NCBI RefSeq assembly: GCF_000723185.1 | Contig: NZ_CBTY010000009.1 | Location: 124,001 to 188,000, forward strand | From: Candidatus Nitrosotenuis uzonensis | Lineage (GTDB): Archaea; Thermoproteota; Nitrososphaeria; Nitrososphaerales; Nitrosopumilaceae | Direction: 5' to 3' | Length of the DNA: 64,000 bases | Shown: piece after piece, positions 1 to 64,000 of the stretch | How the letters are laid out: each line of letters begins with the position of its first letter | How positions within the stretch are numbered: the first letter of the stretch is position 1 | Made by a program: the position numbers and the translations under genes | Notes under the pieces: model-generated | Database searches by the model: none | What the model saw: only the letters and a program-made list of their open reading frames with translations | What the model was told of the DNA's origin: nothing

Positions 1-23
1 GCATTACCGCCGCTACCCAAGTC

Positions 24-33
24 CTATTTATAT
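24..33 (-). promoter_or_regulatory. TATA-like box of a leftward gene starting at the window edge
   Basis: On the minus strand these bases read ATATAAATAG, a good archaeal TATA box. A minus-strand ATG lies at positions 4 to 2, about 25 nt downstream, which is the spacing of leaderless genes elsewhere in this window. The coding region itself lies outside the window, so the gene cannot be identified. Confidence 0.4.
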
Positions 34-142
34 CTCTAACAGCTCTTAGTACGCCAACAAGATCAATAATTGAAAAAAGAATGTCCGCTAGTGTCAGAAT
101 TCTCCTAGAGTTTTTCACTAGCAGGAATTTCAGGATGTGAAA

Positions 143-157
143 CTCACAATATGTGAG
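143..157. promoter_or_regulatory. 15-bp palindrome, possible operator
   Basis: CTCACA-ATA-TGTGAG is a perfect 6-bp inverted repeat with a 3-nt spacer. It lies in the 238-bp gene-free left end, about 80 bp upstream of the rightward coiled-coil gene and about 110 bp upstream of the leftward TATA-like box. The short, symmetric form suggests a dimeric regulator site; no regulator can be assigned. Confidence 0.3.
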
Positions 158-238
158 AGTGTTGATATGATAAACATTTCTAGCTTGTCCAATACAGACG
201 ACTAGCACGTCATATCATAGAAGTCCAAAGACATCATA

Positions 239-934
239 TTGACTGAGAAGCACATAAACAAAATAACAAGAGAACAAGAAGAGCTCAAAAAACACTATGG
301 CCAGAATACCAGCGCCGAAGATGAGTGGTCCCATATAACCGGAGTTGGAACGAAGATTGATGCTGCGGATCCCATGGCAGTAACAGACAGGATGATCATC
401 TTTGGCAGGGATCAAGTCAAATCTACAAAGGCAGAACTGATCAAGGAAAAATCTGAGGAATTCATGGATCAGATCAACAACACAAATCAATATCTCAAAT
501 TTGTAAATGCCCATCTTGTTGAAAAAAAGAACAAGCTTGACAAACTAAAAGAGGCAGAAAAAAGATTCAAAGAAGAGATAGAATCACTTCAGGCAGACAA
601 AGTTAAACCCAGAGATGAATTGGAAAAAGTGAACTGCAAATATGTTACAGAAGCGGATAGAAAATCTCTCCTAGTACATCTTGAAAATGAGAAAAACCAT
701 CTCAAGGAGAAAATATCGTATCATGCAGAGCAGATAGAAAAGACTCGTAAAGAAATTGACAAAAAGGAAGAACAGATACAATACCTAAAGCAGGAAATAG
801 AAAATGCTACAAACCAGCAATCTAAAACAGCTGATCCGCTCAAGGTAATAGAGCAGGAGCTTGCAAGATTGGGTGTAAAAGACAATGTGAAAATACGCGA
901 AGCAATAGACATTCTTTCAAAGAAACTACGCTAG
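239..934 (+). CDS. coiled-coil protein of unknown function
   Basis: The 231-aa product is highly charged. From about residue 60 to 215 it is almost continuous heptad-like coiled coil rich in Lys, Glu and Gln, and there is no signal peptide or membrane segment. The opening codon is TTG, preceded at about -24 by an AT-rich stretch (catatcatag) that could serve as a TATA box. An ATG further in (residue 46, PMAVTDRM) is the only obvious alternative. I recognise no family. Architecture alone suggests a structural or scaffolding role. It is followed 25 bp downstream by a secreted-protein gene on the same strand. Confidence 0.75.
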   Translation: MTEKHINKITREQEELKKHYGQNTSAEDEWSHITGVGTKIDAADPMAVTDRMIIFGRDQVKSTKAELIKEKSEEFMDQINNTNQYLKFVNAHLVEKKNKLDKLKEAEKRFKEEIESLQADKVKPRDELEKVNCKYVTEADRKSLLVHLENEKNHLKEKISYHAEQIEKTRKEIDKKEEQIQYLKQEIENATNQQSKTADPLKVIEQELARLGVKDNVKIREAIDILSKKLR

Positions 935-959
935 AACCATAAGCTTTTTTTCTGGTCCA

Positions 960-1556
960 ATGTCTGCCGATTATGTGAAACGTTACGCGCTTTTTGTACT
1001 ATTGATACTTCCAGTGCACATAGCTTTTGCACTCACAGTAGATGTTACAACGGATAAAACCACCTACAATTACGGTGACTACCTTACAGTCATAATCACC
1101 GTCTCCGAAGTTTCAGACAGTGTTGCAGTCATGCACATAGTAGGACCTGATGGAGTTAAAAGTTCGGCAATTCCGATTCCAATAAAAGATATGAACACAT
1201 CAATTACAACGCCAAACGCGTTTGATCCGCAGCTATACAAGGAAGGCAGATACCAGATCCAGATAACATACGCTGGCGCCGATGCCTCTACAGAGTTTGA
1301 GATTGTGGACGCAGGCAATGCCTTTTTACCTTTTGGTAGCAATCTCATAATATCACAGTGGACAGATGGAATTATTTCCGACTATAGCTTGCTCAAGTTC
1401 CTGTCAGACAAGGGTGCAATCTCAATAAATCCTGAAGAATCCATGAAGATTCCACAATGGTACAAAAACAATGCAGGATGGTGGCTTGAGCGAAAGATAA
1501 CAGATGTCGAGTTTCTCAATGCGCTACAATATCTAATCGACCAGAAGATCGTCTAG
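960..1556 (+). CDS. secreted Ig-like protein, thaumarchaeal family
   Basis: This 198-aa protein has an N-terminal signal peptide (hydrophobic core about residues 9-24, FALTV cleavage region). A beta-rich Ig-like domain follows, opening with DVTTDKTTYNYGD, a pattern also present in the secreted protein at 47972-49396. The C-terminus carries a Trp/Lys-rich segment (IPQWYKNNAGWW...) that I recall as recurrent at the ends of thaumarchaeal exported proteins. Start is ATG. Its 3' end overlaps the convergent neighbour by 4 nt. Function is unknown; it is probably a cell-envelope protein. Confidence 0.75.
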   Translation: MSADYVKRYALFVLLILPVHIAFALTVDVTTDKTTYNYGDYLTVIITVSEVSDSVAVMHIVGPDGVKSSAIPIPIKDMNTSITTPNAFDPQLYKEGRYQIQITYAGADASTEFEIVDAGNAFLPFGSNLIISQWTDGIISDYSLLKFLSDKGAISINPEESMKIPQWYKNNAGWWLERKITDVEFLNALQYLIDQKIV

Positions 1557-2401
1557 TTTTTCTTTCTTCCAGCTTTGCCGATTCCCCACAGAACAATCAT
1601 TATTATCATTGCGATAATAAATGCTGCAACCATTGGGGCCACAAACTCAAATGCCATACCTCTACTCGATTTTGGCTCCGAAGCGGATTCATCCAGTACG
1701 CACTGGCCGTTTACAAGTATGGTTCCAGGACCGCAGCTCTGATCAAGAACACACGCGCCATCTTTTAACACCGTGCCTGGTCCGCATATTGATTCTTCAA
1801 TAGGCGGTTCAGTCTCAGGTGTTTCTGCCACCGGCGGAGAAACTTGCTCTACCACACACTGGCCGTTTACAAGTATGGTTCCAGGACCGCAGCTCATCTC
1901 AGGTGTTTCTTGTATTAGGGGCTCTTGAGGAATCTCCTCAGGTATTTCAGCCGGTTCAGTAGGTTCTGCAGGCTCTTCCATAGATTCTCCTACGGGTGCA
2001 AGTCCAAAGTCAGTTCCTATTATATCAACAGAGATTGTTCCTGGAGGAATTTGTATTTGCAAAATTCTTTGTGTGCTAGTTGATGATTCTGCAAATGTCG
2101 TGTCAAGACCATCTATGAGAACTAGGAATTCTTCATCGGAGCCATCATCTGCCTTTGCGTCAAGAAAGCTCCTGTCCAATATCACTTCCAGAGTACCCTG
2201 GACATCCGTAGTAGACATCAGTATTATCAAAGTAGGCGGCTGGTCGTCAGTGTCAAGTCCCAAAACCTCAAGCCCAGTAGCAGTATATTCTACAGTATAC
2301 ACTTTGCCATTGACTTCGACGGAGTCAGTTTCTGCAAATATGCCTGAGGGAGTAATCATACCGAAGGCAATAATAGCAAGGACAAGAAACGCTTTCAACA
2401 A
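1553..2401 (-). CDS. membrane-anchored secreted protein with three CGPGT modules
   Basis: The 282-aa product has a signal peptide (residues 1-23), a beta-rich N-terminal domain to about residue 130, and a Pro/Glu-rich linker. Three Cys-containing modules of the form CGPGT-[IV]-L-x(2)-G-x-C-V follow, at about residues 170-240. A C-terminal transmembrane helix is followed by a Lys/Arg tail (GKAGRKKN), giving a type I topology with the bulk outside the cell. The start is TTG at 2401, with a TATA-like box 26 nt upstream at 2423-2431. The same Cys module occurs in the protein at 47972-49396. Function unknown. Confidence 0.75.
   Translation of the reverse strand: MLKAFLVLAIIAFGMITPSGIFAETDSVEVNGKVYTVEYTATGLEVLGLDTDDQPPTLIILMSTTDVQGTLEVILDRSFLDAKADDGSDEEFLVLIDGLDTTFAESSTSTQRILQIQIPPGTISVDIIGTDFGLAPVGESMEEPAEPTEPAEIPEEIPQEPLIQETPEMSCGPGTILVNGQCVVEQVSPPVAETPETEPPIEESICGPGTVLKDGACVLDQSCGPGTILVNGQCVLDESASEPKSSRGMAFEFVAPMVAAFIIAMIIMIVLWGIGKAGRKKN
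1701..1739. repeat. 39-bp direct repeat, copy 1 (encodes a CGPGT module)
   Basis: This stretch is identical to 1857-1895. Both encode the CGPGTILVNGQCV module of the surface protein, so the module spread by recent in-frame duplication; the third module (between them) is more diverged. Confidence 0.8.
1857..1895. repeat. 39-bp direct repeat, copy 2
   Basis: This is the identical partner of 1701-1739, separated by 156 bp start to start (52 codons, in frame). Confidence 0.8.
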
Positions 2402-2422
2402 CTTTGACCACCTAAAATCTGT

Positions 2423-2431
2423 ATTTTATGC
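2423..2431 (-). promoter_or_regulatory. TATA-like box for the CGPGT surface protein
   Basis: On the minus strand this reads CATAAAATA, centred 26 nt upstream of the TTG at 2401. The spacing fits a leaderless transcript. Confidence 0.45.
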
Positions 2432-2566
2432 TTGCTCTTTGACTTAAACGCTAGGCAAGCAACAATTACGTTCAATTCAGTGTAGAATTTGCAGAATTTA
2501 TGATAAATTAAAAGATAATTTTATTGTGATTGATTGGTCAAAAATATGGCTGTCAGGTTACATTAC

Positions 2567-3499
2567 CTAGATAACGCCACGTAGTATCTGGATTATCTTT
2601 TCTGCTATGACGTTGGCTGCAAGTGATTGTGCCTCTTTTGTCTGTGCGCCTATATGAGGTGTACATATCACATTAGGTAATGTTGCAAGCTTGTTTCCTG
2701 TAGCAGGCTCAACTTCAAAGACATCAAGTGCGGCTCCTCCCAGATTGCCGGATTTTATTGCCTCATACAGTGCATTCTCATCTATTGTTCCGCCCCTTGA
2801 AGTATTGATTATTCTGGCAGTCTTTTTCATTTTTGAGATTCGTTCTGCGTTTATCATGTGTTTTGTGCTGTCTAAAAGCGGGACGTGTAGTGAGATATAA
2901 TCCGCGCTTTGCAAAAGCGTTTCAAGATCCGCTTTGATCAGACCTACTTCCTTTGCAAATTCTGGATCAATTGGAATGACATCATATCCTATTATGTTCA
3001 TGTTCAGTGAGCGTGCAAGTCTTGCAAGTCTTTTCCCAATATTACCAAGCCCAACTATTCCAAGATATTTTCCTGCAAGTTCGGAACCCATGAGTTCTTT
3101 TTTTATCCAATTTCCGTTACGAATTTCCCTGTCGGCCCGCGGAATTTCTCTGGCCATAGATAACATCAGTCCTATGACAAGCTCTGCCACTGCATTCATT
3201 GCGCCTTCCACGGCATTTATCACGCGGATGTTTTTTGCCTTGGCCGCGTTTGTGTCTATGTTGTCAAGTCCTACGCCAACTCGTGCAATGATCTTACACT
3301 TTGTTGCCTTTTCTATCAGATCTGCAGTTATTGTAGTCCTGCTTCTTACTATGATAATGTCAAACTCGCCGATTTTTTTTGCGAGATCTTCCTTTGTTAT
3401 TTGTGGCTCATATGTGATATGCAGGCCGTTTTTTTGAAGAATGTTATTTAGAACCGCATCCACCTGATCACAAATTAAAACAGATTGATTAAGACTCAT
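2567..3499 (-). CDS. serA: D-3-phosphoglycerate dehydrogenase
   Basis: This enzyme oxidises 3-phosphoglycerate to 3-phosphohydroxypyruvate with NAD, the first step of serine synthesis. The product (310 aa from ATG 3499) has the two-domain 2-hydroxyacid dehydrogenase fold. It shows the NAD-binding GLGNIGKRLARLA motif, the catalytic-Arg region NTSRGGTIDE, a downstream Glu and TPHIGAQT with the catalytic His. There is no C-terminal ACT domain, so this is the short form. A GTG 21 nt upstream (3520) is possible, but a TATA-like box at 3521-3532 sits about 28 nt before ATG 3499, which favours the shorter form. It is transcribed alone, tail-to-head with nirK. Confidence 0.88.
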   Translation of the reverse strand: MSLNQSVLICDQVDAVLNNILQKNGLHITYEPQITKEDLAKKIGEFDIIIVRSRTTITADLIEKATKCKIIARVGVGLDNIDTNAAKAKNIRVINAVEGAMNAVAELVIGLMLSMAREIPRADREIRNGNWIKKELMGSELAGKYLGIVGLGNIGKRLARLARSLNMNIIGYDVIPIDPEFAKEVGLIKADLETLLQSADYISLHVPLLDSTKHMINAERISKMKKTARIINTSRGGTIDENALYEAIKSGNLGGAALDVFEVEPATGNKLATLPNVICTPHIGAQTKEAQSLAANVIAEKIIQILRGVI

Positions 3500-3605
3500 G
3501 TAGTGAGGCTTTTTTTGCACAGAATATAATCATTAGGCCAAAATCTGCGATCAGTATATCGGTAAATCATTTTGGAGTTTTAATAAAAAGAAGAAAAATA
3601 GAGGA

Positions 3606-4955
3606 TTATAGTCCTAGTTCTGCCTTTAGTTCGTTAGCACGTTCATCTGTGTACAAGCCGTGGAGGTTAACCTTTGGATGTGCAATGCTGTTCTTGCCCA
3701 TTGGTGGGATTGCATCGCTTGGGTTACCTAAGAGCTCAGCATATGACTTTGCGTTGGTACCCAACTGTTGATTCAGGTTGAACGGGTCACCGACTACCAT
3801 AACTGATGCTGCACCTGTGAAGATTGCTGCATAGTCGTGGTTTACTGCAACGTATACGCCTGGTTCGTCAAAGACCACATCGGCAATCATGCCCTGTGAG
3901 CCTCCGACAAGCCAAGTCTCAGTTCCTTTTGCTTGCACTACGTTTGCTTGAACTACACGGTCGATGATTTCACCTACAATGTGGAAGAATACTGGTTCGT
4001 TTCCTTGGTTTTCGATAAAGAATCGTACCTTTTGTCCTTCCTCAATGAACAACAGTTGTGACTGGTATTGCTTTAGGTCCGGGCTGTTCCATGGTTGTGC
4101 AACAAAGATGTTCTTCTTTGCATCTCCCATGATAAGCTCGTTGTGTGCAGCATTTGGTACATAACCAAATGACATACCGTTAACAACTGTCCAAGTGGTC
4201 TCATGCTTGAACATCTTGCTTTGATCATATCCGCCTGCGTCAGTTAGATACAACTGATTGTATTGCAGTTGGAATTCAAGCGCATCTGCAGGATAAACTT
4301 GTCTGTCTTTAACAACTTGGCCGTTCTTTACTGTTGTCTTGTCAACAACAAGTGGTGCATAACCGTTGAGTGGATCAACGATTGTGATGCCATACATGCC
4401 AGAGAGGACGTGTTGGTCCATTGCTGCGACGTCAACACCAGAGCAGTGGTACTTGAATGTACCCGGCACTTGTGCAACATAGCAGTATGTGTGTGACTGA
4501 CCTGGCAATACCTTGCCAAAGTTTCCTGCACTCATCTCAGATGCGTGCATGTCGTTTCCGTGTGGAGTAAGCTCATCGCTTGGAATTGTCAGGGTCATCA
4601 TTACGACGTCGCCTTGTGTGACTCTAAGGGTCGGTCCTGGGACCTGGCCGCTGAAAGTCATGGCCTTGTATGTGCCGCCGCCAATTACTGGCAGGTCTGC
4701 ACTTTCGCCTGTAAGATTGAACTCTACGACATTCCTTCCTTCTTCGATGTTTGCACAATCAACTGCTGCAAAAGCTTGCGGCATTACCAATTTCAGGCCA
4801 CCCATATCATGGATTTTTGAAATCAGGTCGTCGCTGCTTTTTGCTGCCATTGTAGAACCTACAATTTGTGATTGTGTGTATGTGCTTCCGAATAAGGTTG
4901 CTGCTAAAACCGCTACTGCTGTAACGGAAAATAGCATACTATATCGCTTATTCAT
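3606..4955 (-). CDS. nirK: copper nitrite reductase-type multicopper oxidase (NirK)
   Basis: This is an exported cupredoxin-repeat protein. Counting from ATG 4955, a signal segment (about residues 5-30) precedes two cupredoxin domains. All residues expected of a NirK copper site are visible. The H-x(2)-D-x-H element (HGNDMH) gives a type 1 His, the catalytic Asp and a type 2 His. FKYHCSG gives a second type 2 His and the type 1 Cys, followed by QHVLSGM (type 1 His and Met). FFHIVGE in domain 2 is the likely third type 2 His. NirK is conserved and highly expressed in ammonia-oxidising archaea; nitrite reduction to NO is the family reaction, and its exact in vivo role there is debated. A TTG at 4976 is possible, but the TATA box supports 4955. 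Confidence 0.9.
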   Translation of the reverse strand: MNKRYSMLFSVTAVAVLAATLFGSTYTQSQIVGSTMAAKSSDDLISKIHDMGGLKLVMPQAFAAVDCANIEEGRNVVEFNLTGESADLPVIGGGTYKAMTFSGQVPGPTLRVTQGDVVMMTLTIPSDELTPHGNDMHASEMSAGNFGKVLPGQSHTYCYVAQVPGTFKYHCSGVDVAAMDQHVLSGMYGITIVDPLNGYAPLVVDKTTVKNGQVVKDRQVYPADALEFQLQYNQLYLTDAGGYDQSKMFKHETTWTVVNGMSFGYVPNAAHNELIMGDAKKNIFVAQPWNSPDLKQYQSQLLFIEEGQKVRFFIENQGNEPVFFHIVGEIIDRVVQANVVQAKGTETWLVGGSQGMIADVVFDEPGVYVAVNHDYAAIFTGAASVMVVGDPFNLNQQLGTNAKSYAELLGNPSDAIPPMGKNSIAHPKVNLHGLYTDERANELKAELGL

Positions 4956-4978
4956 CGTGTTTGAGACTTCTACCAACC

Positions 4979-4988
4979 TATATAATAA
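4979..4988 (-). promoter_or_regulatory. nirK TATA box
   Basis: On the minus strand this reads TTATTATATA, centred about 28 nt upstream of ATG 4955. It implies a leaderless nirK mRNA and argues against the TTG at 4976 as start, because that codon lies upstream of the predicted transcript start. Confidence 0.6.
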
Positions 4989-5077
4989 TTCGCATTATTT
5001 CCGTCGAACTATGACGTTTCTTATGCAAATTTTACGCCCGCTGGGAATTTATTTTGGTTATCTTCAGTCAAAGGTGT

Positions 5078-6439
5078 ATGAAATATAGAGTTGACACGGA
5101 TTCACTAGGCGAAGTTAGAATTCCTTCTGATGCATACTATGGCGCTTTCACAGGACGTGCGATCCAGCAGTACCATGTTACTGGTAAGAAATCACACAAG
5201 CATTTGATTGCAGCATATGTTATGATAAAACGCTCAGCTGCGGTTGCAAACATACGCACCAGAGCAATAGATAGAAAGCGAGGTCAGGCAATCATCAAGG
5301 CATGCGATATAATACTTGCAGGAAAGCACCACGACCAATTTGTAATAGAGGAGATAAATTCTGGCGCCGGTACGGCCTTTAACATGAATTCTAATGAAGT
5401 CATATGCAATATTGCGCTTGAAGTTCTAGGAAAGAAAAAGGGTCAATACGATGTTCTCCACCCAAATGATCATGTCAATATGTCGCAGTCAAGCAATGAC
5501 ACATTTCCCACTGCCATGCATGTTGCCATACTTCTTAATCTCAAAGAAACACTTCCTGCAGTAGACATTCTGATAAAATCACTTGCAAAAAAAGCAAAAG
5601 AATTTTCAGGATTTAAAAAAATTGGCAGAACACATCTTATGGATGCCTTGCCAGTTACATTAGGGAGTGAGTTTGCAGCCTATGCCACATCAATTACAAA
5701 AGCACGAAACGCAGTAAGTGCTGCAACAAAAGAGCTTGAACTTGTCGCACTTGGAGGAACAGCAGTAGGCAACGGTGCGAACACACCAAAAGGTTACAGA
5801 AACATTGCAATTTCCGAGCTTGCCAAGATTTCAGGTCTTCATCTAAAACCGGAAAAAGATATGCAGTACTCGCTACAGTCAAAGTTTGCAGTAGCAAACG
5901 CATCATCATCAATTAGAAATCTTGCAATAGAGTTGAACAAAATAGCAAATGACATAAGACTCATGGCGTCAGGTCCAATAGCCGGCCTCTCCGAGATTGG
6001 CATACCGGCAGTCCATGCAGGCTCATCCATCATGCCAGGCAAGGTCAATCCATCTCTGGCAGAGTGCCTTAACATGATATGTTTTGCAATAATTGGAAAT
6101 GACACGGCAGTTGCAAATGCTGCGCAAGGGGGCCAGTTTGAGCTCAATGTCATGCTGCCCGGCATGCTAAAGGCAGTACTAGATTCAACAGATATGCTCA
6201 AGAACTTTCTGCCCATCTTCTCAAAGAATCTAATTGACGGCCTTACTGCAAACGAGGAGCGACTAAAGCAGAACATCGAAAAAAGTCCAGTCATAGTGAC
6301 TTTGCTTGCTCCAAAGATAGGATACCAAAAGTCGGCTGAGCTTTTCAAGGAATCTCTGAAAACTGGAAAGACCATTCGCGAGCTAGTCGTTTCCAAAAAC
6401 CTTATGACAGCGTCACAGGTAGACGCCCTTTTCAAGTAA
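5078..6439 (+). CDS. fumC: class II fumarate hydratase
   Basis: The enzyme interconverts fumarate and malate (TCA reactions and the fumarate step of the 3HP/4HB cycle). The 453-aa product carries HPNDHVNMSQSSNDTFPTAM, GRTHLMDALP and GSSIMPGKVNP. NDHVN-SQSSNDTFPTAMH and GRTH favour fumarase over aspartase, which typically has NNDVNKSQSTND and GRTQ. The N-terminus resembles SLGEVRIPSDAYYGA. I chose ATG 5078, preceded by AAGGTGT, instead of the in-frame ATG 24 nt upstream, which would add nine non-homologous residues. It is divergent from nirK, and the stop is 1 nt before the next gene, so the two are probably co-transcribed. Confidence 0.88.
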   Translation: MKYRVDTDSLGEVRIPSDAYYGAFTGRAIQQYHVTGKKSHKHLIAAYVMIKRSAAVANIRTRAIDRKRGQAIIKACDIILAGKHHDQFVIEEINSGAGTAFNMNSNEVICNIALEVLGKKKGQYDVLHPNDHVNMSQSSNDTFPTAMHVAILLNLKETLPAVDILIKSLAKKAKEFSGFKKIGRTHLMDALPVTLGSEFAAYATSITKARNAVSAATKELELVALGGTAVGNGANTPKGYRNIAISELAKISGLHLKPEKDMQYSLQSKFAVANASSSIRNLAIELNKIANDIRLMASGPIAGLSEIGIPAVHAGSSIMPGKVNPSLAECLNMICFAIIGNDTAVANAAQGGQFELNVMLPGMLKAVLDSTDMLKNFLPIFSKNLIDGLTANEERLKQNIEKSPVIVTLLAPKIGYQKSAELFKESLKTGKTIRELVVSKNLMTASQVDALFK

Positions 6440-6440
6440 A

Positions 6441-7709
6441 ATGGCAAGGATCTGGGTGGAGTCATATGGTTGCTCTGCAAGCTTTGCAGATGCCGAAATG
6501 ATCTCAGGCCTTATTGTGAATGGAGGCCACACACTTGCTTCAAGCGCAAAAGACTCCGATCTGAACCTTATCGTGACATGCTCTGTCAAGGATGCTACTG
6601 CAAATAAGATGGTAAATCGCATAAAGAAGCTAAAAACAAAACCGCTTGTCGTAGCAGGTTGCCTTGCCAAAGCAGAGCCAAGAACAGTTGAACGGTTTTC
6701 TTCTAATGCAAGTCTTCTTGGGCCTAACTCCATAGGAAAGACGCTACAGATAATCGATTCAACACTGCTTGGAAGAAAACAAGTAGAGTTATCAGATACG
6801 GACGTAACAAAAATAGGACTGCCAAAGGTCCGTCTTAATCCCATTGTAGGGATTGTAGAGATAGCAAGCGGTTGCATGAGTGAGTGCACATTCTGCCAGA
6901 CAAAGATTGCAAAAGGCGATCTCAAATCATTTAGAATTGGAGATATTGTAAGACAGGTATCATCAGAGGTGGACGATGGATGCAAGGAAGTATGGCTTAC
7001 ATCAACTGATAATGGCTGCTATGGGCTAGATATCGGTACCACGTTACCAGAGCTTGTAAACAAAGTATCAGAGATCCCAAAAGAATTCATGATCAGAGTT
7101 GGAATGATGAATCCTATGTACATGCCAAGAATAAAGGATCAACTTTTAGCATCATTTGAGAGTGAAAAGGTATTCAAATTCTTGCATGTCCCTGTCCAAA
7201 GCGGCAGCGATAATGTCCTAGCAGACATGAAACGTGGTCATACAGCAGCAACATTCAGGGATGTGGTAAAAAAATTCCGTTCAACATTCCCAGAATTTAC
7301 GATATCTACGGACATCATAGTCGGTTTTCCCACAGAAAGCGAGGAAGACTTTGCAAAAACACTTCACCTCTTAGAGGAGACCACGCCTGACGTGGTAAAC
7401 CTGTCAAGGTACAGTCAACGGCCTGGAACTCCGGCGGCAGGCATGGACCAGATAGATGTATCAGAAGTAAAGCGGAGAAGTAAGGTAGTGTTTGAGTTGA
7501 TAAACAAGATAGCGCTCGATAACAACAAAAAATGGCTTGGGTGGGAAGGCAGTGTTTTGTTTGATGAGCAGACTGCCGATCAGATAAGGGGAAGAAACTT
7601 TGCGTACAAATCCGTCTTTGTGGATGAAAACGTGCAGATAGGACAAAGAAAAAACGTAAAAATCACAAAAGCCACTGCTCATGGCCTTTACGGGTCGCTC
7701 ACTAGCTAA
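6441..7709 (+). CDS. tRNA t6A methylthiotransferase (archaeal MtaB/CDKAL1 type)
   Basis: This radical-SAM enzyme converts t6A at tRNA position 37 to ms2t6A. The 422-aa protein has the three-domain methylthiotransferase layout. The N-terminal domain carries three conserved Cys (SYGCSAS, VTCSVKD, AGCLAK) for the auxiliary 4Fe-4S cluster. The radical-SAM CMSECTFC motif lies near residue 145, followed by VPVQSGSDNVL and the DIIVGFPTE strand. A C-terminal TRAM-like domain is present (GSVLFDEQ... to the end). The archaeal branch corresponds to e-MtaB/CDKAL1. It starts 1 nt after the fumC stop. Confidence 0.87.
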   Translation: MARIWVESYGCSASFADAEMISGLIVNGGHTLASSAKDSDLNLIVTCSVKDATANKMVNRIKKLKTKPLVVAGCLAKAEPRTVERFSSNASLLGPNSIGKTLQIIDSTLLGRKQVELSDTDVTKIGLPKVRLNPIVGIVEIASGCMSECTFCQTKIAKGDLKSFRIGDIVRQVSSEVDDGCKEVWLTSTDNGCYGLDIGTTLPELVNKVSEIPKEFMIRVGMMNPMYMPRIKDQLLASFESEKVFKFLHVPVQSGSDNVLADMKRGHTAATFRDVVKKFRSTFPEFTISTDIIVGFPTESEEDFAKTLHLLEETTPDVVNLSRYSQRPGTPAAGMDQIDVSEVKRRSKVVFELINKIALDNNKKWLGWEGSVLFDEQTADQIRGRNFAYKSVFVDENVQIGQRKNVKITKATAHGLYGSLTS

Positions 7710-7779
7710 AAACTTTAGATCGGAACTTTGATCAAAATTAAGTAAGAAGGTTTTTTATTCTATTTCGCAAGTAACCCCC

Positions 7780-8724
7780 ATGGACTTTAGGGAGCCAGTT
7801 TTATTGGTAGGTATAGGCGGTGCAGGCGCAAGGTTGGCCGCACAAGCAAGCAACCTCACTGGCACGAACTGGGTAGCCATAAGTCATGATAGCAATGACC
7901 TTGGCTCAGAAAACGACATAAAAGTACACACAGAATCTTATGTCAACCCGTCATCATACTTGATTCGTGCTCAGACACAAAAGGTCATGGATAAGATAAG
8001 GGGCAGAATTTCTGATTACTCGACGGTAATTGTGTTTGCAAATCTTGCCGGAAAGGCAGGATGTGCCATTTCCCCACTTGTTGCCTCAGCTGCCAAAGAA
8101 GAAGGCAAAAAGGTGCTCTCGTTTGCACTTATGCCTTTCGGATTTGAAAAGGAACGAATCTTTCTCTCAGGCGTATCGTTAAAGAGGCTACGTACTAGCT
8201 CAGATTCCACCATCGTAATAGACAACGACGCTATCTTAGAAAGCAATCCTGATTTGACAGTAAGCAAATGTTACGAGATAACAAATGCAGCCGTAATGTA
8301 TGTAGTAAATTCACTGCACACATCATCAATTTCAAACGACATTAACATACTGACAACCAGCAGGGATCTCTCAGATGTGGAAGCATCCTTGCGTGATTCC
8401 ATCAAGATGCTCTACGAAGACGCGCCCCCAAATGCAGTCAAAAAAACAATGCTTTACGTATTTGGAACCGACAATGTATCAATAGGAAAAATAAACTCGA
8501 TTACAAACACGCTTTCCGATATTTTTAATGAGCAGAATACGAGTGTCAGCCTTGCAACCACCCAAGGAGACAAGTCCAAGGTAGTCATGGTTACTGCGGT
8601 GCAAGGGGCAACCAAGTTTGACTCTTACGATCCACTCGGCACGATACCACAAGATAGAACACTGGACTGGGATGAACCAGAATCAAGCATCAAAACAGGC
8701 ATAGAACTGTACCAGATGGAATAA
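7780..8724 (+). CDS. divergent FtsZ/tubulin-superfamily protein
   Basis: This 314-aa protein is recognisably FtsZ-like. GIGGAGARLA (residues 11-20) matches the T1 loop. VLSFALMPFGFEKER and SDSTIVIDND match the FtsZ beta strands after the signature loop. DLSD (196-199) retains the two acidic residues of the T7 catalytic loop. The tubulin signature GGGTGTG is replaced by NLAGKAGC (88-95), which would alter phosphate binding, and the C-terminal tail is short. Thaumarchaeota divide mainly with Cdv/ESCRT proteins and carry such an FtsZ relative of uncertain role. A T-rich TATA-like stretch at 7752-7759 lies about 25 nt before the ATG. It is followed by a convergent ribosomal operon. Confidence 0.8.
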   Translation: MDFREPVLLVGIGGAGARLAAQASNLTGTNWVAISHDSNDLGSENDIKVHTESYVNPSSYLIRAQTQKVMDKIRGRISDYSTVIVFANLAGKAGCAISPLVASAAKEEGKKVLSFALMPFGFEKERIFLSGVSLKRLRTSSDSTIVIDNDAILESNPDLTVSKCYEITNAAVMYVVNSLHTSSISNDINILTTSRDLSDVEASLRDSIKMLYEDAPPNAVKKTMLYVFGTDNVSIGKINSITNTLSDIFNEQNTSVSLATTQGDKSKVVMVTAVQGATKFDSYDPLGTIPQDRTLDWDEPESSIKTGIELYQME

Positions 8725-8736
8725 TTTAGAAACTAG

Positions 8737-9225
8737 CTATTTTGATTTTTTGGCGGGCTTTTTTGCCGTAGATTGCTTATCAGGCTTTTCAGATTTGGAT
8801 TCTTTTTTTGGCTTTTCCTTTTTGTCTTCTTTTGGTTTGGCATCCTTTTCCTCTTTGGGTTTGGACTCGTCAACTTTTTCCTTGGTCTCTACCTGTTCTT
8901 CTTTTTGCTCCTTTGCATCAGTTGATTTTTCTTTTTTTGTCTTTTCTTCAGTTTTTGGCTTTACATCTTCCTCGTATGGAGAGACCAGCACATAACCATC
9001 GTCTGTCTTTGCCATTTTTACTCGAATCTTTCTTGGCGGACTTCTAATGCCTCTCTGCCAGACGACCTGGCTCAGTTCCTGATCAATTTTTATCTGTTCT
9101 GTCTTCATGTGGCGTCTTGAGAATTCTTTAATCATATTAATTGCACGTTTTGCTCTCTGGTTGTTTGGAGAGAGCCATACCTTACCTAGGTTAATAGTGT
9201 AAACGCGTTCAGCTTCTTGCGACAC
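8737..9225 (-). CDS. rpl31e: large-subunit ribosomal protein L31e with long charged tail
   Basis: Residues 1-85 are a complete L31e (VYTINLGKVW, RAKRAINMIKEFSRRHMK, VWQRGIRSPPRKIRVK), a protein near the peptide exit tunnel of archaeal and eukaryotic ribosomes. The remaining ~77 residues are almost only Lys, Glu, Asp, Pro and Ser, so the protein is about twice the usual length. The start is GTG at 9225, 1 nt after the L39e stop, so the two are translationally linked. The tail is low complexity and probably disordered; it lies in the same frame with normal codon use, so it is not obviously an assembly error. Confidence 0.92.
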   Translation of the reverse strand: MSQEAERVYTINLGKVWLSPNNQRAKRAINMIKEFSRRHMKTEQIKIDQELSQVVWQRGIRSPPRKIRVKMAKTDDGYVLVSPYEEDVKPKTEEKTKKEKSTDAKEQKEEQVETKEKVDESKPKEEKDAKPKEDKKEKPKKESKSEKPDKQSTAKKPAKKSK

Positions 9226-9226
9226 T

Positions 9227-9385
9227 TTATCCTACCTCCACGTCAGTCTGTCTCCACTGCCTTCGCTTGGGATTTGATCTGACCTGTCTTTTGGTCTTTA
9301 GTATTATCCAAGCTGGTACTGCAGAGTTTTGCTTTTTTTTCTTTAGCAGTCTGATTTTTCTTCCAGAATGCTTTCTTGCCGCCAT
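9227..9385 (-). CDS. rpl39e: large-subunit ribosomal protein L39e
   Basis: This 52-aa basic protein begins MAARKHSGRKIRLLKKKKQN and ends QWRQTDVEVG. It matches L39e along its whole length, including AVPAWIILKT and the RSNPKRRQWR core. L39e lines the exit tunnel. The start is ATG at 9385. The stop lies 1 nt before the L31e GTG, and the GGAGG inside the last codons can act as ribosome-binding site for L31e. L39e-L31e is a classical archaeal gene pair. Confidence 0.95.
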   Translation of the reverse strand: MAARKHSGRKIRLLKKKKQNSAVPAWIILKTKRQVRSNPKRRQWRQTDVEVG

Positions 9386-9438
9386 AAAAATTGAGGCAAG
9401 TTATCCTCTTTTTAAATGAATCTGATAACAACAAGCAT

Positions 9439-9993
9439 TTAGAGCAGATTACACTGTTTGAAGATGTCCGATATTTGTTTTAAGATTCTTGCTGAGGCTC
9501 CCCAGATTATCTTGTTATCGTATGTAAGCTTGTATGCCTCAAATAATGATCTGTGTTCTATGTCATCATCTTCCCCAAGAGTTCTCAGAAGAGGTAGAAT
9601 AGGTATGTGAAGTATCTGCTCAACTTCAGAATTTGGTGTCAATGGTGGAATTGAATCAAGTATTGACACAAACGGTATTATTGTAAATCCAGAATTTCTG
9701 GTCTGCACGGGCCTAAGCTGCCCGATTACCTGAAGTCGCGATATATTCAATGAGATTTCTTCGTCTGTTTCACGTATTGCAGTATCAAGCAGGTCATGGT
9801 CAGAGTCTGTCATTTTTCCCCCAGGAAATGAAACTTCCCCGCCATGCTGTACCATAGTCTTTGGCTTTTCAGTCATTATCACGCATGGTTCTTTGCCGTA
9901 AATTGCCACCATTACTGCAGCATGTTTTGTGTCAGTATTAAGATACGGATGAATTTGTGATGAGAGTATACTCTTGATTTGCTCTAGCGTCAT
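9439..9993 (-). CDS. Nudix hydrolase, CoA pyrophosphatase-like
   Basis: The 184-aa protein contains a Nudix box of the CoA-diphosphatase subtype. FPGGK is followed by DxxxxxTAIRETDEEI (about residues 56-78), with the metal-binding RExxEE complete. Upstream HGGEVS matches the UPF0035 signature that marks CoA/NAD-type pyrophosphatases such as NudL. The likely reaction is hydrolysis of a nucleoside-diphosphate-linked cofactor; the exact substrate cannot be read from sequence. The start ATG at 9993 lies 24 nt from a double GTTAAC palindrome that occupies the promoter position. Confidence 0.8.
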   Translation of the reverse strand: MTLEQIKSILSSQIHPYLNTDTKHAAVMVAIYGKEPCVIMTEKPKTMVQHGGEVSFPGGKMTDSDHDLLDTAIRETDEEISLNISRLQVIGQLRPVQTRNSGFTIIPFVSILDSIPPLTPNSEVEQILHIPILPLLRTLGEDDDIEHRSLFEAYKLTYDNKIIWGASARILKQISDIFKQCNLL

Positions 9994-10016
9994 ATGATCC
10001 TCTTTGGCTGTTGCAA

Positions 10017-10031
10017 GTTAACATTGTTAAC
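10017..10031. promoter_or_regulatory. double GTTAAC palindrome at the Nudix promoter
   Basis: GTTAAC-ATT-GTTAAC is a palindrome built of two self-complementary half sites. It spans 24-38 nt upstream of the Nudix ATG, where the TATA box would be expected, so a bound protein would block transcription. It could equally be the core promoter itself. Confidence 0.35.
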
Positions 10032-10037
10032 TAAACC

Positions 10038-10047
10038 CAATATACTT
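10038..10047 (+). promoter_or_regulatory. TATA-like box of the ncRNA candidate
   Basis: AATATACTTT lies about 26 nt upstream of position 10070, where a block of three adjacent hairpins begins. No open reading frame starts downstream within 170 bp. Confidence 0.45.
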
Positions 10048-10069
10048 TTGTAGTGTAAGTTATGTTGCA

Positions 10070-10165
10070 ACAACCAAATCGTGCGAAAGGTTTGGGGGCT
10101 TTTGCCCATAGGCTGGGAGATTGGAGATAACGCGCCTGTTCTTTTTCCAATCTCCCGGCAGTCTA
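10070..10165 (+). ncRNA. structured non-coding RNA candidate
   Basis: Three hairpins lie almost back to back. Bases 10074-10080 pair with 10089-10095 (7 bp, one G-U). GGGC 10096-10099 pairs with GCCC 10104-10107 around a TTTT loop. GCTGGGAGATTGGA 10112-10125 pairs with TCCAATCTCCCGGC 10146-10159 (14 bp, one G-U) around a 20-nt loop. A TATA-like box precedes the block and a T-rich stretch follows. The metF-like gene downstream has its own TATA box at about 10187-10194, so this RNA is probably independent and not a leader. The strand is inferred, since stems read both ways. I recognise no known RNA family. Confidence 0.5.
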
Positions 10166-10216
10166 ATTTTGAAACTTGTTCAAAGGTTATAATCAAGTTA
10201 ATTAGAGACTAAACAA

Positions 10217-10987
10217 ATGACCATAAGATACGAGATAAATCCGCCTCGTGTCATTGAGGATAAAGTGCTGTCTCACAAAGAAGTACAGGCATCATTGAAA
10301 AGAATTCAAAAAAGAATCAGCAAGATCAGCAATCTATGCGATGGGATCCATCTTACCGACTCTGTGCTAGGGGTTCCAAGAATATCACCAATTACAACTG
10401 GAGCCATAATACGCAATGACGGAATAAAGATGGATATAACTGCCAGTCTTAGGGTTCGTGATAGAAACATCACTGCACTTACCCAGTCAGTATACGATGC
10501 GATCCTTTTGGGATTGGATGGTCTTTTGATTTTGAAGGGAGATGAACCACCAAAGGGCCCAAAAGATTCCAAACTAGTACCAAGTGATATCGTACGTCAT
10601 TTCAAGGACTTGGGATTTGGAAAAAATCTTGATTTTTTTCTGTCAATTCCAGCAGACCCAGACTTTGACAAGATTACAAAGAAGATAAGTGCTGAACCAA
10701 CAGGTTTTGTCACACAGGTAATCCAGTCAAAAGACCAGGTGTTCCGCATAGTAGACAGACTAAAGCCGCAGGGATTCAAGATAATACCATGTATTATGAT
10801 ACCGTCTGAAAACAACACAAGGTCAGCAAGAATGCTCGGAATTGAGTTTTCAAGGTACGAGGAATCCATACTCGATTTTATTGTTGAGATTTACAAATTG
10901 ACAAAAGATGTACTGATCACATCTCCTAATGACTTTGCCGCAGCAACAAAAGTTCTTGCAGGCATTAAAGGATTAAAAAGAAAATAA
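10217..10987 (+). CDS. methylenetetrahydrofolate reductase-like protein
   Basis: The 256-aa TIM-barrel-like protein is consistent with the MetF/MTHFR superfamily: YEINPPR start, GIHLTDSVLG, LLILKGDEPPKG (the MTHFR GDEP-type loop) and TQVIQSKDQVFR. It would supply methyl-tetrahydropterin for methionine synthesis. It is somewhat shorter than bacterial MetF (about 290 aa). Its context is strong: homocysteine methyltransferase follows after 13 bp and MetH after that, so the three form a methionine operon. A TATA-like box (TTATAATC, 10187-10194) lies about 27 nt before the ATG. Confidence 0.82.
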   Translation: MTIRYEINPPRVIEDKVLSHKEVQASLKRIQKRISKISNLCDGIHLTDSVLGVPRISPITTGAIIRNDGIKMDITASLRVRDRNITALTQSVYDAILLGLDGLLILKGDEPPKGPKDSKLVPSDIVRHFKDLGFGKNLDFFLSIPADPDFDKITKKISAEPTGFVTQVIQSKDQVFRIVDRLKPQGFKIIPCIMIPSENNTRSARMLGIEFSRYEESILDFIVEIYKLTKDVLITSPNDFAAATKVLAGIKGLKRK

Positions 10988-11000
10988 ACATACATCATGC

Positions 11001-11957
11001 ATGAAAGAAAAACCGGCATTTACTGACGCATTGAAAGAAAAGATCCTTTTATTTGACGGAGCCATGGGAACTGAGATTCAAAAGTTCAACCCAAAGCCGG
11101 AGGATTTTCCCGATGGAAAAGACGGATTCAACGATGGATTGGTTCTAACTCACCCAGAATGGATAAAGAAGATACACCGAAGTTATCTTGAGGCAGGAGC
11201 TGATTGCATAGAGACAAACTCGTTTGGCTCCAACAAACTAAAGCTTGACGAGTATGGATATGGAGACCAGACTGTGGAAATAAACAAAAAGATTGCCTCG
11301 CTTGCAGTAGAAGTTGCATCAGAGTTCACGGACAAACCACGATATGTGATAGGCAGTATGGGACCCACCGGCTTTTTGCCAAGCTCAAATGATCCTGATC
11401 TTGGGCAAAAACCACTAGACGATATAAGGCAAGCTTACAGACTACAGGCCCAAGGCCTAATACTCGGAGGAGTCGATGCCCTGCTTATTGAAACAAGTCA
11501 AGACATACTTGAAGTAAAGCTTGCAATCGAAGGTGCAAAACAGGCAATGGAAGATGTGGGGAAAAAAGTCGCACTGATAGCAAACGTCACGCTTGATCAG
11601 TATGGCAAGATGCTCCTTGGAACAAGCATCCAGGCAGCATACACTACTGTATCAGATATGGGAATCGACGTTTTCGGACTTAACTGCTCTACAGGTCCAA
11701 TAGAGATGATTCCAAGCGTCCGCTGGCTTGATGAGCAAGATGAACACAGCCTGCTTGTGGTTCCTAACGCAGGAATGCCGGAAAACCAAGGAGGGCAGGC
11801 AGTATACAAGATGAGCCCTGAGAAGATGGCAGAGGCCCTGAAGGATTTTGTTTCAAAATACAATAAAGTTCGCATCATAGGGGGATGTTGCGGCACAAAC
11901 CCTGCCCACATAGCCGCACTAAGAAAAGTAATCGATGAGAGGAAACCGACAAGTTAA
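11001..11957 (+). CDS. homocysteine S-methyltransferase (MetH N-terminal module)
   Basis: The 318-aa product is the Hcy-binding barrel. It has LLFDGAMGTEIQ at the N-terminus, ETNSFGSN, and the three zinc ligands expected of the family: Cys in LNCSTGP and the Cys pair in GGCCGTNPAHI near the C-terminus. In bacterial MetH this barrel is fused to the pterin, cobalamin and activation domains. Here it is a separate polypeptide 15 nt upstream of the rest, so the enzyme is split. It transfers the methyl group from methylcobalamin to homocysteine. Confidence 0.9.
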   Translation: MKEKPAFTDALKEKILLFDGAMGTEIQKFNPKPEDFPDGKDGFNDGLVLTHPEWIKKIHRSYLEAGADCIETNSFGSNKLKLDEYGYGDQTVEINKKIASLAVEVASEFTDKPRYVIGSMGPTGFLPSSNDPDLGQKPLDDIRQAYRLQAQGLILGGVDALLIETSQDILEVKLAIEGAKQAMEDVGKKVALIANVTLDQYGKMLLGTSIQAAYTTVSDMGIDVFGLNCSTGPIEMIPSVRWLDEQDEHSLLVVPNAGMPENQGGQAVYKMSPEKMAEALKDFVSKYNKVRIIGGCCGTNPAHIAALRKVIDERKPTS

Positions 11958-11972
11958 GTATTTAGAAAAAAC

Positions 11973-14468
11973 TTGTTCAAGAAGGTCACATTGAAGTACC
12001 CACGAGTAAGCTCAGCAATGAAGGCAGTTGATCTAAGACAGATTCCACCCCCACTTATCATAGGTGAGAGACTCAATACCCAAGGATCAAAGAAAGCAAA
12101 GCAACTAGTGCTATCGGATGATTTTGATGGTTTAATTGATCTTGCGCGAGCTCAGGTAGAGGACGGAGCACACTGTCTTGATGTCTGCGTTGCAACAACT
12201 GAAAGATCTGATGAGCTTGAATTTATGAAAAAGCTCGTAAAGAGATTATCGCTTGAGGTTGACGCGCCGCTTGTCATAGATTCTACTGACCCGGCAGTGG
12301 TACAGGCTGCAATAGAGCAGATACCAGGCAGGCCAATCATAAACTCCATCAATCTTGAGGGGGATGGCAGCAAATTTCACAAACTCGCACCATTAATGGC
12401 AAAATATGGTCTCCCAGCAGTCGCATTATGTATAGGTCCCAAGGGAATGGCAAAAACGCCGCAAGAAAAAGTCGCGACTGCAGAACTGCTATACGAGACT
12501 GGAAAAAAATATGGTCTACGCGAAGAGCAGTTCATGTTCGATGTTCTCACATTCACGTTAGCAACAGGCGAGACAGAGTTTCAGGATGCTGGAAGAAACA
12601 CGCTTGATGGGATCAGACTAGTAAAGCAGAGATTCCCAAATGCATTTACAGTCTTGGGCTTGAGCAACATCAGTTTCGGTCTTGTTCCTGCTGCAAGAAA
12701 AGTGCTCAACTCTGTCTTCCTGCATCACGCAGTTAAGGCAGGTCTTGACGCTGCCATAGTAAATGCAAAAGAAATTACCCCATACAACGAGATAGACCCA
12801 AAAGAGCGTGAGCTTGCAGAGAACCTCATATTTAACAGACATCCAAATGCGCTTGCAGATATAATCAATCATTTTGAGAAAATAGACACAAAGATAACGA
12901 CCTCAAAAAAAATTGACGTCGACCCAAGTTGGCCAGCGGGAAAACGTGCCCACTTTAGAATCGTAAACAGATTAAAGGATGGGATAGAGCAGGATGTAAT
13001 TCTTGCAATAATGGAAAAGATTCCCGGTAATGCAAATGAGAAAAGAATTACAGAGATTGCAAAGCATATAACACATCCTGCGGCTATACAGACACTAAAT
13101 GATGATCTTCTTCCTGCAATGAAAGAGGTTGGTGACAAATTCGGGGCTGGCGAGCTGATACTACCCTTTGTGCTAAAGTCAGCAGAATGTATGAAGGCAG
13201 CAGTAGCAGAGTTGGAAAAATACCTACTGAAGGAGAAGGGCTCCAGCAAGGGAAAGCTTGTGTTAGGTACAGTGTATGGTGATGTGCACGATATTGGAAA
13301 GAACCTTGTAAAGACAATCTTTGAGAACAATGGTTACACTGTATACGATCTCGGAAAGCAGGTTCCACTCCAAAAATTTATCGAAAAAATAGAAGAGGTG
13401 AAGGCAGATGCAGTTGGACTTTCCGCTCTGCTTGTTTCAACATCAAAACAGATGCAGTATTTTGTAGAACATGCAAGGCAAAACAAATTCTCCATCCCGA
13501 TTCTGTGCGGAGGTGCTGCAATCAATTCCAATTATATCAACAGGATTGCAAAGGAAGGCGGGATCTACGAGCACGGAGTGTTTTACTGCAAGACCATGTT
13601 CGAAGGCCTCAAGACAATGGATAAAATTGTGTCAGTAGAGCGTGGTCAGTTCATCAGAGAATGGAAAGAGAAAATCCAAAAATGGACTGAAACAAAGGTA
13701 GAAAGACCGCAAGGTGACCTTCCTCATTCTGGAATAAAGCCCGTAACACCTCCGATGCCCAGAGTAATAGATGCTCCAATAAGGATCGAGCCCAAAGATA
13801 TCAATTTAGATCAAGTATGGACCCATCTTTCCAAAAAATCGCTCTTTGTGTTATCGTGGGGCCTAAGGGGCCGAGGAATAGACGATCCTGAGACAGAGGG
13901 CGAGAGGCTGCTCAATGAGTGGAAGAAAAAAGTGCTAGACGAGCATCTCTTTGAGCCGCGTGCCGTGTACGGCTATTATGTTTGTCACAATGTAGATGGC
14001 AAGCTAGTGGTAGAACACAGAGGCCAAAAGATTGAATTTGAGTTCCCAAGGTCTTCACAGAGCAAGCATCTGTGTCTTACGGATTATTTTGGCGAAAATG
14101 ACATTGTAGCGTTTCAGGCAGTAACTGTTGGAAGCAAGGTACAAGAGACAATAGAGTTATGGAATAAGCAAGACCGATATACAGACGCATACTATCTGCA
14201 CGGTCTTGCGGTGGAAACTGCAGAAGCTCTGGCAGAGATGATAAACCAGAGAATCAAAAGCGAGCTTGGCCTTGAAGGAAAAAGAGGGCTCAGATATTCT
14301 TGGGGGTATCCTAGCTGTCCTGATGTATCGCAACACCATCTGGTGTGGAAGATACTAGAGCCTGAAAAATCAGGCATGACGCTAACTGAGGCAGGACAGA
14401 TAATACCAGAGCAGTCCACTGCTGCCATAGTCGTACACCATCCACAAGCAGAGTATTTTGTTCTCTAA
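11973..14468 (+). CDS. metH: cobalamin-dependent methionine synthase, pterin/B12/activation modules
   Basis: The 831-aa protein holds the remaining three modules. The pterin-binding barrel spans about residues 25-290 (IIGERLNTQG, DVCVATTERSD). The B12 cap and binding domains cover about 340-560, with GDVHDIGKN giving the cobalt-ligating His at about 439 and a later LCGGAAI strand. The SAM activation domain covers about 610-831 (YGYYVCHNVDG, RYSWGYPSCPD). The listed start is TTG at 11973; an ATG at 12018 (MKAVDLRQIPP) just before the pterin domain is a realistic alternative. Together with the upstream barrel it reconstitutes full-length MetH, so the cell must make or import cobalamin. Confidence 0.92.
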   Translation: MFKKVTLKYPRVSSAMKAVDLRQIPPPLIIGERLNTQGSKKAKQLVLSDDFDGLIDLARAQVEDGAHCLDVCVATTERSDELEFMKKLVKRLSLEVDAPLVIDSTDPAVVQAAIEQIPGRPIINSINLEGDGSKFHKLAPLMAKYGLPAVALCIGPKGMAKTPQEKVATAELLYETGKKYGLREEQFMFDVLTFTLATGETEFQDAGRNTLDGIRLVKQRFPNAFTVLGLSNISFGLVPAARKVLNSVFLHHAVKAGLDAAIVNAKEITPYNEIDPKERELAENLIFNRHPNALADIINHFEKIDTKITTSKKIDVDPSWPAGKRAHFRIVNRLKDGIEQDVILAIMEKIPGNANEKRITEIAKHITHPAAIQTLNDDLLPAMKEVGDKFGAGELILPFVLKSAECMKAAVAELEKYLLKEKGSSKGKLVLGTVYGDVHDIGKNLVKTIFENNGYTVYDLGKQVPLQKFIEKIEEVKADAVGLSALLVSTSKQMQYFVEHARQNKFSIPILCGGAAINSNYINRIAKEGGIYEHGVFYCKTMFEGLKTMDKIVSVERGQFIREWKEKIQKWTETKVERPQGDLPHSGIKPVTPPMPRVIDAPIRIEPKDINLDQVWTHLSKKSLFVLSWGLRGRGIDDPETEGERLLNEWKKKVLDEHLFEPRAVYGYYVCHNVDGKLVVEHRGQKIEFEFPRSSQSKHLCLTDYFGENDIVAFQAVTVGSKVQETIELWNKQDRYTDAYYLHGLAVETAEALAEMINQRIKSELGLEGKRGLRYSWGYPSCPDVSQHHLVWKILEPEKSGMTLTEAGQIIPEQSTAAIVVHHPQAEYFVL

Positions 14469-14528
14469 ATCATCAGTCTTTTCCACATACACGTCTTTGT
14501 GGATCTCTTCCTAAGAGTTTGTACTAGA

Positions 14529-14741
14529 TTATAAAATTTGATTCCTTTTAACTTTCCACATTTGTTTGTGCGGATCTTTTATCAGGTCCTCAGCGGAGTC
14601 AACTGTCTTCCAATTCTTACTCCGCATTAGTTTTACGTTTCTAATTTCTTCATCTGAAAGCGATGGGGATTTGATAGTTTTGAGCTTGGACGCATTAGCG
14701 ACGTTTTTGTCAACAATGATTTGCTTTGCCTTGGCTTGCAA
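14529..14741 (-). CDS. small conserved-looking protein of unknown function
   Basis: This 70-aa, Lys-rich, soluble protein (SLSDEEIRNVKLMRSKNWKTV, ending DPHKQMWKVKRNQIL) starts with TTG at 14741. The 3' end points toward metH. No motif or family is recognised. Coding status rests on amino-acid composition and on the absence of a better frame; the complementary frame looks like a shadow. Confidence 0.5.
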   Translation of the reverse strand: MQAKAKQIIVDKNVANASKLKTIKSPSLSDEEIRNVKLMRSKNWKTVDSAEDLIKDPHKQMWKVKRNQIL

Positions 14742-14810
14742 AGATTATTTTGTGTTAAAAGAAACCAAACACAAATTATTAATTATTGGTTATTTGAGAA
14801 ACGAATCTTC

Positions 14811-15902
14811 ATGCAGCAGATAGGTATAAGCAATCTAATTCGCAGTGCAACTTTCTTCCAACATGCAGGTGTATCTATAGTATACATCTTCATGCCGATT
14901 CTTGCGCAAAATCTGACAACATCCATCTTTGAAGTTGGAATCACCATAGCTTCGTTTTTCTTTGCCCAGATACTATCCAGCATGTATTTTGGCAGGATTT
15001 CCGATGCGAGTGGAAAAAGACTAATCTTTATCAGAGTAGGATTTCTTGCCTGCGCTGCAATGTTTGGCTTGCATTATGTTGCAGACAACTCGCTATACCT
15101 TCTGCTAGTACGCCTCGGAGCAGGAGTTGCAAGCGGCATGATGGTGCCTGCTATGCTCGCATACACATACGAATCAGGTAAAGATAAAACAAAAGTTGCA
15201 TCCGTTATTTCATTTCATGCATTAGGTTGGCTTGCTGGAATTGTTGCCGCAGGAATTGCAAACAACGAGAAGACAATCTTTCTTATCAGTGCTGCCCTGT
15301 TTCTTACAGGACTCGTATTTACCATGCGTATGCCCCAGTATGCAATTGTAAAAGAAACAGGCGCAACAAAATCAGTAATTGCAAGGAACAGGTTTCTCTT
15401 CCTCTCACTATTATTCCGACATACTGGAGCCACTGCAGTATGGACGATTCTGCCATTGGTACTCACGCAGTCCCTTGGCGCAAAGCTGTACGAGGTATCA
15501 ATGGTGTACGTTGCAAACACGATAACTGCTTTTGTTCTGATGAATCTGATGGGCACGAAAATCCGCACAAAAAACGTGACCAAATTCAAAATAGGTATAG
15601 GCCTGACTGTGTTCGTATTTGCGGGCATGGCAGTAATGAGTAGCTGGTGGATGGCAATACCCTGGATGGCACTAGTAGGATTTACTTGGGCATTTTTGTA
15701 TATTGGTGGAAGCATACATCTTATGGAGAACAATCCAAAATCAACATCCACTGGAATATTTAATTCCACAATAGCAATTGCAAATGTGATAGGCCCTGTT
15801 GTTGCAGGCACCATAGCGTTTTATTATGACCAAATTTCTGTGATGTATTTTGCGGTGGCAATATGCATAGTTGCATTTGCCATTTCGCTAAAAATCAAAT
15901 AG
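14811..15902 (+). CDS. major facilitator superfamily transporter
   Basis: This integral membrane protein has about 11-12 predicted helices. The MFS signature between helices 2 and 3 is visible as YFGRISDASGKRLIF. From ATG 14811 the product is 363 aa. I prefer this start over an in-frame TTG-type start 90 nt upstream, because a TATA-like AATTATTAATTATT (14772-14786) lies about 30 nt before it and the upstream residues are not membrane-like. The substrate is unknown. A second, distinct MFS gene is at 46829. Confidence 0.8.
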   Translation: MQQIGISNLIRSATFFQHAGVSIVYIFMPILAQNLTTSIFEVGITIASFFFAQILSSMYFGRISDASGKRLIFIRVGFLACAAMFGLHYVADNSLYLLLVRLGAGVASGMMVPAMLAYTYESGKDKTKVASVISFHALGWLAGIVAAGIANNEKTIFLISAALFLTGLVFTMRMPQYAIVKETGATKSVIARNRFLFLSLLFRHTGATAVWTILPLVLTQSLGAKLYEVSMVYVANTITAFVLMNLMGTKIRTKNVTKFKIGIGLTVFVFAGMAVMSSWWMAIPWMALVGFTWAFLYIGGSIHLMENNPKSTSTGIFNSTIAIANVIGPVVAGTIAFYYDQISVMYFAVAICIVAFAISLKIK

Positions 15903-15932
15903 GCGTAAAAATAAAAAAAAGTGTTCAGCTTG

Positions 15933-16505
15933 CTATTGCGTTACCAATATGCTGACAGAGCTTGGATTTGCCACCTTCATGTAGACAGTATGCACTGTAG
16001 ACTTGGACGCCGACAGGTTTCGGATCTGGTTTTCTAGTCTCTCTACACCAGAATCAATTACCACCTTTGCGTCCAAAACTGCCACATCTCCTGCGGTTGC
16101 CTTGTAGACCACCCTTGCGATTCCAACATCATCAGATATGCTAGACCTGAGCTTGTTTATCGCCATAATTTCCACGCTGGGTGCGCTAAAAGACGTATCT
16201 TGGACTGGAACCTTGTTTTTTAACATACTGATAATACCGCCAATCTTATTTTCAATTGAGTTTGTCTTGTCTGCAATTCGTTTTTCCGTGTTCTTATTAT
16301 CGAATTTGTGCTGCTTTAGTGTGTTCTTGTATTCCTCAAGTGTCTTTATCATCTTGGATGCCCCCTTGGCTTGCTTTTTTTCAAGCATGCTTACGGTATA
16401 CTTGTCACCTGACGTCTTGGCGTCCGCAAAAGCTGGACTTATGTTTACAAGCATTAGCACGGTTGCAACAAGTGCAGTCAGTGCACCAATTTGTTTTGCA
16501 TTCAT
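15933..16505 (-). CDS. secreted protein of unknown function
   Basis: The 190-aa product has a clear signal peptide (hydrophobic residues 7-25, ending SPAFADA), then a Lys-rich helical region (about residues 30-95) and a beta-rich C-terminal half. No Cys or metal-site pattern is visible. The start is ATG. It lies just downstream of a NitT/TauT-type ABC operon on the same strand but is separated from it by 79 bp upstream, so it may be transcribed independently. Function unknown. Confidence 0.65.
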   Translation of the reverse strand: MNAKQIGALTALVATVLMLVNISPAFADAKTSGDKYTVSMLEKKQAKGASKMIKTLEEYKNTLKQHKFDNKNTEKRIADKTNSIENKIGGIISMLKNKVPVQDTSFSAPSVEIMAINKLRSSISDDVGIARVVYKATAGDVAVLDAKVVIDSGVERLENQIRNLSASKSTVHTVYMKVANPSSVSILVTQ

Positions 16506-16584
16506 TGTGTAGGATATAGCAATTTGTTATTAGTTAGTAGCCATCCGGATGCGGTGTGTCTTTTTGCAAATCACGTGCAGTGCG

Positions 16585-17343
16585 TCATCTCAGGCCCCAC
16601 CTTGCCATTACTTTTTCCTCGATTCTCTTGAAGATGAGACCATCAATTAAGATCCCAATTAGCATTATTACTATCATCATAGCTATTACTTGTGAAACGT
16701 CGTTTAGCTGCCTGCCAACATTAAGCAAAAATCCAAGACCTAAAAATGAAAATAACAGTTCGGCACCGATTACGCCACGCCATGCAAATGCCCATCCCTG
16801 TTTGAAACCAGATATCATATATGGAAATGCGGCCGGGATCAATACTTTGGTGATCAGTTGTGTGCCTCGTGCCCCCATATTCTGCGCAGCTGCAATATAG
16901 TCAGGATTGATGTTCTTAACTCCAGTGTACGTGTTTATTGTTACTGCAAATATTGCGCCTGCCACAGTCACAAAGATTATTCCAGCATCAGTTAATCCGA
17001 ACCAGACTATCGCAAGAGGCGCCCATGCAACTGAGGGTATTGACTGCAGACCTAGCACTATGGAGCCGATGGTCTGATTTACGGTTGGAACCCTAGCCAT
17101 GAATACGCCTAGAATCATACCCCCAGCGATTGCAATCAACAAGCCGACCACAAGACGCCAAAGACTAGTGCCTATTCCAAACCAGAGTGTTCCATCAGAT
17201 GCTCCATACCACAAGTCTTCCCCCACCTCAATTGGAGATGGGAACACATTATCGCTCCAGATATTGGATGCGTCAAGAGCCTGCCAAACAAGAACGAGTC
17301 CCACATAAAATGCAATTTTCTTTCCGACTATCTTTGATGTCAT
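16585..17343 (-). CDS. NitT/TauT-family ABC transporter permease
   Basis: The 252-aa inner-membrane component has six predicted helices and the BPD permease EAA-like loop (AAQNMGARGTQLITKVLIPAAFPY, about residues 150-175). It matches the SsuC/TauC subfamily. It starts with ATG directly after the ATPase stop (adjacent, no gap), so the operon order is binding protein, ATPase, permease. The imported compound may be a sulfonate, nitrate or thiamine-precursor type; the sequence does not decide. Confidence 0.87.
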   Translation of the reverse strand: MTSKIVGKKIAFYVGLVLVWQALDASNIWSDNVFPSPIEVGEDLWYGASDGTLWFGIGTSLWRLVVGLLIAIAGGMILGVFMARVPTVNQTIGSIVLGLQSIPSVAWAPLAIVWFGLTDAGIIFVTVAGAIFAVTINTYTGVKNINPDYIAAAQNMGARGTQLITKVLIPAAFPYMISGFKQGWAFAWRGVIGAELLFSFLGLGFLLNVGRQLNDVSQVIAMMIVIMLIGILIDGLIFKRIEEKVMARWGLR

Positions 17344-18111
17344 CTAGTCGCTCCCCTTTGCCTTTACTTCTGGTCTTAGTTCTGTGAGAATCTCTTGCTG
17401 GTATTTGTAAAGCGAGTTGTCTTCTACAAGGCGAGGTCTTTGGTGTTCAATCTGTATTATTTTTTTGACAGTGGATGGCCGGTGTGTGAATACTGCAACC
17501 TTGTTTCCAAGTACTGTTGCCTCAGATATGCTATGGGTAACGAACACTATGGTCTTCTTTGTCTTCTGCCAGATCATCTGCATTTCAACCAGAAGTAGAT
17601 CGCGTGTTTGTGCGTCAAGTGCGGCAAACGGTTCATCCATTAAAAGCACGTCAGGATCCATCACAAGAGCTCTGGCAATAGCCACTCGCTGCCTCATGCC
17701 GGTTGAAAGTTGATACGTATACGAGTTTGCGAACTTGGTTAGCTGCATCATCTCAAGATATCTGTCTGATATCTGCTGTCTTTCCGATTCTGGTATACCT
17801 GCTATCTTGAGTCCGAATTCCACGTTATCTCGTACCTTAAGCCATGGAAATAGAGCACCTTCCTGAAAGACCAGTATTCTGTCTGGCCCTGTCTTTGTGA
17901 TTGGTCGATTATCCAGTAGAATCTGCCCGTCATCCGGTTTTTCAAGCCCCGCCGCAATTCTCAAGAAAGTGGATTTGCCGCATCCAGATGGCCCCACAAG
18001 ACAAACAAAATCGCCATCCTCCACTATAAGGTCCACACCACCAAGTGCTTTCAGTTTATGCCCGTCGTGATCAAAATATTTTACAATTCCTTTTGCTTCA
18101 AGCTTTGCCAT
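17344..18111 (-). CDS. NitT/TauT-family ABC transporter ATPase
   Basis: The 255-aa ATPase (from ATG 18111) shows Walker A GPSGCGKST, the Q-loop VFQEGALFPW, the signature LSTGMRQRVAIARAL, Walker B VLLMDEPFAALD and the switch His (FVTHSISEA). The signature Ser-Thr-Gly-Met-Arg variant is typical of TauB/SsuB. I chose ATG 18111 because it is 1 nt past the stop of the binding-protein gene and begins right before the conserved fold; a longer in-frame version would overlap that gene by 59 nt. Confidence 0.9.
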   Translation of the reverse strand: MAKLEAKGIVKYFDHDGHKLKALGGVDLIVEDGDFVCLVGPSGCGKSTFLRIAAGLEKPDDGQILLDNRPITKTGPDRILVFQEGALFPWLKVRDNVEFGLKIAGIPESERQQISDRYLEMMQLTKFANSYTYQLSTGMRQRVAIARALVMDPDVLLMDEPFAALDAQTRDLLLVEMQMIWQKTKKTIVFVTHSISEATVLGNKVAVFTHRPSTVKKIIQIEHQRPRLVEDNSLYKYQQEILTELRPEVKAKGSD

Positions 18112-18112
18112 A

Positions 18113-19111
18113 TCAGACACCTGCCTGTGCTTGATAGAATGCGCCATCCAGATTGTAGCCATGGCGTCCAAGATAGCCTAGCGAGTTAGCACGTTCAGCA
18201 AAAACACGTATTGATTCTGAATTGGCATCCTCAGTAATTATGATGTTGGAAAATGCGCCGTGCACTATACTCTCAGGCAGCATCTTGCCTGTATGTTTTT
18301 TATAAAAATCTATGAATGTGATCTCAGTTTCTCTTGGATTTTCGTTAATCCACTTTATCGTCTTTTTGTGCGCTTCAATCCATCTTTTAACAATCTCAGG
18401 ATGTTTTTCGACAAAATCTGATCGTGCAATCAATAAAACTGATGAGAACTGCTTGTTTGGCCACAAATCTTCTTCGTTGAAAAGCCGTTTGCCTCCAAGC
18501 TGCTCCACTAAGATTGTTGCCAGTGGTTCTGGAACCCATGCACCATCTATTTCCCCTTTTGCAAACAATGTGAATATCTCAGAGTTTGCAATATTGTAAA
18601 CTATGACATTGCCTCCCTTCTCTGCAGGCTTTAGGCCGTTCTCAGAAAGAAAAGTGCGCAAAGATACATCCTGAGTATTTCCAATTGACGGAGCAGCTAT
18701 TTTCTTTCCAGCAAAATCTGCGGCAGATAAAATATCCGTGTCTTTTTGAACCACAAAGCTTGCTCCGTTGCTTGCAGCACCGGAAAGAATCTTCAATCCT
18801 TCTCCTCCAGATTTGACATAGCCGTTGATAAATGGGGACGGTCCCACATACGCCATGTCTGCCGAGTTTGCAAAAAGCGCTTCAATTGCTTGCGGGCCGC
18901 TGTCAACTATTATGGGCTGAATTGGAACATCTCCAAGATAACTAGCAAACTCTCCGTTTTCAATTCCCACTATAGGCACGGCATGAGCTATGTTGGCAAA
19001 AAAGGCGACTCGAACTCTGTTTTGGTCAGAGTCAGGTTGCGCAGAGCCCAGCATGATTGCCAGAATTCCCACCATAGCTATTGCTATTCCTGCCAGAATG
19101 GGAATTTTCAT
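18113..19111 (-). CDS. NitT/TauT-family ABC substrate-binding protein
   Basis: The 332-aa exported protein has an N-terminal membrane segment (residues 5-24) that anchors it to the single membrane, followed by a periplasmic-binding-protein type II fold. It begins VRVAFFANIAHAVPIVGIENG and includes MAYVGPSPFINGY and GAWVPEPLA. These match the SsuA/NMT1 group. Ligand specificity cannot be assigned. A TATA-like box (TATTTAACC on the minus strand, about 19131-19141) lies about 25 nt upstream of ATG 19111. Confidence 0.87.
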   Translation of the reverse strand: MKIPILAGIAIAMVGILAIMLGSAQPDSDQNRVRVAFFANIAHAVPIVGIENGEFASYLGDVPIQPIIVDSGPQAIEALFANSADMAYVGPSPFINGYVKSGGEGLKILSGAASNGASFVVQKDTDILSAADFAGKKIAAPSIGNTQDVSLRTFLSENGLKPAEKGGNVIVYNIANSEIFTLFAKGEIDGAWVPEPLATILVEQLGGKRLFNEEDLWPNKQFSSVLLIARSDFVEKHPEIVKRWIEAHKKTIKWINENPRETEITFIDFYKKHTGKMLPESIVHGAFSNIIITEDANSESIRVFAERANSLGYLGRHGYNLDGAFYQAQAGV

Positions 19112-19273
19112 AAAACAGCGTTATGAAACTTCGGTTAAATAGTGATCGGATTTTAGCTCTACCTATTTAGCTCAAACTATTTTCCAAACTTTTGAAATGA
19201 GTATTGAAAATAGAACAACAAAAACAGATCAGCACAAAAGATAAATGCAAATTGTATTGACGGAAAAGCTCTA

Positions 19274-20461
19274 ATGAAACAAAAAGCAGTACTTGCTTTT
19301 TCAGGTGGCCTTGATACTTCTGTCGTTGTAAAATATCTACAAGAAGAGCACAATATGGATGTGATAACGGTCACGGTAGATGTAGGTGAGGGAAGCGACC
19401 AGAAAAAAATTGCTGCAAAAGCAAGACATCTTGGCGTTCTGCGACACTATAACATTGATGCAAAAAAAGAATTTGTTGAAAAATTTATTCATCCGGCCAT
19501 AAAGGCAAATGCCCTCTATCAGAAAAAGTACTGTCTTGCAACATCACTTGCAAGACCACTGATTGCGCAAAAAGTCTTAGAGGTTGCTAAAAAAGAAAAG
19601 GTCAGCGCACTTGCGCATGGTTGTACTGGAAAGGGTAACGATCAGGTGCGATTTGATGTCACCTTTGGCTCCGGTTCCAACCTTCCAATAATTGCGCCCA
19701 TCAGAGATTTGAATTTAGATAGAGCAACAGAGCTGGAATTTGCAAACAAACACGGCATTCCAATTGATAGCGTATCAAAAAAATTCTCAATTGATCAGAA
19801 TTTATGGGGCAGGGCAATAGAAGGAGGAAACCTAGAAGACCCATATGCAGAGCCGCCAGATGATGCGTTTATCTGGGTAAAGACAAAGAACCTACCAGAT
19901 AAACCGCGATATATGGAAATTGAATTTGAAAACGGTGTCCCAGTCTCAATCGATAAGAAAACATTGAATCCGGTAAGACTAATCGAGTATGCGAACCAAG
20001 TAGCAGGAGCAAACGGTGTAGGAATTGTCGATCACATAGAAGACAGAGTAGTAGGCATAAAGTCGCGAGAAGTGTACGAAACACCAGGCGCCATGTGCAT
20101 AATAGAGGCACATTCAGACCTTGAAAAAATGGTACATACAAAGCACGAAAACAAGTTCAAAAGCATAGTGGACCAAGAATGGGCTTGGCTTGCATATTCA
20201 GGATTGTGGCAGGACCCGCTAAAGCGAGACCTTGACAAGTTCATAGACCAGTCACAAAAGACAGTCACTGGAATTGTCAGGTTAAAGCTTTACAAAGGAG
20301 GATTGCGTGTAGTAGGCAGAAAATCAAAGCACTCACTATACAGACACGACATTGCAACTTATGGCAAGGGATCTGCATTTGATCAAAGAAAGGCCACAGG
20401 CTTTGTTGAGTTGTGGGGACTGCAGACAACAGAAGCTAATAAATTAGCAGACAAGAGGTGA
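19274..20461 (+). CDS. argG: argininosuccinate synthase
   Basis: This 395-aa enzyme condenses citrulline and aspartate with ATP. The PP-loop pyrophosphatase motif AFSGGLDTS is at residues 8-16, with further family blocks HGCTGKGNDQVRFD and EGGNLEDPY. It opens the arginine/lysine cluster, and its stop overlaps a GTG codon in front of LysW, so it is probably co-transcribed with the LysW genes. This suggests that the first LysW-LysX set serves arginine at least in part. Confidence 0.95.
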   Translation: MKQKAVLAFSGGLDTSVVVKYLQEEHNMDVITVTVDVGEGSDQKKIAAKARHLGVLRHYNIDAKKEFVEKFIHPAIKANALYQKKYCLATSLARPLIAQKVLEVAKKEKVSALAHGCTGKGNDQVRFDVTFGSGSNLPIIAPIRDLNLDRATELEFANKHGIPIDSVSKKFSIDQNLWGRAIEGGNLEDPYAEPPDDAFIWVKTKNLPDKPRYMEIEFENGVPVSIDKKTLNPVRLIEYANQVAGANGVGIVDHIEDRVVGIKSREVYETPGAMCIIEAHSDLEKMVHTKHENKFKSIVDQEWAWLAYSGLWQDPLKRDLDKFIDQSQKTVTGIVRLKLYKGGLRVVGRKSKHSLYRHDIATYGKGSAFDQRKATGFVELWGLQTTEANKLADKR

Positions 20462-20472
20462 AAAAGATCGTA

Positions 20473-20640
20473 ATGAATTGTTTAGAATGTGATGCAACAA
20501 TCAACATCCCAGATGATGCAGCAGTTGGAGAGATAGTTTCATGTCCAGAATGCGGAGCCGACTTTGAAATAGCAAAGAAGAATGGTTCCAATGTAGAACT
20601 AAAGCCAGCGGAAAGCGTCGGAGAAGACTGGGGAGAATAG
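20473..20640 (+). CDS. lysW: LysW amino-group carrier protein, copy 1
   Basis: The 55-aa acidic carrier has two zinc-binding Cys pairs (MNCLEC, VSCPEC) and the canonical C-terminus VGEDWGE. In the LysW pathway the gamma-carboxyl of the last Glu is joined to the alpha-amino group of alpha-aminoadipate or glutamate, protecting it through the later steps. I chose ATG 20473, which gives the same length as copy 2 and lies 12 nt after GAGGTG. A GTG at 20458 overlapping the argG stop is the alternative. LysX begins immediately after the stop. Confidence 0.93.
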   Translation: MNCLECDATINIPDDAAVGEIVSCPECGADFEIAKKNGSNVELKPAESVGEDWGE

Positions 20641-21498
20641 TTGGCCAAGGTCTGCATCGTATTTGATAGACTCAGATTAGAAGAAAAGATGCTTGAGGAT
20701 CAAGCATCCAAGATGGGTCACAACACCATCGTAATAGATGCCAAGATAACCCAGATGAGTACTGAGACTAGAAGGTCAGACATTGATTTTGGCGACGTAG
20801 TTCTTGAACGCTGCGTAAGCTACTATCGTGGGCTCCATTTTACAGCCTGCCTTGAGTTCCTAGATGTCCCAGTAATTAACACACACCAAGTCGCAGAAGT
20901 GTGTGGAAACAAGATGGTGACCTCACTTTTGTTAAAAAAACACGGTGTTCCCACGCCAAAGACATACTTTGCATTCTCCTCAGAGGAGGCAATGAGGATG
21001 ATCGAAAAGCTTGGCTACCCCATAGTAATCAAGCCGATAATAGGCAGTTGGGGAAGAGGAATATTGCCATTACGTGATAAGGATACCACTGAAGCAATAA
21101 TAGAGATGCGAGACATTGAGGACGGCTCGCACGATAGAATTTACTATCTTCAAGAAATGATAAAGAGGCCGCCAAGAGACATACGTGCCATAACTGTAGG
21201 CGATCAGGTAGTTGCGGCAATGTACAGAAAGTCGCAGGGCGACTTTAAGACAAACATCGCACTAGGAGGCGATCCTGAGATTTGTGAAGTGACAAAAGAA
21301 ATGGAGGACTTGTGTCTGAAGGCATCAAAGGCAGTAGGCGGTGGTATTTTGGGCATCGATCTGATGGAGGATGACAGTCGCGGCTTGGTAATCCACGAAG
21401 TGAATAATACTGTCGAATTCAAAGGTCTGGCGCGAGTTGCAAAAAAGAACATTCCAGAAGAAATGATAAAGTTCGCCTTGAACTACATTAGAAAATAA
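20641..21498 (+). CDS. LysX/ArgX-type ATP-grasp ligase, copy 1
   Basis: The 285-aa RimK-like ATP-grasp enzyme ligates alpha-aminoadipate (LysX) or glutamate (ArgX) to the C-terminal Glu of LysW. Visible blocks are VLERCVSYYRGLHF, VIKPIIGSWGRGI and the metal-binding HEVNNTVEFKG. The start is TTG, abutting the LysW stop. A paralogue lies at 26437. Two copies suggest one for lysine and one for arginine; position next to argG hints that this one is ArgX, but sequence alone does not prove it. Confidence 0.9.
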   Translation: MAKVCIVFDRLRLEEKMLEDQASKMGHNTIVIDAKITQMSTETRRSDIDFGDVVLERCVSYYRGLHFTACLEFLDVPVINTHQVAEVCGNKMVTSLLLKKHGVPTPKTYFAFSSEEAMRMIEKLGYPIVIKPIIGSWGRGILPLRDKDTTEAIIEMRDIEDGSHDRIYYLQEMIKRPPRDIRAITVGDQVVAAMYRKSQGDFKTNIALGGDPEICEVTKEMEDLCLKASKAVGGGILGIDLMEDDSRGLVIHEVNNTVEFKGLARVAKKNIPEEMIKFALNYIRK

Positions 21499-21525
21499 AT
21501 TATACCACATCATGAGGGAAAGCGT

Positions 21526-22581
21526 ATGTTAAGAGTAGGAGTAGTTGGAGCATCAGGATATGTTGGCGGAGAGATGCTACGCCTTTTAGTTACACACCCA
21601 AAAGTAGAGATCACCATGGTGACATCAAGACAGTATGTCGGTGAGTATCTTCACAGAGTCCAGCCAGCTCTTAAGGGATTTACAGAACTTACATTTTCAG
21701 AGTTAGACTATGATAAAATGTCAGATAAATGTGATCTTGTGTTTACCGCAGTTCCACATGGCACAGCTACTGAGATTGTCAAAGCTCTTTACGATAGAGG
21801 GCTTAAGGTAGTAGACCTTTCTGCCGACTATAGGCTTCACAATCAGGAAGGATACACAAAATGGTATGGGTGGGAACATCCACATCCAGAATACTTGGCA
21901 AAATCAGTCTTTGGAGTTCCAGAGCTGCACAGAGAGAAAATCAGAAACGCCCAGCTTGTATCTTGCCCAGGATGTATGGCGGTAACTTCGATGCTTGCCC
22001 TTGCGCCTCTTGTAAAAAACAACCTAATCGATACAGAACACATAGTAGTCGACTCGAAGATTGGCTCCTCTGGAGCAGGAGCTGGGAGCGTTGCAGGCAC
22101 GCACCATGCAATGCGCTCAGGTGTAATCAGGCCATACAAACCGGCAAAGCACCGACACACAGGAGAAATTGAGCAAGAGCTAAGTGAGATTGCAGGAAAA
22201 AAGATCAAAGTTTCAATGAGTCCTCATGCAGTAGATATTGTAAGGGGCATATTGTGTACCAATCACACTTTTCTTACAAAAGACATAACGGAAATAGAAT
22301 TGTGGCGGGTCTACCGTGAGATGTACAAAGAGGAAAGATTCATCAGGCTCATACGTGACAAAAAGGGACTGTACAAGTTTCCAGATCCCAAGTTTGTCGT
22401 CGGCTCTAATTTCTGTGACATAGGATTTGATATTGATGAGGACAATCACAGACTTGTTGCGCTATCTGCTTCAGATAACTTGATGAAAGGTGCAGCAGGC
22501 TCTGCCATACAGAATATGAACATAATGGCAGGCTTTGACGAAATGGATGGGCTAAGATACTCACCGCTTACCCCTGTTTGA
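21526..22581 (+). CDS. lysY: LysW-aminoadipyl/glutamyl phosphate reductase (LysY/ArgC)
   Basis: The 351-aa NADPH-dependent reductase converts the LysW-bound acyl phosphate to the semialdehyde. It shows VGASGYVGGEMLRLL at the N-terminus, the active-site Cys in VSCPGCMA, and the GSSGAGAG loop. There is one copy for two ligases, so it presumably serves both lysine and arginine routes. It is 27 nt downstream of LysX copy 1. Confidence 0.92.
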   Translation: MLRVGVVGASGYVGGEMLRLLVTHPKVEITMVTSRQYVGEYLHRVQPALKGFTELTFSELDYDKMSDKCDLVFTAVPHGTATEIVKALYDRGLKVVDLSADYRLHNQEGYTKWYGWEHPHPEYLAKSVFGVPELHREKIRNAQLVSCPGCMAVTSMLALAPLVKNNLIDTEHIVVDSKIGSSGAGAGSVAGTHHAMRSGVIRPYKPAKHRHTGEIEQELSEIAGKKIKVSMSPHAVDIVRGILCTNHTFLTKDITEIELWRVYREMYKEERFIRLIRDKKGLYKFPDPKFVVGSNFCDIGFDIDEDNHRLVALSASDNLMKGAAGSAIQNMNIMAGFDEMDGLRYSPLTPV

Positions 22582-22585
22582 GCAA

Positions 22586-23386
22586 ATGATTACAATCAAA
22601 ATTGGTGGAAGTGTAGTAGAAAATCTTCATCCATCCACCATACAAGACATAAAAAAAGTTGCAGAAAGTGAGGGAGTAATACTTGTTCATGGCGGCGGCA
22701 AGGAGGTAACAAAGACTTGCGAGATGCTAGGTAAAGAGCCAAAGTTTGTTGTATCACCTAGCGGAATTAAATCACGATACACGGATAAGGAGACAGCCGA
22801 GATCTTTACCATGGTCATGTCAGGCAAGATAAACAAGACCATAGTTCAGATGTTGCAAAAAAATGGCGTAAACGCAATAGGCTTATCCGGAGTTGATGGC
22901 AAGGTCTTCATGGCAGAAAGAAAAGATAAGCTGGTCATCATAAATGAGAAAGGACGAAAACAAATGATTGATGGCGGATACACAGGCAAGGTCACAGAGG
23001 TAAACGGCGCGCTCCTAAAGATGCTACTAGATAATGGATATACCCCGGTAGTATCACCGATTGCATTAAGCAAAGAATTCGACCTGTTAAACATAGATGG
23101 AGACAGGGCTGCTGCAAATGTGGCAGGGGCAATAAAGAGCGATAAGATCTTGTTTTTGACCAATGTTGACGGTCTTTTAATGAATGATAGACTGGTACAA
23201 AAATTAACAAATGCAGAGGCAAAGGAAATAAGACCCAAGGTGGGCTTTGGTATGGAAAAGAAGATACTTGCGGCAACGGAGGCACTTGATATGGGCGTCA
23301 TGGAAGCATTGATTGCAAACGGCCAGCGAGAAAATCCTATATCCTCGGCAATTTCTCATCAAAACTGCACGGTAATTTCAAAATGA
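22586..23386 (+). CDS. lysZ: LysW-aminoadipate/glutamate kinase (LysZ/ArgB)
   Basis: The 266-aa amino-acid kinase phosphorylates the side-chain carboxyl of the LysW-bound substrate. It has IKIGGSVVE at the N-terminus, VHGGGKEV (phosphate loop) and NIDGDRAAANVAGA (ATP region). It begins 4 nt after lysY, and its stop overlaps the aminotransferase ATG (ATGA), indicating translational coupling. Confidence 0.93.
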   Translation: MITIKIGGSVVENLHPSTIQDIKKVAESEGVILVHGGGKEVTKTCEMLGKEPKFVVSPSGIKSRYTDKETAEIFTMVMSGKINKTIVQMLQKNGVNAIGLSGVDGKVFMAERKDKLVIINEKGRKQMIDGGYTGKVTEVNGALLKMLLDNGYTPVVSPIALSKEFDLLNIDGDRAAANVAGAIKSDKILFLTNVDGLLMNDRLVQKLTNAEAKEIRPKVGFGMEKKILAATEALDMGVMEALIANGQRENPISSAISHQNCTVISK

Positions 23387-24573
23387 GTGAAGATGATTTT
23401 CTTGGTAGCCTCTACCAAAGGTTCCCAGTGACAGTTGAAAAAGGATTAGGATCAAGAGTCTGGGACATCAACGGAAAAGAATACATTGACTGTATGGGTG
23501 GATACGGTGTTGCCCTAGTTGGTCACAGAAATCCAAGAGTTGTCGCGGCAATAAAATCCCAAATTGATAAGATAATTACAGTCCACACGTCATTGTACAA
23601 CAAGACTCGTGAGGAATTTTTAGAAAATCTCATCAAGGTAGCACCGAAGGGGCTCACAAATGTCCACCTTGGAAACAGTGGAGCCGAAGCAGTTGAAGCT
23701 GCGATAAAGTTTGCAAGAAAATACACTGGCAAGTCAGGAATGATCGCAATGAACGGCTCGTATCATGGAAAGTCGATGGGGGCGCTATCTATCACGTTTA
23801 ATCCAAAGTACAGAAAATCATTCATGCCGCTTGTAGAAAAGGCAGTATTTTCTCCTTTTGGCGATATCGAAACACTACGCTCAAAAATAGACAAGGATAC
23901 TGCATTTATCATAATGGAGCCCATACAGGGCGAGGGAGGGATACACGTTGCACCAGATGGATTCCTCCAACAGGTTCGCAAGCTCTGTGATGAAAACAGA
24001 ATTCTCCTTATATTTGACGAAATTCAAGCAGGATTAGGCAGAACAGGCAAAATGTGGGCGTGCGATCACTGGAGTACGGCCCCAGATATAATGTGCCTTG
24101 CAAAAGGTATAGCAGGCGGAGTTCCAATGAGTGCAACTCTTGTAAAACCAGAGATACTTGCTGCAATGAGTAAGGGTGAACACTCATCCACTTTTGGCGG
24201 CAATCCACTATCATGCGCCGCAGGGGTTGCAACACTGCAGGCTCTAACACAGGATGGCCTCATCGAAAATGCGGCCAAAGTAGGCAAAACATTCAGGGAA
24301 GGACTTGAACGGCTAAAAGAAAAACACAGCATCATACGCGATATACGGGGAAAGGGACTGATGATTGGAGTAGAGATGAAATTCGAGGTAAAAGACATAT
24401 TGTTTGACGGCATTTCAGAAGGAGTCCTGCTGTTATACTCAGGACGCAACATACTCAGGCTGCTGCCACCACTTGTCACTTCAGAGGATGACGTTAACAA
24501 AGTATTAGAAGTACTAGACAGATTATTTGCTAGAGAAACGGAGAGAAAAAAGAATGTACAAGGACAAGATTGA
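23383..24573 (+). CDS. lysJ: LysW-aminoadipate/glutamate semialdehyde aminotransferase (LysJ/ArgD)
   Basis: The 396-aa class III PLP aminotransferase converts the LysW-bound semialdehyde to LysW-lysine or LysW-ornithine. It carries GNSGAEAVEAAIK, the GSYHGKS loop, IFDEIQAGLGRTG and the PLP lysine in LAKGIAGGVP. Its start overlaps lysZ by 4 nt, and its end overlaps the regulator gene by 20 nt. Confidence 0.93.
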   Translation: MSEDDFLGSLYQRFPVTVEKGLGSRVWDINGKEYIDCMGGYGVALVGHRNPRVVAAIKSQIDKIITVHTSLYNKTREEFLENLIKVAPKGLTNVHLGNSGAEAVEAAIKFARKYTGKSGMIAMNGSYHGKSMGALSITFNPKYRKSFMPLVEKAVFSPFGDIETLRSKIDKDTAFIIMEPIQGEGGIHVAPDGFLQQVRKLCDENRILLIFDEIQAGLGRTGKMWACDHWSTAPDIMCLAKGIAGGVPMSATLVKPEILAAMSKGEHSSTFGGNPLSCAAGVATLQALTQDGLIENAAKVGKTFREGLERLKEKHSIIRDIRGKGLMIGVEMKFEVKDILFDGISEGVLLLYSGRNILRLLPPLVTSEDDVNKVLEVLDRLFARETERKKNVQGQD

Positions 24574-24973
24574 TGATGAAATAATCAGGATCCTAAAAGA
24601 GGACTCTAGAGAGTCTTTTGTAGATATCGGAAAGAAGCTAAAGCTTTCCGAATCAGCTGTGAGACGAAGGGTAAAGAACCTTATTGACGGCCAGATAATC
24701 AAAAAATTCACAGTTGAAATAGGCGAGCAGAACTCTACAAAGGCAATCGTTCTAATCTCAGTCGAATCGTCGATGGATACATCCAAAGTATCAACCAAAC
24801 TTACCAAGCTTGAAGGAATAAAGACAGTCTATGAGATAACAGGACAATATGATATTGCAGTCATTCTTTCGGCCCCAAACATAACTGAAATAAATGGTTC
24901 AATTGATCAGTTGCGAAAGGTGCCGGGTGTTTCAGACACCAACACTGTAATCATATTGCGCGAAGTTGTTTAA
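24554..24973 (+). CDS. Lrp/AsnC-family regulator, LysM-like
   Basis: The 139-aa protein (from ATG 24554) has an N-terminal winged helix (DEIIRILKEDSRESF ... SESAVRRRVKNL) and a C-terminal RAM/ACT-type effector domain (VLISVESSMDTSKV ... VIILREVV). It sits between the lysJ and lysS transcription units, like LysM of Sulfolobus, which regulates lysine genes. Regulation of this cluster by lysine or arginine is the obvious inference. It overlaps lysJ by 20 nt. A TTG 27 nt upstream would add only a charged non-homologous leader. Confidence 0.85.
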   Translation: MYKDKIDDEIIRILKEDSRESFVDIGKKLKLSESAVRRRVKNLIDGQIIKKFTVEIGEQNSTKAIVLISVESSMDTSKVSTKLTKLEGIKTVYEITGQYDIAVILSAPNITEINGSIDQLRKVPGVSDTNTVIILREVV

Positions 24974-25053
24974 CGAAAATCGAGCTCAAAACTCTGTTTT
25001 TGGCCTAAAATAGATGTATTTTATCTGATTAGTGCCGCTTCTAGTACGATTAT

Positions 25054-25062
25054 CTTTATAAC
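25054..25062 (+). promoter_or_regulatory. TATA-like box of lysS
   Basis: CTTTATAAC is centred about 31 nt before the lysS ATG in a 115-bp gap after the Lrp-type regulator. It implies that lysS and the genes behind it form a second transcription unit. Confidence 0.5.
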
Positions 25063-25088
25063 GGGCACATTCCTGTAACAACTCTGCT

Positions 25089-26270
25089 ATGAACGATCCA
25101 AATTACTATGCCCACTTGTGGAACGAGTATGACAAAAAGCCAAGAAGAATACACGTGCTGGACAGTACTCTTAGAGAAGGCGAACAGCACCCAGGAGTGA
25201 CGTTTACCAACAAACAACGCATTCAGATTGCATGGATGTTAGATTATTTCGGTGTGGACCAGATTGAGATATCACCAGTGGTATCAGAAGACCACTTTGA
25301 GGCAACAAAGACAATCATAAAACAAGGCCTAAGAGCAGATATTGTGGCGCACGTACGCGCCCTAAAAGAGGATGTGGATGTTGCACTAAAGTGCGATCCC
25401 AAATGGACTGCCACATATCTTGGAATTTCAGACATTCACCTAAAGGACAAGCTGAGAATCACTCGCGAAGAGGCAATGCGACGAGCAGTAGAAACTGTCG
25501 AGTATGCAAAATCACACGGTCTGAAGATGAGATTCACTGTGGAAGACGGTAGTAGGGCAGACCCAGAGTTCTTGCTCAAAATATGCAAGGCAATAGAAGA
25601 GGCAGGGGTTGACAGAATTAGTTTACCAGACACAGTAGGAGTCATGAGACCAAAGGGCATGTACAACTTTGTAAAAATGGTAAAAGATAAGATCAAGGTA
25701 CCTTTGGATGTCCACTGCCACAACGACATGGGATTTGCACTTGCCAACGCATTTGCAGGAGTCGATGCAGGCGCAGACCAGATACACACCACAATAGACG
25801 GTGTGGGTGAAAGAACAGGCATTCCTGCGCTTGCAGAAGTAGCAGTTGCCATGACATATTTGTACAGATCTCCAAACGACTTTAGGCTCGACATGCTAAC
25901 TGATCTCTCAAAGCTGATAGAAGATTATACTGGAATAGTTCCATACGATTCAAAACCCATAGTAGGTCCTACCGCGTACAAGCACAAGGCTGGCACTCAT
26001 CTTGCTGCGATACTGAGAAACCCTGCGGCATATGAGCCGATTCCTCCAAGAGTGGTAGGAAACAGGCGGAGAATAGTCTTTGGCGAGCTTGCAGGAAAGA
26101 CAGGTTCTGCATATCTGATGTCGATTTTAGGCCTGGATAAGAACGATGAGCAAGCAAAAGCAGTAGCTCTTGGGCTTAAAAACCTCAGAATGGGGGATCT
26201 TTTGGAGATACCTCTGGACGGTAAGCTTGAAAGAAAGATAATTAATGACTCAAAGGGCAGTAATGAGTAA
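25089..26270 (+). CDS. lysS: homocitrate synthase
   Basis: The 393-aa enzyme condenses 2-oxoglutarate and acetyl-CoA to homocitrate, the entry step to alpha-aminoadipate. It belongs to the DRE-TIM superfamily: DSTLREGEQHPG (residues 25-36) with catalytic residues, the metal-binding VHCHNDMG, and GVGERTGIP. Homocitrate synthase is preferred over isopropylmalate synthase because of the HPG motif and the lysine cluster. LysW copy 2 begins 3 nt after the stop. Confidence 0.9.
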   Translation: MNDPNYYAHLWNEYDKKPRRIHVLDSTLREGEQHPGVTFTNKQRIQIAWMLDYFGVDQIEISPVVSEDHFEATKTIIKQGLRADIVAHVRALKEDVDVALKCDPKWTATYLGISDIHLKDKLRITREEAMRRAVETVEYAKSHGLKMRFTVEDGSRADPEFLLKICKAIEEAGVDRISLPDTVGVMRPKGMYNFVKMVKDKIKVPLDVHCHNDMGFALANAFAGVDAGADQIHTTIDGVGERTGIPALAEVAVAMTYLYRSPNDFRLDMLTDLSKLIEDYTGIVPYDSKPIVGPTAYKHKAGTHLAAILRNPAAYEPIPPRVVGNRRRIVFGELAGKTGSAYLMSILGLDKNDEQAKAVALGLKNLRMGDLLEIPLDGKLERKIINDSKGSNE

Positions 26271-26272
26271 CT

Positions 26273-26440
26273 ATGGCAAAATGTTCAGAATGTGACTCTG
26301 ATATTTCAATCCCAAAGGATGCTCTAGAAGGCGAGCTTGTAACTTGTCCTGATTGCGGTGCAAGCTTTGAGATTGTAAAATCTTCTGGCGGATTTGAGCT
26401 AAAACCAGCTCAGAGCGTTGGAGAGGACTGGGGTCAGTGA
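26273..26440 (+). CDS. LysW-like carrier protein, copy 2, with C-terminal Gln
   Basis: The 55-aa product aligns with LysW copy 1 along its length: Cys pairs CSEC and TCPDC, then FELKPAQSVGEDWG. The final codon before TGA is CAG, so it ends in EDWGQ and not EDWGE. The last Glu of LysW is the attachment residue in the characterised pathway, so this copy lacks the expected side-chain carboxyl. Only a single base (GAG to CAG) separates the two states. It begins 3 nt after lysS and overlaps the second LysX-like gene by 4 nt (GTGA). It may be non-canonical, modified after translation, or regulatory; a sequencing error cannot be excluded. Confidence 0.9.
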   Translation: MAKCSECDSDISIPKDALEGELVTCPDCGASFEIVKSSGGFELKPAQSVGEDWGQ

Positions 26441-27282
26441 GTCCCCCAATATCGGTTCTCTACGACACCATCCGACTTGAAGAAAAGGCCCTTGTCGAAT
26501 CTGCAAAGAAAAGGGGCATCAATATACAAATGGTAGATTGTAGGAACCTTGTAATCGATCTGGACAAAAAATCAGATTTCGGTACAGTCCTGCAAAGATG
26601 CGTTAGCTATTACAGAAACCTACACTCTACTGCAGCCTTGGAAGGAGCTGGTGCAAACGTGATAAACTCACTTCACACTGGCATCTATGCGGGAAACAAA
26701 TTGTTCACACACATGTTATTAAAAAAAGCTGGAATTAACACGCCGTATGTTACAGTTGCATTTACAAAAGAATCCGCACTTGAGGCACTTGATAGCCTTG
26801 GCTATCCGCGCGTGATAAAACCGACGGTTGGCAGTTGGGGTAGAATGGTAACTAAATTAAACAGCAAAGAGGCAGCCGAAGGCATCATCGAGGAAAGGGA
26901 AAAAATGTATCCGATTTATCAGATTCACTACTTGGAAGAGTTCGTCCAGAGGCCACCAAGAGACATAAGAGCAGTCGTCATAGGAGACAGCGTAGTAGGC
27001 GCTATCTACAGAAACTCTGGAGATGGCAATTGGAAGACAAACACGCATCTTGGTGGAACCGCAGAAGTATGCAAGGTGACACCTGAGCTTGAGGATATTT
27101 GCATAAAGGCAAAAAATGCTGTAAAGGGTCAGATAGTCGGAATTGATCTTATGGAAAGCACTGACAGAGGACTAGTAGTACACGAAATAAACAACACGAC
27201 TGAATACAGAAATGTTGCGCGCGTTACGGGCACGGATATAGCAGGCCTAATCTTAGAATACGCAGTAAATTCAGGAAAATAG
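26437..27282 (+). CDS. LysX/ArgX-type ATP-grasp ligase, copy 2
   Basis: The 281-aa paralogue of the ligase at 20641 has the same blocks: LQRCVSYYRNLHS, VIKPTVGSWGRM, FVQRPPRDIRAVV and the metal site HEINNTTEYRN. The start is GTG within the end of the LysW-like gene. Position behind homocitrate synthase suggests that it is the aminoadipate-specific LysX, while the argG-linked copy would be ArgX; this is inferred from context only. Confidence 0.88.
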   Translation: MSPPISVLYDTIRLEEKALVESAKKRGINIQMVDCRNLVIDLDKKSDFGTVLQRCVSYYRNLHSTAALEGAGANVINSLHTGIYAGNKLFTHMLLKKAGINTPYVTVAFTKESALEALDSLGYPRVIKPTVGSWGRMVTKLNSKEAAEGIIEEREKMYPIYQIHYLEEFVQRPPRDIRAVVIGDSVVGAIYRNSGDGNWKTNTHLGGTAEVCKVTPELEDICIKAKNAVKGQIVGIDLMESTDRGLVVHEINNTTEYRNVARVTGTDIAGLILEYAVNSGK

Positions 27283-27284
27283 AA

Positions 27285-28415
27285 ATGGACTCTTCATTTA
27301 CCATTACGCCAAGGTTTTCAATAAAGATACTGGAGAAGGCACTAAGACTATACACCCCGTCTCTTTCCGAGAAGCCGATGGCAGAATATCTTGCCGACAA
27401 GTGTGATGACTTGGGTTTTGAAAATATTCATACTGACGAAGTAGGCAACCTGATTGCACAGATAGGTTCAGGTTCTCCTCGCGTGTTGCTCTGCGGCCAC
27501 ATGGATACGGTTCCAGGTAAAATCAAGGTGAGAAAGGAGGGCGACTATCTATATGGCAGAGGTGCATCCGATGCAAAGGCACCATTAATTGCAATGCTTT
27601 TGGCAGCTGCAACGCTGCAAAAGAACAACGGAACGATAATCTTTGTTGGGGCAGTGGATGAGGAAGGAAACGCAACTGGAATCAAGAATCTTGCAAAGCA
27701 GAAACTGGACATCGATTATGCTGTATTTGGAGAACCGAGTGGGATAAGAAATGTCACAATAGCATACAAGGGAAGAATTGCGATAAACCTGAAAATAAAT
27801 GTAGGCGATTCTGCTCACGCTTCTGCTCCGTGGCTTGCTAAAAATGCAATAGAGGAGTCAATGAGATTCAGCCAGGAGTTAAAACACCATCTAGAAGAAA
27901 ATCAAGATGGTAAATCAAAAGGGATGATGCTCACATGCACCATCACCGAAGTAAAAGGCGGAGACAGTCACAATGTGACCCCGAAAGAATGCACTACCAC
28001 CATGGACATAAGAATTCCCGTTACCATGAACGTAAAGATGGTAGGAGAAAAGATTGCCTCCAAGGTAACAGATCTTGCAAACAAATACGGAGTAGAGGCA
28101 ATGTATTCTGTAATAGACGAGACTGAACCGTTTGAGGCTCCCATGAATTCGCCATTGGTACGCGCATTCACGCTAGGTGTGATGGAAGTTGAGCGTGCAA
28201 GGCCGGCGCTCATACGCAAGACTGGAACTGGAGACATGAACATCATAGGCTCCCTATGGAATGTACCAGTTGTAACGTATGGTCCTGGAGATCCTCACGC
28301 ATCACATACAATAGATGAACGCGTGTCCATGTCAGAATTTCTGCGCGGAATTGAGGTAATCAAAAACACACTACACCACCTTAAGCGACTGCACGATTCG
28401 AAAAAAGATAGCTGA
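27285..28415 (+). CDS. lysK: LysW-lysine/ornithine hydrolase (LysK/ArgE)
   Basis: The 376-aa M20-family metallohydrolase releases lysine or ornithine from LysW. It has the metal-binding LLCGHMDTVPG and GRGASDAKAP blocks, the catalytic DEEGNATG and the C-terminal THHIDER-like SHTIDERVSM. It starts 2 nt after the LysX copy, and its last base is the first base of the diphthine synthase ATG. It is the last pathway gene of the cluster. Confidence 0.9.
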   Translation: MDSSFTITPRFSIKILEKALRLYTPSLSEKPMAEYLADKCDDLGFENIHTDEVGNLIAQIGSGSPRVLLCGHMDTVPGKIKVRKEGDYLYGRGASDAKAPLIAMLLAAATLQKNNGTIIFVGAVDEEGNATGIKNLAKQKLDIDYAVFGEPSGIRNVTIAYKGRIAINLKINVGDSAHASAPWLAKNAIEESMRFSQELKHHLEENQDGKSKGMMLTCTITEVKGGDSHNVTPKECTTTMDIRIPVTMNVKMVGEKIASKVTDLANKYGVEAMYSVIDETEPFEAPMNSPLVRAFTLGVMEVERARPALIRKTGTGDMNIIGSLWNVPVVTYGPGDPHASHTIDERVSMSEFLRGIEVIKNTLHHLKRLHDSKKDS

Positions 28416-29455
28416 TGCTCTGGTTTATCGGTATTGGCATAACTGGCCCCGACTCACTTTCTCTTCGAGCAAGACAGATAATATCAGAATGCGATATAGT
28501 GTACTTTGAGCAATTTACAAGTCCCATAAAAGAACAAAACTCGTATGAGATCAGAAGCATTGTCAAGGGAGAATTTAGACTCGGTCCAAGATGGCTAGTA
28601 GAGGATGGAAGGGAGATTCTAGATGCCGCACGGGGAAAAAAAGTCGCATTACTATCATATGGAGACCCTTACATTGCCACAACTCACATAGAGCTGCGCG
28701 TACGTGCTGTACTGGAAGGCATACAGACAGATACGGTCCACGCATCATCAGCAATTACCTCGCTTATAGGAGAGTGTGGCCTACACTACTACAAGGTAGG
28801 CAGGACGGTCACAATTATGAGCGGGATTAGGCCGAGCACCGCATACTATACAATATTTGAGAATCTAAAGCTTGGAAGCCACACTGTCGTACTACTCGAG
28901 TATAATCAGAACAGGGGATTTTTTCTGAGTCCTGTGGAAGCATTCAAGAGCCTGCTTGAGGAAGAAAGAGAACAAGTACGCAAAGTAGTTTCTGATTCAC
29001 TGTATGCAATAGTTGCCTCAAGGATAGGGTTTGAGGACCAAAAGATAACTGCCGGAAAGATATCAAGCCTTCTTGATAAGGACTTTGGCAAGGCACCTCA
29101 CACCATAGTCATACCTGGAACGCTTCATTTTACCGAATCCGATGCCTTGAAGGCACTCGCAGAATGCGCCGACATGCCTGAGGAGAACACACCGAAAATT
29201 GAAAAAATATCAGCACAGATGATGAGAAAATATGTACCCATGGTAAGACGTGCGCTTGAGCAAATTGCTCCTCATTACAGTGATGCAAAGGAATTTGCAG
29301 GAGTTCTTGAAAATGCAGACCTGTACATCAGGGATGCAGAACGCTTTTTTGAGCAGGGAAAGGACGAGCTTGCCATACTCAGCATAGGATATGCCGACGG
29401 TCTTGTTGATGCGCTACGAATTGCAAAGGGAATAGAACCCGAAATGAATTCATAG
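28415..29455 (+). CDS. dphB: diphthine synthase fused to a DUF357 domain
   Basis: Residues 1-258 are a tetrapyrrole-methylase-fold diphthine synthase: LWFIGIGITGPDSLS, YGDPYIATTH, GRTVTIMSG and a C-terminal VIPGTLHFTE. It methylates the EF2 diphthamide precursor with SAM. Residues about 262-342 are helical (MMRKYVPMVRRALEQI ... AILSIGYADGLVDALRIA) and match my recollection of the archaeal DUF357 family, normally a separate small protein. No frameshift or internal start is evident, so the fusion is real in this sequence. It overlaps lysK by 1 nt and precedes the FAD synthetase. Confidence 0.85.
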   Translation: MLWFIGIGITGPDSLSLRARQIISECDIVYFEQFTSPIKEQNSYEIRSIVKGEFRLGPRWLVEDGREILDAARGKKVALLSYGDPYIATTHIELRVRAVLEGIQTDTVHASSAITSLIGECGLHYYKVGRTVTIMSGIRPSTAYYTIFENLKLGSHTVVLLEYNQNRGFFLSPVEAFKSLLEEEREQVRKVVSDSLYAIVASRIGFEDQKITAGKISSLLDKDFGKAPHTIVIPGTLHFTESDALKALAECADMPEENTPKIEKISAQMMRKYVPMVRRALEQIAPHYSDAKEFAGVLENADLYIRDAERFFEQGKDELAILSIGYADGLVDALRIAKGIEPEMNS

Positions 29456-29492
29456 ATCACATTAAAAATAACAGGATGGTAGTGCATATAGT

Positions 29493-30104
29493 TTGGATAT
29501 AATTGATAAGAAGATTTTAGCAGTATGGTACGTTTGCTCCATCACAAAGGAAGATCCGATGCAACTATGTATAAAGAAGACAAGCCTGAGTGAGGAGTAT
29601 CTCTCACAGAGGATCAGCGCGCTGGAGAAAAACGGCGCAATAGAGAAAAACCGGCTAACAGAGTTTGGAAGAAGCGCGCTGCGCATAGTTCTTGCCGGCG
29701 GTGTCTTTGACATCATACATCCAGGACACATTCACACTCTAAATGCAGCAAAAGCGCTTGGTGACGTGCTGGTTGTGGTTGTTGCGACAGATAATACTGC
29801 AATAAAGATGAAAAAGAGAAAGCCCCTGCATCATGAAACACTCAGGCAGGAACTTATCAATTCACTTGTTATGGTAGATACGTGCATAGTTGGAAATGAT
29901 GGAGATATCTTCAAGACGGTCGAGATAGTAAAGCCGAATGTTATTGCGCTTGGATACGACCAAGTACATCAGGAGAAATTTATCATAGATGGCTGCAGAA
30001 AGATAAATTTGGAAGTCCAGGTGGCAAGGCTACAGTCCCCCATACCAGAGTTTTCCAGTTCAAAAATTGAAAAAGAGTACGGCGAGGCAATCCACGGGTT
30101 GTAG
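29493..30104 (+). CDS. ribL: FAD synthetase-type cytidylyltransferase with winged-helix N-terminus
   Basis: Residues about 65-203 form a nucleotidyltransferase of the archaeal RibL type (FMN + ATP to FAD): LAGGVFDIIHPGHIHTL with the HxGH motif, VVVATDNTAIKMKKR, and the ISSTKI-like FSSSKIEKEYG end. The N-terminal ~60 residues resemble a winged-helix domain (LSEEYLSQRISALEKNGAIEKN). The start is TTG at 29493. A CTP-dependent riboflavin kinase lies 3 kb away, so flavin cofactor synthesis is well represented here. Confidence 0.82.
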   Translation: MDIIDKKILAVWYVCSITKEDPMQLCIKKTSLSEEYLSQRISALEKNGAIEKNRLTEFGRSALRIVLAGGVFDIIHPGHIHTLNAAKALGDVLVVVVATDNTAIKMKKRKPLHHETLRQELINSLVMVDTCIVGNDGDIFKTVEIVKPNVIALGYDQVHQEKFIIDGCRKINLEVQVARLQSPIPEFSSSKIEKEYGEAIHGL

Positions 30105-30233
30105 TCATTCCAGAACAAAATATCTGTAAACAATCAGTGCCAAAAGTGCCAAGCCTAGGTATATCATCACGCGGCGGCTCATCCAGCTTGTAATGCCTTT
30201 ATAGCTTGGATCAAAAGGATTGAATTTTACCAT
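30105..30233 (-). CDS. 42-aa single-pass membrane protein
   Basis: A short frame begins ATG at 30233 (MVKFNPFDPSYKGITSW) and contains one transmembrane helix (VMIYLGLALLALIVYRYFV) before TGA at 30105. It ends directly against the FAD synthetase stop (convergent, no gap), and the next gene starts 45 bp upstream on the same strand. A hydrophobic helix preceded by SRR gives a plausible N-in topology. No function can be assigned. Confidence 0.6.
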   Translation of the reverse strand: MVKFNPFDPSYKGITSWMSRRVMIYLGLALLALIVYRYFVLE

Positions 30234-30277
30234 GCAGATACTGTTCTAGCGATCCTTTTTAGTGCTTCCAACCGCAA

Positions 30278-30556
30278 TCAGATGATTTTAACTCCGTTCC
30301 AAAACGCCACATAGTTTTTGATCTGCTTTGCTGCGTCAGTTGGCTCCTCATAGTACCAAGCACAATCCTTGTTAGTCCTATCTGCAACCTGAACAGAGTA
30401 ATAACTTGCAACCCCCTTCCAACCACATATTGTCTTTGTCTCTGATTTTTTGAAAAACTCTGGTTTTATCGAATCGGGCGGAAAGTAGTGATTGCCTTCA
30501 ACTACTATTGTCTTCTCACTTTCTGCCAGTACAACACCATTCCAAATTGCCTTCAT
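30278..30556 (-). CDS. DUF427 family protein
   Basis: The 92-aa protein matches DUF427 along its length: KAIWNGVVLAESEKTIVVEGNHYFP, followed by CGWKGVASYYSV and the C-terminal YVAFWNGVKI. The biochemical role of DUF427 is not established. Its ATG overlaps the EgtD stop by 4 nt, so it is co-translated with the histidine methyltransferase and may act in or near the same pathway. Confidence 0.85.
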   Translation of the reverse strand: MKAIWNGVVLAESEKTIVVEGNHYFPPDSIKPEFFKKSETKTICGWKGVASYYSVQVADRTNKDCAWYYEEPTDAAKQIKNYVAFWNGVKII

Positions 30557-31572
30557 TTTTTCAGTTCCTTTGAGAACAATGCTAGGGCAAAATAGTCTTG
30601 CTTGTCAGTCCAGATGCTCTTTATTTCAAATCCAGCCTTCTTGGCCATAGTTCGTATCTGAGATATAGTGTATTTGTATGAATATTCAGTACAGATCCTC
30701 TCTCCTGCTCTAAAGTTGATTGTCATTCCAATATCTTGTATGCTTACTTGCTGTTCTGCTTTTGATTCTAGATACATCTCTATTCTTTTTGCTTGCAAGT
30801 TATAGATAGCCACGTGCTCAAATGAGTCGATATCAAAGTTTCCACCAAGCTCGTCATTTATTCTGCATAGTAGGTTAAGATTGAATTGTCTTGTGATGCC
30901 CTCAGAATCATTGTACGCGCGCTCAAGTATTTCTTTGTTTTTTACTAAATCTATTCCAAGAAGGAAAAGATCTCCTTTATTCATAGCGAGGTTGACTTTT
31001 TTGAGGAATTCTGTGGCTTCAGCATGATCAAAGTTTCCTATGCTAGACCCAAAAAACACTATGAGTTTTTTTCCAGAAATGTCCCTGATGTAATCAAGCC
31101 CATTCTCATATTGGTCGACTATGCCAGTTATGTGTAGATTATCAAATTCATCTTGTAACCTCTGACTACTTTCCCTTACGATGTCGGAGATATCAATTGG
31201 ATAGTATTCTATTCTTTGATGAAGTAAAGAAAGAGTCTCAAAAATATGTCTTGTCTTTGTTGCAGCACCACTTCCCAGCTCTACTACCATGTTATGTCCG
31301 TCAAGGTGCTCCAGAAGGTCTTTGTTGATTTCAGACAGAATCTGCATCTCTTTTTTTGTCAAATAGTATTCTGGAAGATCACATATTTTATCAAATAGGT
31401 ATGAACCGTTCTTATCGTAAAAGTACTTTGAATGGATAAACTTGTTTTTCCTGCTCAGACCGTAGGCAATATCTGCGCTGAAATCATTAGAGTGCAAAGT
31501 GTTCGACTTTACAATAAAGCAGTTCGGCGCAAGTTGAACCTTGGTGTATTTGTTTTGTATTTTTGATCTCAT
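30553..31572 (-). CDS. egtD: L-histidine N-alpha-methyltransferase, EgtD-like
   Basis: The 339-aa SAM-dependent enzyme makes hercynine (trimethylhistidine) from histidine. Family blocks seen are YYLTKKEMQIL, VVELGSGAATKTRH (SAM site), FFGSSIGNFDHAEA, and TRQFNLNLLCRINDELGG with substrate-binding residues. It is divergent from EgtB with 106 bp between starts. Together they give the core of ergothioneine synthesis. Confidence 0.9.
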   Translation of the reverse strand: MRSKIQNKYTKVQLAPNCFIVKSNTLHSNDFSADIAYGLSRKNKFIHSKYFYDKNGSYLFDKICDLPEYYLTKKEMQILSEINKDLLEHLDGHNMVVELGSGAATKTRHIFETLSLLHQRIEYYPIDISDIVRESSQRLQDEFDNLHITGIVDQYENGLDYIRDISGKKLIVFFGSSIGNFDHAEATEFLKKVNLAMNKGDLFLLGIDLVKNKEILERAYNDSEGITRQFNLNLLCRINDELGGNFDIDSFEHVAIYNLQAKRIEMYLESKAEQQVSIQDIGMTINFRAGERICTEYSYKYTISQIRTMAKKAGFEIKSIWTDKQDYFALALFSKELKK

Positions 31573-31678
31573 AAGCTATTTTTATGGAAATATTCCCATT
31601 CCGTGTTTTAAAAATCTTCTATAAGTCCAAATCAGATCTGATGGAAACACATGAATATTAAAAACAAGTTTCAGTATC

Positions 31679-32971
31679 ATGCTTGCCACGTACTCTATTG
31701 TAGACAAATTCAAGTCGCTGAGAGCAACCACGCTGCAAATCGTATGCCCACTAGAAAAAGATGACTATACGGTACAAACTGCTCCGTATGTAAGCCCACC
31801 AAAGTGGCATCTTGGGCATGTCAGTTGGCTCTTTGAGAAGATTTTAGAGCAAATAGACAAGGATTACAAGATCCATGACGTGACATTCTCAAAATATCTG
31901 AATTCTTATTATAATAAATTTGGAGAGCAACATGATAAGGCAAGCAGGGGGGCTGTCTCAAGGCCAACTACAGAGCAAATACAAAGATATTATGATCTCA
32001 TCACGCAAAAAATTATCACATTTCTAAATACGGTGCATCTTGATGCCTCAACTGAAAAGATAATCGAGCTTGGAATACACCATGAATACCAGCACCAAGA
32101 GCTTTTAGTGTACGATTTGCAGCATATTTTGGCTGAAAAATACAACCCTAAGATAAGAAATCGACGTGATGATGTTCTGTCGGTAAAACAAAAACAGATC
32201 CATATAGAGGGAGGCATCTACAATCTTGGATATTCTGGCAAAGAATTCTGTTACGATATTGAGCTTCCAGAGCACAAAGTCTACCTAAATGAGTACAAAA
32301 TAGATGCCTTTCCTGTAACTGCAGGACAGTACATGGAGTTTATCGAGTCAGGAGGGTATGATGACCACAGATACTGGCTCTCGGACGGCTGGAATGCAGT
32401 ACGAAAAAATGGATGGACTGCTCCAATGTACTGGTACAAACAAGACGGCAAGTGGCACATCAACGACTTTCTTGGCTCTCGCATTGTAGACCCATCAGAG
32501 CCAGTATGTCATGTTAGCTATTACGAGGCTGACGCCTACTGCAAATGGGCTCAAAGGCGCCTTCCGACAGAGGCAGAGTGGGAAAAGGCAGCTTGCTGGA
32601 ATGAAGAAAGGCAGATCAAAACTGTGTTCCCATGGGGCGATGACTCTCCTTCTGGGAATCATGCAAACCTGCTAGAATCATACTTGTGGGGCCCGTCCAA
32701 AATAGGTTCATTCCCACAAGGTGCAAGTCACTATGGGTGCCATCAGATGATAGGCGATGTTTGGGAGTGGACATCATCCGAGTTTGTTGGATACCCGGGG
32801 TTCAAGTCAGGATTTTCCGAATATAATGATAAATGGTTTACCAATCAAAAAGTGCTCAGAGGTGGATCCTTTGCAACTCCAAGAGATTCCATTCGTGCAA
32901 GTTATAGAAACTTTTTCAGACTAGATGAGAGATGGCTCTTCTCAGGATTTAGGTGCGCAGATGACGTCTAG
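31679..32971 (+). CDS. egtB: EgtB-like iron-dependent sulfoxide synthase
   Basis: The 430-aa protein has an N-terminal DinB-like helical domain with the iron ligands (WHLGHVSW; HX3HXE in HHEYQHQE) and a C-terminal formylglycine-generating-enzyme-like domain (AYCKWAQRRLPTEAEWEKA, FRCADDV). EgtB enzymes join a thiol donor to hercynine oxidatively. No EgtA (gamma-glutamylcysteine ligase) or EgtC gene is adjacent, which would fit use of cysteine directly. A TATA-like GAATATTAAAAAC lies about 25 nt before the ATG. Its 3' end overlaps the convergent riboflavin kinase by 4 nt. Confidence 0.9.
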   Translation: MLATYSIVDKFKSLRATTLQIVCPLEKDDYTVQTAPYVSPPKWHLGHVSWLFEKILEQIDKDYKIHDVTFSKYLNSYYNKFGEQHDKASRGAVSRPTTEQIQRYYDLITQKIITFLNTVHLDASTEKIIELGIHHEYQHQELLVYDLQHILAEKYNPKIRNRRDDVLSVKQKQIHIEGGIYNLGYSGKEFCYDIELPEHKVYLNEYKIDAFPVTAGQYMEFIESGGYDDHRYWLSDGWNAVRKNGWTAPMYWYKQDGKWHINDFLGSRIVDPSEPVCHVSYYEADAYCKWAQRRLPTEAEWEKAACWNEERQIKTVFPWGDDSPSGNHANLLESYLWGPSKIGSFPQGASHYGCHQMIGDVWEWTSSEFVGYPGFKSGFSEYNDKWFTNQKVLRGGSFATPRDSIRASYRNFFRLDERWLFSGFRCADDV

Positions 32972-33648
32972 GATACAGGTATTGTGATAGTTATTCTGTC
33001 GCCGTTTTTGAGTCCTGTCTTTTTACGTATGTCAAACTCGGATATTAGCTCAGCCACGGAAAGATCATGATGCGTCCTCTCAAGAAATATCAGGTTGCAT
33101 GGAATCTTGCCGTTCAAAGTGCATGAGTAACATCTAACCCAGCCATATGTACGCTTTCCGTCAGAGAACCCGTCGATCTGCTTTCCAGGCATGTTGTTCA
33201 CCTGGCGCAGGGATTCAATGTGCTCTTTTTTTTCAATTTTGATATTTAGCGTACCCGGAAATGGTACATATCCTATCTTTGTTTTGAATTGTTTTGTGTA
33301 TCCTTTTAGCGACATATAGTATGCTCCTTCACCCATCCCCGAAACCAATATGCCGCCAATTTCAATCTCAGATGGACTTGACTCAAGGCTGTTTTTTATC
33401 AGATTGTACATGTCTGCAATCTGGTCATAACCTTTCTTGGTCAGCTTTACAGATATCTTCCTGCCAGACATCATTCTCTGTATTAACCCACCCTCTTCTA
33501 GTTCTAAAAGATGCTTTGATGCTGCCTGTTGAGATTTGTGAATATTCTTTCCAAGAGACGAAGTTGTAATTGAAATAAAATTGTGTTTGGCTCCTTTTGA
33601 TAGGAGCTCAGTTAACGTTATCAGATGTTGGATTTTCAGCTCAGACAT
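32968..33648 (-). CDS. ribK: CTP-dependent riboflavin kinase with N-terminal winged helix
   Basis: Residues 1-85 form a winged-helix DNA-binding domain (SQQAASKHLLELEEGGLIQRM). Residues about 95-226 are the archaeal cradle-loop riboflavin kinase: GGILVSGMGEGAYYMSLKGY, GYVPFPGTLNI, CNLIFLERTHHD. It phosphorylates riboflavin to FMN with CTP. The fused HTH suggests that the protein may sense flavin and regulate genes (RbkR type). It is 5 nt downstream of dnaG on the same strand. Confidence 0.9.
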   Translation of the reverse strand: MSELKIQHLITLTELLSKGAKHNFISITTSSLGKNIHKSQQAASKHLLELEEGGLIQRMMSGRKISVKLTKKGYDQIADMYNLIKNSLESSPSEIEIGGILVSGMGEGAYYMSLKGYTKQFKTKIGYVPFPGTLNIKIEKKEHIESLRQVNNMPGKQIDGFSDGKRTYGWVRCYSCTLNGKIPCNLIFLERTHHDLSVAELISEFDIRKKTGLKNGDRITITIPVS

Positions 33649-33653
33649 TTGGC

Positions 33654-34802
33654 CTACGCGACGCCAAGTTCAGTGAAGGTCTTGAGTGAGATTCCATCCT
33701 TGTTTGTCAAGTTGGCAATTCTGTGTCCTATTATGCACTCAATTCCCGCCTGTTTTGCGCCATCTACCAATCTCTGAGTCACTATCCCATCTAGAATCAA
33801 GTACTTTATTCCAGATTGCACCGAAAGTTTTGAGACCAGTTCGCTGATTGGGACCTTGAAGACTTCTTTCTTGTTTGCGTCAAGTCCTATTGCTTCCAGA
33901 GTCTCATTGACCTGAGAAAATGTCTTTTCTGCAATCTCTGCCATCGGCTTGTCGTTTGGATCAGACAGTGACGGCTTTGGTTTTGGATTGTTCATTTCCT
34001 CGATTGTGTTTTTGAGAATGTCAGTGATTTGCTGAGGTGTCAGCTCTTCAACTTCCACTCCTTCCGGTGCCCTGTGAATTACGTCAATATCTACTACACT
34101 TTTTAGCTCCTTGAGGATGAACCCGCCTGCTCTGTCCCCGTCCAAGAATGCAACTACTTTTTCTTTTGTGTCGCATAGATCCTTGATTGACTCATCAATA
34201 CGCGCTCCATCAATTGCAAGTGCGTTATCGATTCCAGCACGCAATAGATTGATTACGTCTGCGCGACCCTCAACCAGGATTATCCATGGCGAGTCAAAAA
34301 CACCTGCACCGCATGGGAGTTTTCCTCTTCCATATGTGGTAAGCTTGCCTGACACGGATGTTCCAGCATGTATGTCCTTGAGCATCGTTTCCCCTTCTGA
34401 GATTGTCTTTGTTGCCCACTGCTGCTTGATCTCCTTGGCTCTTTTTATGATATCGTCTTTTTTTGTAGCACGTACATCTTCGATTGCCGTAAGTCTGAAT
34501 TTGCAGTCAAATGGGCCTACTTTGTCAATACTCTCTATCGCAGCTGCGATAAGAGATGCAGTGTCAACGTCGGTGCTCATTGGAATTAGGGCATCACCCG
34601 TTGTCGTGTTTGTAGTAGAATTTGTCGTTACCTCGATTCTGCCAACCTTTGAGACTCGTTGCAGTTCGTTTAGGTTCATCTCCGGTCCTAAGAGTCCTTC
34701 CGTCTGACCGAAAATTGCACCTATTATGTCTGCACGTTCAACAAGTCCATCAACTTCAAAGGATAGCTTAACGTGATATTTGACAATTCCTCCTTGTGGC
34801 AA
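33654..34802 (-). CDS. dnaG: archaeal DnaG primase-like protein
   Basis: The 382-aa protein has the archaeal DnaG N-terminal region (YHVKLSFEVDG, IGAIFGQTEGLLG) and a Toprim domain (WIILVEGRADVINLL, then VVAFLDGDRAGGFIL with the DxD metal site). Archaeal DnaG is a structural component of the exosome with reported primase activity. The start is probably TTG at 34802. The gene has a 128-bp upstream gap in which I see no other gene. Confidence 0.92.
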   Translation of the reverse strand: MPQGGIVKYHVKLSFEVDGLVERADIIGAIFGQTEGLLGPEMNLNELQRVSKVGRIEVTTNSTTNTTTGDALIPMSTDVDTASLIAAAIESIDKVGPFDCKFRLTAIEDVRATKKDDIIKRAKEIKQQWATKTISEGETMLKDIHAGTSVSGKLTTYGRGKLPCGAGVFDSPWIILVEGRADVINLLRAGIDNALAIDGARIDESIKDLCDTKEKVVAFLDGDRAGGFILKELKSVVDIDVIHRAPEGVEVEELTPQQITDILKNTIEEMNNPKPKPSLSDPNDKPMAEIAEKTFSQVNETLEAIGLDANKKEVFKVPISELVSKLSVQSGIKYLILDGIVTQRLVDGAKQAGIECIIGHRIANLTNKDGISLKTFTELGVA

Positions 34803-34930
34803 CTGTTAGTATACCTCCTAAAATTCAATGAATATCATTTTTGAATCGCAGATATAAGTGCTTATCCGAATTCCAAATCTAGCTTGTATAGCACATGCTA
34901 GGAACAAATTAAAAATTAAAAAGTATTGGC

Positions 34931-35281
34931 TTATTCTGTGCTAAAGGAGTGACCGCAAGAGCACGATTTTGTTACGTTCGGATTGTTTATCTTAAATCCT
35001 GAACCCATTAGGCTCTCAATGTAGTCGATGTTTGCTCCTTTGAGATGTTCCTGACTGTAGCTGTCAACTAGAAGCTTTACTCCAGCCTCTTCGATGATAG
35101 TGTCGTCTTCTTCAGGCTTGGTCTCAAATCCCATTCCGTAGGAAAGGCCTGAGCATCCTCCGCCTTGAACATAGACTCGCAGGTATTCTGGCTTTTCTGC
35201 CTCCTCTTTCATGAATGAGAGGATCATCTCTGCTGCCTTTGGCGTCACTGTGATTAGTTTCTGTGTTTGTTCAGTTGCCAT
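34931..35281 (-). CDS. HesB/IscA-type iron-sulfur carrier
   Basis: The 116-aa A-type carrier delivers or stores Fe-S clusters. It contains the three conserved cysteines: GGGCSGLSYG and the C-terminal CSCGHSF. An extra Cys next to the last pair is typical. It stands alone on the minus strand between dnaG and the crotonase gene, with a TATA-like AATTATAATAATC stretch upstream of the ATG. Confidence 0.92.
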   Translation of the reverse strand: MATEQTQKLITVTPKAAEMILSFMKEEAEKPEYLRVYVQGGGCSGLSYGMGFETKPEEDDTIIEEAGVKLLVDSYSQEHLKGANIDYIESLMGSGFKINNPNVTKSCSCGHSFSTE

Positions 35282-35361
35282 GAACCTGTTTGGCGCTCCA
35301 AATTATAATAATCTTTTCACACAAAATCGACTAGGAATAAAAAGGAAAAGTTAGGTGTAGC

Positions 35362-36123
35362 TTATTTTTTTGATTTGTTGACAAAGGCAGTCATGCGAGC
35401 TTCTCTGTCAGGATCGGTAAAGCAGTTTCTCCAAGCTAAGAGTTCAACTCCAAGGCCGGTTTCTAGATCTGCATTTCTTCCTCTGTTGATTGCAACCTTG
35501 GACATTTTTACTCCGAGTACAGAGTTTGCCGCAATCTGCTGTGCCAGTTTGTTTGCCTCTTCCATCAGCGATGCAAGCGGTACTATGCTGTTTACAAGTC
35601 CAATTTCTTTTGCTTCATCTGCCTTGATCATCTTTCCGGTGTAGACAAGCTCCTTTGCTTTTGCAATTCCTACTATACGCATCAGTCTCTGTGTTCCACC
35701 CCATCCCGGTGGAATTCCGATTGTGACTTCTGGCTGGCCAAGCTTTGCTGTGTCTGCTGCAATTCTTATATCGCAAGACATGGCAAGCTCACATCCTCCG
35801 CCGAGCGCAAACCCGTTAACTGCTGCAATCGTAGGTTTTGAAACCTCTTCTACAGTGGCAGTCAGAAGCTGTCCAAGCTTGGCATACTCTACTGACTGGT
35901 CAGGTGTTATCTTTGACATGTATTCAATGTCAGCACCAGCTGAGAATGCTTTGTCGCCTTCACCAGTAAGTATTATCACCTTGGTTTCGGCATCTTGGTC
36001 TAGCTCTTTGAAGACACTGATTATCTCCCTTGCAACATCCATGTTCATTGCATTGAGTTTGTCAGGTCTGTTGATTTTTACAGTGGCAACTCCATTAGAC
36101 TTTGATGTTGTAACTAAAGCCAT
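35362..36123 (-). CDS. crotonyl-CoA hydratase/3-hydroxypropionyl-CoA dehydratase
   Basis: The 253-aa crotonase-fold enzyme (from ATG 36123) has the oxyanion-hole strand [11 protein letters not shown], the catalytic Glu in [13 protein letters not shown] and the second Glu in [19 protein letters not shown]. In Nitrosopumilus maritimus the equivalent crotonase next to the ADP-forming synthetase was shown to act at two steps of the 3HP/4HB carbon-fixation cycle; that assignment is transferred here by context. A longer in-frame reading to 36204 would overlap the synthetase gene and adds no homology. Confidence 0.87.
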
Positions 36124-36155
36124 TACTTGATTCCTTTTTTTGCTTGAAATAAATG

Positions 36156-38267
36156 TTAGGAGTTCTTGCCCCACTGAGCAAGTGCGGCCGCTGCCGCAAC
36201 CCAATTTCTGATATCATCATATACAGGAACGCCCTGTTTTTCAATCAACGCAGATACCTTTTGTGTGTATGGTCCTCCGTTTCCACCTACCAAAATAGGC
36301 TTTTTTCTCTGCCTTGAGAACTCGCCAAGATAGTCTATTATTGTCTCCTCCAGCGGGTCGTCTTGGAAAACGAACCACGGCATTACTATATCGATGTTGG
36401 GATCGTCCATGAATTTTTGTATTGTATACCTATAATCGTCTGCGTTTGCGCCTCCGGTTACATCTACTGGATTTCCTTTTCCTATCACATAGGTTGGTGG
36501 AAAGTGCTCCTTTAGCTCCTTGAGCGTCTTTGGTGTTACCTTGCCAAGTTCGAGTCCGAGTCTCTCAAAGTGATCTATTCCACCGATCATTGGACCTGCT
36601 CCGTTACTACACATTGCCGCTCTATTGCCTTTTGCTGGAGGTTGCCAGGCAAGAGCCTTTGTTACTGCTGCAAGCTCCTGGTAGCTGTCAACTGAAATTA
36701 TTCCTGCTTGCTTGAAAGCCCCCATTATTATTGCGTTAGAGCCGCCAAGTGAGCCGGTATGAGATGCAGCCTGTTTTGCGCCTGCCTCTGTCCTTCCGCT
36801 CTTCCATATCACCACGGGTTTTTTCTTTTCCTTCATGACACGCTTGGCAGTGTTGATGAATTTGCGTCCGTCCCCAAAGCCTTCCACGTATAATGCAATT
36901 ACCTTTGTTTGCGGATCGTTTGCAAGGTACCAAATCATGTCTGCTTCATCAACGTCCGAACGGTTTCCATAGCTGACCATCTTTGAGAGTCCAAATGAAT
37001 CGGCGGTTTCAAGGAAGCTGATTCCCATAGTGCCAGACTGGGACAAAAGTGCAACATTTCCAAGCTTTGCCCTCACCATTCTTTCCTGGCCCTGAAACGC
37101 GCAGTCAAGTCTGTTAGCTGCGTTAAACATTCCTATGCAGTTAGGGCCAATGATCCTGATCTTGTGCTTTAATGCAAGCGACTTTATTTGAGATTCATAG
37201 TCCGCTCTCTCGCCTCCAAGTTCCTTTCCTCCACCAGACACTATCACCACATTGTGAACTCCCTTCTTTGCGCATGCTTCAAGTACAGGCGGAGTTACGG
37301 ATAGGTCTACACAGACAACTACTAGATCTATCTTATCGTTGATTGCCTCAAGTGAGGGATAGCATTTGAGCCCCAGAATCTCCTCTGCCTTTGGATTAAT
37401 TGGATATACCTTGCCTTTGTAGTCGTGCTTTGCGAGGCTGTCAAGTACAGAATTACCTACCTTTCCAGGCGTAGCTGATGCGCCAACCAGTGCGACGGAT
37501 TGGGGGGTAAAGAATGTCTCCATGAAAGAGTCATCCGGCTTTGCCTTAGATATTGCGTTCTTGTTTATCTCTTTTGCAAGTATTATCTTTGCATCGACTA
37601 CAAAGTATGACTTGGGGTAGACTACCACCGGGTTAAAGTCTATACTGTTGATGTATTTTGCATTGTCCACTCCAAGCTTGCCAATCTGAACAAGTGCTTT
37701 TGCAAGCATGTTCATATCCACTGGCTCGCTGCCTCTAAAGCCTTTGAATATCTTTGATGATTTTAATTCATTTAACATTGATTTTGCGTCTGCGGTTGTA
37801 ATTGGTAGCATCCTGAATGCTACATCCTTGAACACTTCGGTCATTACACCTCCCAGTCCTACCATCATCACTGGGCCAAACTGTGGGTCAACTTGCAGAC
37901 CTACTATAAGCTCGATTCCTTTTGGAACCATCTTTTCCAAAAGAACTCCTTTTACCTCGACTCCTTTTTTCTTTGAGAGTCTTCCATACATGTCGTTAAA
38001 TGTTTTTTTCACATCAGCATCATTATCGAGCCCGACCTTTACACCGCCTACGTCCGTCTTGTGCAGAATTTGTGGTGAGACGATCTTCATTACCAGTGGA
38101 TAGCCGATCTTTTTTGCGGCTGCCACTGCCTCGTCTGCAGATTTTACCAGAGCATATGGTGGAACTTTGACCCCGTATGTCTTTAGTATGGATTTGGATG
38201 CTTCTTCGGTTATAACTTTGTGACTTGTTTTAATTGTCTCTTCAAATATTTTTTGAGTTGAGCTCAT
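36156..38267 (-). CDS. ADP-forming acyl-CoA synthetase (3-hydroxypropionyl-CoA synthetase candidate)
   Basis: The protein (703 aa from ATG 38267) fuses an N-terminal ATP-grasp domain ([33 protein letters not shown]) to a CoA-binding and ligase region ([30 protein letters not shown]) and a phospho-His region (ASHTGSLGG). ADP-forming synthetases give the thaumarchaeal 3HP/4HB cycle its energy economy. Pairing with the crotonase suggests 3-hydroxypropionate as substrate. A TATA-like box at 38291-38303 is about 30 nt before this ATG; a GTG at 38282 is the alternative. Confidence 0.88.
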
Positions 38268-38290
38268 AATGTGATCGAACACTGCCTAGC

Positions 38291-38303
38291 TTGATATATT
38301 AAA
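38291..38303 (-). promoter_or_regulatory. TATA-like box of the acyl-CoA synthetase
   Basis: On the minus strand this reads TTTAATATATCAA, centred 30 nt upstream of ATG 38267. It overlaps the stop codon of the preceding amidotransferase gene, so the carbon-fixation pair has its own promoter. Confidence 0.5.
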
Positions 38304-38991
38304 CTTTGGTCAGTCCTAGCTCCGATCGGAAATTCTTGTAAAACAATTCCATGTTTTTTTCAATTTTGGGCATTTCGGATTCAATATCTGAGAGAATTTT
38401 GTTCGGGTCAATGTATGGAAGATTGATGTTTTCCGTAGTGTTCTCAAGCCAGGACCGTACAATGTTCCTGTCTACCTCAAGGTGGAACTGTACACCGACT
38501 GCGCTCCCATATCGAAACGCCTGATTATACAGATCAGAATACGCAAGGCGCTCGGCTCCATCTGGAATATCAAATGTATCACCATGCCAATGAAACACGG
38601 TGAATGGGCTGCTTATTCCCTCAAAAAGATGCGATTTTGATTTGGGCTCTACGATAAGATCATGGTAGAAGCCGATTTCCTTTTTTGGTCCTGGATACAC
38701 TCTAGCACCAAGAGCTTTTGCAATAAGTTGTGAGCCAAGGCATATACCAAGCACCGGCACGCCTGCACGCACTGATTCCTGTATGAGTACAATCTCATTC
38801 TGCAAGTATTTCAGATCATCATTTGCGCTTTCTGGAGCGCCCAGAACTAGTACCATCGCATGATTAAGCTTAGGAATTTTTTCTTTTTTAGCAAATATGG
38901 TTTGAATCTTGAATCCGTCTGCCTTTAAGAGATCTCCTATTGTTCCAGGACCTTCAAGACGAGCGTTTTGTATTACAAGTACGTCTGACAT
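38299..38991 (-). CDS. class I glutamine amidotransferase (GMP synthase-like)
   Basis: The 230-aa protein has the nucleophilic Cys in GICLGSQLIAKALG and the His/Glu pair in GVQFHLEVD, so the glutaminase triad is complete. There is no partner synthetase in the window. Stand-alone proteins of this type are usually annotated as GMP-synthase-like amidotransferases with uncertain acceptor. Its ATG overlaps the stop of the upstream membrane protein by 1 nt. Confidence 0.85.
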   Translation of the reverse strand: MSDVLVIQNARLEGPGTIGDLLKADGFKIQTIFAKKEKIPKLNHAMVLVLGAPESANDDLKYLQNEIVLIQESVRAGVPVLGICLGSQLIAKALGARVYPGPKKEIGFYHDLIVEPKSKSHLFEGISSPFTVFHWHGDTFDIPDGAERLAYSDLYNQAFRYGSAVGVQFHLEVDRNIVRSWLENTTENINLPYIDPNKILSDIESEMPKIEKNMELFYKNFRSELGLTKV

Positions 38992-39512
38992 TATACATCA
39001 CATTTTGTTTTTTGATTCATCATATGAGAGAACTCTTCTCCGGAATACTGTTTTGAGAATGAGATAGGAATGAATCCTATTATAGATGACTCTATTGTTT
39101 CCTCAACACTCATTTTCCTAGAATCAATTCTTGTGACATCTGTTCCACCAATTTCCGTGTCAAGAAATGAAAAGAACATTTCAGATATCCGTTTGTCTTC
39201 CGTCGAGAATTTGGCGCTCATTACAGATGTAGAATGTGGTAAGATGTTTGCGCCTCCAGTTTGCAGCGCTCCAAGATTTTCACCATCATATGTCATCTTA
39301 AATGAATAAGATTTTAGATTTGCAGGCAGATCAGAGCTGTTACAGGCACTTATTCTTCCTCCAAACATTGTGGATAAATAGTCAAAGCTGCCCTGATCGT
39401 TCCATCTGAACTGAAGATTGCTTGCCGAGTATGCTCCTGCTGCAGAATATGCTACCGTTGCAACAATTACCGCTATTGCCGTAACAACTGCCAGAGCGTG
39501 TATGTTTGCCAT
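38991..39512 (-). CDS. membrane-anchored or secreted protein of unknown function
   Basis: The 173-aa protein begins with a hydrophobic segment (residues 5-28, VVTAIAVIVATVAYSAAGAY) that is a signal peptide or anchor. A soluble beta-rich domain follows with a single early Cys (ISACNSSDLP) and a Cys near the C-terminus. No family is recognised. It is translationally coupled to the amidotransferase gene. Confidence 0.65.
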   Translation of the reverse strand: MANIHALAVVTAIAVIVATVAYSAAGAYSASNLQFRWNDQGSFDYLSTMFGGRISACNSSDLPANLKSYSFKMTYDGENLGALQTGGANILPHSTSVMSAKFSTEDKRISEMFFSFLDTEIGGTDVTRIDSRKMSVEETIESSIIGFIPISFSKQYSGEEFSHMMNQKTKCDV

Positions 39513-39567
39513 GAACTAGGTACAAAAAAGGTCAATTTTTAGCTATAATAAAATGAAAAAGAGGAGT

Positions 39568-40839
39568 TTATGGCCAAAGGCCTTTAGCTTTGAATGCTTC
39601 AACAACCCGGTTTACTGCTAACACCATTGCGGCGCGCCTCATATCGATTTTGTATTTTCTTGACAAGGCAAGTGTGTCCTTGAATCCTCGCGTTATGTGA
39701 TCTTCCATCTTTTTTGCAACCTCATCGAACGTCCAATAGTATCCCATGTTGTTCTGTACCCATTCAAGATATGAGATACAAACACCGCCAGAGTTTGCAA
39801 GTATGTCCGGAAGCACCATAATCTTTTTGCCATAGATAATTGGATCTGCTTCAGGCATAGTTGGGCCGTTTGCAGCTTCAGCAATTATTTTGCATTGGAG
39901 TTTTTTTGCAATGTTTGCATTAATCTGGTTTTCAAGAGCTGCAGGAACTAACACATCACATTTTGTGGTTAGCAGTTCCTCAGTTGAAATCTTTTTGCTT
40001 CCCGGATAGCCTACAACAGAGCCAGTCTTGTTTTTGTATTCTAATACTTTTTTTGAGTCAAGACCTTTTGGATTAATGATTGCTCCCTTGGAGTCTGAGA
40101 CTGCGATTATTTTTGCGCCCATCTTCTCAAGGTATTCAGCTGCAAAAGTACCTGCATTGCCATATCCCTGTATGACTATTTTGGCGCCTTTGAGCTTCAA
40201 TCCGATTGTCTTTGCTGCTTCACGTATGCAGTACGCACATCCAAGACCTGTTGCAACATTTCTTGCAAGCGAACCGCCAAGCGCTATTGGTTTTCCTGTG
40301 ATTACGCCAGGCTCGTTTTCCATGCCAGAGAGTTTGCTGTACACATCCATGATCTGGGCCATTTCCTTGCCTGTTGTGTATACATCAGGTGCAGGAATGT
40401 CCTTTTTTGGACCGATGATTTCAGAAATTGCAAATGCGAATCTTCTTGTCAGTCTCTCCAGCTCATTCTCACTGAGTTTTTCCTTTTTTGGATTGACATA
40501 GATTCCGCCCTTGCCTCCGCCCAGAGGAACATCAACTACAGCACACTTCCAGGTCATCCAAGCAGATAATGCTTTGACCTCCTTTTCCATGTACTCTAGT
40601 CCTCCTTCCGGATCAAAGAATCTGATACCGCCCTTGTACGGGCCTCGATCATTGTTGTGCTGGCTTCTAAATCCTATGAAGACTCGGATTTTTCCGTTGT
40701 CCATCTTTACAGGAAGTTTCACACGCAACACTTTGTTTGGTTCCGCAAGATAGTCTCGTACTCCCTTGTCGATTTTCAATATCGAGCAAGCATCATCAAG
40801 TTGTTTTAGAGCATTCTTCCATGGATCTCCCTGAACCAA
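39568..40839 (-). CDS. gdhA: glutamate dehydrogenase
   Basis: The 423-aa enzyme interconverts 2-oxoglutarate plus ammonium and glutamate. It carries RGPYKGGIRF, the active-site block PLGGGKGGI, and the Rossmann motif GYGNAGTFAAEYL. This is the expected ammonium-assimilation route alongside glutamine synthetase in an ammonia oxidiser. The start is TTG at 40839 (LVQGDPWKNA). A TATA-like CTTAAATAGA on the minus strand lies about 35 nt upstream, allowing a short leader. Confidence 0.93.
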   Translation of the reverse strand: MVQGDPWKNALKQLDDACSILKIDKGVRDYLAEPNKVLRVKLPVKMDNGKIRVFIGFRSQHNNDRGPYKGGIRFFDPEGGLEYMEKEVKALSAWMTWKCAVVDVPLGGGKGGIYVNPKKEKLSENELERLTRRFAFAISEIIGPKKDIPAPDVYTTGKEMAQIMDVYSKLSGMENEPGVITGKPIALGGSLARNVATGLGCAYCIREAAKTIGLKLKGAKIVIQGYGNAGTFAAEYLEKMGAKIIAVSDSKGAIINPKGLDSKKVLEYKNKTGSVVGYPGSKKISTEELLTTKCDVLVPAALENQINANIAKKLQCKIIAEAANGPTMPEADPIIYGKKIMVLPDILANSGGVCISYLEWVQNNMGYYWTFDEVAKKMEDHITRGFKDTLALSRKYKIDMRRAAMVLAVNRVVEAFKAKGLWP

Positions 40840-40942
40840 ATTGATCGTGATCTTCTGAAGTCAGATTCTATTTAAGTCTGTTGAGAATGGGTTCATCAAA
40901 TCTTCCTTGGCCGCTACAAAAGCCATAACAGTACAAATCAAA

Positions 40943-41218
40943 CTATTCATAAACTGGCGAATGTCCTTGTAAGGATTTTATGTTCTTGCTAGTCACCTTA
41001 TTACGATCTTGAATCTGTATGTCCTTGATCGACGTTTTTCTAAGCTTTTTTGATTTGTTATCTGATTCGTTTTTCTCATAGGTAAATTGATTGAGGATTG
41101 AATTATTGTCAATGAAGGTATAGTTGACACTAGACTTGTCCACTATTCTTAGTGTGTTTTTCTTTTTTTGTTGGTCGTTCATTGCGATATTAAACAGAAG
41201 ATAAAATTGTAAATTCAA
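40943..41218 (-). CDS. small Lys/Asn-rich protein of unknown function
   Basis: The possible 91-aa product is polar and rich in Lys, Asn, Ser and Ile, with no membrane segment. The more likely start may be the internal ATG at 41182 (MNDQQKKKN), giving 79 aa. Codon and base composition are more AT-rich than in neighbouring genes, and it borders a gene-poor stretch, so it may be recently acquired or spurious. Confidence 0.4.
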   Translation of the reverse strand: MNLQFYLLFNIAMNDQQKKKNTLRIVDKSSVNYTFIDNNSILNQFTYEKNESDNKSKKLRKTSIKDIQIQDRNKVTSKNIKSLQGHSPVYE

Positions 41219-41880
41219 GGTCAGAAAAATTCAAAAATACTGCAGATTATGTGATTATCGACACTAGATATTAGCATTCAATTATAAAATTTAAATGTTT
41301 TTTGTTGTATCCTGAGTGTAAGGCATTCCCACATACGTGGATTATAGACAATCTGAATTTAATTTTAGTACAGTTCGATTTCTTGTATCATCAAGTAGAT
41401 TCATGAAGTTTCTTTAATCCGTCGGCCATCATGGAATAGATATTCTCAGCCATGATTTTTGTTTGCTGGTTATTATCTCCAATGAACGTTCCTAAGAAGT
41501 CTATGAAATTCATGAGCCGATGTTTCACTCAAGGAAATAGTTCCAGCAGCATCTTTGAATGGCTCTGATGCTTCAATTATGGTATATCCTAGAGAATGTC
41601 TTAGGTCATCAACAAAATCCAATCTGTCTGCCAAGTGTTTGGTAGGCTTTAGTCATCATCAATTAGTACCCTAATCGAGTTTGAAAAAGAATACAATTTA
41701 GAAGAATTAGAGAAATAACTCTCCGTACATATTACTTTCACGATTTATCCGGTTTGAAGACTTGTGGAATTATTTGAAGAGTATGATAGGACATCTTGTT
41801 TTGAAGAAGATCATTTTATGAGATTAGTATAGACTGAGAAGGCGTGAAAAACATATTTTGATTAGAGAAAATAAAAAAGT
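41219..41880. other. gene-poor AT-rich stretch with gene debris
   Basis: This roughly 660-bp stretch has no intact gene above 60 codons. It contains short coherent coding-like fragments: a minus-strand fragment (41391-41634) and plus-strand pieces near 41668-41717 (ending EFEKEYNLEELEK) and 41767-41833 (VELFEEYDRTSCFEEDHFM). These look like remnants of decayed genes. No RNA or mobile-element signature is visible. Confidence 0.5.
41391..41634 (-). pseudogene. frameshifted remnant of an unidentified small gene
   Basis: One frame reads LADRLDFVDDLRHSLGYTI and continues to about 41513 before running to a stop at 41473. Another frame takes over with MNFIDFLGTFIGD and ends KKLHEST at 41391. Together they look like one helical protein broken by a frameshift. 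The second part alone (41391-41513) could also be an intact 40-aa gene with an ATG start. Family unknown. Confidence 0.35.
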
Positions 41881-42537
41881 TTAGGATACGTTTACAGTTC
41901 CCTTCATGCCTGTGTGTATGGCACAAAAGTAGTCATATGTTCCAGGCGTATCAAATTTTGCTGTAAACGTTTCTCCTGCTTTTATTAATCCACTATCTAT
42001 TCTTCCATCAGGTTCAGTTGTTCCTTTTTTGACAGTCGTGACAGTATGCATGTTGCCATCTACGTTGACAAATGTCAGAGTCGTACCCGCCTTAACATTT
42101 ATCAAATTTGGTGCATAAAACGGCGCTTCCATGCCTACTATGTTTACGGTGTTTGGTCCTGATGATGCAGCAGTTGTTGAAATGATATTACCGCCTCCTG
42201 CTGCTTCGGCCACGTTCAAGACGAATCTGGCTTGCGCACTACCGAACATCAAATTCGATACCGGAAGTGAGTTCAGATCTAGGTTCATGGTATATTGGCC
42301 AGCTCTTGGAAACGTCGTTGTATATGTCATAACGCCCGTATGTCCATGATAAGCTCCGTTCATAGGCATCATCATGCCCCCCGACGGTGCCGAGTTTACT
42401 GTGACCATTGAACCTGTTCGTACTTTAAGCAGCATGTCCGGATGAGTTACCATTGAACCGTCTTTTGCGTTTGTGACAGTAAATACCAGGGTTATTGGTT
42501 GTCCTACAACTATAATCATCAGACATGCCGCTAGCAT
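41881..42537 (-). CDS. exported plastocyanin-like copper protein
   Basis: The 218-aa protein has a beta domain (residues 14-110) followed by a cupredoxin domain (about 130-218). All four type 1 copper ligands are present: His164 (GNMHTV), Cys205, His208 and Met211 (FCAIHTGM). Cupredoxins are abundant electron carriers in ammonia-oxidising archaea. The N-terminus (MLAACLMIIVVGQP) is an unusually short hydrophobic segment that runs straight into the first beta strand, so the signal peptide may be truncated. An in-frame TAG (the DoxX stop) prevents a longer start. It lies 15 bp after DoxX. Confidence 0.82.
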   Translation of the reverse strand: MLAACLMIIVVGQPITLVFTVTNAKDGSMVTHPDMLLKVRTGSMVTVNSAPSGGMMMPMNGAYHGHTGVMTYTTTFPRAGQYTMNLDLNSLPVSNLMFGSAQARFVLNVAEAAGGGNIISTTAASSGPNTVNIVGMEAPFYAPNLINVKAGTTLTFVNVDGNMHTVTTVKKGTTEPDGRIDSGLIKAGETFTAKFDTPGTYDYFCAIHTGMKGTVNVS

Positions 42538-42552
42538 GACTAAATCAAATTC

Positions 42553-42864
42553 CTAACCTGTAAAAGATCCTCCTGCAAACTTGTCTAATCCTTTGATCTT
42601 AAATATTGGCACTAACAGAATTACGGAAAATATCGCGCCAGTGATCCTAGTAAATATACCCGAAATGAGAAATATTCCACCTAAGAACTCTGCAAGAGCT
42701 ATAGGCATTTGAAGCTCCGCTGGTAAGTCGTTACTTACAAGCCAAGTTTGCCAGCTCGGATCAAACTTTTTTATGCTATGAAAAATGAAAATTGCTCCTA
42801 TTGATGCACGTATTCCCCAATGAGTTATGTAATACAGTATATTTTCTTTAATTGTTGTACCCAT
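42553..42864 (-). CDS. DoxX-family membrane protein
   Basis: From ATG 42864 the product is 103 aa with four predicted helices, beginning WGIRASIGAIFIFHSIKKF and including LAEFLGGIFLISGIFTRI, typical of DoxX/DoxD-like proteins linked to quinone or redox metabolism. Upstream in-frame ATG (42870) and TTG (42879) are possible. A TATA-like TTATTATAC at about 42888-42896 supports the 42864/42870 region. The cupredoxin gene follows closely, so they probably form an operon. Confidence 0.8.
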   Translation of the reverse strand: MGTTIKENILYYITHWGIRASIGAIFIFHSIKKFDPSWQTWLVSNDLPAELQMPIALAEFLGGIFLISGIFTRITGAIFSVILLVPIFKIKGLDKFAGGSFTG

Positions 42865-42990
42865 CAACATATCAGACAAAAAATTACCGTATAATAAAAA
42901 AATTTATCCGGAATTTTTCAAATCAGAAAGAAGTTTGATTATAACTTGAATAGTTCAAAATGAATTTTAATATTTGAATAGAAATTAGAA

Positions 42991-43046
42991 TGATTCGATT
43001 CGAAACTGTATGTATGACTAAAACATGCTGTCTATGAATCGAATCA
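42991..43046. repeat. 11-bp inverted repeat upstream of the secreted two-repeat protein
   Basis: TGATTCGATTC (42991-43001) pairs perfectly with GAATCGAATCA (43036-43046) across a 34-nt spacer. It lies in the 270-bp divergent region between DoxX and the gene at 43135. It could be a regulator site pair or a structured transcript. Confidence 0.55.
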
Positions 43047-43076
43047 ATGCTATTTTAGTTCAATTATAAAAAAAGA

Positions 43077-43101
43077 TTTTTCCAACTTGGATCTGGAAAA
43101 A
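43077..43101. promoter_or_regulatory. 8-bp inverted repeat abutting the TATA box
   Basis: TTTTTCCA (43077-43084) and TGGAAAAA (43094-43101) are perfect inverted arms, with a near-match continuing outward. The TATA-like CTTTTAAG (43104-43111) follows directly and lies 27 nt before ATG 43135. The position fits a repressor or activator operator. Confidence 0.45.
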
Positions 43102-43134
43102 TTCTTTTAAGTGATCATCTAATCGTTGCTAATA

Positions 43135-44358
43135 ATGAATGCAAAATACTACACATTACTGCTGATATTGCCACTGCTCACTGTAGCACTGACAACTACA
43201 TCGATAGACGCTGATGCTGCAAAATCCAAAGGCGTAGGAACTGCCTCATACGGTTCTAAGAATGCCTTCAAAGTATGTGGCGACAGGCTTTGTTCTGAAA
43301 TGGGAACAGAAAAATCACTTTCTCAGCCAAAGTCAGTCACATCCACAAAACAACCCACGTCTAAAACTACAAGTGAGGACAAACATTCTGAGGAAATGAC
43401 TTTGCGTCTTGCACGTGCAAGCGTTCCTGCAACCATACCAATGCATAAAGGATGGTATAATGGTGAACCAGTCTACTACATCATAACTGATTCTAGTGAG
43501 AAAGTGCACGCTGATACTATCACCGAAAAACAAGGATGGAAAGTGGAGCTTGCACCACTTCTTGGTAATACTCCAAAGGAGGCACTCTCAAAGACATACA
43601 TCTTTACCAATGGGGTAAAAGGCGATGGCATACATGGATTCCAAGGCGAGGTATTTACAAGCACCCCGTCACAGCCAGAAGCATATAGTGCCTTAACATC
43701 CCACATACACGTCACATGGAACAATCCTGCAAAGGCACAATCGCTGAACTCTGAAGATGCAATACTTAAGGCGGCTGCAGATGGGCTTGTGACTCTCACG
43801 GATCTTCCCGTAGTCATAAACATGCCGCAGATAGTATGGCCAGGAGGACAAATGAAGGTAAAGCAGGACAAAAAATTAGACGATATGACGCCATATGGTG
43901 ATGCGCAGGTGCTAGATATCGATACAAAGAACATGAAGGTCACATTTGTGGCACATAGAGGCTGGGGTCCAGATGGAAGGACCATCTATTACATAGTTAC
44001 TGATGCCACTCCAGAGATGCCAGCTGAGATGATGGGAGTTGTAAGCTCGCCAACATCTGCAAAGCTAATTGCAAACTCTGCGGCAGTAGATCTGTTCCAA
44101 TTCATGAATGGAATCAAAGGTTCTGGACCAATGGGCTTTCAGGCAGGTATCGCAGCAGGGGCACCCGGCGATGCAAATTATTCTCCAATGTGGAGAATAT
44201 TCATGATCGGCTGGAAAGACCCAGCGTCAGCAGCAGTACTTGAGACAATAGACGATATCAATGCATACAAAAAAGCAGGGCTAATCAATGTGGAACTGGC
44301 AAGACCAATGGAAAAAGATCACATAGTGAACTGTCCATTTATCGATCCATTCCAATAA
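43135..44358 (+). CDS. secreted protein with an internal domain duplication
   Basis: From ATG 43135 the product is 407 aa. It has a signal peptide (LLLILPLLTVALTTTSIDADA), a Ser/Thr/Lys-rich linker to about residue 90, and two related domains. The first opens HKGWYNGEPVYYIITDSS, the second HRGWGPDGRTIYYIVTDAT. Each continues to an F-NG-[IV]-KG-x-G-GFQ block and a W-x-x-P-A block (HVTWNNPAKA; IGWKDPASA). Two Cys occur near the N-terminus (KVCGDRLCSE) and one near the end. Function is unknown. The TATA position supports this ATG over the TTG 9 nt upstream. Confidence 0.8.
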   Translation: MNAKYYTLLLILPLLTVALTTTSIDADAAKSKGVGTASYGSKNAFKVCGDRLCSEMGTEKSLSQPKSVTSTKQPTSKTTSEDKHSEEMTLRLARASVPATIPMHKGWYNGEPVYYIITDSSEKVHADTITEKQGWKVELAPLLGNTPKEALSKTYIFTNGVKGDGIHGFQGEVFTSTPSQPEAYSALTSHIHVTWNNPAKAQSLNSEDAILKAAADGLVTLTDLPVVINMPQIVWPGGQMKVKQDKKLDDMTPYGDAQVLDIDTKNMKVTFVAHRGWGPDGRTIYYIVTDATPEMPAEMMGVVSSPTSAKLIANSAAVDLFQFMNGIKGSGPMGFQAGIAAGAPGDANYSPMWRIFMIGWKDPASAAVLETIDDINAYKKAGLINVELARPMEKDHIVNCPFIDPFQ

Positions 44359-44374
44359 CCTATTTTTTCAAATC

Positions 44375-44476
44375 AGCGTATTTCATCAAGTTTGATTTGT
44401 ATGTAAAACAATTGCAAGGCTACAAATACGCTAGATTGACTAGAATATTTGTTAAATCGATAAAGGTTTTACATAC
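44375..44476. promoter_or_regulatory. interleaved inverted repeats upstream of the PPOX gene
   Basis: AGCGTATTT (44375-44383) pairs with AAATACGCT (44424-44432), and GTATGTAAAAC (44399-44409) pairs with GTTTTACATAC (44466-44476). The two pairs interlock in pseudoknot order. The last arm sits about 25 nt before the GTG start at 44495, in the TATA position. It may be a double operator. Confidence 0.45.
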
Positions 44477-44494
44477 CCAATACAAATACACATT

Positions 44495-44863
44495 GTGAGC
44501 TCTGACAAGATTGCCAAGCTACAAGATCACAAATACATTAACTTGGAGACGTACAAGAAAAACGGGCAGGCAGTACGAACGCCAGTCTGGTTTGTAGTCT
44601 TTGATGAGCAGATATTCGTAATGACTACAAAGAATACCGGCAAAGTAAAGAGAATACGAAACAACCAAGACGTAAAGATAATGCCCTGCAGCATGAGAGG
44701 AGAACCAAAAGGAGAATGGGTTACTGCAAAAGCAAGATTTGCCAACGAGTCTGAAACTCAGAAGGCAATCCAGTTGCGTCACAAAAAGTACGGTTTTAGA
44801 GCAAAGCTTGTAGGCATGTTTGTAAAAAAGGACGAGCCAATAGTAATTGCAATCATGATCTGA
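44495..44863 (+). CDS. PPOX-class flavin/F420-dependent oxidoreductase
   Basis: The 122-aa split-barrel protein has KYINLETYKKNGQAVRTPVWF, MTTKNTGKVKRIRNNQDVKIM and a GEWVTAKARF strand, typical of the PPOX-class F420-dependent family. Thaumarchaeota make F420, so an F420 or flavin cofactor is plausible; the substrate is unknown. The start is GTG. The 3' end abuts the convergent winged-helix gene without a gap. Confidence 0.82.
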   Translation: MSSDKIAKLQDHKYINLETYKKNGQAVRTPVWFVVFDEQIFVMTTKNTGKVKRIRNNQDVKIMPCSMRGEPKGEWVTAKARFANESETQKAIQLRHKKYGFRAKLVGMFVKKDEPIVIAIMI

Positions 44864-45250
44864 CTACAGATATACTATTTTGCGGTTTAATTGTTGTTCT
44901 AGTTTTGCCAGAACCGCATCAAGTGCAAGTATGTTTGCCTCAAGATAGTTTGAAATGCAAAATAATGCACCATATTTTTGCCCCATCTTTGTTACTAGAT
45001 TGTTTTTTTCCAAGATGCAAAGATGGTGCTGAACTGCCTTGTAGTCAAGGCCCGTCTCAAGGGCAATATTGTTAGTATTCATAGGTCTTTTGCAGAGCAG
45101 TGTCAGAATTTGCAGCCGTGTAAAGCCTCCACGCGTGCCAGTAAATACGTAAAGCAACAGTCTTTGTGCATCGCGATCCGGTTTGCGAGAAGCCGAACCT
45201 GCCTTTTGTTTGATTGTCTCCTTGATTTCTACTAGCTTTTCCATGCTCAT
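44864..45250 (-). CDS. winged-helix transcriptional regulator
   Basis: The 128-aa protein has a central ArsR-like winged helix (RLQILTLLCKRPMNTNNIALETGLDYKAVQHHLCILEKNNLV, residues about 42-82) followed by a C-terminal helix that could dimerise. No metal-binding Cys pattern is obvious. It is divergent from the proteasome gene and convergent with the PPOX gene. Targets unknown. Confidence 0.78.
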   Translation of the reverse strand: MSMEKLVEIKETIKQKAGSASRKPDRDAQRLLLYVFTGTRGGFTRLQILTLLCKRPMNTNNIALETGLDYKAVQHHLCILEKNNLVTKMGQKYGALFCISNYLEANILALDAVLAKLEQQLNRKIVYL

Positions 45251-45369
45251 TTCCCGAACACGATCAAAAATGCCGCTCTCACTTAAAACACTATTTCCAA
45301 ATCTGCTCCAAATCCATGCCAGAGAGCCAACTAACGCTTAAATTGACAACTGGCGATGCTGTAATCATT

Positions 45370-46101
45370 ATGATGCCAGCACGCGGGTACGATATGACCC
45401 CTACAATGTATTCTCCTGATGGAAGAATATACCAAGTAGAGTATGCGATAGAGACTGTTAAAAGAGGAACTCTGGCAATTGGAATAAAGGCAAAAGATGG
45501 TGTAATTATGGCAGTTGAGGAGATACCTCGCAAATTGCAGGTTGCAGGTGTTACTCAAAAGATATTTCAGGTCGATGACCACATTGGCGTTGCCGCTGCA
45601 GGATACATCCCAGATGCACGCACGCAGGTGGACGATGCACGATCATTTTCTCAGAGTCACAAACTAATCTACGATATGCAAGTGGACGTTGAGACGGTAG
45701 CAAAGCACCTTGCGGACAAGTGCCACCAGTACACACAATATTCTGGTGTAAGGCCGTTTGGCGTATCGTTGATAATTGCTGGTGTGGACCAGCGTGGAAA
45801 TCTAGTATATGTGACAGATCCTAGCGGCACGTTTGTTTCATACGCAGCTGTTGCCATAGGCTCTGGCGCCGAAGATGTAAATGCATTTTTGGAGAAAAAC
45901 TACAAGGGCGAGATGTCAATTGACGATGCGGCAGCTCTTGCCATTGCGGCAATAGACCTAAAAGGAGAGTACAAGGACGAAACAAAACATATCAAGATGG
46001 CCAAGGTCACAAAAGAGAAGAAAATCTTGGAGAAAATATCCGATGCAGATATCGACAAGTACTCAAAGATGGCAAAACAAAAGTTTCCAAAGCAATCCTA
46101 A
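45370..46101 (+). CDS. psmA: proteasome alpha subunit
   Basis: The 243-aa outer-ring subunit of the 20S proteasome shows the alpha-type N-terminus GYDMTPTMYSPDGRIYQVEYA, IPDARTQVDDAR and YSGVRPFGVSLI. I chose ATG 45370 (an ATG follows at 45373) instead of an in-frame ATG 54 nt upstream. A TATA-like CTTAAATTG at about 45336-45344 sits 29 nt before it, and the upstream residues are not part of the family. Confidence 0.93.
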   Translation: MMPARGYDMTPTMYSPDGRIYQVEYAIETVKRGTLAIGIKAKDGVIMAVEEIPRKLQVAGVTQKIFQVDDHIGVAAAGYIPDARTQVDDARSFSQSHKLIYDMQVDVETVAKHLADKCHQYTQYSGVRPFGVSLIIAGVDQRGNLVYVTDPSGTFVSYAAVAIGSGAEDVNAFLEKNYKGEMSIDDAAALAIAAIDLKGEYKDETKHIKMAKVTKEKKILEKISDADIDKYSKMAKQKFPKQS

Positions 46102-46142
46102 ACCGCATTACTACAAATTATCCTAACTTGGTGTTCTTCTAA

Positions 46143-46832
46143 ATGGGTCTTGGAAGCTACTGGGGCGAGGTAATCGAAGTACTACGCCAGATAATCCCAG
46201 TATATGACAAGGTTAATTCATACATATCACTTGGAAAAGATATCGAGCACAGAAACCGTGGCATTAACGGAAGAGTCCATCCCGGTGATTCGATTCTAGA
46301 TGCAGGATCAGGTTTTGGCAACATGTCAAAGACTGCAGAAAGCATATGCGAAGGCAAGATAACAATCACACTATACGATCCGCTGGTTCCCATGTTAAAA
46401 AACACTGGTACCTTGTTTAAGACGACTCCCGACATGTCATGCGGCGTATTTGAGCACATCCCGTTCAGAGAAAACCAGTTTGATGCCGTCTTGTGCGGTT
46501 ATTCACTTCGTGACGCAATCAATTTGAAAATTGCCATATCAGAGATTCACCGTGTTTTAAAAAATGGCGGACGTTTTGTGATAGTTGACCTTGGCAAGCC
46601 GGACGGAGCAATTGCGCGCGCAGGTGTTACGTTCTACCTGAGGGCAATTCTTCCAATAATTGCGTTTGCAGTTGGAGGCAGGTTAGGCCTCAAGTTTGCC
46701 ACATTGTATGGCACTTACAAACGATGGCCCAAGAACAGCAAACTTGAAAAAATGCTACTCGAGAAATTTTCACGCGTCGAATTTGAAAAAGATCTTATGG
46801 GCGGCGCAATAATGGTCGCAGCTTACAAATGA
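46143..46832 (+). CDS. class I SAM methyltransferase, MenG/UbiE-like
   Basis: The 229-aa protein has the SAM-binding ILDAGSGFGNMSK, acidic loop TLYDP, and a UbiE-like opening (VYDKVNSYISLGKDIEHR) and C-terminal YGTYKRWP region. A role in the methylation of menaquinone is reasonable for a thaumarchaeon but not proven by sequence. Its stop overlaps the MFS gene by 4 nt (ATGA), so they are co-translated. Confidence 0.75.
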   Translation: MGLGSYWGEVIEVLRQIIPVYDKVNSYISLGKDIEHRNRGINGRVHPGDSILDAGSGFGNMSKTAESICEGKITITLYDPLVPMLKNTGTLFKTTPDMSCGVFEHIPFRENQFDAVLCGYSLRDAINLKIAISEIHRVLKNGGRFVIVDLGKPDGAIARAGVTFYLRAILPIIAFAVGGRLGLKFATLYGTYKRWPKNSKLEKMLLEKFSRVEFEKDLMGGAIMVAAYK

Positions 46833-47971
46833 ACCGAACGCTTGTACTGGTAAACGCCATCGGACTGCTCATAGGTATATCATATGGCATACACAATCCT
46901 ATCGTACCAATATTCGCAAAAAACGAGATAGGTGCATCATATGCAGAGCTTGGACTTATTGGACTTGCGAACTTTGTCCCATACATGTTCATACCAGTAC
47001 TGGTTGGAGTACTACTCAGCAAATTCAACAATGCAAGTCTACTCTCAATTGGAATAATAATAAACTCTGCAGCCACGATACTGCTGTCCTTCTCAAAAAC
47101 AGTTCCCGAGATAATGGCACTTCGTGCTATGACAGGTGTTGCGCATGCATTCTTTTGGCCGCCTTCAGAGTCTATCATATCCAACACTAGCACCCCTCAA
47201 TCTCGCGTAAAGAACATAGGTAGATTCACAGGCTTTTTCGTCTCGGGTTTTATGATAGGGCCACTTGCAGGAACTTTTCTTCTTGAAACCATGGACGTCA
47301 GCTACCGCATGCTGTTTCAAATTGCCACGTTCATCATGGCATCTGCAATCATATTTTCATTGCAAGCATCAAAGAACGGTCACCAAAAGTATGGAACGGC
47401 TTTTTCATTTTCCTCCATCAAACAGATCAAAAGGTTTCCCCATGTTATTGCAGTGCTCATATACTGTGCATCCTCATTTGGCATGATTCTGACAATATAT
47501 CCTGCATTCCTAAACGATCGTAGTATGTCTGCAACACAGATTGAGATACTCTACTTTGTCTTTGGTGCAGCACGAGTGATCACACTTGCGTTAACTGAGA
47601 GGCTGGCAAGGCACGCAGGCATGGTGCTAATTGCATCCACACTGTGTGTTTCTGCAGGACTGTTACTCTCATTTTATTCAAACTCGCTAGAAGAGTTTGC
47701 AGTGGCAATGCTGTTGATGGGATTTGGATTCAGCATAATATTTCCCATGACGTTGGAGCTTATCCTAAAAAAGACCCAGAAAGAGTCTTCTGGTGCCATC
47801 ATAGGTGCATATGAGACAATATTTGGCATAGGCTGGGCGGCGGGGCCTCTTGCAGCAGGCATGATCTCAGAGTTTTCAGGTAATGCGGTACCATATTTTG
47901 TGTTTTTTGTGTTTGGCATAGGCATAACCGCCCTTAATGCAGTACGAAAGAGTGTAATTGATGCTGCGTGA
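46829..47971 (+). CDS. major facilitator superfamily transporter
   Basis: The 380-aa membrane protein has about 12 predicted helices. The N-terminal half contains RAMTGVAHAFFWPPSES and the middle KNIGRFTGFFVSGFMIGPLAG, typical of drug/sugar-type MFS proteins. Substrate unknown. It is translationally coupled to the methyltransferase and convergent with a surface-protein gene, with stops directly adjacent. Confidence 0.82.
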   Translation: MNRTLVLVNAIGLLIGISYGIHNPIVPIFAKNEIGASYAELGLIGLANFVPYMFIPVLVGVLLSKFNNASLLSIGIIINSAATILLSFSKTVPEIMALRAMTGVAHAFFWPPSESIISNTSTPQSRVKNIGRFTGFFVSGFMIGPLAGTFLLETMDVSYRMLFQIATFIMASAIIFSLQASKNGHQKYGTAFSFSSIKQIKRFPHVIAVLIYCASSFGMILTIYPAFLNDRSMSATQIEILYFVFGAARVITLALTERLARHAGMVLIASTLCVSAGLLLSFYSNSLEEFAVAMLLMGFGFSIIFPMTLELILKKTQKESSGAIIGAYETIFGIGWAAGPLAAGMISEFSGNAVPYFVFFVFGIGITALNAVRKSVIDAA

Positions 47972-49396
47972 TCAGAATAGTTTTCTTATTTTGAGAATTA
48001 TGAGTGCGGGCACTACAAAATACATTCCCACATTCAACAGTACTAATCCTATACCATATCCCAGAATGCTTGCTTCTGAATCGGTTTCAACATAATTTAG
48101 GATCGAGAGTGTCGAAAGGAGTGGCACTGATGCAATCTTGACAGTTTCTTTGAATGCTGGGTTTTGTCGCTCCCAATCAGCTATTGTCGGACTAAATGAA
48201 TAGTATAACAGATTGAATCCTTCCAAAAAGGTACTCCCAGATCTGGTGCCAATTAGTACGTTGTCACGAACTTCTCGCAGTCGTTGTACTTGTGGTGCAA
48301 GCTCTGTTCCGTATGCAGCTGTTGCGATAAGACAGCCTCCGCCTTTTTTCTGCTCGTCCAATACGCAAATTCCATTTTCAAGATGAGTGCCAGGTCCGCA
48401 TGATGAAGGTTCAGGTGCAGGTTCCGGTTCTGTAATCTTTAAGACTTGGTATATTGTCTGCCCTGGAAAGTTCCTGTCAAACCATTCTTTGTATGCAGGC
48501 TCGTTGGTGTATCTATCAACATAATACTGTGGATCTTTGTTAGGATCTGGAAATCCGGGTATGTGGGTGGTTATCACCTCTCTTTTAGAAGGGTCTGGTA
48601 ACCCTACCACCTCATAGATTGTCTGCCCTGGAAAGTTCCTGTCAAACCATTCTTTGTATGCAGGCTCGTTGGTGTATCTATCAACATAATACTGTGGATC
48701 TTTGTTAGGATCTGGAAATCCGGGTATGTGGGTGGTTTTTGGTTTTGGTTCGGATTGGGTGATAACACAGACGCCGTTCTCAAGGTGGGTGCCAGGTCCG
48801 CACGTAGGTGTTTGGGGAGGAGTGGGCTCCTGAGTGGGCTGTTGTGTTGGCTGGGTAGGTTGTGTGGGCTGTGTCGGTTGTTGTGTTGGCTGGGTAGGTT
48901 GTGTAGGTTGTTGTGTCGGCTGGGTAGGTTGTGTGGGCTGTGTCGGTTGTTGTGTTGACTGCGATTGTTGATTCAAAATATCTGCAGCCGATGGGGACAC
49001 CGGTGAACCATCAAGTGAAAAGTCAAAGATTGTCCACTTTCCCTTATAGAGTGGTTCATCATCGTAAATCACAGTTGCATTGTATATTCCCTTTCCCTGC
49101 TTGGCAGAGTTTTCCGCGAACTTGCCTTTGGTAGTATCAAGAGGGGTAACTATAATCGCAGAATCAAAATCCGTCCTGCCTCCTGTTAGGGCCACAAACT
49201 CTCCTTTTGGCCCATAGATCTTAATTGAGATCATCTTGCCTGCGTGGTTGGCATCTGCCTTACCAGAAAATACTATCTTATCACCTTTTTTGTAAGATGT
49301 CTTGTCAGTTGAGAATTCCACTACAACAGCATAGGCTGGTAAAACAGCTATCGAAACGGCGATAAGTATTAGCAACACAGCAAGCAATGTCTTCAA
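47972..49396 (-). CDS. large secreted surface protein with Pro-Thr-Gln tract and duplicated module
   Basis: The 474-aa protein has a signal peptide (residues 1-22) and an Ig-like domain (STDKTSYKKGD ... GPKGEF). A low-complexity Pro-Thr-Gln tract covers about residues 147-190. A CGPGTHLENGVCV module and two copies of a ~40-residue unit (HIPGFPDPNKDPQYYVDRYT ...) follow, then a second CGPGTHLENGICV. The C-terminal part opens with CLIATAAYGTELAPQV, a CFI-box-like motif, and ends in membrane helices (LLNVGMYFVVPALIILKI). It is probably anchored in the membrane and exposed outside. Function unknown. Confidence 0.8.
   Translation of the reverse strand: MKTLLAVLLILIAVSIAVLPAYAVVVEFSTDKTSYKKGDKIVFSGKADANHAGKMISIKIYGPKGEFVALTGGRTDFDSAIIVTPLDTTKGKFAENSAKQGKGIYNATVIYDDEPLYKGKWTIFDFSLDGSPVSPSAADILNQQSQSTQQPTQPTQPTQPTQQPTQPTQPTQQPTQPTQPTQPTQQPTQEPTPPQTPTCGPGTHLENGVCVITQSEPKPKTTHIPGFPDPNKDPQYYVDRYTNEPAYKEWFDRNFPGQTIYEVVGLPDPSKREVITTHIPGFPDPNKDPQYYVDRYTNEPAYKEWFDRNFPGQTIYQVLKITEPEPAPEPSSCGPGTHLENGICVLDEQKKGGGCLIATAAYGTELAPQVQRLREVRDNVLIGTRSGSTFLEGFNLLYYSFSPTIADWERQNPAFKETVKIASVPLLSTLSILNYVETDSEASILGYGIGLVLLNVGMYFVVPALIILKIRKLF
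48453..48572. repeat. 120-bp perfect direct repeat, copy 1
   Basis: This is identical base for base with 48618-48737. Both encode the HIPGFPDPNKDPQYYVDRYT-type unit of the surface protein. Lack of even synonymous changes indicates a very recent duplication or ongoing gene conversion. Confidence 0.9.
48618..48737. repeat. 120-bp perfect direct repeat, copy 2
   Basis: This is the partner of 48453-48572, with a period of 165 bp (55 codons, in frame). The 45-bp spacer encodes a different sequence (VVGLPDPSKREVI). Confidence 0.9.
48833..48957. repeat. Pro-Thr-Gln coding microsatellite
   Basis: Degenerate 9-15 bp units encode QPTQ/PTQ repeats in the surface protein, including near-exact longer blocks. 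Such tracts commonly vary in copy number between strains and form an extended linker. Confidence 0.75.
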
Positions 49397-49492
49397 TTCT
49401 TACCTAGAATACAGGCATGCCTTTAATGCTTTAAGTAGATTGTGTAGAATTGTGTAGTGAATACTAGATAGATGTAGACATATTCTACGAAG

Positions 49493-49503
49493 CTTTATTT
49501 TTA
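49493..49503 (+). promoter_or_regulatory. TATA-like box of tatA
   Basis: CTTTATTTTTA is centred 25 nt before the tatA ATG at 49523, in keeping with a leaderless transcript. Confidence 0.45.
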
Positions 49504-49522
49504 GTGAGGCGTAAATCCACCC

Positions 49523-49867
49523 ATGCTAGAATATTCGCTGAACATACTCGGCAGCGAATGGATCATAATCATATTTGTAGGCCTGCTTGCCCTTCTTGGA
49601 ACCAACCGACTTCCAGATGTAACGCGCAAGCTGGGAAAAGCAGTAGGCCAGTACAACAAGACAAAAAACGAAATACAAAGTCAGCTAGGCAGTGCAGTTA
49701 ATGCCAACTTGAACATAACCGCACCAGTTCAAAATGAGAGGCAAAAGATGGAATTTATTGCAAAATCATTAGGGATTGATTTTTCTGTTATGACCAATGA
49801 TGAACTCAGAAAAGCCATTGCAGACAAGATGGCAGCTCAAAGCAACGATGTAGTTTCAAAGGACTGA
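49523..49867 (+). CDS. tatA: TatA-type twin-arginine translocase subunit
   Basis: The 114-aa protein has one N-terminal membrane helix (WIIIIFVGLLALLGTNRLPD) followed by an amphipathic helix (VTRKLGKAVGQYNKTK), the TatA/B layout that forms the pore for folded exported proteins. The C-terminal part is polar. The window has many exported copper proteins that could use it. No tatC is in the window. The DNA methyltransferase starts 5 nt downstream. Confidence 0.85.
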   Translation: MLEYSLNILGSEWIIIIFVGLLALLGTNRLPDVTRKLGKAVGQYNKTKNEIQSQLGSAVNANLNITAPVQNERQKMEFIAKSLGIDFSVMTNDELRKAIADKMAAQSNDVVSKD

Positions 49868-49872
49868 AATTT

Positions 49873-50643
49873 TTGGTAAAAATAGCAAACAATAGGATAT
49901 ACAATATGGACTGCATAGATGGAATGCAATCGATTCCTGCAAATACAATAGATTTGATTGTAACCGACCCACCTTTTGCAATTGAGTTTAAAGCTACAAA
50001 GCAGAACTATAACAGGACCGCCTCGCGAGTTATGCAGGGATATAACGAGATAAAACAGAAAGATTACTACAATTTCACAGTAAGATGGATGGAGCAAGCA
50101 TTTAGAATCACAAAAGAATCTGGCAGCATGTATGTATTTTCCGGCTGGAACAATCTTAAAGACATATTGAATGCACTTGACGATGTAGGATTCACCACAA
50201 TAAACCACATAATATGGAAGTACCAGTTTGGAGTCGTCACATCTAAAAAATTTGTTACCTCGCATTACCATTGCATCTATGTTTGCAAAAATCCAAAAAA
50301 ACGCAGGTTCTATCCGTATTCTAGGTTTGCAAAGAATCAAAAAACACCCGAAGGGCGCAGCCTACATTACAAGGACAAAGAAGACGTCTGGGATATAAAG
50401 CGAGAGTATTGGACGGGTGATAAGAAAACTCCCACCAAACTGCCTGCAGAACTAGTCAGGAAGATTCTAGAGTATTCAAGCAAGAAAGGTGATGTCGTAT
50501 TTGATCCGTTTTTAGGTTCCGGACAGGTAGCCATGATAAGTAAGATGATGGGAAGAAACTACCTAGGATTTGAAATTGTAAAAAAATATCACGACTTTGC
50601 AAGAAAACGGCTTGAGAACAACCTTTATCGCGTAAAAGCCTAA
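49873..50643 (+). CDS. orphan DNA methyltransferase, beta class (N6-A or N4-C)
   Basis: The 256-aa enzyme has motif IV DPPFAIEF (about residues 35-42) before the SAM motif DPFLGSGQVA (about 213-222), the beta-class order. The region between holds a small recognition domain. No restriction endonuclease is adjacent, so it is probably solitary and could mark the genome for regulation or protect against a nuclease. The recognition site cannot be read. The start is TTG, 5 nt after tatA. Confidence 0.85.
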   Translation: MVKIANNRIYNMDCIDGMQSIPANTIDLIVTDPPFAIEFKATKQNYNRTASRVMQGYNEIKQKDYYNFTVRWMEQAFRITKESGSMYVFSGWNNLKDILNALDDVGFTTINHIIWKYQFGVVTSKKFVTSHYHCIYVCKNPKKRRFYPYSRFAKNQKTPEGRSLHYKDKEDVWDIKREYWTGDKKTPTKLPAELVRKILEYSSKKGDVVFDPFLGSGQVAMISKMMGRNYLGFEIVKKYHDFARKRLENNLYRVKA

Positions 50644-50689
50644 AGACAAAAAGGACGGATTTGGACTTGCGTCCCAATTCCGTATGATT

Positions 50690-50896
50690 CTATCTGTATT
50701 CCATCTTGCCTTTGATGCGCTTTACCTCGGCCATCTCATCTTTGAGATGTTTGGCAAGCAGCCTTTCAGATTCTTTTTTGTGCTTCCAATAAGCATTAAG
50801 AACTGATTGTCTGCTTTTTGCGCGCTTTAGGGCTGTCTGGTATTTTCTGTGAATTGCAGCTACGCCTCGTACATAGCTACCGGCGCTACTTCCCAT
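50690..50896 (-). CDS. small basic helical protein of unknown function
   Basis: The 68-aa Lys/Arg-rich protein (MGSSAGSYVRGVAAIHRKYQ ... KRIKGKMEYR) is predicted to be almost all helix. It has an ATG start and normal codon use. It lies between the methyltransferase and the helicase on the opposite strand. I recognise no family; a nucleic-acid or ribosome-associated role is only a guess from charge. Confidence 0.55.
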   Translation of the reverse strand: MGSSAGSYVRGVAAIHRKYQTALKRAKSRQSVLNAYWKHKKESERLLAKHLKDEMAEVKRIKGKMEYR

Positions 50897-51073
50897 GGTC
50901 TATAAGAACAAATTCTGATAGATAACTAGGACGAGTTTATCATATTATCATAATTACTGAGTTAAGGTTGACTAGATCTACCAGGTATGACACAGTACAG
51001 GTGCACAATCTTCCGTATATGCCCAGTACCACCAAACAATATATCCATACCACACCTAAAAGAGACGAGATAG

Positions 51074-53584
51074 TTGAGGTATTCCTGTCCCAGATGCAAT
51101 ACGGCCATCCAGATACAAAAAACATTCAATAAAAAATTCATGATTACCTGCTCTGGTTGCTCGCTCCAAGACATCATAGAATATACAAAAAACCCTGATG
51201 AGATATACCTAGAATTTCTTGCAAGATACGATCATGGAGAAACCCCCAACAAAAGACAGCTAAACTCAGACCTTAAGAACGCTGGCATCATACGAGACAG
51301 AAAAGAAGTCGACAATATGATCGGCTCTTTTGTTCCAGAACAGATAACAAAAGAAGTCTTGTTTTCAGACAAGGATTACATATCATACTATACCCAGATA
51401 AAATCGCCTGAGCCAGAAGTGGGTGCTGCAATTGACGAATTCGGCCTTGATGACGGCATTATAAAATATCTGACAGAAAAGAAGATTTCCTATTTTTACA
51501 GATTCCAGGAGGACTCTATAAAGGAGATAATGTTTGGGAAAAACATTGTAATTACTGCTCCTACTGCGTCCGGCAAAACAGAAGCTTTTACCATTCCAGT
51601 AATACAAAAAATAGTTAATAAGAGACAGTCAAGTGGCATCCAGGCAATATTTGTGTATCCCACTAAATCCCTTGCACGCGACCAACTTCCAAAGATTCAG
51701 GAGATGGCAAAAAGTGCTGGAATCAGGGCCGAAGTGTTTGACGGAGACACAAAGCAAAAAGATAGGATAGAAATTATTGACAATCCTCCCCAGATAATAG
51801 TGACAAACTTTGATGTGTTGCACTACCATCTGATGTACAGAACAAAGTTTGCATCATTGCTCGCAACCGTGAGATTTCTGATAGTGGATGAGGCTCATGT
51901 TTATTCGGGGATATTTGGCTCAAACGCCCACTATATCATAAAGAGACTCAAGCGCGTATGCAAAAAGATCCAATTTGTAGCATCATCGGCCACACTAGAC
52001 AATGCAAAGGAATTCTGCGAAAAACTGTTTGGGGAGAACATGACACAAATTACAGGCACCGGCAAGAAAGGAGAGACGGATTTTGTCATGATATTTCCGT
52101 CACTTCGGACTCAGAGAACATTGATGGTCGAACTATTAGAAAAGCTCACAGTAAAGAAACACAAGACAATGGTATTTAGCAACTCACATCTAAACGCCGA
52201 GCTTGTCGCAATACAGGCAAAAAAGAAAAAAATCAATATCAAAGTACACCGTGCAGGATTGATGGCAAATTATAGAAGCTTTGTCGAAAAAGCATTCAAG
52301 GAAGACAAGATATCTGCAGTTTCTTGTACTCCCACACTCGAGCTTGGAATAGATATCGGAAATGTCGATGGTGTGATTTCATCAACGATTCCAGTTAACA
52401 GACTGATGCAGAGAATAGGGCGGGCTGCAAGAAAGGGGCAACGAGGATTTGCATTTTTAGCGCTTGGGAACGATCCAATCTCACAATATTACAAAAACCA
52501 TCCAGAGGATTATTTTGAGGATGTGGAAAAAACATACATTGATCCCATGAATCCGTTTGTAGAAGAATTTCATGTGCTTGCCATGGCTTGCGATAAACCT
52601 ATTGCCATGCATGAAATGCCAGAGCATTCGGACACAATACGCAGACATCTTGAGGCAGGAAAACTTTTCCTGCAAGAGAACAGATACACGCCCAACTATG
52701 CCGCAATAAAGCAGATTCAGGGAGAATACAGCATAAGGGGAATAGGCAGGTCTATTGACATCTATCATGGTGAAAAAAAGATTGGTGAAAGGGTTCTTCC
52801 AATGGCACTGGAGGAGCTGCATCAATCAGCAATCTACTTTCTGGCAGGTGTGCGCTACAGGGTAGTCGAATTTGACTATCCAAATAAGCAATATGCCAAG
52901 CTTGCTATACTCCCAAAAAACTACCCGTATTATACCAAGGCGCTAACTGAGGAATGGCCTACAATAGAGACTATTTACGAGAAAAGAAGAGTGTTCGGGA
53001 TTGAAACGTGTTTTTGCAAACTTCACATACAAAAGCGCGTCTACGGTTATGCCAACATCGAGCTTGGCCAAGAAGTAACACAGGGGCAGAAAATTCTACT
53101 AGAGAATCCTCTAGAATATGACTTTGTTACAAAGGGAATAGCAATCCATGTTCCAAGGCCGCAGGACCAGATTCAGAGCTCAGAGAATCCCGAATATACC
53201 GAGGCCAGTGGCTACCATGCCACAGAACATGTCATAATAGAGGGAAGTAACATGGTAACTGGAGGCGTCTCACAAGATCTTGGCGGTATATCGCTTGGCA
53301 CATCAGGTCTTATCTTCATATATGATGGGGCAATAGGAGGCAATGGCGCAAGTAAGGCACTCTACGACAGACTGGAGAAGGCATTTGAGCGAAGCCTTTT
53401 CATAGTCAAGGAATGTCCGTGTACTGGCGAATCAGGATGCCCACGATGCACGTTCTCGTACAGATGTGGAAACAATAATGAGTTTTTGCACAAGAAAGCA
53501 TCTCTTGAGATACTGCAGAGAATAAACAATGGTGAGAGAATAGACATGATAGAGCCTGCAGAAGGGGATCGACCACTAGTATAG
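51074..53584 (+). CDS. DEAD/DEAH-box helicase with C-terminal DUF1998
   Basis: The 836-aa superfamily 2 helicase has two CxxC pairs at the N-terminus (SCPRC, TCSGC: a zinc ribbon), Walker A APTASGKTEA (near residue 160), DEAHVYSG, SSATLDNAKEF, and the motif VI RIGRAARKGQRG. The C-terminus has four Cys (CPCTGESGCPRCTFSYRCG), the DUF1998 metal site. This is the layout of MrfA/Hrq1-type repair helicases, implicated in repair of crosslinks in other organisms. The start is TTG at 51074, placed before the first CxxC. Confidence 0.87.
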   Translation: MRYSCPRCNTAIQIQKTFNKKFMITCSGCSLQDIIEYTKNPDEIYLEFLARYDHGETPNKRQLNSDLKNAGIIRDRKEVDNMIGSFVPEQITKEVLFSDKDYISYYTQIKSPEPEVGAAIDEFGLDDGIIKYLTEKKISYFYRFQEDSIKEIMFGKNIVITAPTASGKTEAFTIPVIQKIVNKRQSSGIQAIFVYPTKSLARDQLPKIQEMAKSAGIRAEVFDGDTKQKDRIEIIDNPPQIIVTNFDVLHYHLMYRTKFASLLATVRFLIVDEAHVYSGIFGSNAHYIIKRLKRVCKKIQFVASSATLDNAKEFCEKLFGENMTQITGTGKKGETDFVMIFPSLRTQRTLMVELLEKLTVKKHKTMVFSNSHLNAELVAIQAKKKKINIKVHRAGLMANYRSFVEKAFKEDKISAVSCTPTLELGIDIGNVDGVISSTIPVNRLMQRIGRAARKGQRGFAFLALGNDPISQYYKNHPEDYFEDVEKTYIDPMNPFVEEFHVLAMACDKPIAMHEMPEHSDTIRRHLEAGKLFLQENRYTPNYAAIKQIQGEYSIRGIGRSIDIYHGEKKIGERVLPMALEELHQSAIYFLAGVRYRVVEFDYPNKQYAKLAILPKNYPYYTKALTEEWPTIETIYEKRRVFGIETCFCKLHIQKRVYGYANIELGQEVTQGQKILLENPLEYDFVTKGIAIHVPRPQDQIQSSENPEYTEASGYHATEHVIIEGSNMVTGGVSQDLGGISLGTSGLIFIYDGAIGGNGASKALYDRLEKAFERSLFIVKECPCTGESGCPRCTFSYRCGNNNEFLHKKASLEILQRINNGERIDMIEPAEGDRPLV

Positions 53585-53618
53585 CAGAATTTAATTAATA
53601 ACAGAACCGCATTAAAAT

Positions 53619-54446
53619 ATGCAAAAAGTCGCACTTGTTACTGGAAGCTCAAGCGGGATTGGGTTTGAGACTTCGTTAGCTCTGGCAAGAGATGGATATC
53701 AGACATTTGCATCAATGAGAGATTTAAAAAAAGCAGAAACGCTTTTGAATACTGCAAAAAAGGAAAATCTTCCAATCTCTACAATACAGTTGGATGTAGA
53801 CAAACCAGAATCTGTAAAATCGTCCATATCCAAGATAATGTCAGAAGTAGGAAGAATTGACGTGCTAGTAAACAATGCAGGTTATGGCATATTCGGATGT
53901 CTTGAAGATCTCACGTTGGATGAGATAAGACAGCAGTTTGAGACAAACTTTTTTTCAATAATAAGACTCATTCAACAAGTCGCACCCATAATGCGAAAGC
54001 AGGGGTCAGGTACAATTGTAAACATCAGTTCGGTTGCAGGCAGAATAGGATTTCCCGGAACACCCGCATACATCAGCTCAAAGTTTGCGCTAGAGGGGCT
54101 AAGCGAATCGCTAAGGTATGAAATGTCTCCGTTTGGTATAAACACCATAATAATTGAACCAGGCGTTATCAAAACAAATTTTCTCAATGCCATGAGGATG
54201 CCAAGCGCGCCAAAGCCAGACTCGCCTTACAAGGACATAACAAACAAGGTAGTAGGTGGAATCAAGATGATGATGGAGATGGGAACGCCGCCAAAAGAGG
54301 TGGCCGATGTCATAGTCAAGGCTTTAAAAGAGAAAAATCCGCTTCCACGCTATCCGGTAGGCAACGATGCCATAATGTTCCTGGAAGCAAAAAAGATGAA
54401 AACTGACATTGAGTTCGAAAACTATCTAAAAAAAGAGCTTTTCTAG
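53619..54446 (+). CDS. short-chain dehydrogenase/reductase
   Basis: The 275-aa SDR has the cofactor motif TGSSSGIG (residues 8-15), NNAG, the catalytic Ser in ISSVAGRIG and YxxxK (YISSK). It is a classical SDR with a longer C-terminal substrate region. Substrate unknown. A TATA-like AATTTAATTAAT lies about 25 nt before the ATG. Independent of the helicase upstream. Confidence 0.88.
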   Translation: MQKVALVTGSSSGIGFETSLALARDGYQTFASMRDLKKAETLLNTAKKENLPISTIQLDVDKPESVKSSISKIMSEVGRIDVLVNNAGYGIFGCLEDLTLDEIRQQFETNFFSIIRLIQQVAPIMRKQGSGTIVNISSVAGRIGFPGTPAYISSKFALEGLSESLRYEMSPFGINTIIIEPGVIKTNFLNAMRMPSAPKPDSPYKDITNKVVGGIKMMMEMGTPPKEVADVIVKALKEKNPLPRYPVGNDAIMFLEAKKMKTDIEFENYLKKELF

Positions 54447-54535
54447 CCTGCACTTGTCCAAGATAGGTTAACTTGATATACTCAATGTATTCAGATTTTA
54501 TCAAAGTCCTCAATTTAGGCTCAAAATGATGAATT

Positions 54536-56101
54536 ATGAAATGGAAAACACTACAGCATAACGGGATAATCTTTCCGCCAGACTATGAAAGTCGCGGAAT
54601 TACTGTAAAGATAAAGGGTCAACCAGTAAAGCTCAACATACTGCAGGAGGAGATGATATACCAGTGGGCAAAGAAAAAAGATACCCCGTATGTAAAGGAC
54701 GCAGTATTTCAAAAAAACTTTGTTGCCGATTTTGCTGCCACCTTTGATGGAAAATACAAGGATCTGAAGATCACTGACATTGACCTTAGCGAGGCGTTCA
54801 AGGTAGTCGACAAGGAAAAGGACGCAAGGCTTTTGATGTCAAAGGAGGAGAAAAAAGCCCTTGCGCAAAAAAGAAAAGAGATGCGCGAGAAGATGAAGGC
54901 AATATACGGCAAGGCAATACTTGACGGCTCCGAGGTAGAAGTTGCCAACTATATGGCAGAGCCCCCTGGAATATTCATAGGGCGCGGAGACCATCCACTG
55001 CGTGGAAAATGGAAGCCCAAGATAACCCACAAAGACGTTACGCTGAATCTTGGTGAGGACGCCAAAGTGCCCCCAGGCAACTGGAAAAAAATAGTGCACG
55101 AGCACGATTCTATGTGGCTTGCGTGCTGGGATGATTTCATTTCAGGTAAGATAAAGTACGTTTGGCTTGCCGATACGGCAGGACTAAAGCAGGAACGCGA
55201 CATGGCAAAATATGACAAGGCTGCAAAGCTTGGAAAGGAGATCAAAAGGGTTGAAGAAAAGATAATTTCTGGAATGAAGAGTAAGGATCCTAAAATTTCA
55301 AAGATAGCAACTGTCTGCTATCTGATATACAGAACTTCGATGAGGGTCGGAGACGAAAAAGACCCTGATGAGGCAGATACTGTAGGCGCCACCACCCTAA
55401 GAAAGGAGCATATCAAACTTGACAATGGTTCAATACATTTTGATTTTCTTGGAAAAGACTCTGTAAGGTGGGAGGAGACCATCAAGGTAGAAGGAAACGA
55501 CATGGTGCTATATGATAACCTCAAAAAGCTGGTCTCAAACAAGTTCCCAAAGGACGAGATATTTGACGGTATTACATCAAGACATGTTAATGCGTTCTTA
55601 GGAAGCATAGTAAAGGGCATGACTGCCAAGGTCTTCAGAACATACCTTGCAACGACACAGGTAAAAGAATACCTGAAGAACAAGCTTGATGTCAAGGACA
55701 AGACAGAGAACGAAAAACTCTACATTGCAAAGATGGCAAATCTGCAGGCAGCTATGATGTGCAACCACAAAAGAACCATTCCAAAGAACTTTGAAGAAAC
55801 GTTACAGAAAAAACGTGAAACACTAAAGAAGCTCAAAGAGATGCAACCAAAGACCGAAAAGCAAAAAGAGCGATTAAAGGAAAGAGAGGAAAAGCTCAAA
55901 CTTGCAATAGACCTTGCGGAAAGAACTCGCGATTATAATCTTGGAACCTCGCTTCGAAACTATATCGACCCGCGCGTCTTTAAGGCATGGACTGACGAAG
56001 TAAAGGCAGATTGGGAAAAGCTATACACTGCATCCCTGCAAAAAAAATTCCTTTGGGTCAAAAATGTAAACGCCAAGTGGAAAGACGTGATATCACAATA
56101 A
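54536..56101 (+). CDS. DNA topoisomerase IB, eukaryote-type
   Basis: The 521-aa enzyme relaxes DNA supercoils by cutting one strand. The N-terminal domain (LQHNGIIFPPDYE, FADFAATFDGKY-like) is that of eukaryotic topo I. The catalytic core has the active-site Arg region (RTSMRVGDEKDPD), and a coiled linker (KKRETLKKLKEMQPKTEKQK) precedes the nucleophilic Tyr, about residue 476, in SLRNYIDPRVFKAW. Topo IB is a hallmark of Thaumarchaeota among archaea. Its 3' end overlaps the convergent zinc-ribbon gene by 9 nt. Confidence 0.95.
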   Translation: MKWKTLQHNGIIFPPDYESRGITVKIKGQPVKLNILQEEMIYQWAKKKDTPYVKDAVFQKNFVADFAATFDGKYKDLKITDIDLSEAFKVVDKEKDARLLMSKEEKKALAQKRKEMREKMKAIYGKAILDGSEVEVANYMAEPPGIFIGRGDHPLRGKWKPKITHKDVTLNLGEDAKVPPGNWKKIVHEHDSMWLACWDDFISGKIKYVWLADTAGLKQERDMAKYDKAAKLGKEIKRVEEKIISGMKSKDPKISKIATVCYLIYRTSMRVGDEKDPDEADTVGATTLRKEHIKLDNGSIHFDFLGKDSVRWEETIKVEGNDMVLYDNLKKLVSNKFPKDEIFDGITSRHVNAFLGSIVKGMTAKVFRTYLATTQVKEYLKNKLDVKDKTENEKLYIAKMANLQAAMMCNHKRTIPKNFEETLQKKRETLKKLKEMQPKTEKQKERLKEREEKLKLAIDLAERTRDYNLGTSLRNYIDPRVFKAWTDEVKADWEKLYTASLQKKFLWVKNVNAKWKDVISQ

Positions 56102-56314
56102 GTCAAGCTTTGCGCCGCACTGTGGACAATAGTTACCTACAGACACATGTCCGCAGACATGACATAGTTTCTTTTTTGTCTTAAAAAAATGTAAAAAAGG
56201 TACAAAAATCAAAGGTAAAAAGAACAAGAATATCCCATACTTGAATAGAATGACTGAGACAAGAATGGAGGTAGTAATCGCAATAGCTGTCAATGGCCAT
56301 CCAGACCATCTCAT
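56093..56314 (-). CDS. small membrane protein with zinc ribbon
   Basis: The 73-aa protein has two hydrophobic segments (residues 8-23 and 26-42), a Lys-rich turn, and a C-terminal zinc ribbon (CHVC ... CPQC, 13 residues apart) on the cytoplasmic side by charge. Overlap with the topoisomerase 3' end is 9 nt. Function unknown. Confidence 0.72.
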   Translation of the reverse strand: MRWSGWPLTAIAITTSILVSVILFKYGIFLFFLPLIFVPFLHFFKTKKKLCHVCGHVSVGNYCPQCGAKLDLL

Positions 56315-56371
56315 ATGTTTTGTAAGTCAGTTGATAATTCAAAGTTTTTGAGTTACTATTTGCAGAATCAT

Positions 56372-56390
56372 TTAATTGCACCATGCAATT
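56372..56390. promoter_or_regulatory. 8-bp palindrome upstream of the tRNA gene
   Basis: TAATTGCA-CCA-TGCAATTA is a perfect inverted repeat ending 13 bp before the tRNA. Its AT-rich arms may include the tRNA promoter. A regulatory or attachment role is conceivable but not shown. Confidence 0.35.
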
Positions 56391-56403
56391 AGCCCGTTTT
56401 AGT

Positions 56404-56506
56404 GCCGGGGTAGCTCAGCCTGGTTAGAGTGCCAGTCTTCTATCCCTCCGATAAAAGGGCATTACTCATAATCTGGAGGTCGTGGGTTCAAAACCCACCC
56501 CCGGCA
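56404..56506 (+). tRNA. intron-containing tRNA, elongator tRNA-Met(CAT) most likely
   Basis: The acceptor stem is GCCGGGG/CCCCGGC, the T arm is GTGGG-TTCAAAA-CCCAC, and the D arm is GCTC...GAGT. The anticodon arm is interrupted by about 28 nt that contain their own CCCT/AGGG hairpin. Removing them gives CCAGT-CTCATAA-TCTGG, the same U31/U39 mismatch as in elongator Met tRNA of animals. The discriminator is A. The exact splice points are ambiguous, and I could not build a canonical bulge-helix-bulge. A cut at position 37/38 would instead give anticodon TCT (Arg). The 74-nt mature length is normal. Confidence 0.8.
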
Positions 56507-56584
56507 TTACACATTCGGATGCACTGCCCACCCCAAAAAGAGCCCGATTCGGCCTTAACTCATAATGAATCATTTGATAATAAG

Positions 56585-57217
56585 GTGAAAAAAAGACACT
56601 TTGCGCTGCAGTACGAGGAGATACACGACATACACAACTATGCTGCATCGGCGGCAAGCTGCAAAAACAGACTAGCAAAACTTGAGCAAGGAGAGATCGG
56701 AATACGATTCATCGAAAAGCTGAAACTTGCAGGACTTATAGATGGGAGGAGCGCCTTCTATGGCGATCGTGTCATTACCTTGTTGAAACTGTTTGAGAAA
56801 ATGAATGTGAGCCGGTTGATGCACAAAAAAAGGACTGCGAATCAATCCTAGCAGAGATCCTCTCGCACAATTACAAAGGAGAGTCAAAGAGAGCCTTTGC
56901 ACTTGTTCTTCTAAGACTGGTGCACTTTGCAAAGACTGGAGAGATTGGAGAAAGGACTTTTGATACTGATTATGTTGATGAGGTGCGATGGATAAGACCA
57001 TCAAAGTATGATAGCGAATACAGACCAGATGTAGAGGCAGATGATTTGCTAACACCAGATGAACTTGTTTCTATATTGAGCCATACCAGCTGTCAGCAGA
57101 TTTCCAATGGGAGACAAGTCGATGGTTATGTGTATGTTCGAAGGAGCGTTCAGACCTGGCGAAATATCGCAGATGAGAATAGGAGTAAGATTTGAAAGTA
57201 AGATCGTCTTGGTGTAA
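56585..57217 (+). pseudogene. decayed tyrosine recombinase (integrase), two frameshifts
   Basis: Three frames in series carry one protein. The first, from GTG 56585, reads KRHFALQYEEIHDIHNYAAS to FEKMNV. The second, from about 56812, reads CESILAEILSHNYKGESKRA ... LLTPDELVSIL, with the LTPDE linker typical of phage integrases. The third, from about 57080, reads GDKSMVMCMFEGAFRPGEIS, the start of the catalytic domain with the first catalytic Arg (FRPGE). The His/Arg and Tyr boxes are gone. It lies 79 bp after a tRNA, as integrases of archaeal elements do, and marks a dead integrated element. Confidence 0.7.
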
Positions 57218-57262
57218 TGAAAGAGTTGGTGGCACCTACCCAGATATTTCAAGATTTCAAGG

Positions 57263-57622
57263 TTAGAGGGGTTTTGCCTGACTGATTCTCCTCTTTAGTT
57301 TTTGACTGGTTGGATAGATCCATACTATAGAGCCATCAGTATTTAGCTGTATCATGTTGGTTTTTTGTAGATAATCCAGTATGAAATTAAATGTTGGATA
57401 CTGCATTGCCTTTGGCAATCTTTTATTCAGTTGGCTTTTTGTCTCAAAGTATTTGTTCTCAGAGATTATCTTGGCTACGGTTGCGACATTTCGTATTGTA
57501 GGATTGACCTTTTTTGTCTCTTTTAAGAGGAAGTCCAGATATTCTACAATTCCAAGATATGGCTTGTGCGTCTTTTTTTGATTATCTGTTAATACTTTCA
57601 ATCTATTTTGGTAATAGTACAT
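57263..57622 (-). CDS. winged-helix-like protein, possible antitoxin
   Basis: The 119-aa basic protein has a helical central region (VATVAKIISENKYFETKSQLNKRL, then FNFILDYLQKTNMIQLNTDGSIVWIYPT), which resembles a winged helix with a wing strand. It follows a RelE-like toxin gene by 37 bp on the same strand, which suggests a toxin-antitoxin pair in HigBA-like order. No family is recognised with certainty. Confidence 0.5.
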   Translation of the reverse strand: MYYYQNRLKVLTDNQKKTHKPYLGIVEYLDFLLKETKKVNPTIRNVATVAKIISENKYFETKSQLNKRLPKAMQYPTFNFILDYLQKTNMIQLNTDGSIVWIYPTSQKLKRRISQAKPL

Positions 57623-57659
57623 AAAGATATATAAAATATACGTATAATAGATATACGTA

Positions 57660-57971
57660 CTAATACTTGAAAAGCTTATCGTATTCCTTGTGAGGTATTA
57701 TTTTTAGCATCAGGGCTATTTTCTGGTTGGTTTGTGTGTCCACCGTAATAGTATATAGTAATCTATCTGAGTCAGATAGTCTGAAACGATACAAGCAGTC
57801 AAATTCCTTGCGAAACTTTTTGGGCCATCTATCAAATGGAATTGCATCCCCGATGATTTGATCATTTTCTAATGCAACTTTAACGTCTCTAATTCGTTTT
57901 TTTCTTGAATCGTTATCTGAGAGCGACTTGTATACTGGAGTAAAGTCTTTGCTATCTCCTAACACCAGCAT
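57660..57971 (-). CDS. RelE/ParE-superfamily toxin-like protein
   Basis: The 103-aa protein has the RelE-like pattern: N-terminal helices (SLSDNDSRKKRIRDVKVALEN), then GDAIPFDRWPKKFRKEFDCLYRFRLSDSDRLLYTI and LMLKIIPHKEYDKLF. The strand-rich RLLYTI/LMLKIIPHKEY end is typical of mRNA-interferase toxins. It is a plausible ribosome-dependent RNase, paired with the gene that follows. Confidence 0.65.
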   Translation of the reverse strand: MLVLGDSKDFTPVYKSLSDNDSRKKRIRDVKVALENDQIIGDAIPFDRWPKKFRKEFDCLYRFRLSDSDRLLYTITVDTQTNQKIALMLKIIPHKEYDKLFKY

Positions 57972-58103
57972 GAGGTATACTATGGCTATTGGTTAATAAA
58001 CAAAATTACTTTTGAGTAAAATTGTATTCTGTTTTAGAAAAACTAAACCACTCATGATGTGAAAACTTATCATCATGTTAGTGTATTAAAGATTGGATTG
58101 CTT

Positions 58104-58165
58104 GGTTTCAAAAGGATGAAACCAAGGGCAACGAATGCGAGTAATGTCAGCTCCCCCCGGCATAT
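58104..58165. repeat. island direct repeat, copy A
   Basis: This is the first of three related ~62-bp units beginning GGTTTCAAAA and passing through an AGGGCA-x-CGAATGC-x-AGTA-TGT core. Copy A ends CCCCCGGCAT, the same 10 bases as the 3' end of the tRNA. TTGGTTTCA/TGAAACCAA forms a 9-bp hairpin. It lies upstream of VapBC module 1. On the minus strand it could encode GELTLLAFVALGFILLKP, a membrane-like peptide without an upstream gene. Confidence 0.7.
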
Positions 58166-58247
58166 ACAATTATTTTTAACACTAATTAAATATAAAAGAT
58201 AATAAAATTAAATTAATAGTTAAATATATGTGCGTGTTATCTTAATC

Positions 58248-58454
58248 ATGCATGAAACATTAGCCAAAGCCAGAAAGCTTGGTGGCTCTCTGATAGTCAG
58301 AATACCAAAGGAGGTAGCAGAAGATGAAGATATCCATGAAGGCGAGATGGTCAGATTGAGGATAAGTAAGGTAAGGAAAAGCGGGTTTGGTTCACTTAAG
58401 GGGGTTGGATCTATGACCAGAGAGGATGAGATGGATGAACAAATACGTCATTGA
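58248..58454 (+). CDS. VapB-type antitoxin (AbrB-like), module 1
   Basis: From ATG 58248 the product is 68 aa. The SpoVT/AbrB swapped-hairpin motif is clear: KARKLGGSLIVRIPKEVAED ... GEMVRLRI. The C-terminal tail would bind the toxin. A TATA-like TTAAATATAT lies about 27 nt upstream, which supports this ATG over upstream starts. It overlaps the VapC gene by 20 nt. Confidence 0.82.
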   Translation: MHETLAKARKLGGSLIVRIPKEVAEDEDIHEGEMVRLRISKVRKSGFGSLKGVGSMTREDEMDEQIRH

Positions 58455-58830
58455 TTCTTGGGCATGGATGGAGTATTTGGATGGGAGCGAGCTTGGCAAC
58501 AAAGCAAAACCAAGCATTGAAGGTGGCAATGCACTCACCAACATCGTAACCGTAGCAGAGGTAGTATCTAAAGTAAACAGGATGGGAAAAGATCCTTCTA
58601 TTGCATTTGACTCTATTATCTCCCTATCGAAAGTAATAGTAGGCGATGAGAATTTTGCCAAAAATGTCGGTTTATTGCATTCGTCCATTAAGAAGCGGAG
58701 ACCGAATTTTAGCCTTGGGGATGCATTCGTTTTGCAGACGGCAAGGTCATCGAATGCACGAGTACTTACCGGTGACCCTGATTTTGAAGGCATCAAAGAA
58801 GCTGACATGCTCAAAAGAAAGAAACGTTAA
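58435..58830 (+). CDS. VapC PIN-domain toxin, module 1
   Basis: The 131-aa PIN ribonuclease (from ATG 58435, MNKYVIDSWAWMEYL) has the acidic residues of the family: the first Asp in VIDSWAW, Glu in TVAEVVSK, Asp in LGDAFVLQTAR and Asp in LTGDPDF. Its gene overlaps the antitoxin gene by 20 nt. The target RNA is unknown. Confidence 0.85.
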   Translation: MNKYVIDSWAWMEYLDGSELGNKAKPSIEGGNALTNIVTVAEVVSKVNRMGKDPSIAFDSIISLSKVIVGDENFAKNVGLLHSSIKKRRPNFSLGDAFVLQTARSSNARVLTGDPDFEGIKEADMLKRKKR

Positions 58831-58942
58831 GCGAATTGACATGCTATATTCTGTAGAAATCGAATCATGTAAAGTTTCAATGTGTTTTGTATAAAAAAGA
58901 AAAACTTATCCCTGTGTTGGCACATTAGGAAATAGAATGCCT

Positions 58943-59004
58943 GGTTTCAAAAACAAGAAACTGAGGGCAGTAAATGTGAATAATGTCAGCCCATCCCCGG
59001 CACA
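58943..59004. repeat. island direct repeat, copy B
   Basis: GGTTTCAAAAACAAGAAACT opens this copy, and it ends CATCCCCGGCACAT. It lies between VapBC modules 1 and 2, about 840 bp from copy A. The intergenic gap of ~300 bp here holds this repeat and, further right, the operator-like repeats of module 2; no gene is seen. Confidence 0.7.
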
Positions 59005-59065
59005 TATAAAATTGATATGATTTTCATACTAAAAGATGATACGTTGAAACCAGATGAAATAAGAA

Positions 59066-59100
59066 CGGTAATACTATCAAGTCTACCCATCGGTAATACT
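59066..59100 (+). promoter_or_regulatory. direct repeats at the VapBC module 2 promoter
   Basis: CGGTAATACT occurs at 59066-59075 and again at 59091-59100. The second copy overlaps a TATA-like stretch (CTTAATAATC) about 27 nt before the antitoxin ATG at 59129. Typical VapBC complexes repress their own promoter, so these are likely operator half sites. Confidence 0.45.
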
Positions 59101-59128
59101 TAATAATCAAGAACGCCATTACATCATT

Positions 59129-59374
59129 ATGCAAGATACCAATACCGCCGTTGTCTCAGTCAAAGTATCAAGGCGTACTAAGAAAAAGATGCGCTCCATG
59201 AATGTAAAATGGAGTGAAGTGCTAAGAAAGACAATAGAGAGCAAGATAAAAGAATATGAAAGAAAACAAGGTATTGCAGATTTCCTTGAATTTAGAGCCA
59301 AAAGCAAAGTCCCAAAGAACAAAACATCATACACTTCCGAAGCACTAGTTAGGCAAACTCGCGAAAAACGATGA
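59129..59374 (+). CDS. VapB-type antitoxin, module 2
   Basis: The 81-aa protein opens VVSVKVSRRTKKKMRSMNVK, a short strand followed by a helix that fits a ribbon-helix-helix-like DNA-binding end. The C-terminal tail is basic (KSKVPKNKTSY ...). It differs from the AbrB-type antitoxin of module 1. Its stop overlaps the toxin ATG (ATGA). Confidence 0.75.
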   Translation: MQDTNTAVVSVKVSRRTKKKMRSMNVKWSEVLRKTIESKIKEYERKQGIADFLEFRAKSKVPKNKTSYTSEALVRQTREKR

Positions 59375-59784
59375 GATACACTGTAGATGCCAGTGTGCTT
59401 GTCAAGCTGGTGGTTGAGGAAGAATACTCACATAATGCGGTTAATCTTATTTCAGACCCAAAGACAATCCTGTTTGCTCCAAGTATAATTTATCATGAGG
59501 TGGGAAGTGTGCTATACAAGATGGTTCGAAAGCGCATCGTGCAAAAAGAATATGCAGTGGAAGCATATGAGAACCTCATAAGAGTTCCAATAGAGATCTC
59601 AAGTGATGATTGGAATGTTTTGCCAAACATACTTGGTATGTCCTTAAAACTTGGGTTGCATTTCTATGACTGTCTGTACATCTATACTGCAAAGAAGACC
59701 AATTCGTTGCTTGTTTCGTCAGACAGAAAACTTTTGGTTGCGGCTGATAAAGAATGCAATTCAATCGATCTACGAACCATTTAA
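59371..59784 (+). CDS. VapC PIN-domain toxin, module 2
   Basis: The 137-aa PIN-domain ribonuclease has the first Asp in YTVDASVLVKL, Glu in YHEVGSVLYK, Asp in HFYDCLYIYTA and Asp in LVSSDRKLL. It is only distantly related to the VapC of module 1, so the two modules were acquired separately. It is coupled to its antitoxin by a 4-nt overlap. Confidence 0.87.
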   Translation: MRYTVDASVLVKLVVEEEYSHNAVNLISDPKTILFAPSIIYHEVGSVLYKMVRKRIVQKEYAVEAYENLIRVPIEISSDDWNVLPNILGMSLKLGLHFYDCLYIYTAKKTNSLLVSSDRKLLVAADKECNSIDLRTI

Positions 59785-59877
59785 CTTGAATTCTTGATTT
59801 ACAGTTTGTGCTGCAGATAAAAGGCGATAAAATGAAAAATTGATCTATTATGTTAGCGTCATGAGGTTCAAATAATT

Positions 59878-59939
59878 GGTTTCAAAAACAAGAATTTGAG
59901 GGCAGCGAATGCAAGTAGTGTGAATCCACCTTCTACACG
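59878..59939. repeat. island direct repeat, copy C
   Basis: GGTTTCAAAAACAAGAATTT opens this copy, followed by GAGGGCAGCGAATGCAAGTA. The CCCCGGCA end of copies A and B is lost. It lies downstream of VapBC module 2, so the three copies bracket the two modules. The rest of the 265-bp gap before dsbA shows no gene. Confidence 0.65.
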
Positions 59940-60050
59940 TTTACGGTTTCGTACTGTTCAAAAACTACCACCACTAGTATAATTTTTGAACTCAATTTTA
60001 GGCTCAATTATGATGTGTGTATTAAAGAATGTACCAGTATACCATCGTAG

Positions 60051-60734
60051 CTAAGCGGCTAATTTTTGCTCTATTACTTCTTGAAATGTCGAATATGGCT
60101 GCGCGCCTGTTATTTGTGTGCCTTTTCCGTCGGGGCCAATTATTATAAACGATGGAGTAGATCTTGCACCGGCCTTCATTGCAATGTTATTGTTCTCCTT
60201 TGCCCTGCTTTCATATTTGCCAGAATCAAGACATTGTGAGAACGCTTGTGCGTCGATGCCATCCATTTGAGATACTAACGTTTTTAGATTCTGCGAGTTT
60301 GCCCAGCCATCATTTTCATGTCCCTGATTTGCGTACAAAAAGTCATGATACTGCCAATAAAGCCCCTGTTCTTCGGCGCAATAACTTCCAGCATGCGCTT
60401 TAAGAGAGTCAGCCCCCACAACCATAAGGTCCATGTAGATCATGTTTACCTTGCCTGTGTTGATATAGTCTCTTACAACCAGCGGTTTTGTGTTAATGTT
60501 CCATCTTTGGCAGAATGGGCATTGGTAGTCTCCAAATTCTACAATTGTTACCGGTGCGGATTCGGAACCTAATATCGGGGAGCCCTTGGAGGTATCAAGT
60601 GAGAGGCGTGAGCCAGAATTGGTATTGCCGTTAATAGCGCTGTATGCTCCCACCGCCACTATTGCGGCAATTATTCCTATTATGATAAATTTTGTACCGC
60701 CTGATTTCTTTGCAGGTTTTTTGTTCTTTCCCAT
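60051..60734 (-). CDS. membrane-anchored DsbA-like thiol oxidoreductase
   Basis: The 227-aa protein has a Lys-rich N-terminus, one membrane helix (FIIIGIIAAIVAVGAYSAI, residues 16-34) and an extracytoplasmic DsbA fold with Cys72-Pro-Phe-Cys75 (GDYQCPFCQRW) and a cis-Pro region (ARSTPSFIIIG). It probably forms or isomerises disulfides in exported proteins, consistent with the Cys-rich secreted proteins in this window. A strong inverted repeat lies upstream. Confidence 0.88.
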   Translation of the reverse strand: MGKNKKPAKKSGGTKFIIIGIIAAIVAVGAYSAINGNTNSGSRLSLDTSKGSPILGSESAPVTIVEFGDYQCPFCQRWNINTKPLVVRDYINTGKVNMIYMDLMVVGADSLKAHAGSYCAEEQGLYWQYHDFLYANQGHENDGWANSQNLKTLVSQMDGIDAQAFSQCLDSGKYESRAKENNNIAMKAGARSTPSFIIIGPDGKGTQITGAQPYSTFQEVIEQKLAA

Positions 60735-60778
60735 AAATTCGGCTCTTTTTCATAGTTTAAAAAATATTCCCCAAATTA

Positions 60779-60833
60779 TCTGTCAGTCTGCAAAAGGTAG
60801 GGGACAGGTCTGTTATTATCGCAGACTGACAGA
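60779..60833. other. 13-bp perfect stem-loop between methyltransferase and dsbA
   Basis: TCTGTCAGTCTGC (60779-60791) pairs perfectly with GCAGACTGACAGA (60821-60833) around a 29-nt loop. It lies 35 bp downstream of the methyltransferase stop and 45 bp upstream of the dsbA ATG, both on the minus strand. It could end the first transcript, form a structured dsbA leader, or be a regulator site. Confidence 0.6.
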
Positions 60834-60867
60834 ACGCTGTTGCTTTGAACTATACTGTAACAATATA

Positions 60868-61776
60868 TCAAAATGACTTTATTTTAGCGGCATGCCTTTT
60901 GCGATTATTTTTTCCTATGATAAGATCAACTTTGTATTGTAGTATGGCCCGGTCATACAGTCTCAAGGTCCATGGAATAAACGACGGTTTTGTTGTATCT
61001 TTTGTTACCGCAAGCCCGTTTTTTTCAAGTTCGGCTCGCACAGAGTCCTCTCGTAGCGGCGTCTTTACAGAACTTTCTCCCCGTTCATAGTCGTATGGAT
61101 CTGAAATAACAAGTAGTCCGCCCCATGCAACCTGGCGTGAGAGTAATTTTAGCAGTGGTGTCGGCTCGATTAGCTCAAACAGGTTCAGAGCTACCACAAT
61201 GTCAAATTTGGATCTGCCAAATGGATGCTCTTGCGAGTCTGCCACGAAATAGTCCAGATTCTCCGTGTATGATTTTTTTGCGTATGATAGAGCATGATAT
61301 GATCTGTCAATTCCAAACACATGCAAGTTAGTCCTTGCCAGATACTCTGCAATTATTCCAATAGAGCATCCATGCTCTATTGCAGTGCCAGTAATATTTG
61401 CAGAATCAAAAACATTCTTGATTGTCATGTAAAATTTAGAGTTCCTGTTTTTTGCATAGATTTGTGCCCACCTTTTCTCAATTACTGAAAGATCCTTTTG
61501 TCCTCTCTTAATTTGCGCCAACGCCTTTTTTACGAAAGATTTCATCGTATCAGTCCTCGAGACAAGTACCAACTCCCCGCCAAGTCTTGGCCTGACAGAC
61601 AGATAGTTACCAAGATCCCGCAGAATTGCAATCTTGTCTATTATGGGAAATCTGGTATCACAGTTTTTGCAGTGCAGGAATCCTTCTTCGATCTCAAAGC
61701 CTTGGCTCAAGATGTCAGCTTCAAGCCTGCCTAAACATTTGATGCATCTTAGATGCTTTAGACTATACTCATGCAA
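60868..61776 (-). CDS. SAM methyltransferase with N-terminal zinc ribbon
   Basis: The 302-aa protein begins with a Trm112-like zinc ribbon (LRCIKC ... LHCKNC, TRFPIIDKIAIL), followed by a class I methyltransferase domain (AIEHGCSIGIIAEYLAR, FGIDRSYHALSYAKK, FDIVVALNLFELI). The Trm112-like fusion is common in archaeal small-molecule methyltransferases. Substrate unknown. The start is ATG 61776. Confidence 0.78.
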   Translation of the reverse strand: MHEYSLKHLRCIKCLGRLEADILSQGFEIEEGFLHCKNCDTRFPIIDKIAILRDLGNYLSVRPRLGGELVLVSRTDTMKSFVKKALAQIKRGQKDLSVIEKRWAQIYAKNRNSKFYMTIKNVFDSANITGTAIEHGCSIGIIAEYLARTNLHVFGIDRSYHALSYAKKSYTENLDYFVADSQEHPFGRSKFDIVVALNLFELIEPTPLLKLLSRQVAWGGLLVISDPYDYERGESSVKTPLREDSVRAELEKNGLAVTKDTTKPSFIPWTLRLYDRAILQYKVDLIIGKNNRKRHAAKIKSF

Positions 61777-61863
61777 AGTAAATTGTAAGGATCGCAGTTT
61801 GCATTAATACTTATTTTGCAAACCCAGTTAATGTTAAATTAGAACAAAAAAGCTCAACCAATA

Positions 61864-63054
61864 ATGACTGAGCTTGAAGAGTTTGCAGACGCCCTTCTTG
61901 ACCAGATCTCAGTTGAGACAAATGAGGAAAAAGACATTGCTCGACTCTCCTCAAGAATTTCCGAAGACTCCGAGTTTAGTGCGAGATTTGATACTCCAGA
62001 ACAGATAGTTAGCCAGATTGCGCCGGAACTGAAGCAAAAACTCTTCGAGTTTACTGGCATTTCCGTGCCAGATAGTGTGAAGATACAGTTTCCGGGACTT
62101 GAGGAATTAAAAAAAATCAAAGGGCGCAAAGTATTCTCGAGTCCACAGTCAAGGGCTTTTGTAGACGATCTCTTTGCCGCGCTCGCAAAGGAAGACAGGC
62201 AGCAGCTAGTTAGCGTCATAAAAGGCGATATTGCAAAATTTCTAGTCTATTCCACCTATGCAAAGTCGTACATTTCCAAAATATCCACCACCTATGGTGA
62301 CTATCTTGATGGAACGATTTACCTTAATAATTTTGTTCTTACGAGCTATCCGCAAATAATACTTTACAAACAAGGTCAGCCATTTGATGCACGATATGAA
62401 TCAGTAAAGGCAGGATACATCGGAGCTCTGAAAATGACTGTGCTAGAAGAGATAACCCACTCCATTCAGACAAACCTATACGAGGGGAACAGGGCTGCAG
62501 TAGTAGAGGTAAATAGGATAAACGAGGAGCTTGCAAAAATCATCCTCGATCTGAATGATTCCACGGTTGCGAGGCTTTCAGAATATCTTCAGCTCCCCGA
62601 TGTCCCAGACGAGTTCCCCATTGCAAAGAGGGCCAACCTGTTTTTCATGCTAAACCCGGACAATTTCATTGTAAATGTTCTTGGTCCCGACGTGATGACA
62701 TTCACAAAGGTTGAAGTGGACCCCGGAATATCCCAGATGGTGCCTCAGCTTTTGGAGATTTATCAGAGATGGCTTGCGCCAATCCAAAAGCACCATGCAA
62801 TCTTTTCCACGATGGAGGGAATGGCAGAATTCTGCGTGCAGAACATACTAAAGGAGGATAGTGACTTTCACCAATATCTTACCATGTTCATGGGAACGGA
62901 CATATCATCATACACGGTACGAAAGCACATGGGAAAGGATCTTGTTTCGGCAGTCCATTCAAGTCACGGCAAGAATACGTTCAATATTTTGATAAAAAAC
63001 CCGCCAACTACGCGCGAGCTTAAAGATCATCAAAGGTACCTGAGCAGGATTTGA
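61864..63054 (+). CDS. unknown protein with degenerate zincin motif
   Basis: This 396-aa soluble protein is not recognised. At residues 193-201 it reads VLEEITHSI, where metallopeptidases of the HELTHxxQ type have HExxH; the first His is replaced by Glu195, while Glu196 and His199 are kept. Some 120 residues later STMEGMAEF (Glu318, Glu322) resembles the third-ligand region of gluzincins. A catalytically dead or altered zincin fold is a reasonable but unproven reading. The next gene overlaps its stop by 4 nt, so the two act together or are co-expressed. Confidence 0.65.
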   Translation: MTELEEFADALLDQISVETNEEKDIARLSSRISEDSEFSARFDTPEQIVSQIAPELKQKLFEFTGISVPDSVKIQFPGLEELKKIKGRKVFSSPQSRAFVDDLFAALAKEDRQQLVSVIKGDIAKFLVYSTYAKSYISKISTTYGDYLDGTIYLNNFVLTSYPQIILYKQGQPFDARYESVKAGYIGALKMTVLEEITHSIQTNLYEGNRAAVVEVNRINEELAKIILDLNDSTVARLSEYLQLPDVPDEFPIAKRANLFFMLNPDNFIVNVLGPDVMTFTKVEVDPGISQMVPQLLEIYQRWLAPIQKHHAIFSTMEGMAEFCVQNILKEDSDFHQYLTMFMGTDISSYTVRKHMGKDLVSAVHSSHGKNTFNILIKNPPTTRELKDHQRYLSRI

Positions 63055-63875
63055 GCCAGAAATTCGACCCGTTTGTGGCAGAATGGGTGTCATTCTCAAG
63101 CGATGCAAGATACAATCTTGTTGAAAAATGCCTCAAGCTTGCCCAGCTGCTAGAATACCCACAACTGAAAGTGAATGATGAGATCGAAAAGATAAACGAG
63201 ATTGCAAGATCGCTCAAGATGATTCTCTCGGATGTGAAAAATCCCACATATCTGATATCTATGCTCAACGAGCATCTTTTTCAGACGCTGGGTTTTCATG
63301 GAAATAGAGAGGACTATTACGATCCTAAGAATAATTTTCTAAACGAGGTGCTTGAGAAAAAAAGAGGCATACCAATCACACTCTCAATTATCTATGTAGA
63401 GGTTGCAAGACAGATAGGACTTGATTTGCGCATCTGCGGATTCCCAAGCCATGTTGTTGTAAAGCATGGAGAAGATATCATACTGGACCCGTTTGAAGGA
63501 GGCAGACTGCTTGACATTGAGGATCTTGAGGATATTTTGTTCAGAAATTTTGGCGAGGAGATAGAGTTTGAGCCAGAGTTTTTGGATGAGTTGCCAGAGG
63601 ACAAAATACTGGTCAGAATAATAAGAAATTTGAAAAACTCGTACTCCCAGTCGTACGCTTACGAGAAAGCAATGAGATGCGCAGACATGATACTTGCAGT
63701 AGAGCCGGAAGCACCCGATGAAATCCGCGACAAGGGAATACTAGAATACAGGTTGCTGCACAACGAGGAGGCGTTAAGATATCTTAACAGGTACCTTGAG
63801 ATCGCACCGGAAGCACCCGATGTCGATTTTGTATTGGAAATGATACGGGAAATTAGAGAAAAGATTAATCAATAA
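63051..63875 (+). CDS. SirB1-like transglutaminase-fold protein with TPR region
   Basis: The 274-aa protein matches the SirB1/transglutaminase-like family. The conserved blocks are DYYDPKNNFLNEVLEKKRGIPITL (about residues 88-112), CGFPSHVVVK (catalytic-His region) and DPFEGGRLL. The usual catalytic Cys position is not evident. The C-terminal third is helical and TPR-like (ILVRIIRNLKNSY, EEALRYLNRYLEIAPEAP). The role of SirB1 proteins is not firmly known. The start is TTG, overlapping the previous gene by 4 nt. Confidence 0.8.
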   Translation: MSQKFDPFVAEWVSFSSDARYNLVEKCLKLAQLLEYPQLKVNDEIEKINEIARSLKMILSDVKNPTYLISMLNEHLFQTLGFHGNREDYYDPKNNFLNEVLEKKRGIPITLSIIYVEVARQIGLDLRICGFPSHVVVKHGEDIILDPFEGGRLLDIEDLEDILFRNFGEEIEFEPEFLDELPEDKILVRIIRNLKNSYSQSYAYEKAMRCADMILAVEPEAPDEIRDKGILEYRLLHNEEALRYLNRYLEIAPEAPDVDFVLEMIREIREKINQ

Positions 63876-64000
63876 TCGACGTGATGTCTTTGCCTTTTTT
63901 GATTTGTGAGATTTCATGTCTTGCAAGTTTGTTTCTGAGCGCCTTTTTTAGTACATCCACCTCATTTCGTAATGAAGCAATCTCGTCTTCTAGCTTTGCC
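63865..64000 (-). CDS. C-terminus of a coiled-coil protein, cut by the window edge
   Basis: A minus-strand frame without stop runs from the window end to TAA at 63865. It reads AKLEDEIASLRNEVDVLKKA and ends KDITSIID, a heptad-like helix with Lys/Arg-rich end. It overlaps the SirB1-like gene by 11 nt (convergent). The start and identity lie outside the window. Confidence 0.6.
   Translation of the reverse strand, partial: AKLEDEIASLRNEVDVLKKALRNKLARHEISQIKKGKDITSIID

Follow-up and report, generated by a model that had tools for sequence, protein, structure and literature searches.

A LysW-type carrier protein encoded with a C-terminal glutamine in ammonia-oxidising archaea: conservation and possible maturation

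In the 64,000-nucleotide stretch of the Candidatus Nitrosotenuis uzonensis genome analysed here (the window), one of the two LysW genes, lysW2, encodes a protein that, judged by its sequence, is a member of the LysW family, yet is devoid of the chemical feature that defines it: the C-terminal Glu that bears the substrate is encoded as Gln. As an earlier sequence-only reading of the same DNA had pointed out, LysW2 as translated offers no starting point for the standard gamma-carboxyl chemistry. By taking into account the genomes in which a Gln-ended LysW is found and the enzymes that accompany it, such a protein is very probably a working carrier, neither a dead copy nor a mere helper. We consider it reasonably probable that LysW2 is the carrier of the lysine branch, translated as a Gln pro-form that either undergoes a single conversion to the Glu form or is de-amidated when LysX2 first loads it. 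The LysW pathway is thought to be the lysine and arginine route of these archaea, and the residue at its centre had been taken as fixed.

The two LysW genes and their cluster

The genes are found on the forward strand in the order argG-lysW1-argX-lysY-lysZ-lysJ-lysM-lysS-lysW2-lysX2-lysK, with the following features after argG:

lysW1, 20473..20640, + strand: carrier protein with terminal Glu (NF041070, 92 bits)
lysX1 (argX), 20641..21498, + strand: ligase with the ArgX-type (glutamate) signature VEFKGL (TIGR02144, 306.7 bits, over the cut-off)
lysY/argC, 21526..22581, + strand: reductase common to both branches (TIGR01850, over the cut-off)
lysZ/argB, 22586..23386, + strand: [LysW]-aminoadipate/[LysW]-glutamate kinase (NF010662, 307.7 bits, cut-off 194)
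lysJ/argD, 23383..24573, + strand: aminotransferase (TIGR00707, over the cut-off)
lysM, 24554..24973, + strand: Lrp-type regulator (NF040947, 181.7 bits, cut-off 180)
lysS, 25089..26270, + strand: homocitrate synthase-like protein encoded directly upstream of lysW2 (PF00682, PF22617)
lysW2, 26273..26440, + strand: carrier protein with terminal Gln (NF041070, PF21344)
lysX2, 26437..27282, + strand: RimK-type ATP-grasp ligase (TIGR02144, 315.6 bits, cut-off 275.6)
lysK, 27285..28415, + strand: [LysW]-lysine/ornithine hydrolase of the M20 peptidase type (TIGR01902, 274 bits, cut-off 163)

Both small proteins score above the cut-offs of NF041070, the archaeal LysW/ArgW model (cut-off 75; lysW2 94 bits, lysW1 92 bits), and of PF21344 (cut-off 27; 50.4 and 53 bits, respectively), and the equivalog cut-off of TIGR01206 is reached by neither. 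The lysW2 product consists of 55 residues (MAKCSECDSDISIPKDALEGELVTCPDCGASFEIVKSSGGFELKPAQSVGEDWGQ) and ends in GEDWGQ, the CAG codon of the terminal Gln (26435-26437) being followed by a TGA stop (26438-26440). The lysW1 product ends in GEDWGE, its gene starting with the ATG at 20473 of a longest open reading frame at 20458-20640 and closing with GAA TAG; both C-termini are as first read. All four zinc-ribbon cysteines are present in each copy, the pairs of lysW2 being CSEC and CPDC, and the closest solved relatives of lysW2 are the LysW proteins of entries 3vpb, 3wwl and 5k2m, each with a terminal Glu. The lysW2 and lysX2 genes overlap by four bases, with base 26437 shared between the CAG codon, which it closes, and the GTG start of lysX2, which it opens. 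As a separate observation, position three of the lysW2 Glu51 codon (26423-26425) is occupied by G at every one of the 34 family loci (34/34), with variable adjacent sites, and is perhaps an element of the lysX2 translation start.

The substrate of LysX-type ligases is set by two signature residues, which read Asn-Thr in the aminoadipate-using LysX of Sulfolobus and Gly-Phe in the glutamate-using ArgX (PMC10433800). By comparison with solved sequences they were placed after the EFK motif, giving EFKGL for LysX1 and EYRNV for LysX2 of the window, to be read beside EFKGF of Sulfolobus tokodaii ArgX (3vpb), EFKNS of Thermus thermophilus LysX and EFKNA of Thermococcus kodakarensis LysX. LysX2 carries GSWGR and the sequence TEYRNV, the LysX-type (aminoadipate) signature. 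On these motifs, the Glu-ended carrier is paired with an arginine-type ligase and the Gln-ended one with a lysine-type ligase. The lysS product scores 385 bits against TIGR02146, under the cut-off of 413.6.

Elsewhere in the window (30553-32971), a gene for a PF10017 histidine-specific methyltransferase (EgtD-like, minus strand) is divergent from one for a DinB/FGE-sulfatase protein (EgtB-like, plus strand), an arrangement suggestive of ergothioneine-type synthesis in the organism. The product encoded at 32968-33648 contains a CTP-dependent riboflavin kinase domain (PF01982) and may have a winged-helix part at its N-terminus.

Conservation of the terminal glutamine

Pattern scans of 300 sampled Thermoproteota genomes detected EDWG-Gln-stop in 64 (the match in G069 being due to chance) and EDWG-Glu-stop in 197. 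The Gln match in G069 and a second one in G031 were removed by inspection, and 20 tail-pattern matches outside known LysW proteins, when inspected, were chance sequence in 20 cases out of 20. In the family of the window's archaeon, 42 of the 44 sampled genomes carry exactly one copy of each tail (EDWG-Gln-stop and EDWG-Glu-stop), the exceptions being G288, with two Glu, and G111, with two Gln. At every family locus examined, the Gln-ended copy is that linked to lysX2. Gln was found in lysW2 of 17/17 genomes of the genus and of 7/7 further genomes of the same family with a fetched locus (the named public loci covered being those of Nitrosotenuis, Nitrosarchaeum, Nitrosotalea and Cenarchaeum), so that Glu in all close relatives, which would have spoken against the sequence-only reading, is not what is seen. 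Whether the lysS-linked copy always ends in Gln, as that reading asked, has a divided answer: it holds for the window's family, but in several other Nitrososphaeria lineages (L023, L029, L030, L056-L071) the copy linked to lysX2 and lysS ends in Glu.

The Gln codon is CAG, with CAA being rare (L104 and L021/L067, the latter two being one genome). The tree of the family LysX2 proteins shows a single change at position one of the Gln codon, to be compared with at least eight at the four-fold degenerate third position of the neighbouring Gly codon, which indicates that Gln is kept by selection.

Other origins of the residue were considered and discarded. A sequencing error is ruled out by the identical residue in dozens of independent assemblies. 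That lysW2 is a pseudogene is ruled out by the intact reading frame, Cys pairs and operon, and by the same count of changes (one at position one of the Gln codon, at least eight at the neighbouring site), and the initial view that the gene is not simply dead is upheld. A constraint imposed by the overlap with the lysX start is contradicted by GAG in spite of the same overlap in L023, L056-L071 and L084, and by Gln without overlap in G171 and in families f25 and f30.

Some individual loci are worth recording. In G288 (L121, 6436-6603), the lysS-linked copy carries Glu with unchanged LysX2 motifs, thus providing a natural contrast. In G111 (L123, 7433-7606, and L122) both LysW are Gln-ended, and lysW1 is found apart from argX, which is on another contig. 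In G144, a 334-residue LysX-like protein adjoining a Gln-ended LysW (L088) gave no GSWGR match by pattern, and the genome has a second LysW, which is Glu-ended. A plasmid search for LysW returned four records, all bacterial.

Switching between glutamate and glutamine

Beyond the family, a tree was built from 89 LysX proteins encoded next to a LysW gene. The terminal residue of the LysW partner is Gln in 51 pairs and Glu in 38, with no other residue, and at least 11 changes between the two are needed on the tree, nine of them forced by well-supported branches. Sister species may have opposite residues, as in G171 (Gln) and G130 (Glu), and within one genus Gln is found in G163 and G186 versus Glu in G139, G192 and G100. 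A scan for any terminal codon, which covered LysW tails with EDWG, yielded, among the matches listed, only scattered matches with a residue other than Glu or Gln, and the 20 that were inspected were all due to chance. Lys, Ala, Gly, Val and Asp are also one step away from GAG or GAA, and none of them was seen among the matches listed.

Genomes with a Gln-ended LysW as the only carrier

An EDWG-Gln match in the absence of any EDWG-Glu match was observed in 16 of the 300 sampled Thermoproteota genomes, three of these 16 (G031, G171 and G055, the last of 1,680,938 bp) being single-contig genomes, and profile searches found no further LysW over the PF21344 cut-off in the Gln-only genomes. Twelve of the 16 were checked for ligases, and each keeps two LysX/ArgX proteins, 23 of the 24 scoring over the TIGR02144 cut-off and the remaining one, in G163, falling short by 0.4 bit. 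The complete genome G031 (2,836,447 bp) has the arrangement argG-argX-lysY-Z-J-M-S-lysW(Gln)-lysX-lysK, in which lysW1 is missing between argG and argX, so that both argX and lysX are kept and the sole carrier is the ortholog of lysW2 of the window. G171 (1,297,538 bp), a putative Ignicoccus hospitalis, is also Gln-only, and the only LysW of its sister G130 is Glu-ended. I. hospitalis is an autotroph, the lysine of which has been assigned to the aminoadipate pathway (PMC2614490).

If the Gln-only cells make lysine or arginine by the LysW route, the Gln-ended LysW must be usable. Thus, it is the retention of the ligases in Gln-only genomes, G031 and G171 included, that makes LysW-Gln very probably a working carrier. 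The proposal that LysW2 may act as a helper of its LysX is argued against by G031, where the ortholog is the sole carrier with both ligases kept, and by the 15 other Gln-only genomes, and of the options initially listed deamidation or another loading route are left. In other words, in the Gln-only genomes the cell must first convert Gln, or load the carrier by a route that has yet to be described.

Partner enzymes do not follow the switch

The GSWGR motif of LysX recognises the EDWGE tail (PMC10433800). This motif and the other conserved and active-site positions of LysX are the same in the partners of Gln-ended and Glu-ended carriers, and they are intact in LysX2 of the window. The pairs G171/G130 and G019/G288 have identical LysX motifs and opposite terminal residues. 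No LysX column tracks the Gln/Glu state, the maximum being five of seven sister contrasts with a difference, and no consistent residue change was found in LysK, LysJ and LysZ (six, four and two contrasts, respectively); for LysY, a single Glu/Gln contrast was usable. One LysK column does differ in 6/6 contrasts, but it is a variable position with no shared change and, therefore, does not track the terminal residue. That no partner residue follows the switch is negative evidence, but it is what would be expected of a mature carrier that does not differ between the Gln and Glu lineages.

Proposed maturation and alternative explanations

ATP-grasp ligases of the LysX kind activate a carboxylate. 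In Natrinema, the E54A substitution in argW leads to arginine auxotrophy, showing that the terminal Glu is needed (PMC10433800). By taking into account both facts, the simplest account of LysW2 would be that of a Gln-ended pro-form, namely that of the amino-group carrier of the aminoadipate branch. The terminal Gln would be converted once to Glu or, alternatively, its amide nitrogen would be lost when LysX2 first loads LysW2 (trans-amidation). Since LysK leaves Glu behind when it releases the product, the ordinary cycle would take place from then on, with gamma-linked aminoadipate acted upon by LysZ, LysY, LysJ and finally LysK. The leading candidate for the converting enzyme would be LysK itself, the product of the next gene, since it already hydrolyses an amide at the same gamma-carbon, and even a slow side reaction would suffice, each carrier molecule being reused many times. 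Each of the eight genomes checked has a gene over the TIGR01902 (LysK-family) cut-off, and six of these genomes are without a Glu-ended LysW.

Other candidates were sought. No amidase-family gene was detected near the Gln-only clusters among ten neighbours scanned. A search for Pup ligase/Dop homologues (PF03136) picked up its positive control but gave no hit in the eight genomes checked (0/8), and of six Gln-only genomes examined for CheD five lack it, so that Dop/PafA and CheD are unsupported as general converting enzymes. The lack of covariation in the ligase and in the downstream enzymes favours conversion to the Glu form. However, if Gln is simply converted, there is no evident reason for selection to maintain the lysW2 Gln beside the lysW1 Glu in one and the same cell throughout the family.

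Loading may instead occur at the alpha-carboxyl, with the terminal Gln accepting the substrate from LysX and ArgX on its main-chain carboxyl and keeping its side chain unaltered throughout, which we regard as unlikely. LysX does belong to the RimK-type family, which includes ligases named alpha-L-glutamate ligases, and, if the enzymes read the side chain, this route would explain why Gln is kept and other residues never appear. It is argued against by a ligase and downstream enzymes in which no change follows Gln/Glu, even between sister species, and it would move the linkage point by two carbons for LysZ, LysY, LysJ and LysK, which here also serve the Glu-ended carrier. The full form of this proposal, in which Gln is never converted and both glutamate and aminoadipate are loaded on its alpha-carboxyl, with two linkage chemistries in one carrier family, is in our opinion rather improbable; if true, both chemistries would operate in one cell of the two-copy ammonia oxidisers, and the lysine and arginine carriers would be kept apart.

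For the two-copy genomes it may also be imagined that LysW2-Gln is a capped mimic that cannot be loaded and that holds or regulates LysX2, with LysW1-Glu carrying both substrates. The conservation of both copies together in 42/44 family genomes and the overlap of lysW2 with lysX2, which are probably co-translated, are in keeping with such a role, as is the single LysW that serves both branches in Sulfolobus (PMC10433800). We find it quite improbable, given that G031 has no carrier other than the orthologous Gln copy, that Gln-only carriers are present in 15 other sampled genomes, and that G288 has Glu in the lysX2-linked copy with no change in the lysX2 motifs. Finally, Glu and Gln may be neutral alternatives, every cell with LysW having a converting activity and the conservation in the family reflecting slow change only. 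The many independent switches and the unchanged partner enzymes would agree with neutrality, but the single change at the first base of the family Gln codon versus at least eight at the adjacent four-fold site, and a lysW1 that stays Glu, make it highly improbable.

Relation to known carrier systems

The LysW/ArgW carriers of Thermus, Sulfolobus, Thermococcus and Natrinema share with lysW2 the zinc ribbon with its four Cys, the EDWG tail, a LysX neighbour and the same cluster. The difference is in the last residue, which is encoded as Gln in lysW2, whereas the carriers that have been studied bear the substrate on the gamma-carboxyl of a terminal Glu (PMC10433800). In the literature searched no mention of a Gln-ended LysW was found, many subscription papers on LysW being outside its scope. 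A metabolic model published for N. maritimus names a single LysW gene (PMC6038301), which marks a gap in current models.

RimK, MptN and CofF belong to the ligase superfamily of LysX and are named for alpha-L-glutamate ligation rather than for the loading of a carrier protein. The Streptomyces AmCP (Vzb22) and the PEARL peptides are similar in being small carriers whose C-terminus is the site of amino-acid chemistry (PMC9303977), but AmCP has been described with a C-terminal Glu, and loading of PEARL peptides is tRNA-dependent.

A likeness may be drawn with Pup, which is encoded with Gln in some species and with Glu in others, and in which Pup-Gln must first become Glu; in the actinobacteria that encode Pup-Gln, Dop both deamidates it and cleaves the isopeptide bond (PMC8599861). 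LysW has the same feature of a terminal Gln replacing the attachment Glu that is present in related species, with at least 11 switches. LysK resembles Dop in cleaving the matching bond on LysW, and by analogy it may also convert the carrier. Pup differs in being unrelated to LysW, and no Dop homologue was found in the eight genomes examined. The Gln-encoded carrier of these abundant ammonia oxidisers would imply either a maturation step, as a second Pup-like case, or a second way of loading.
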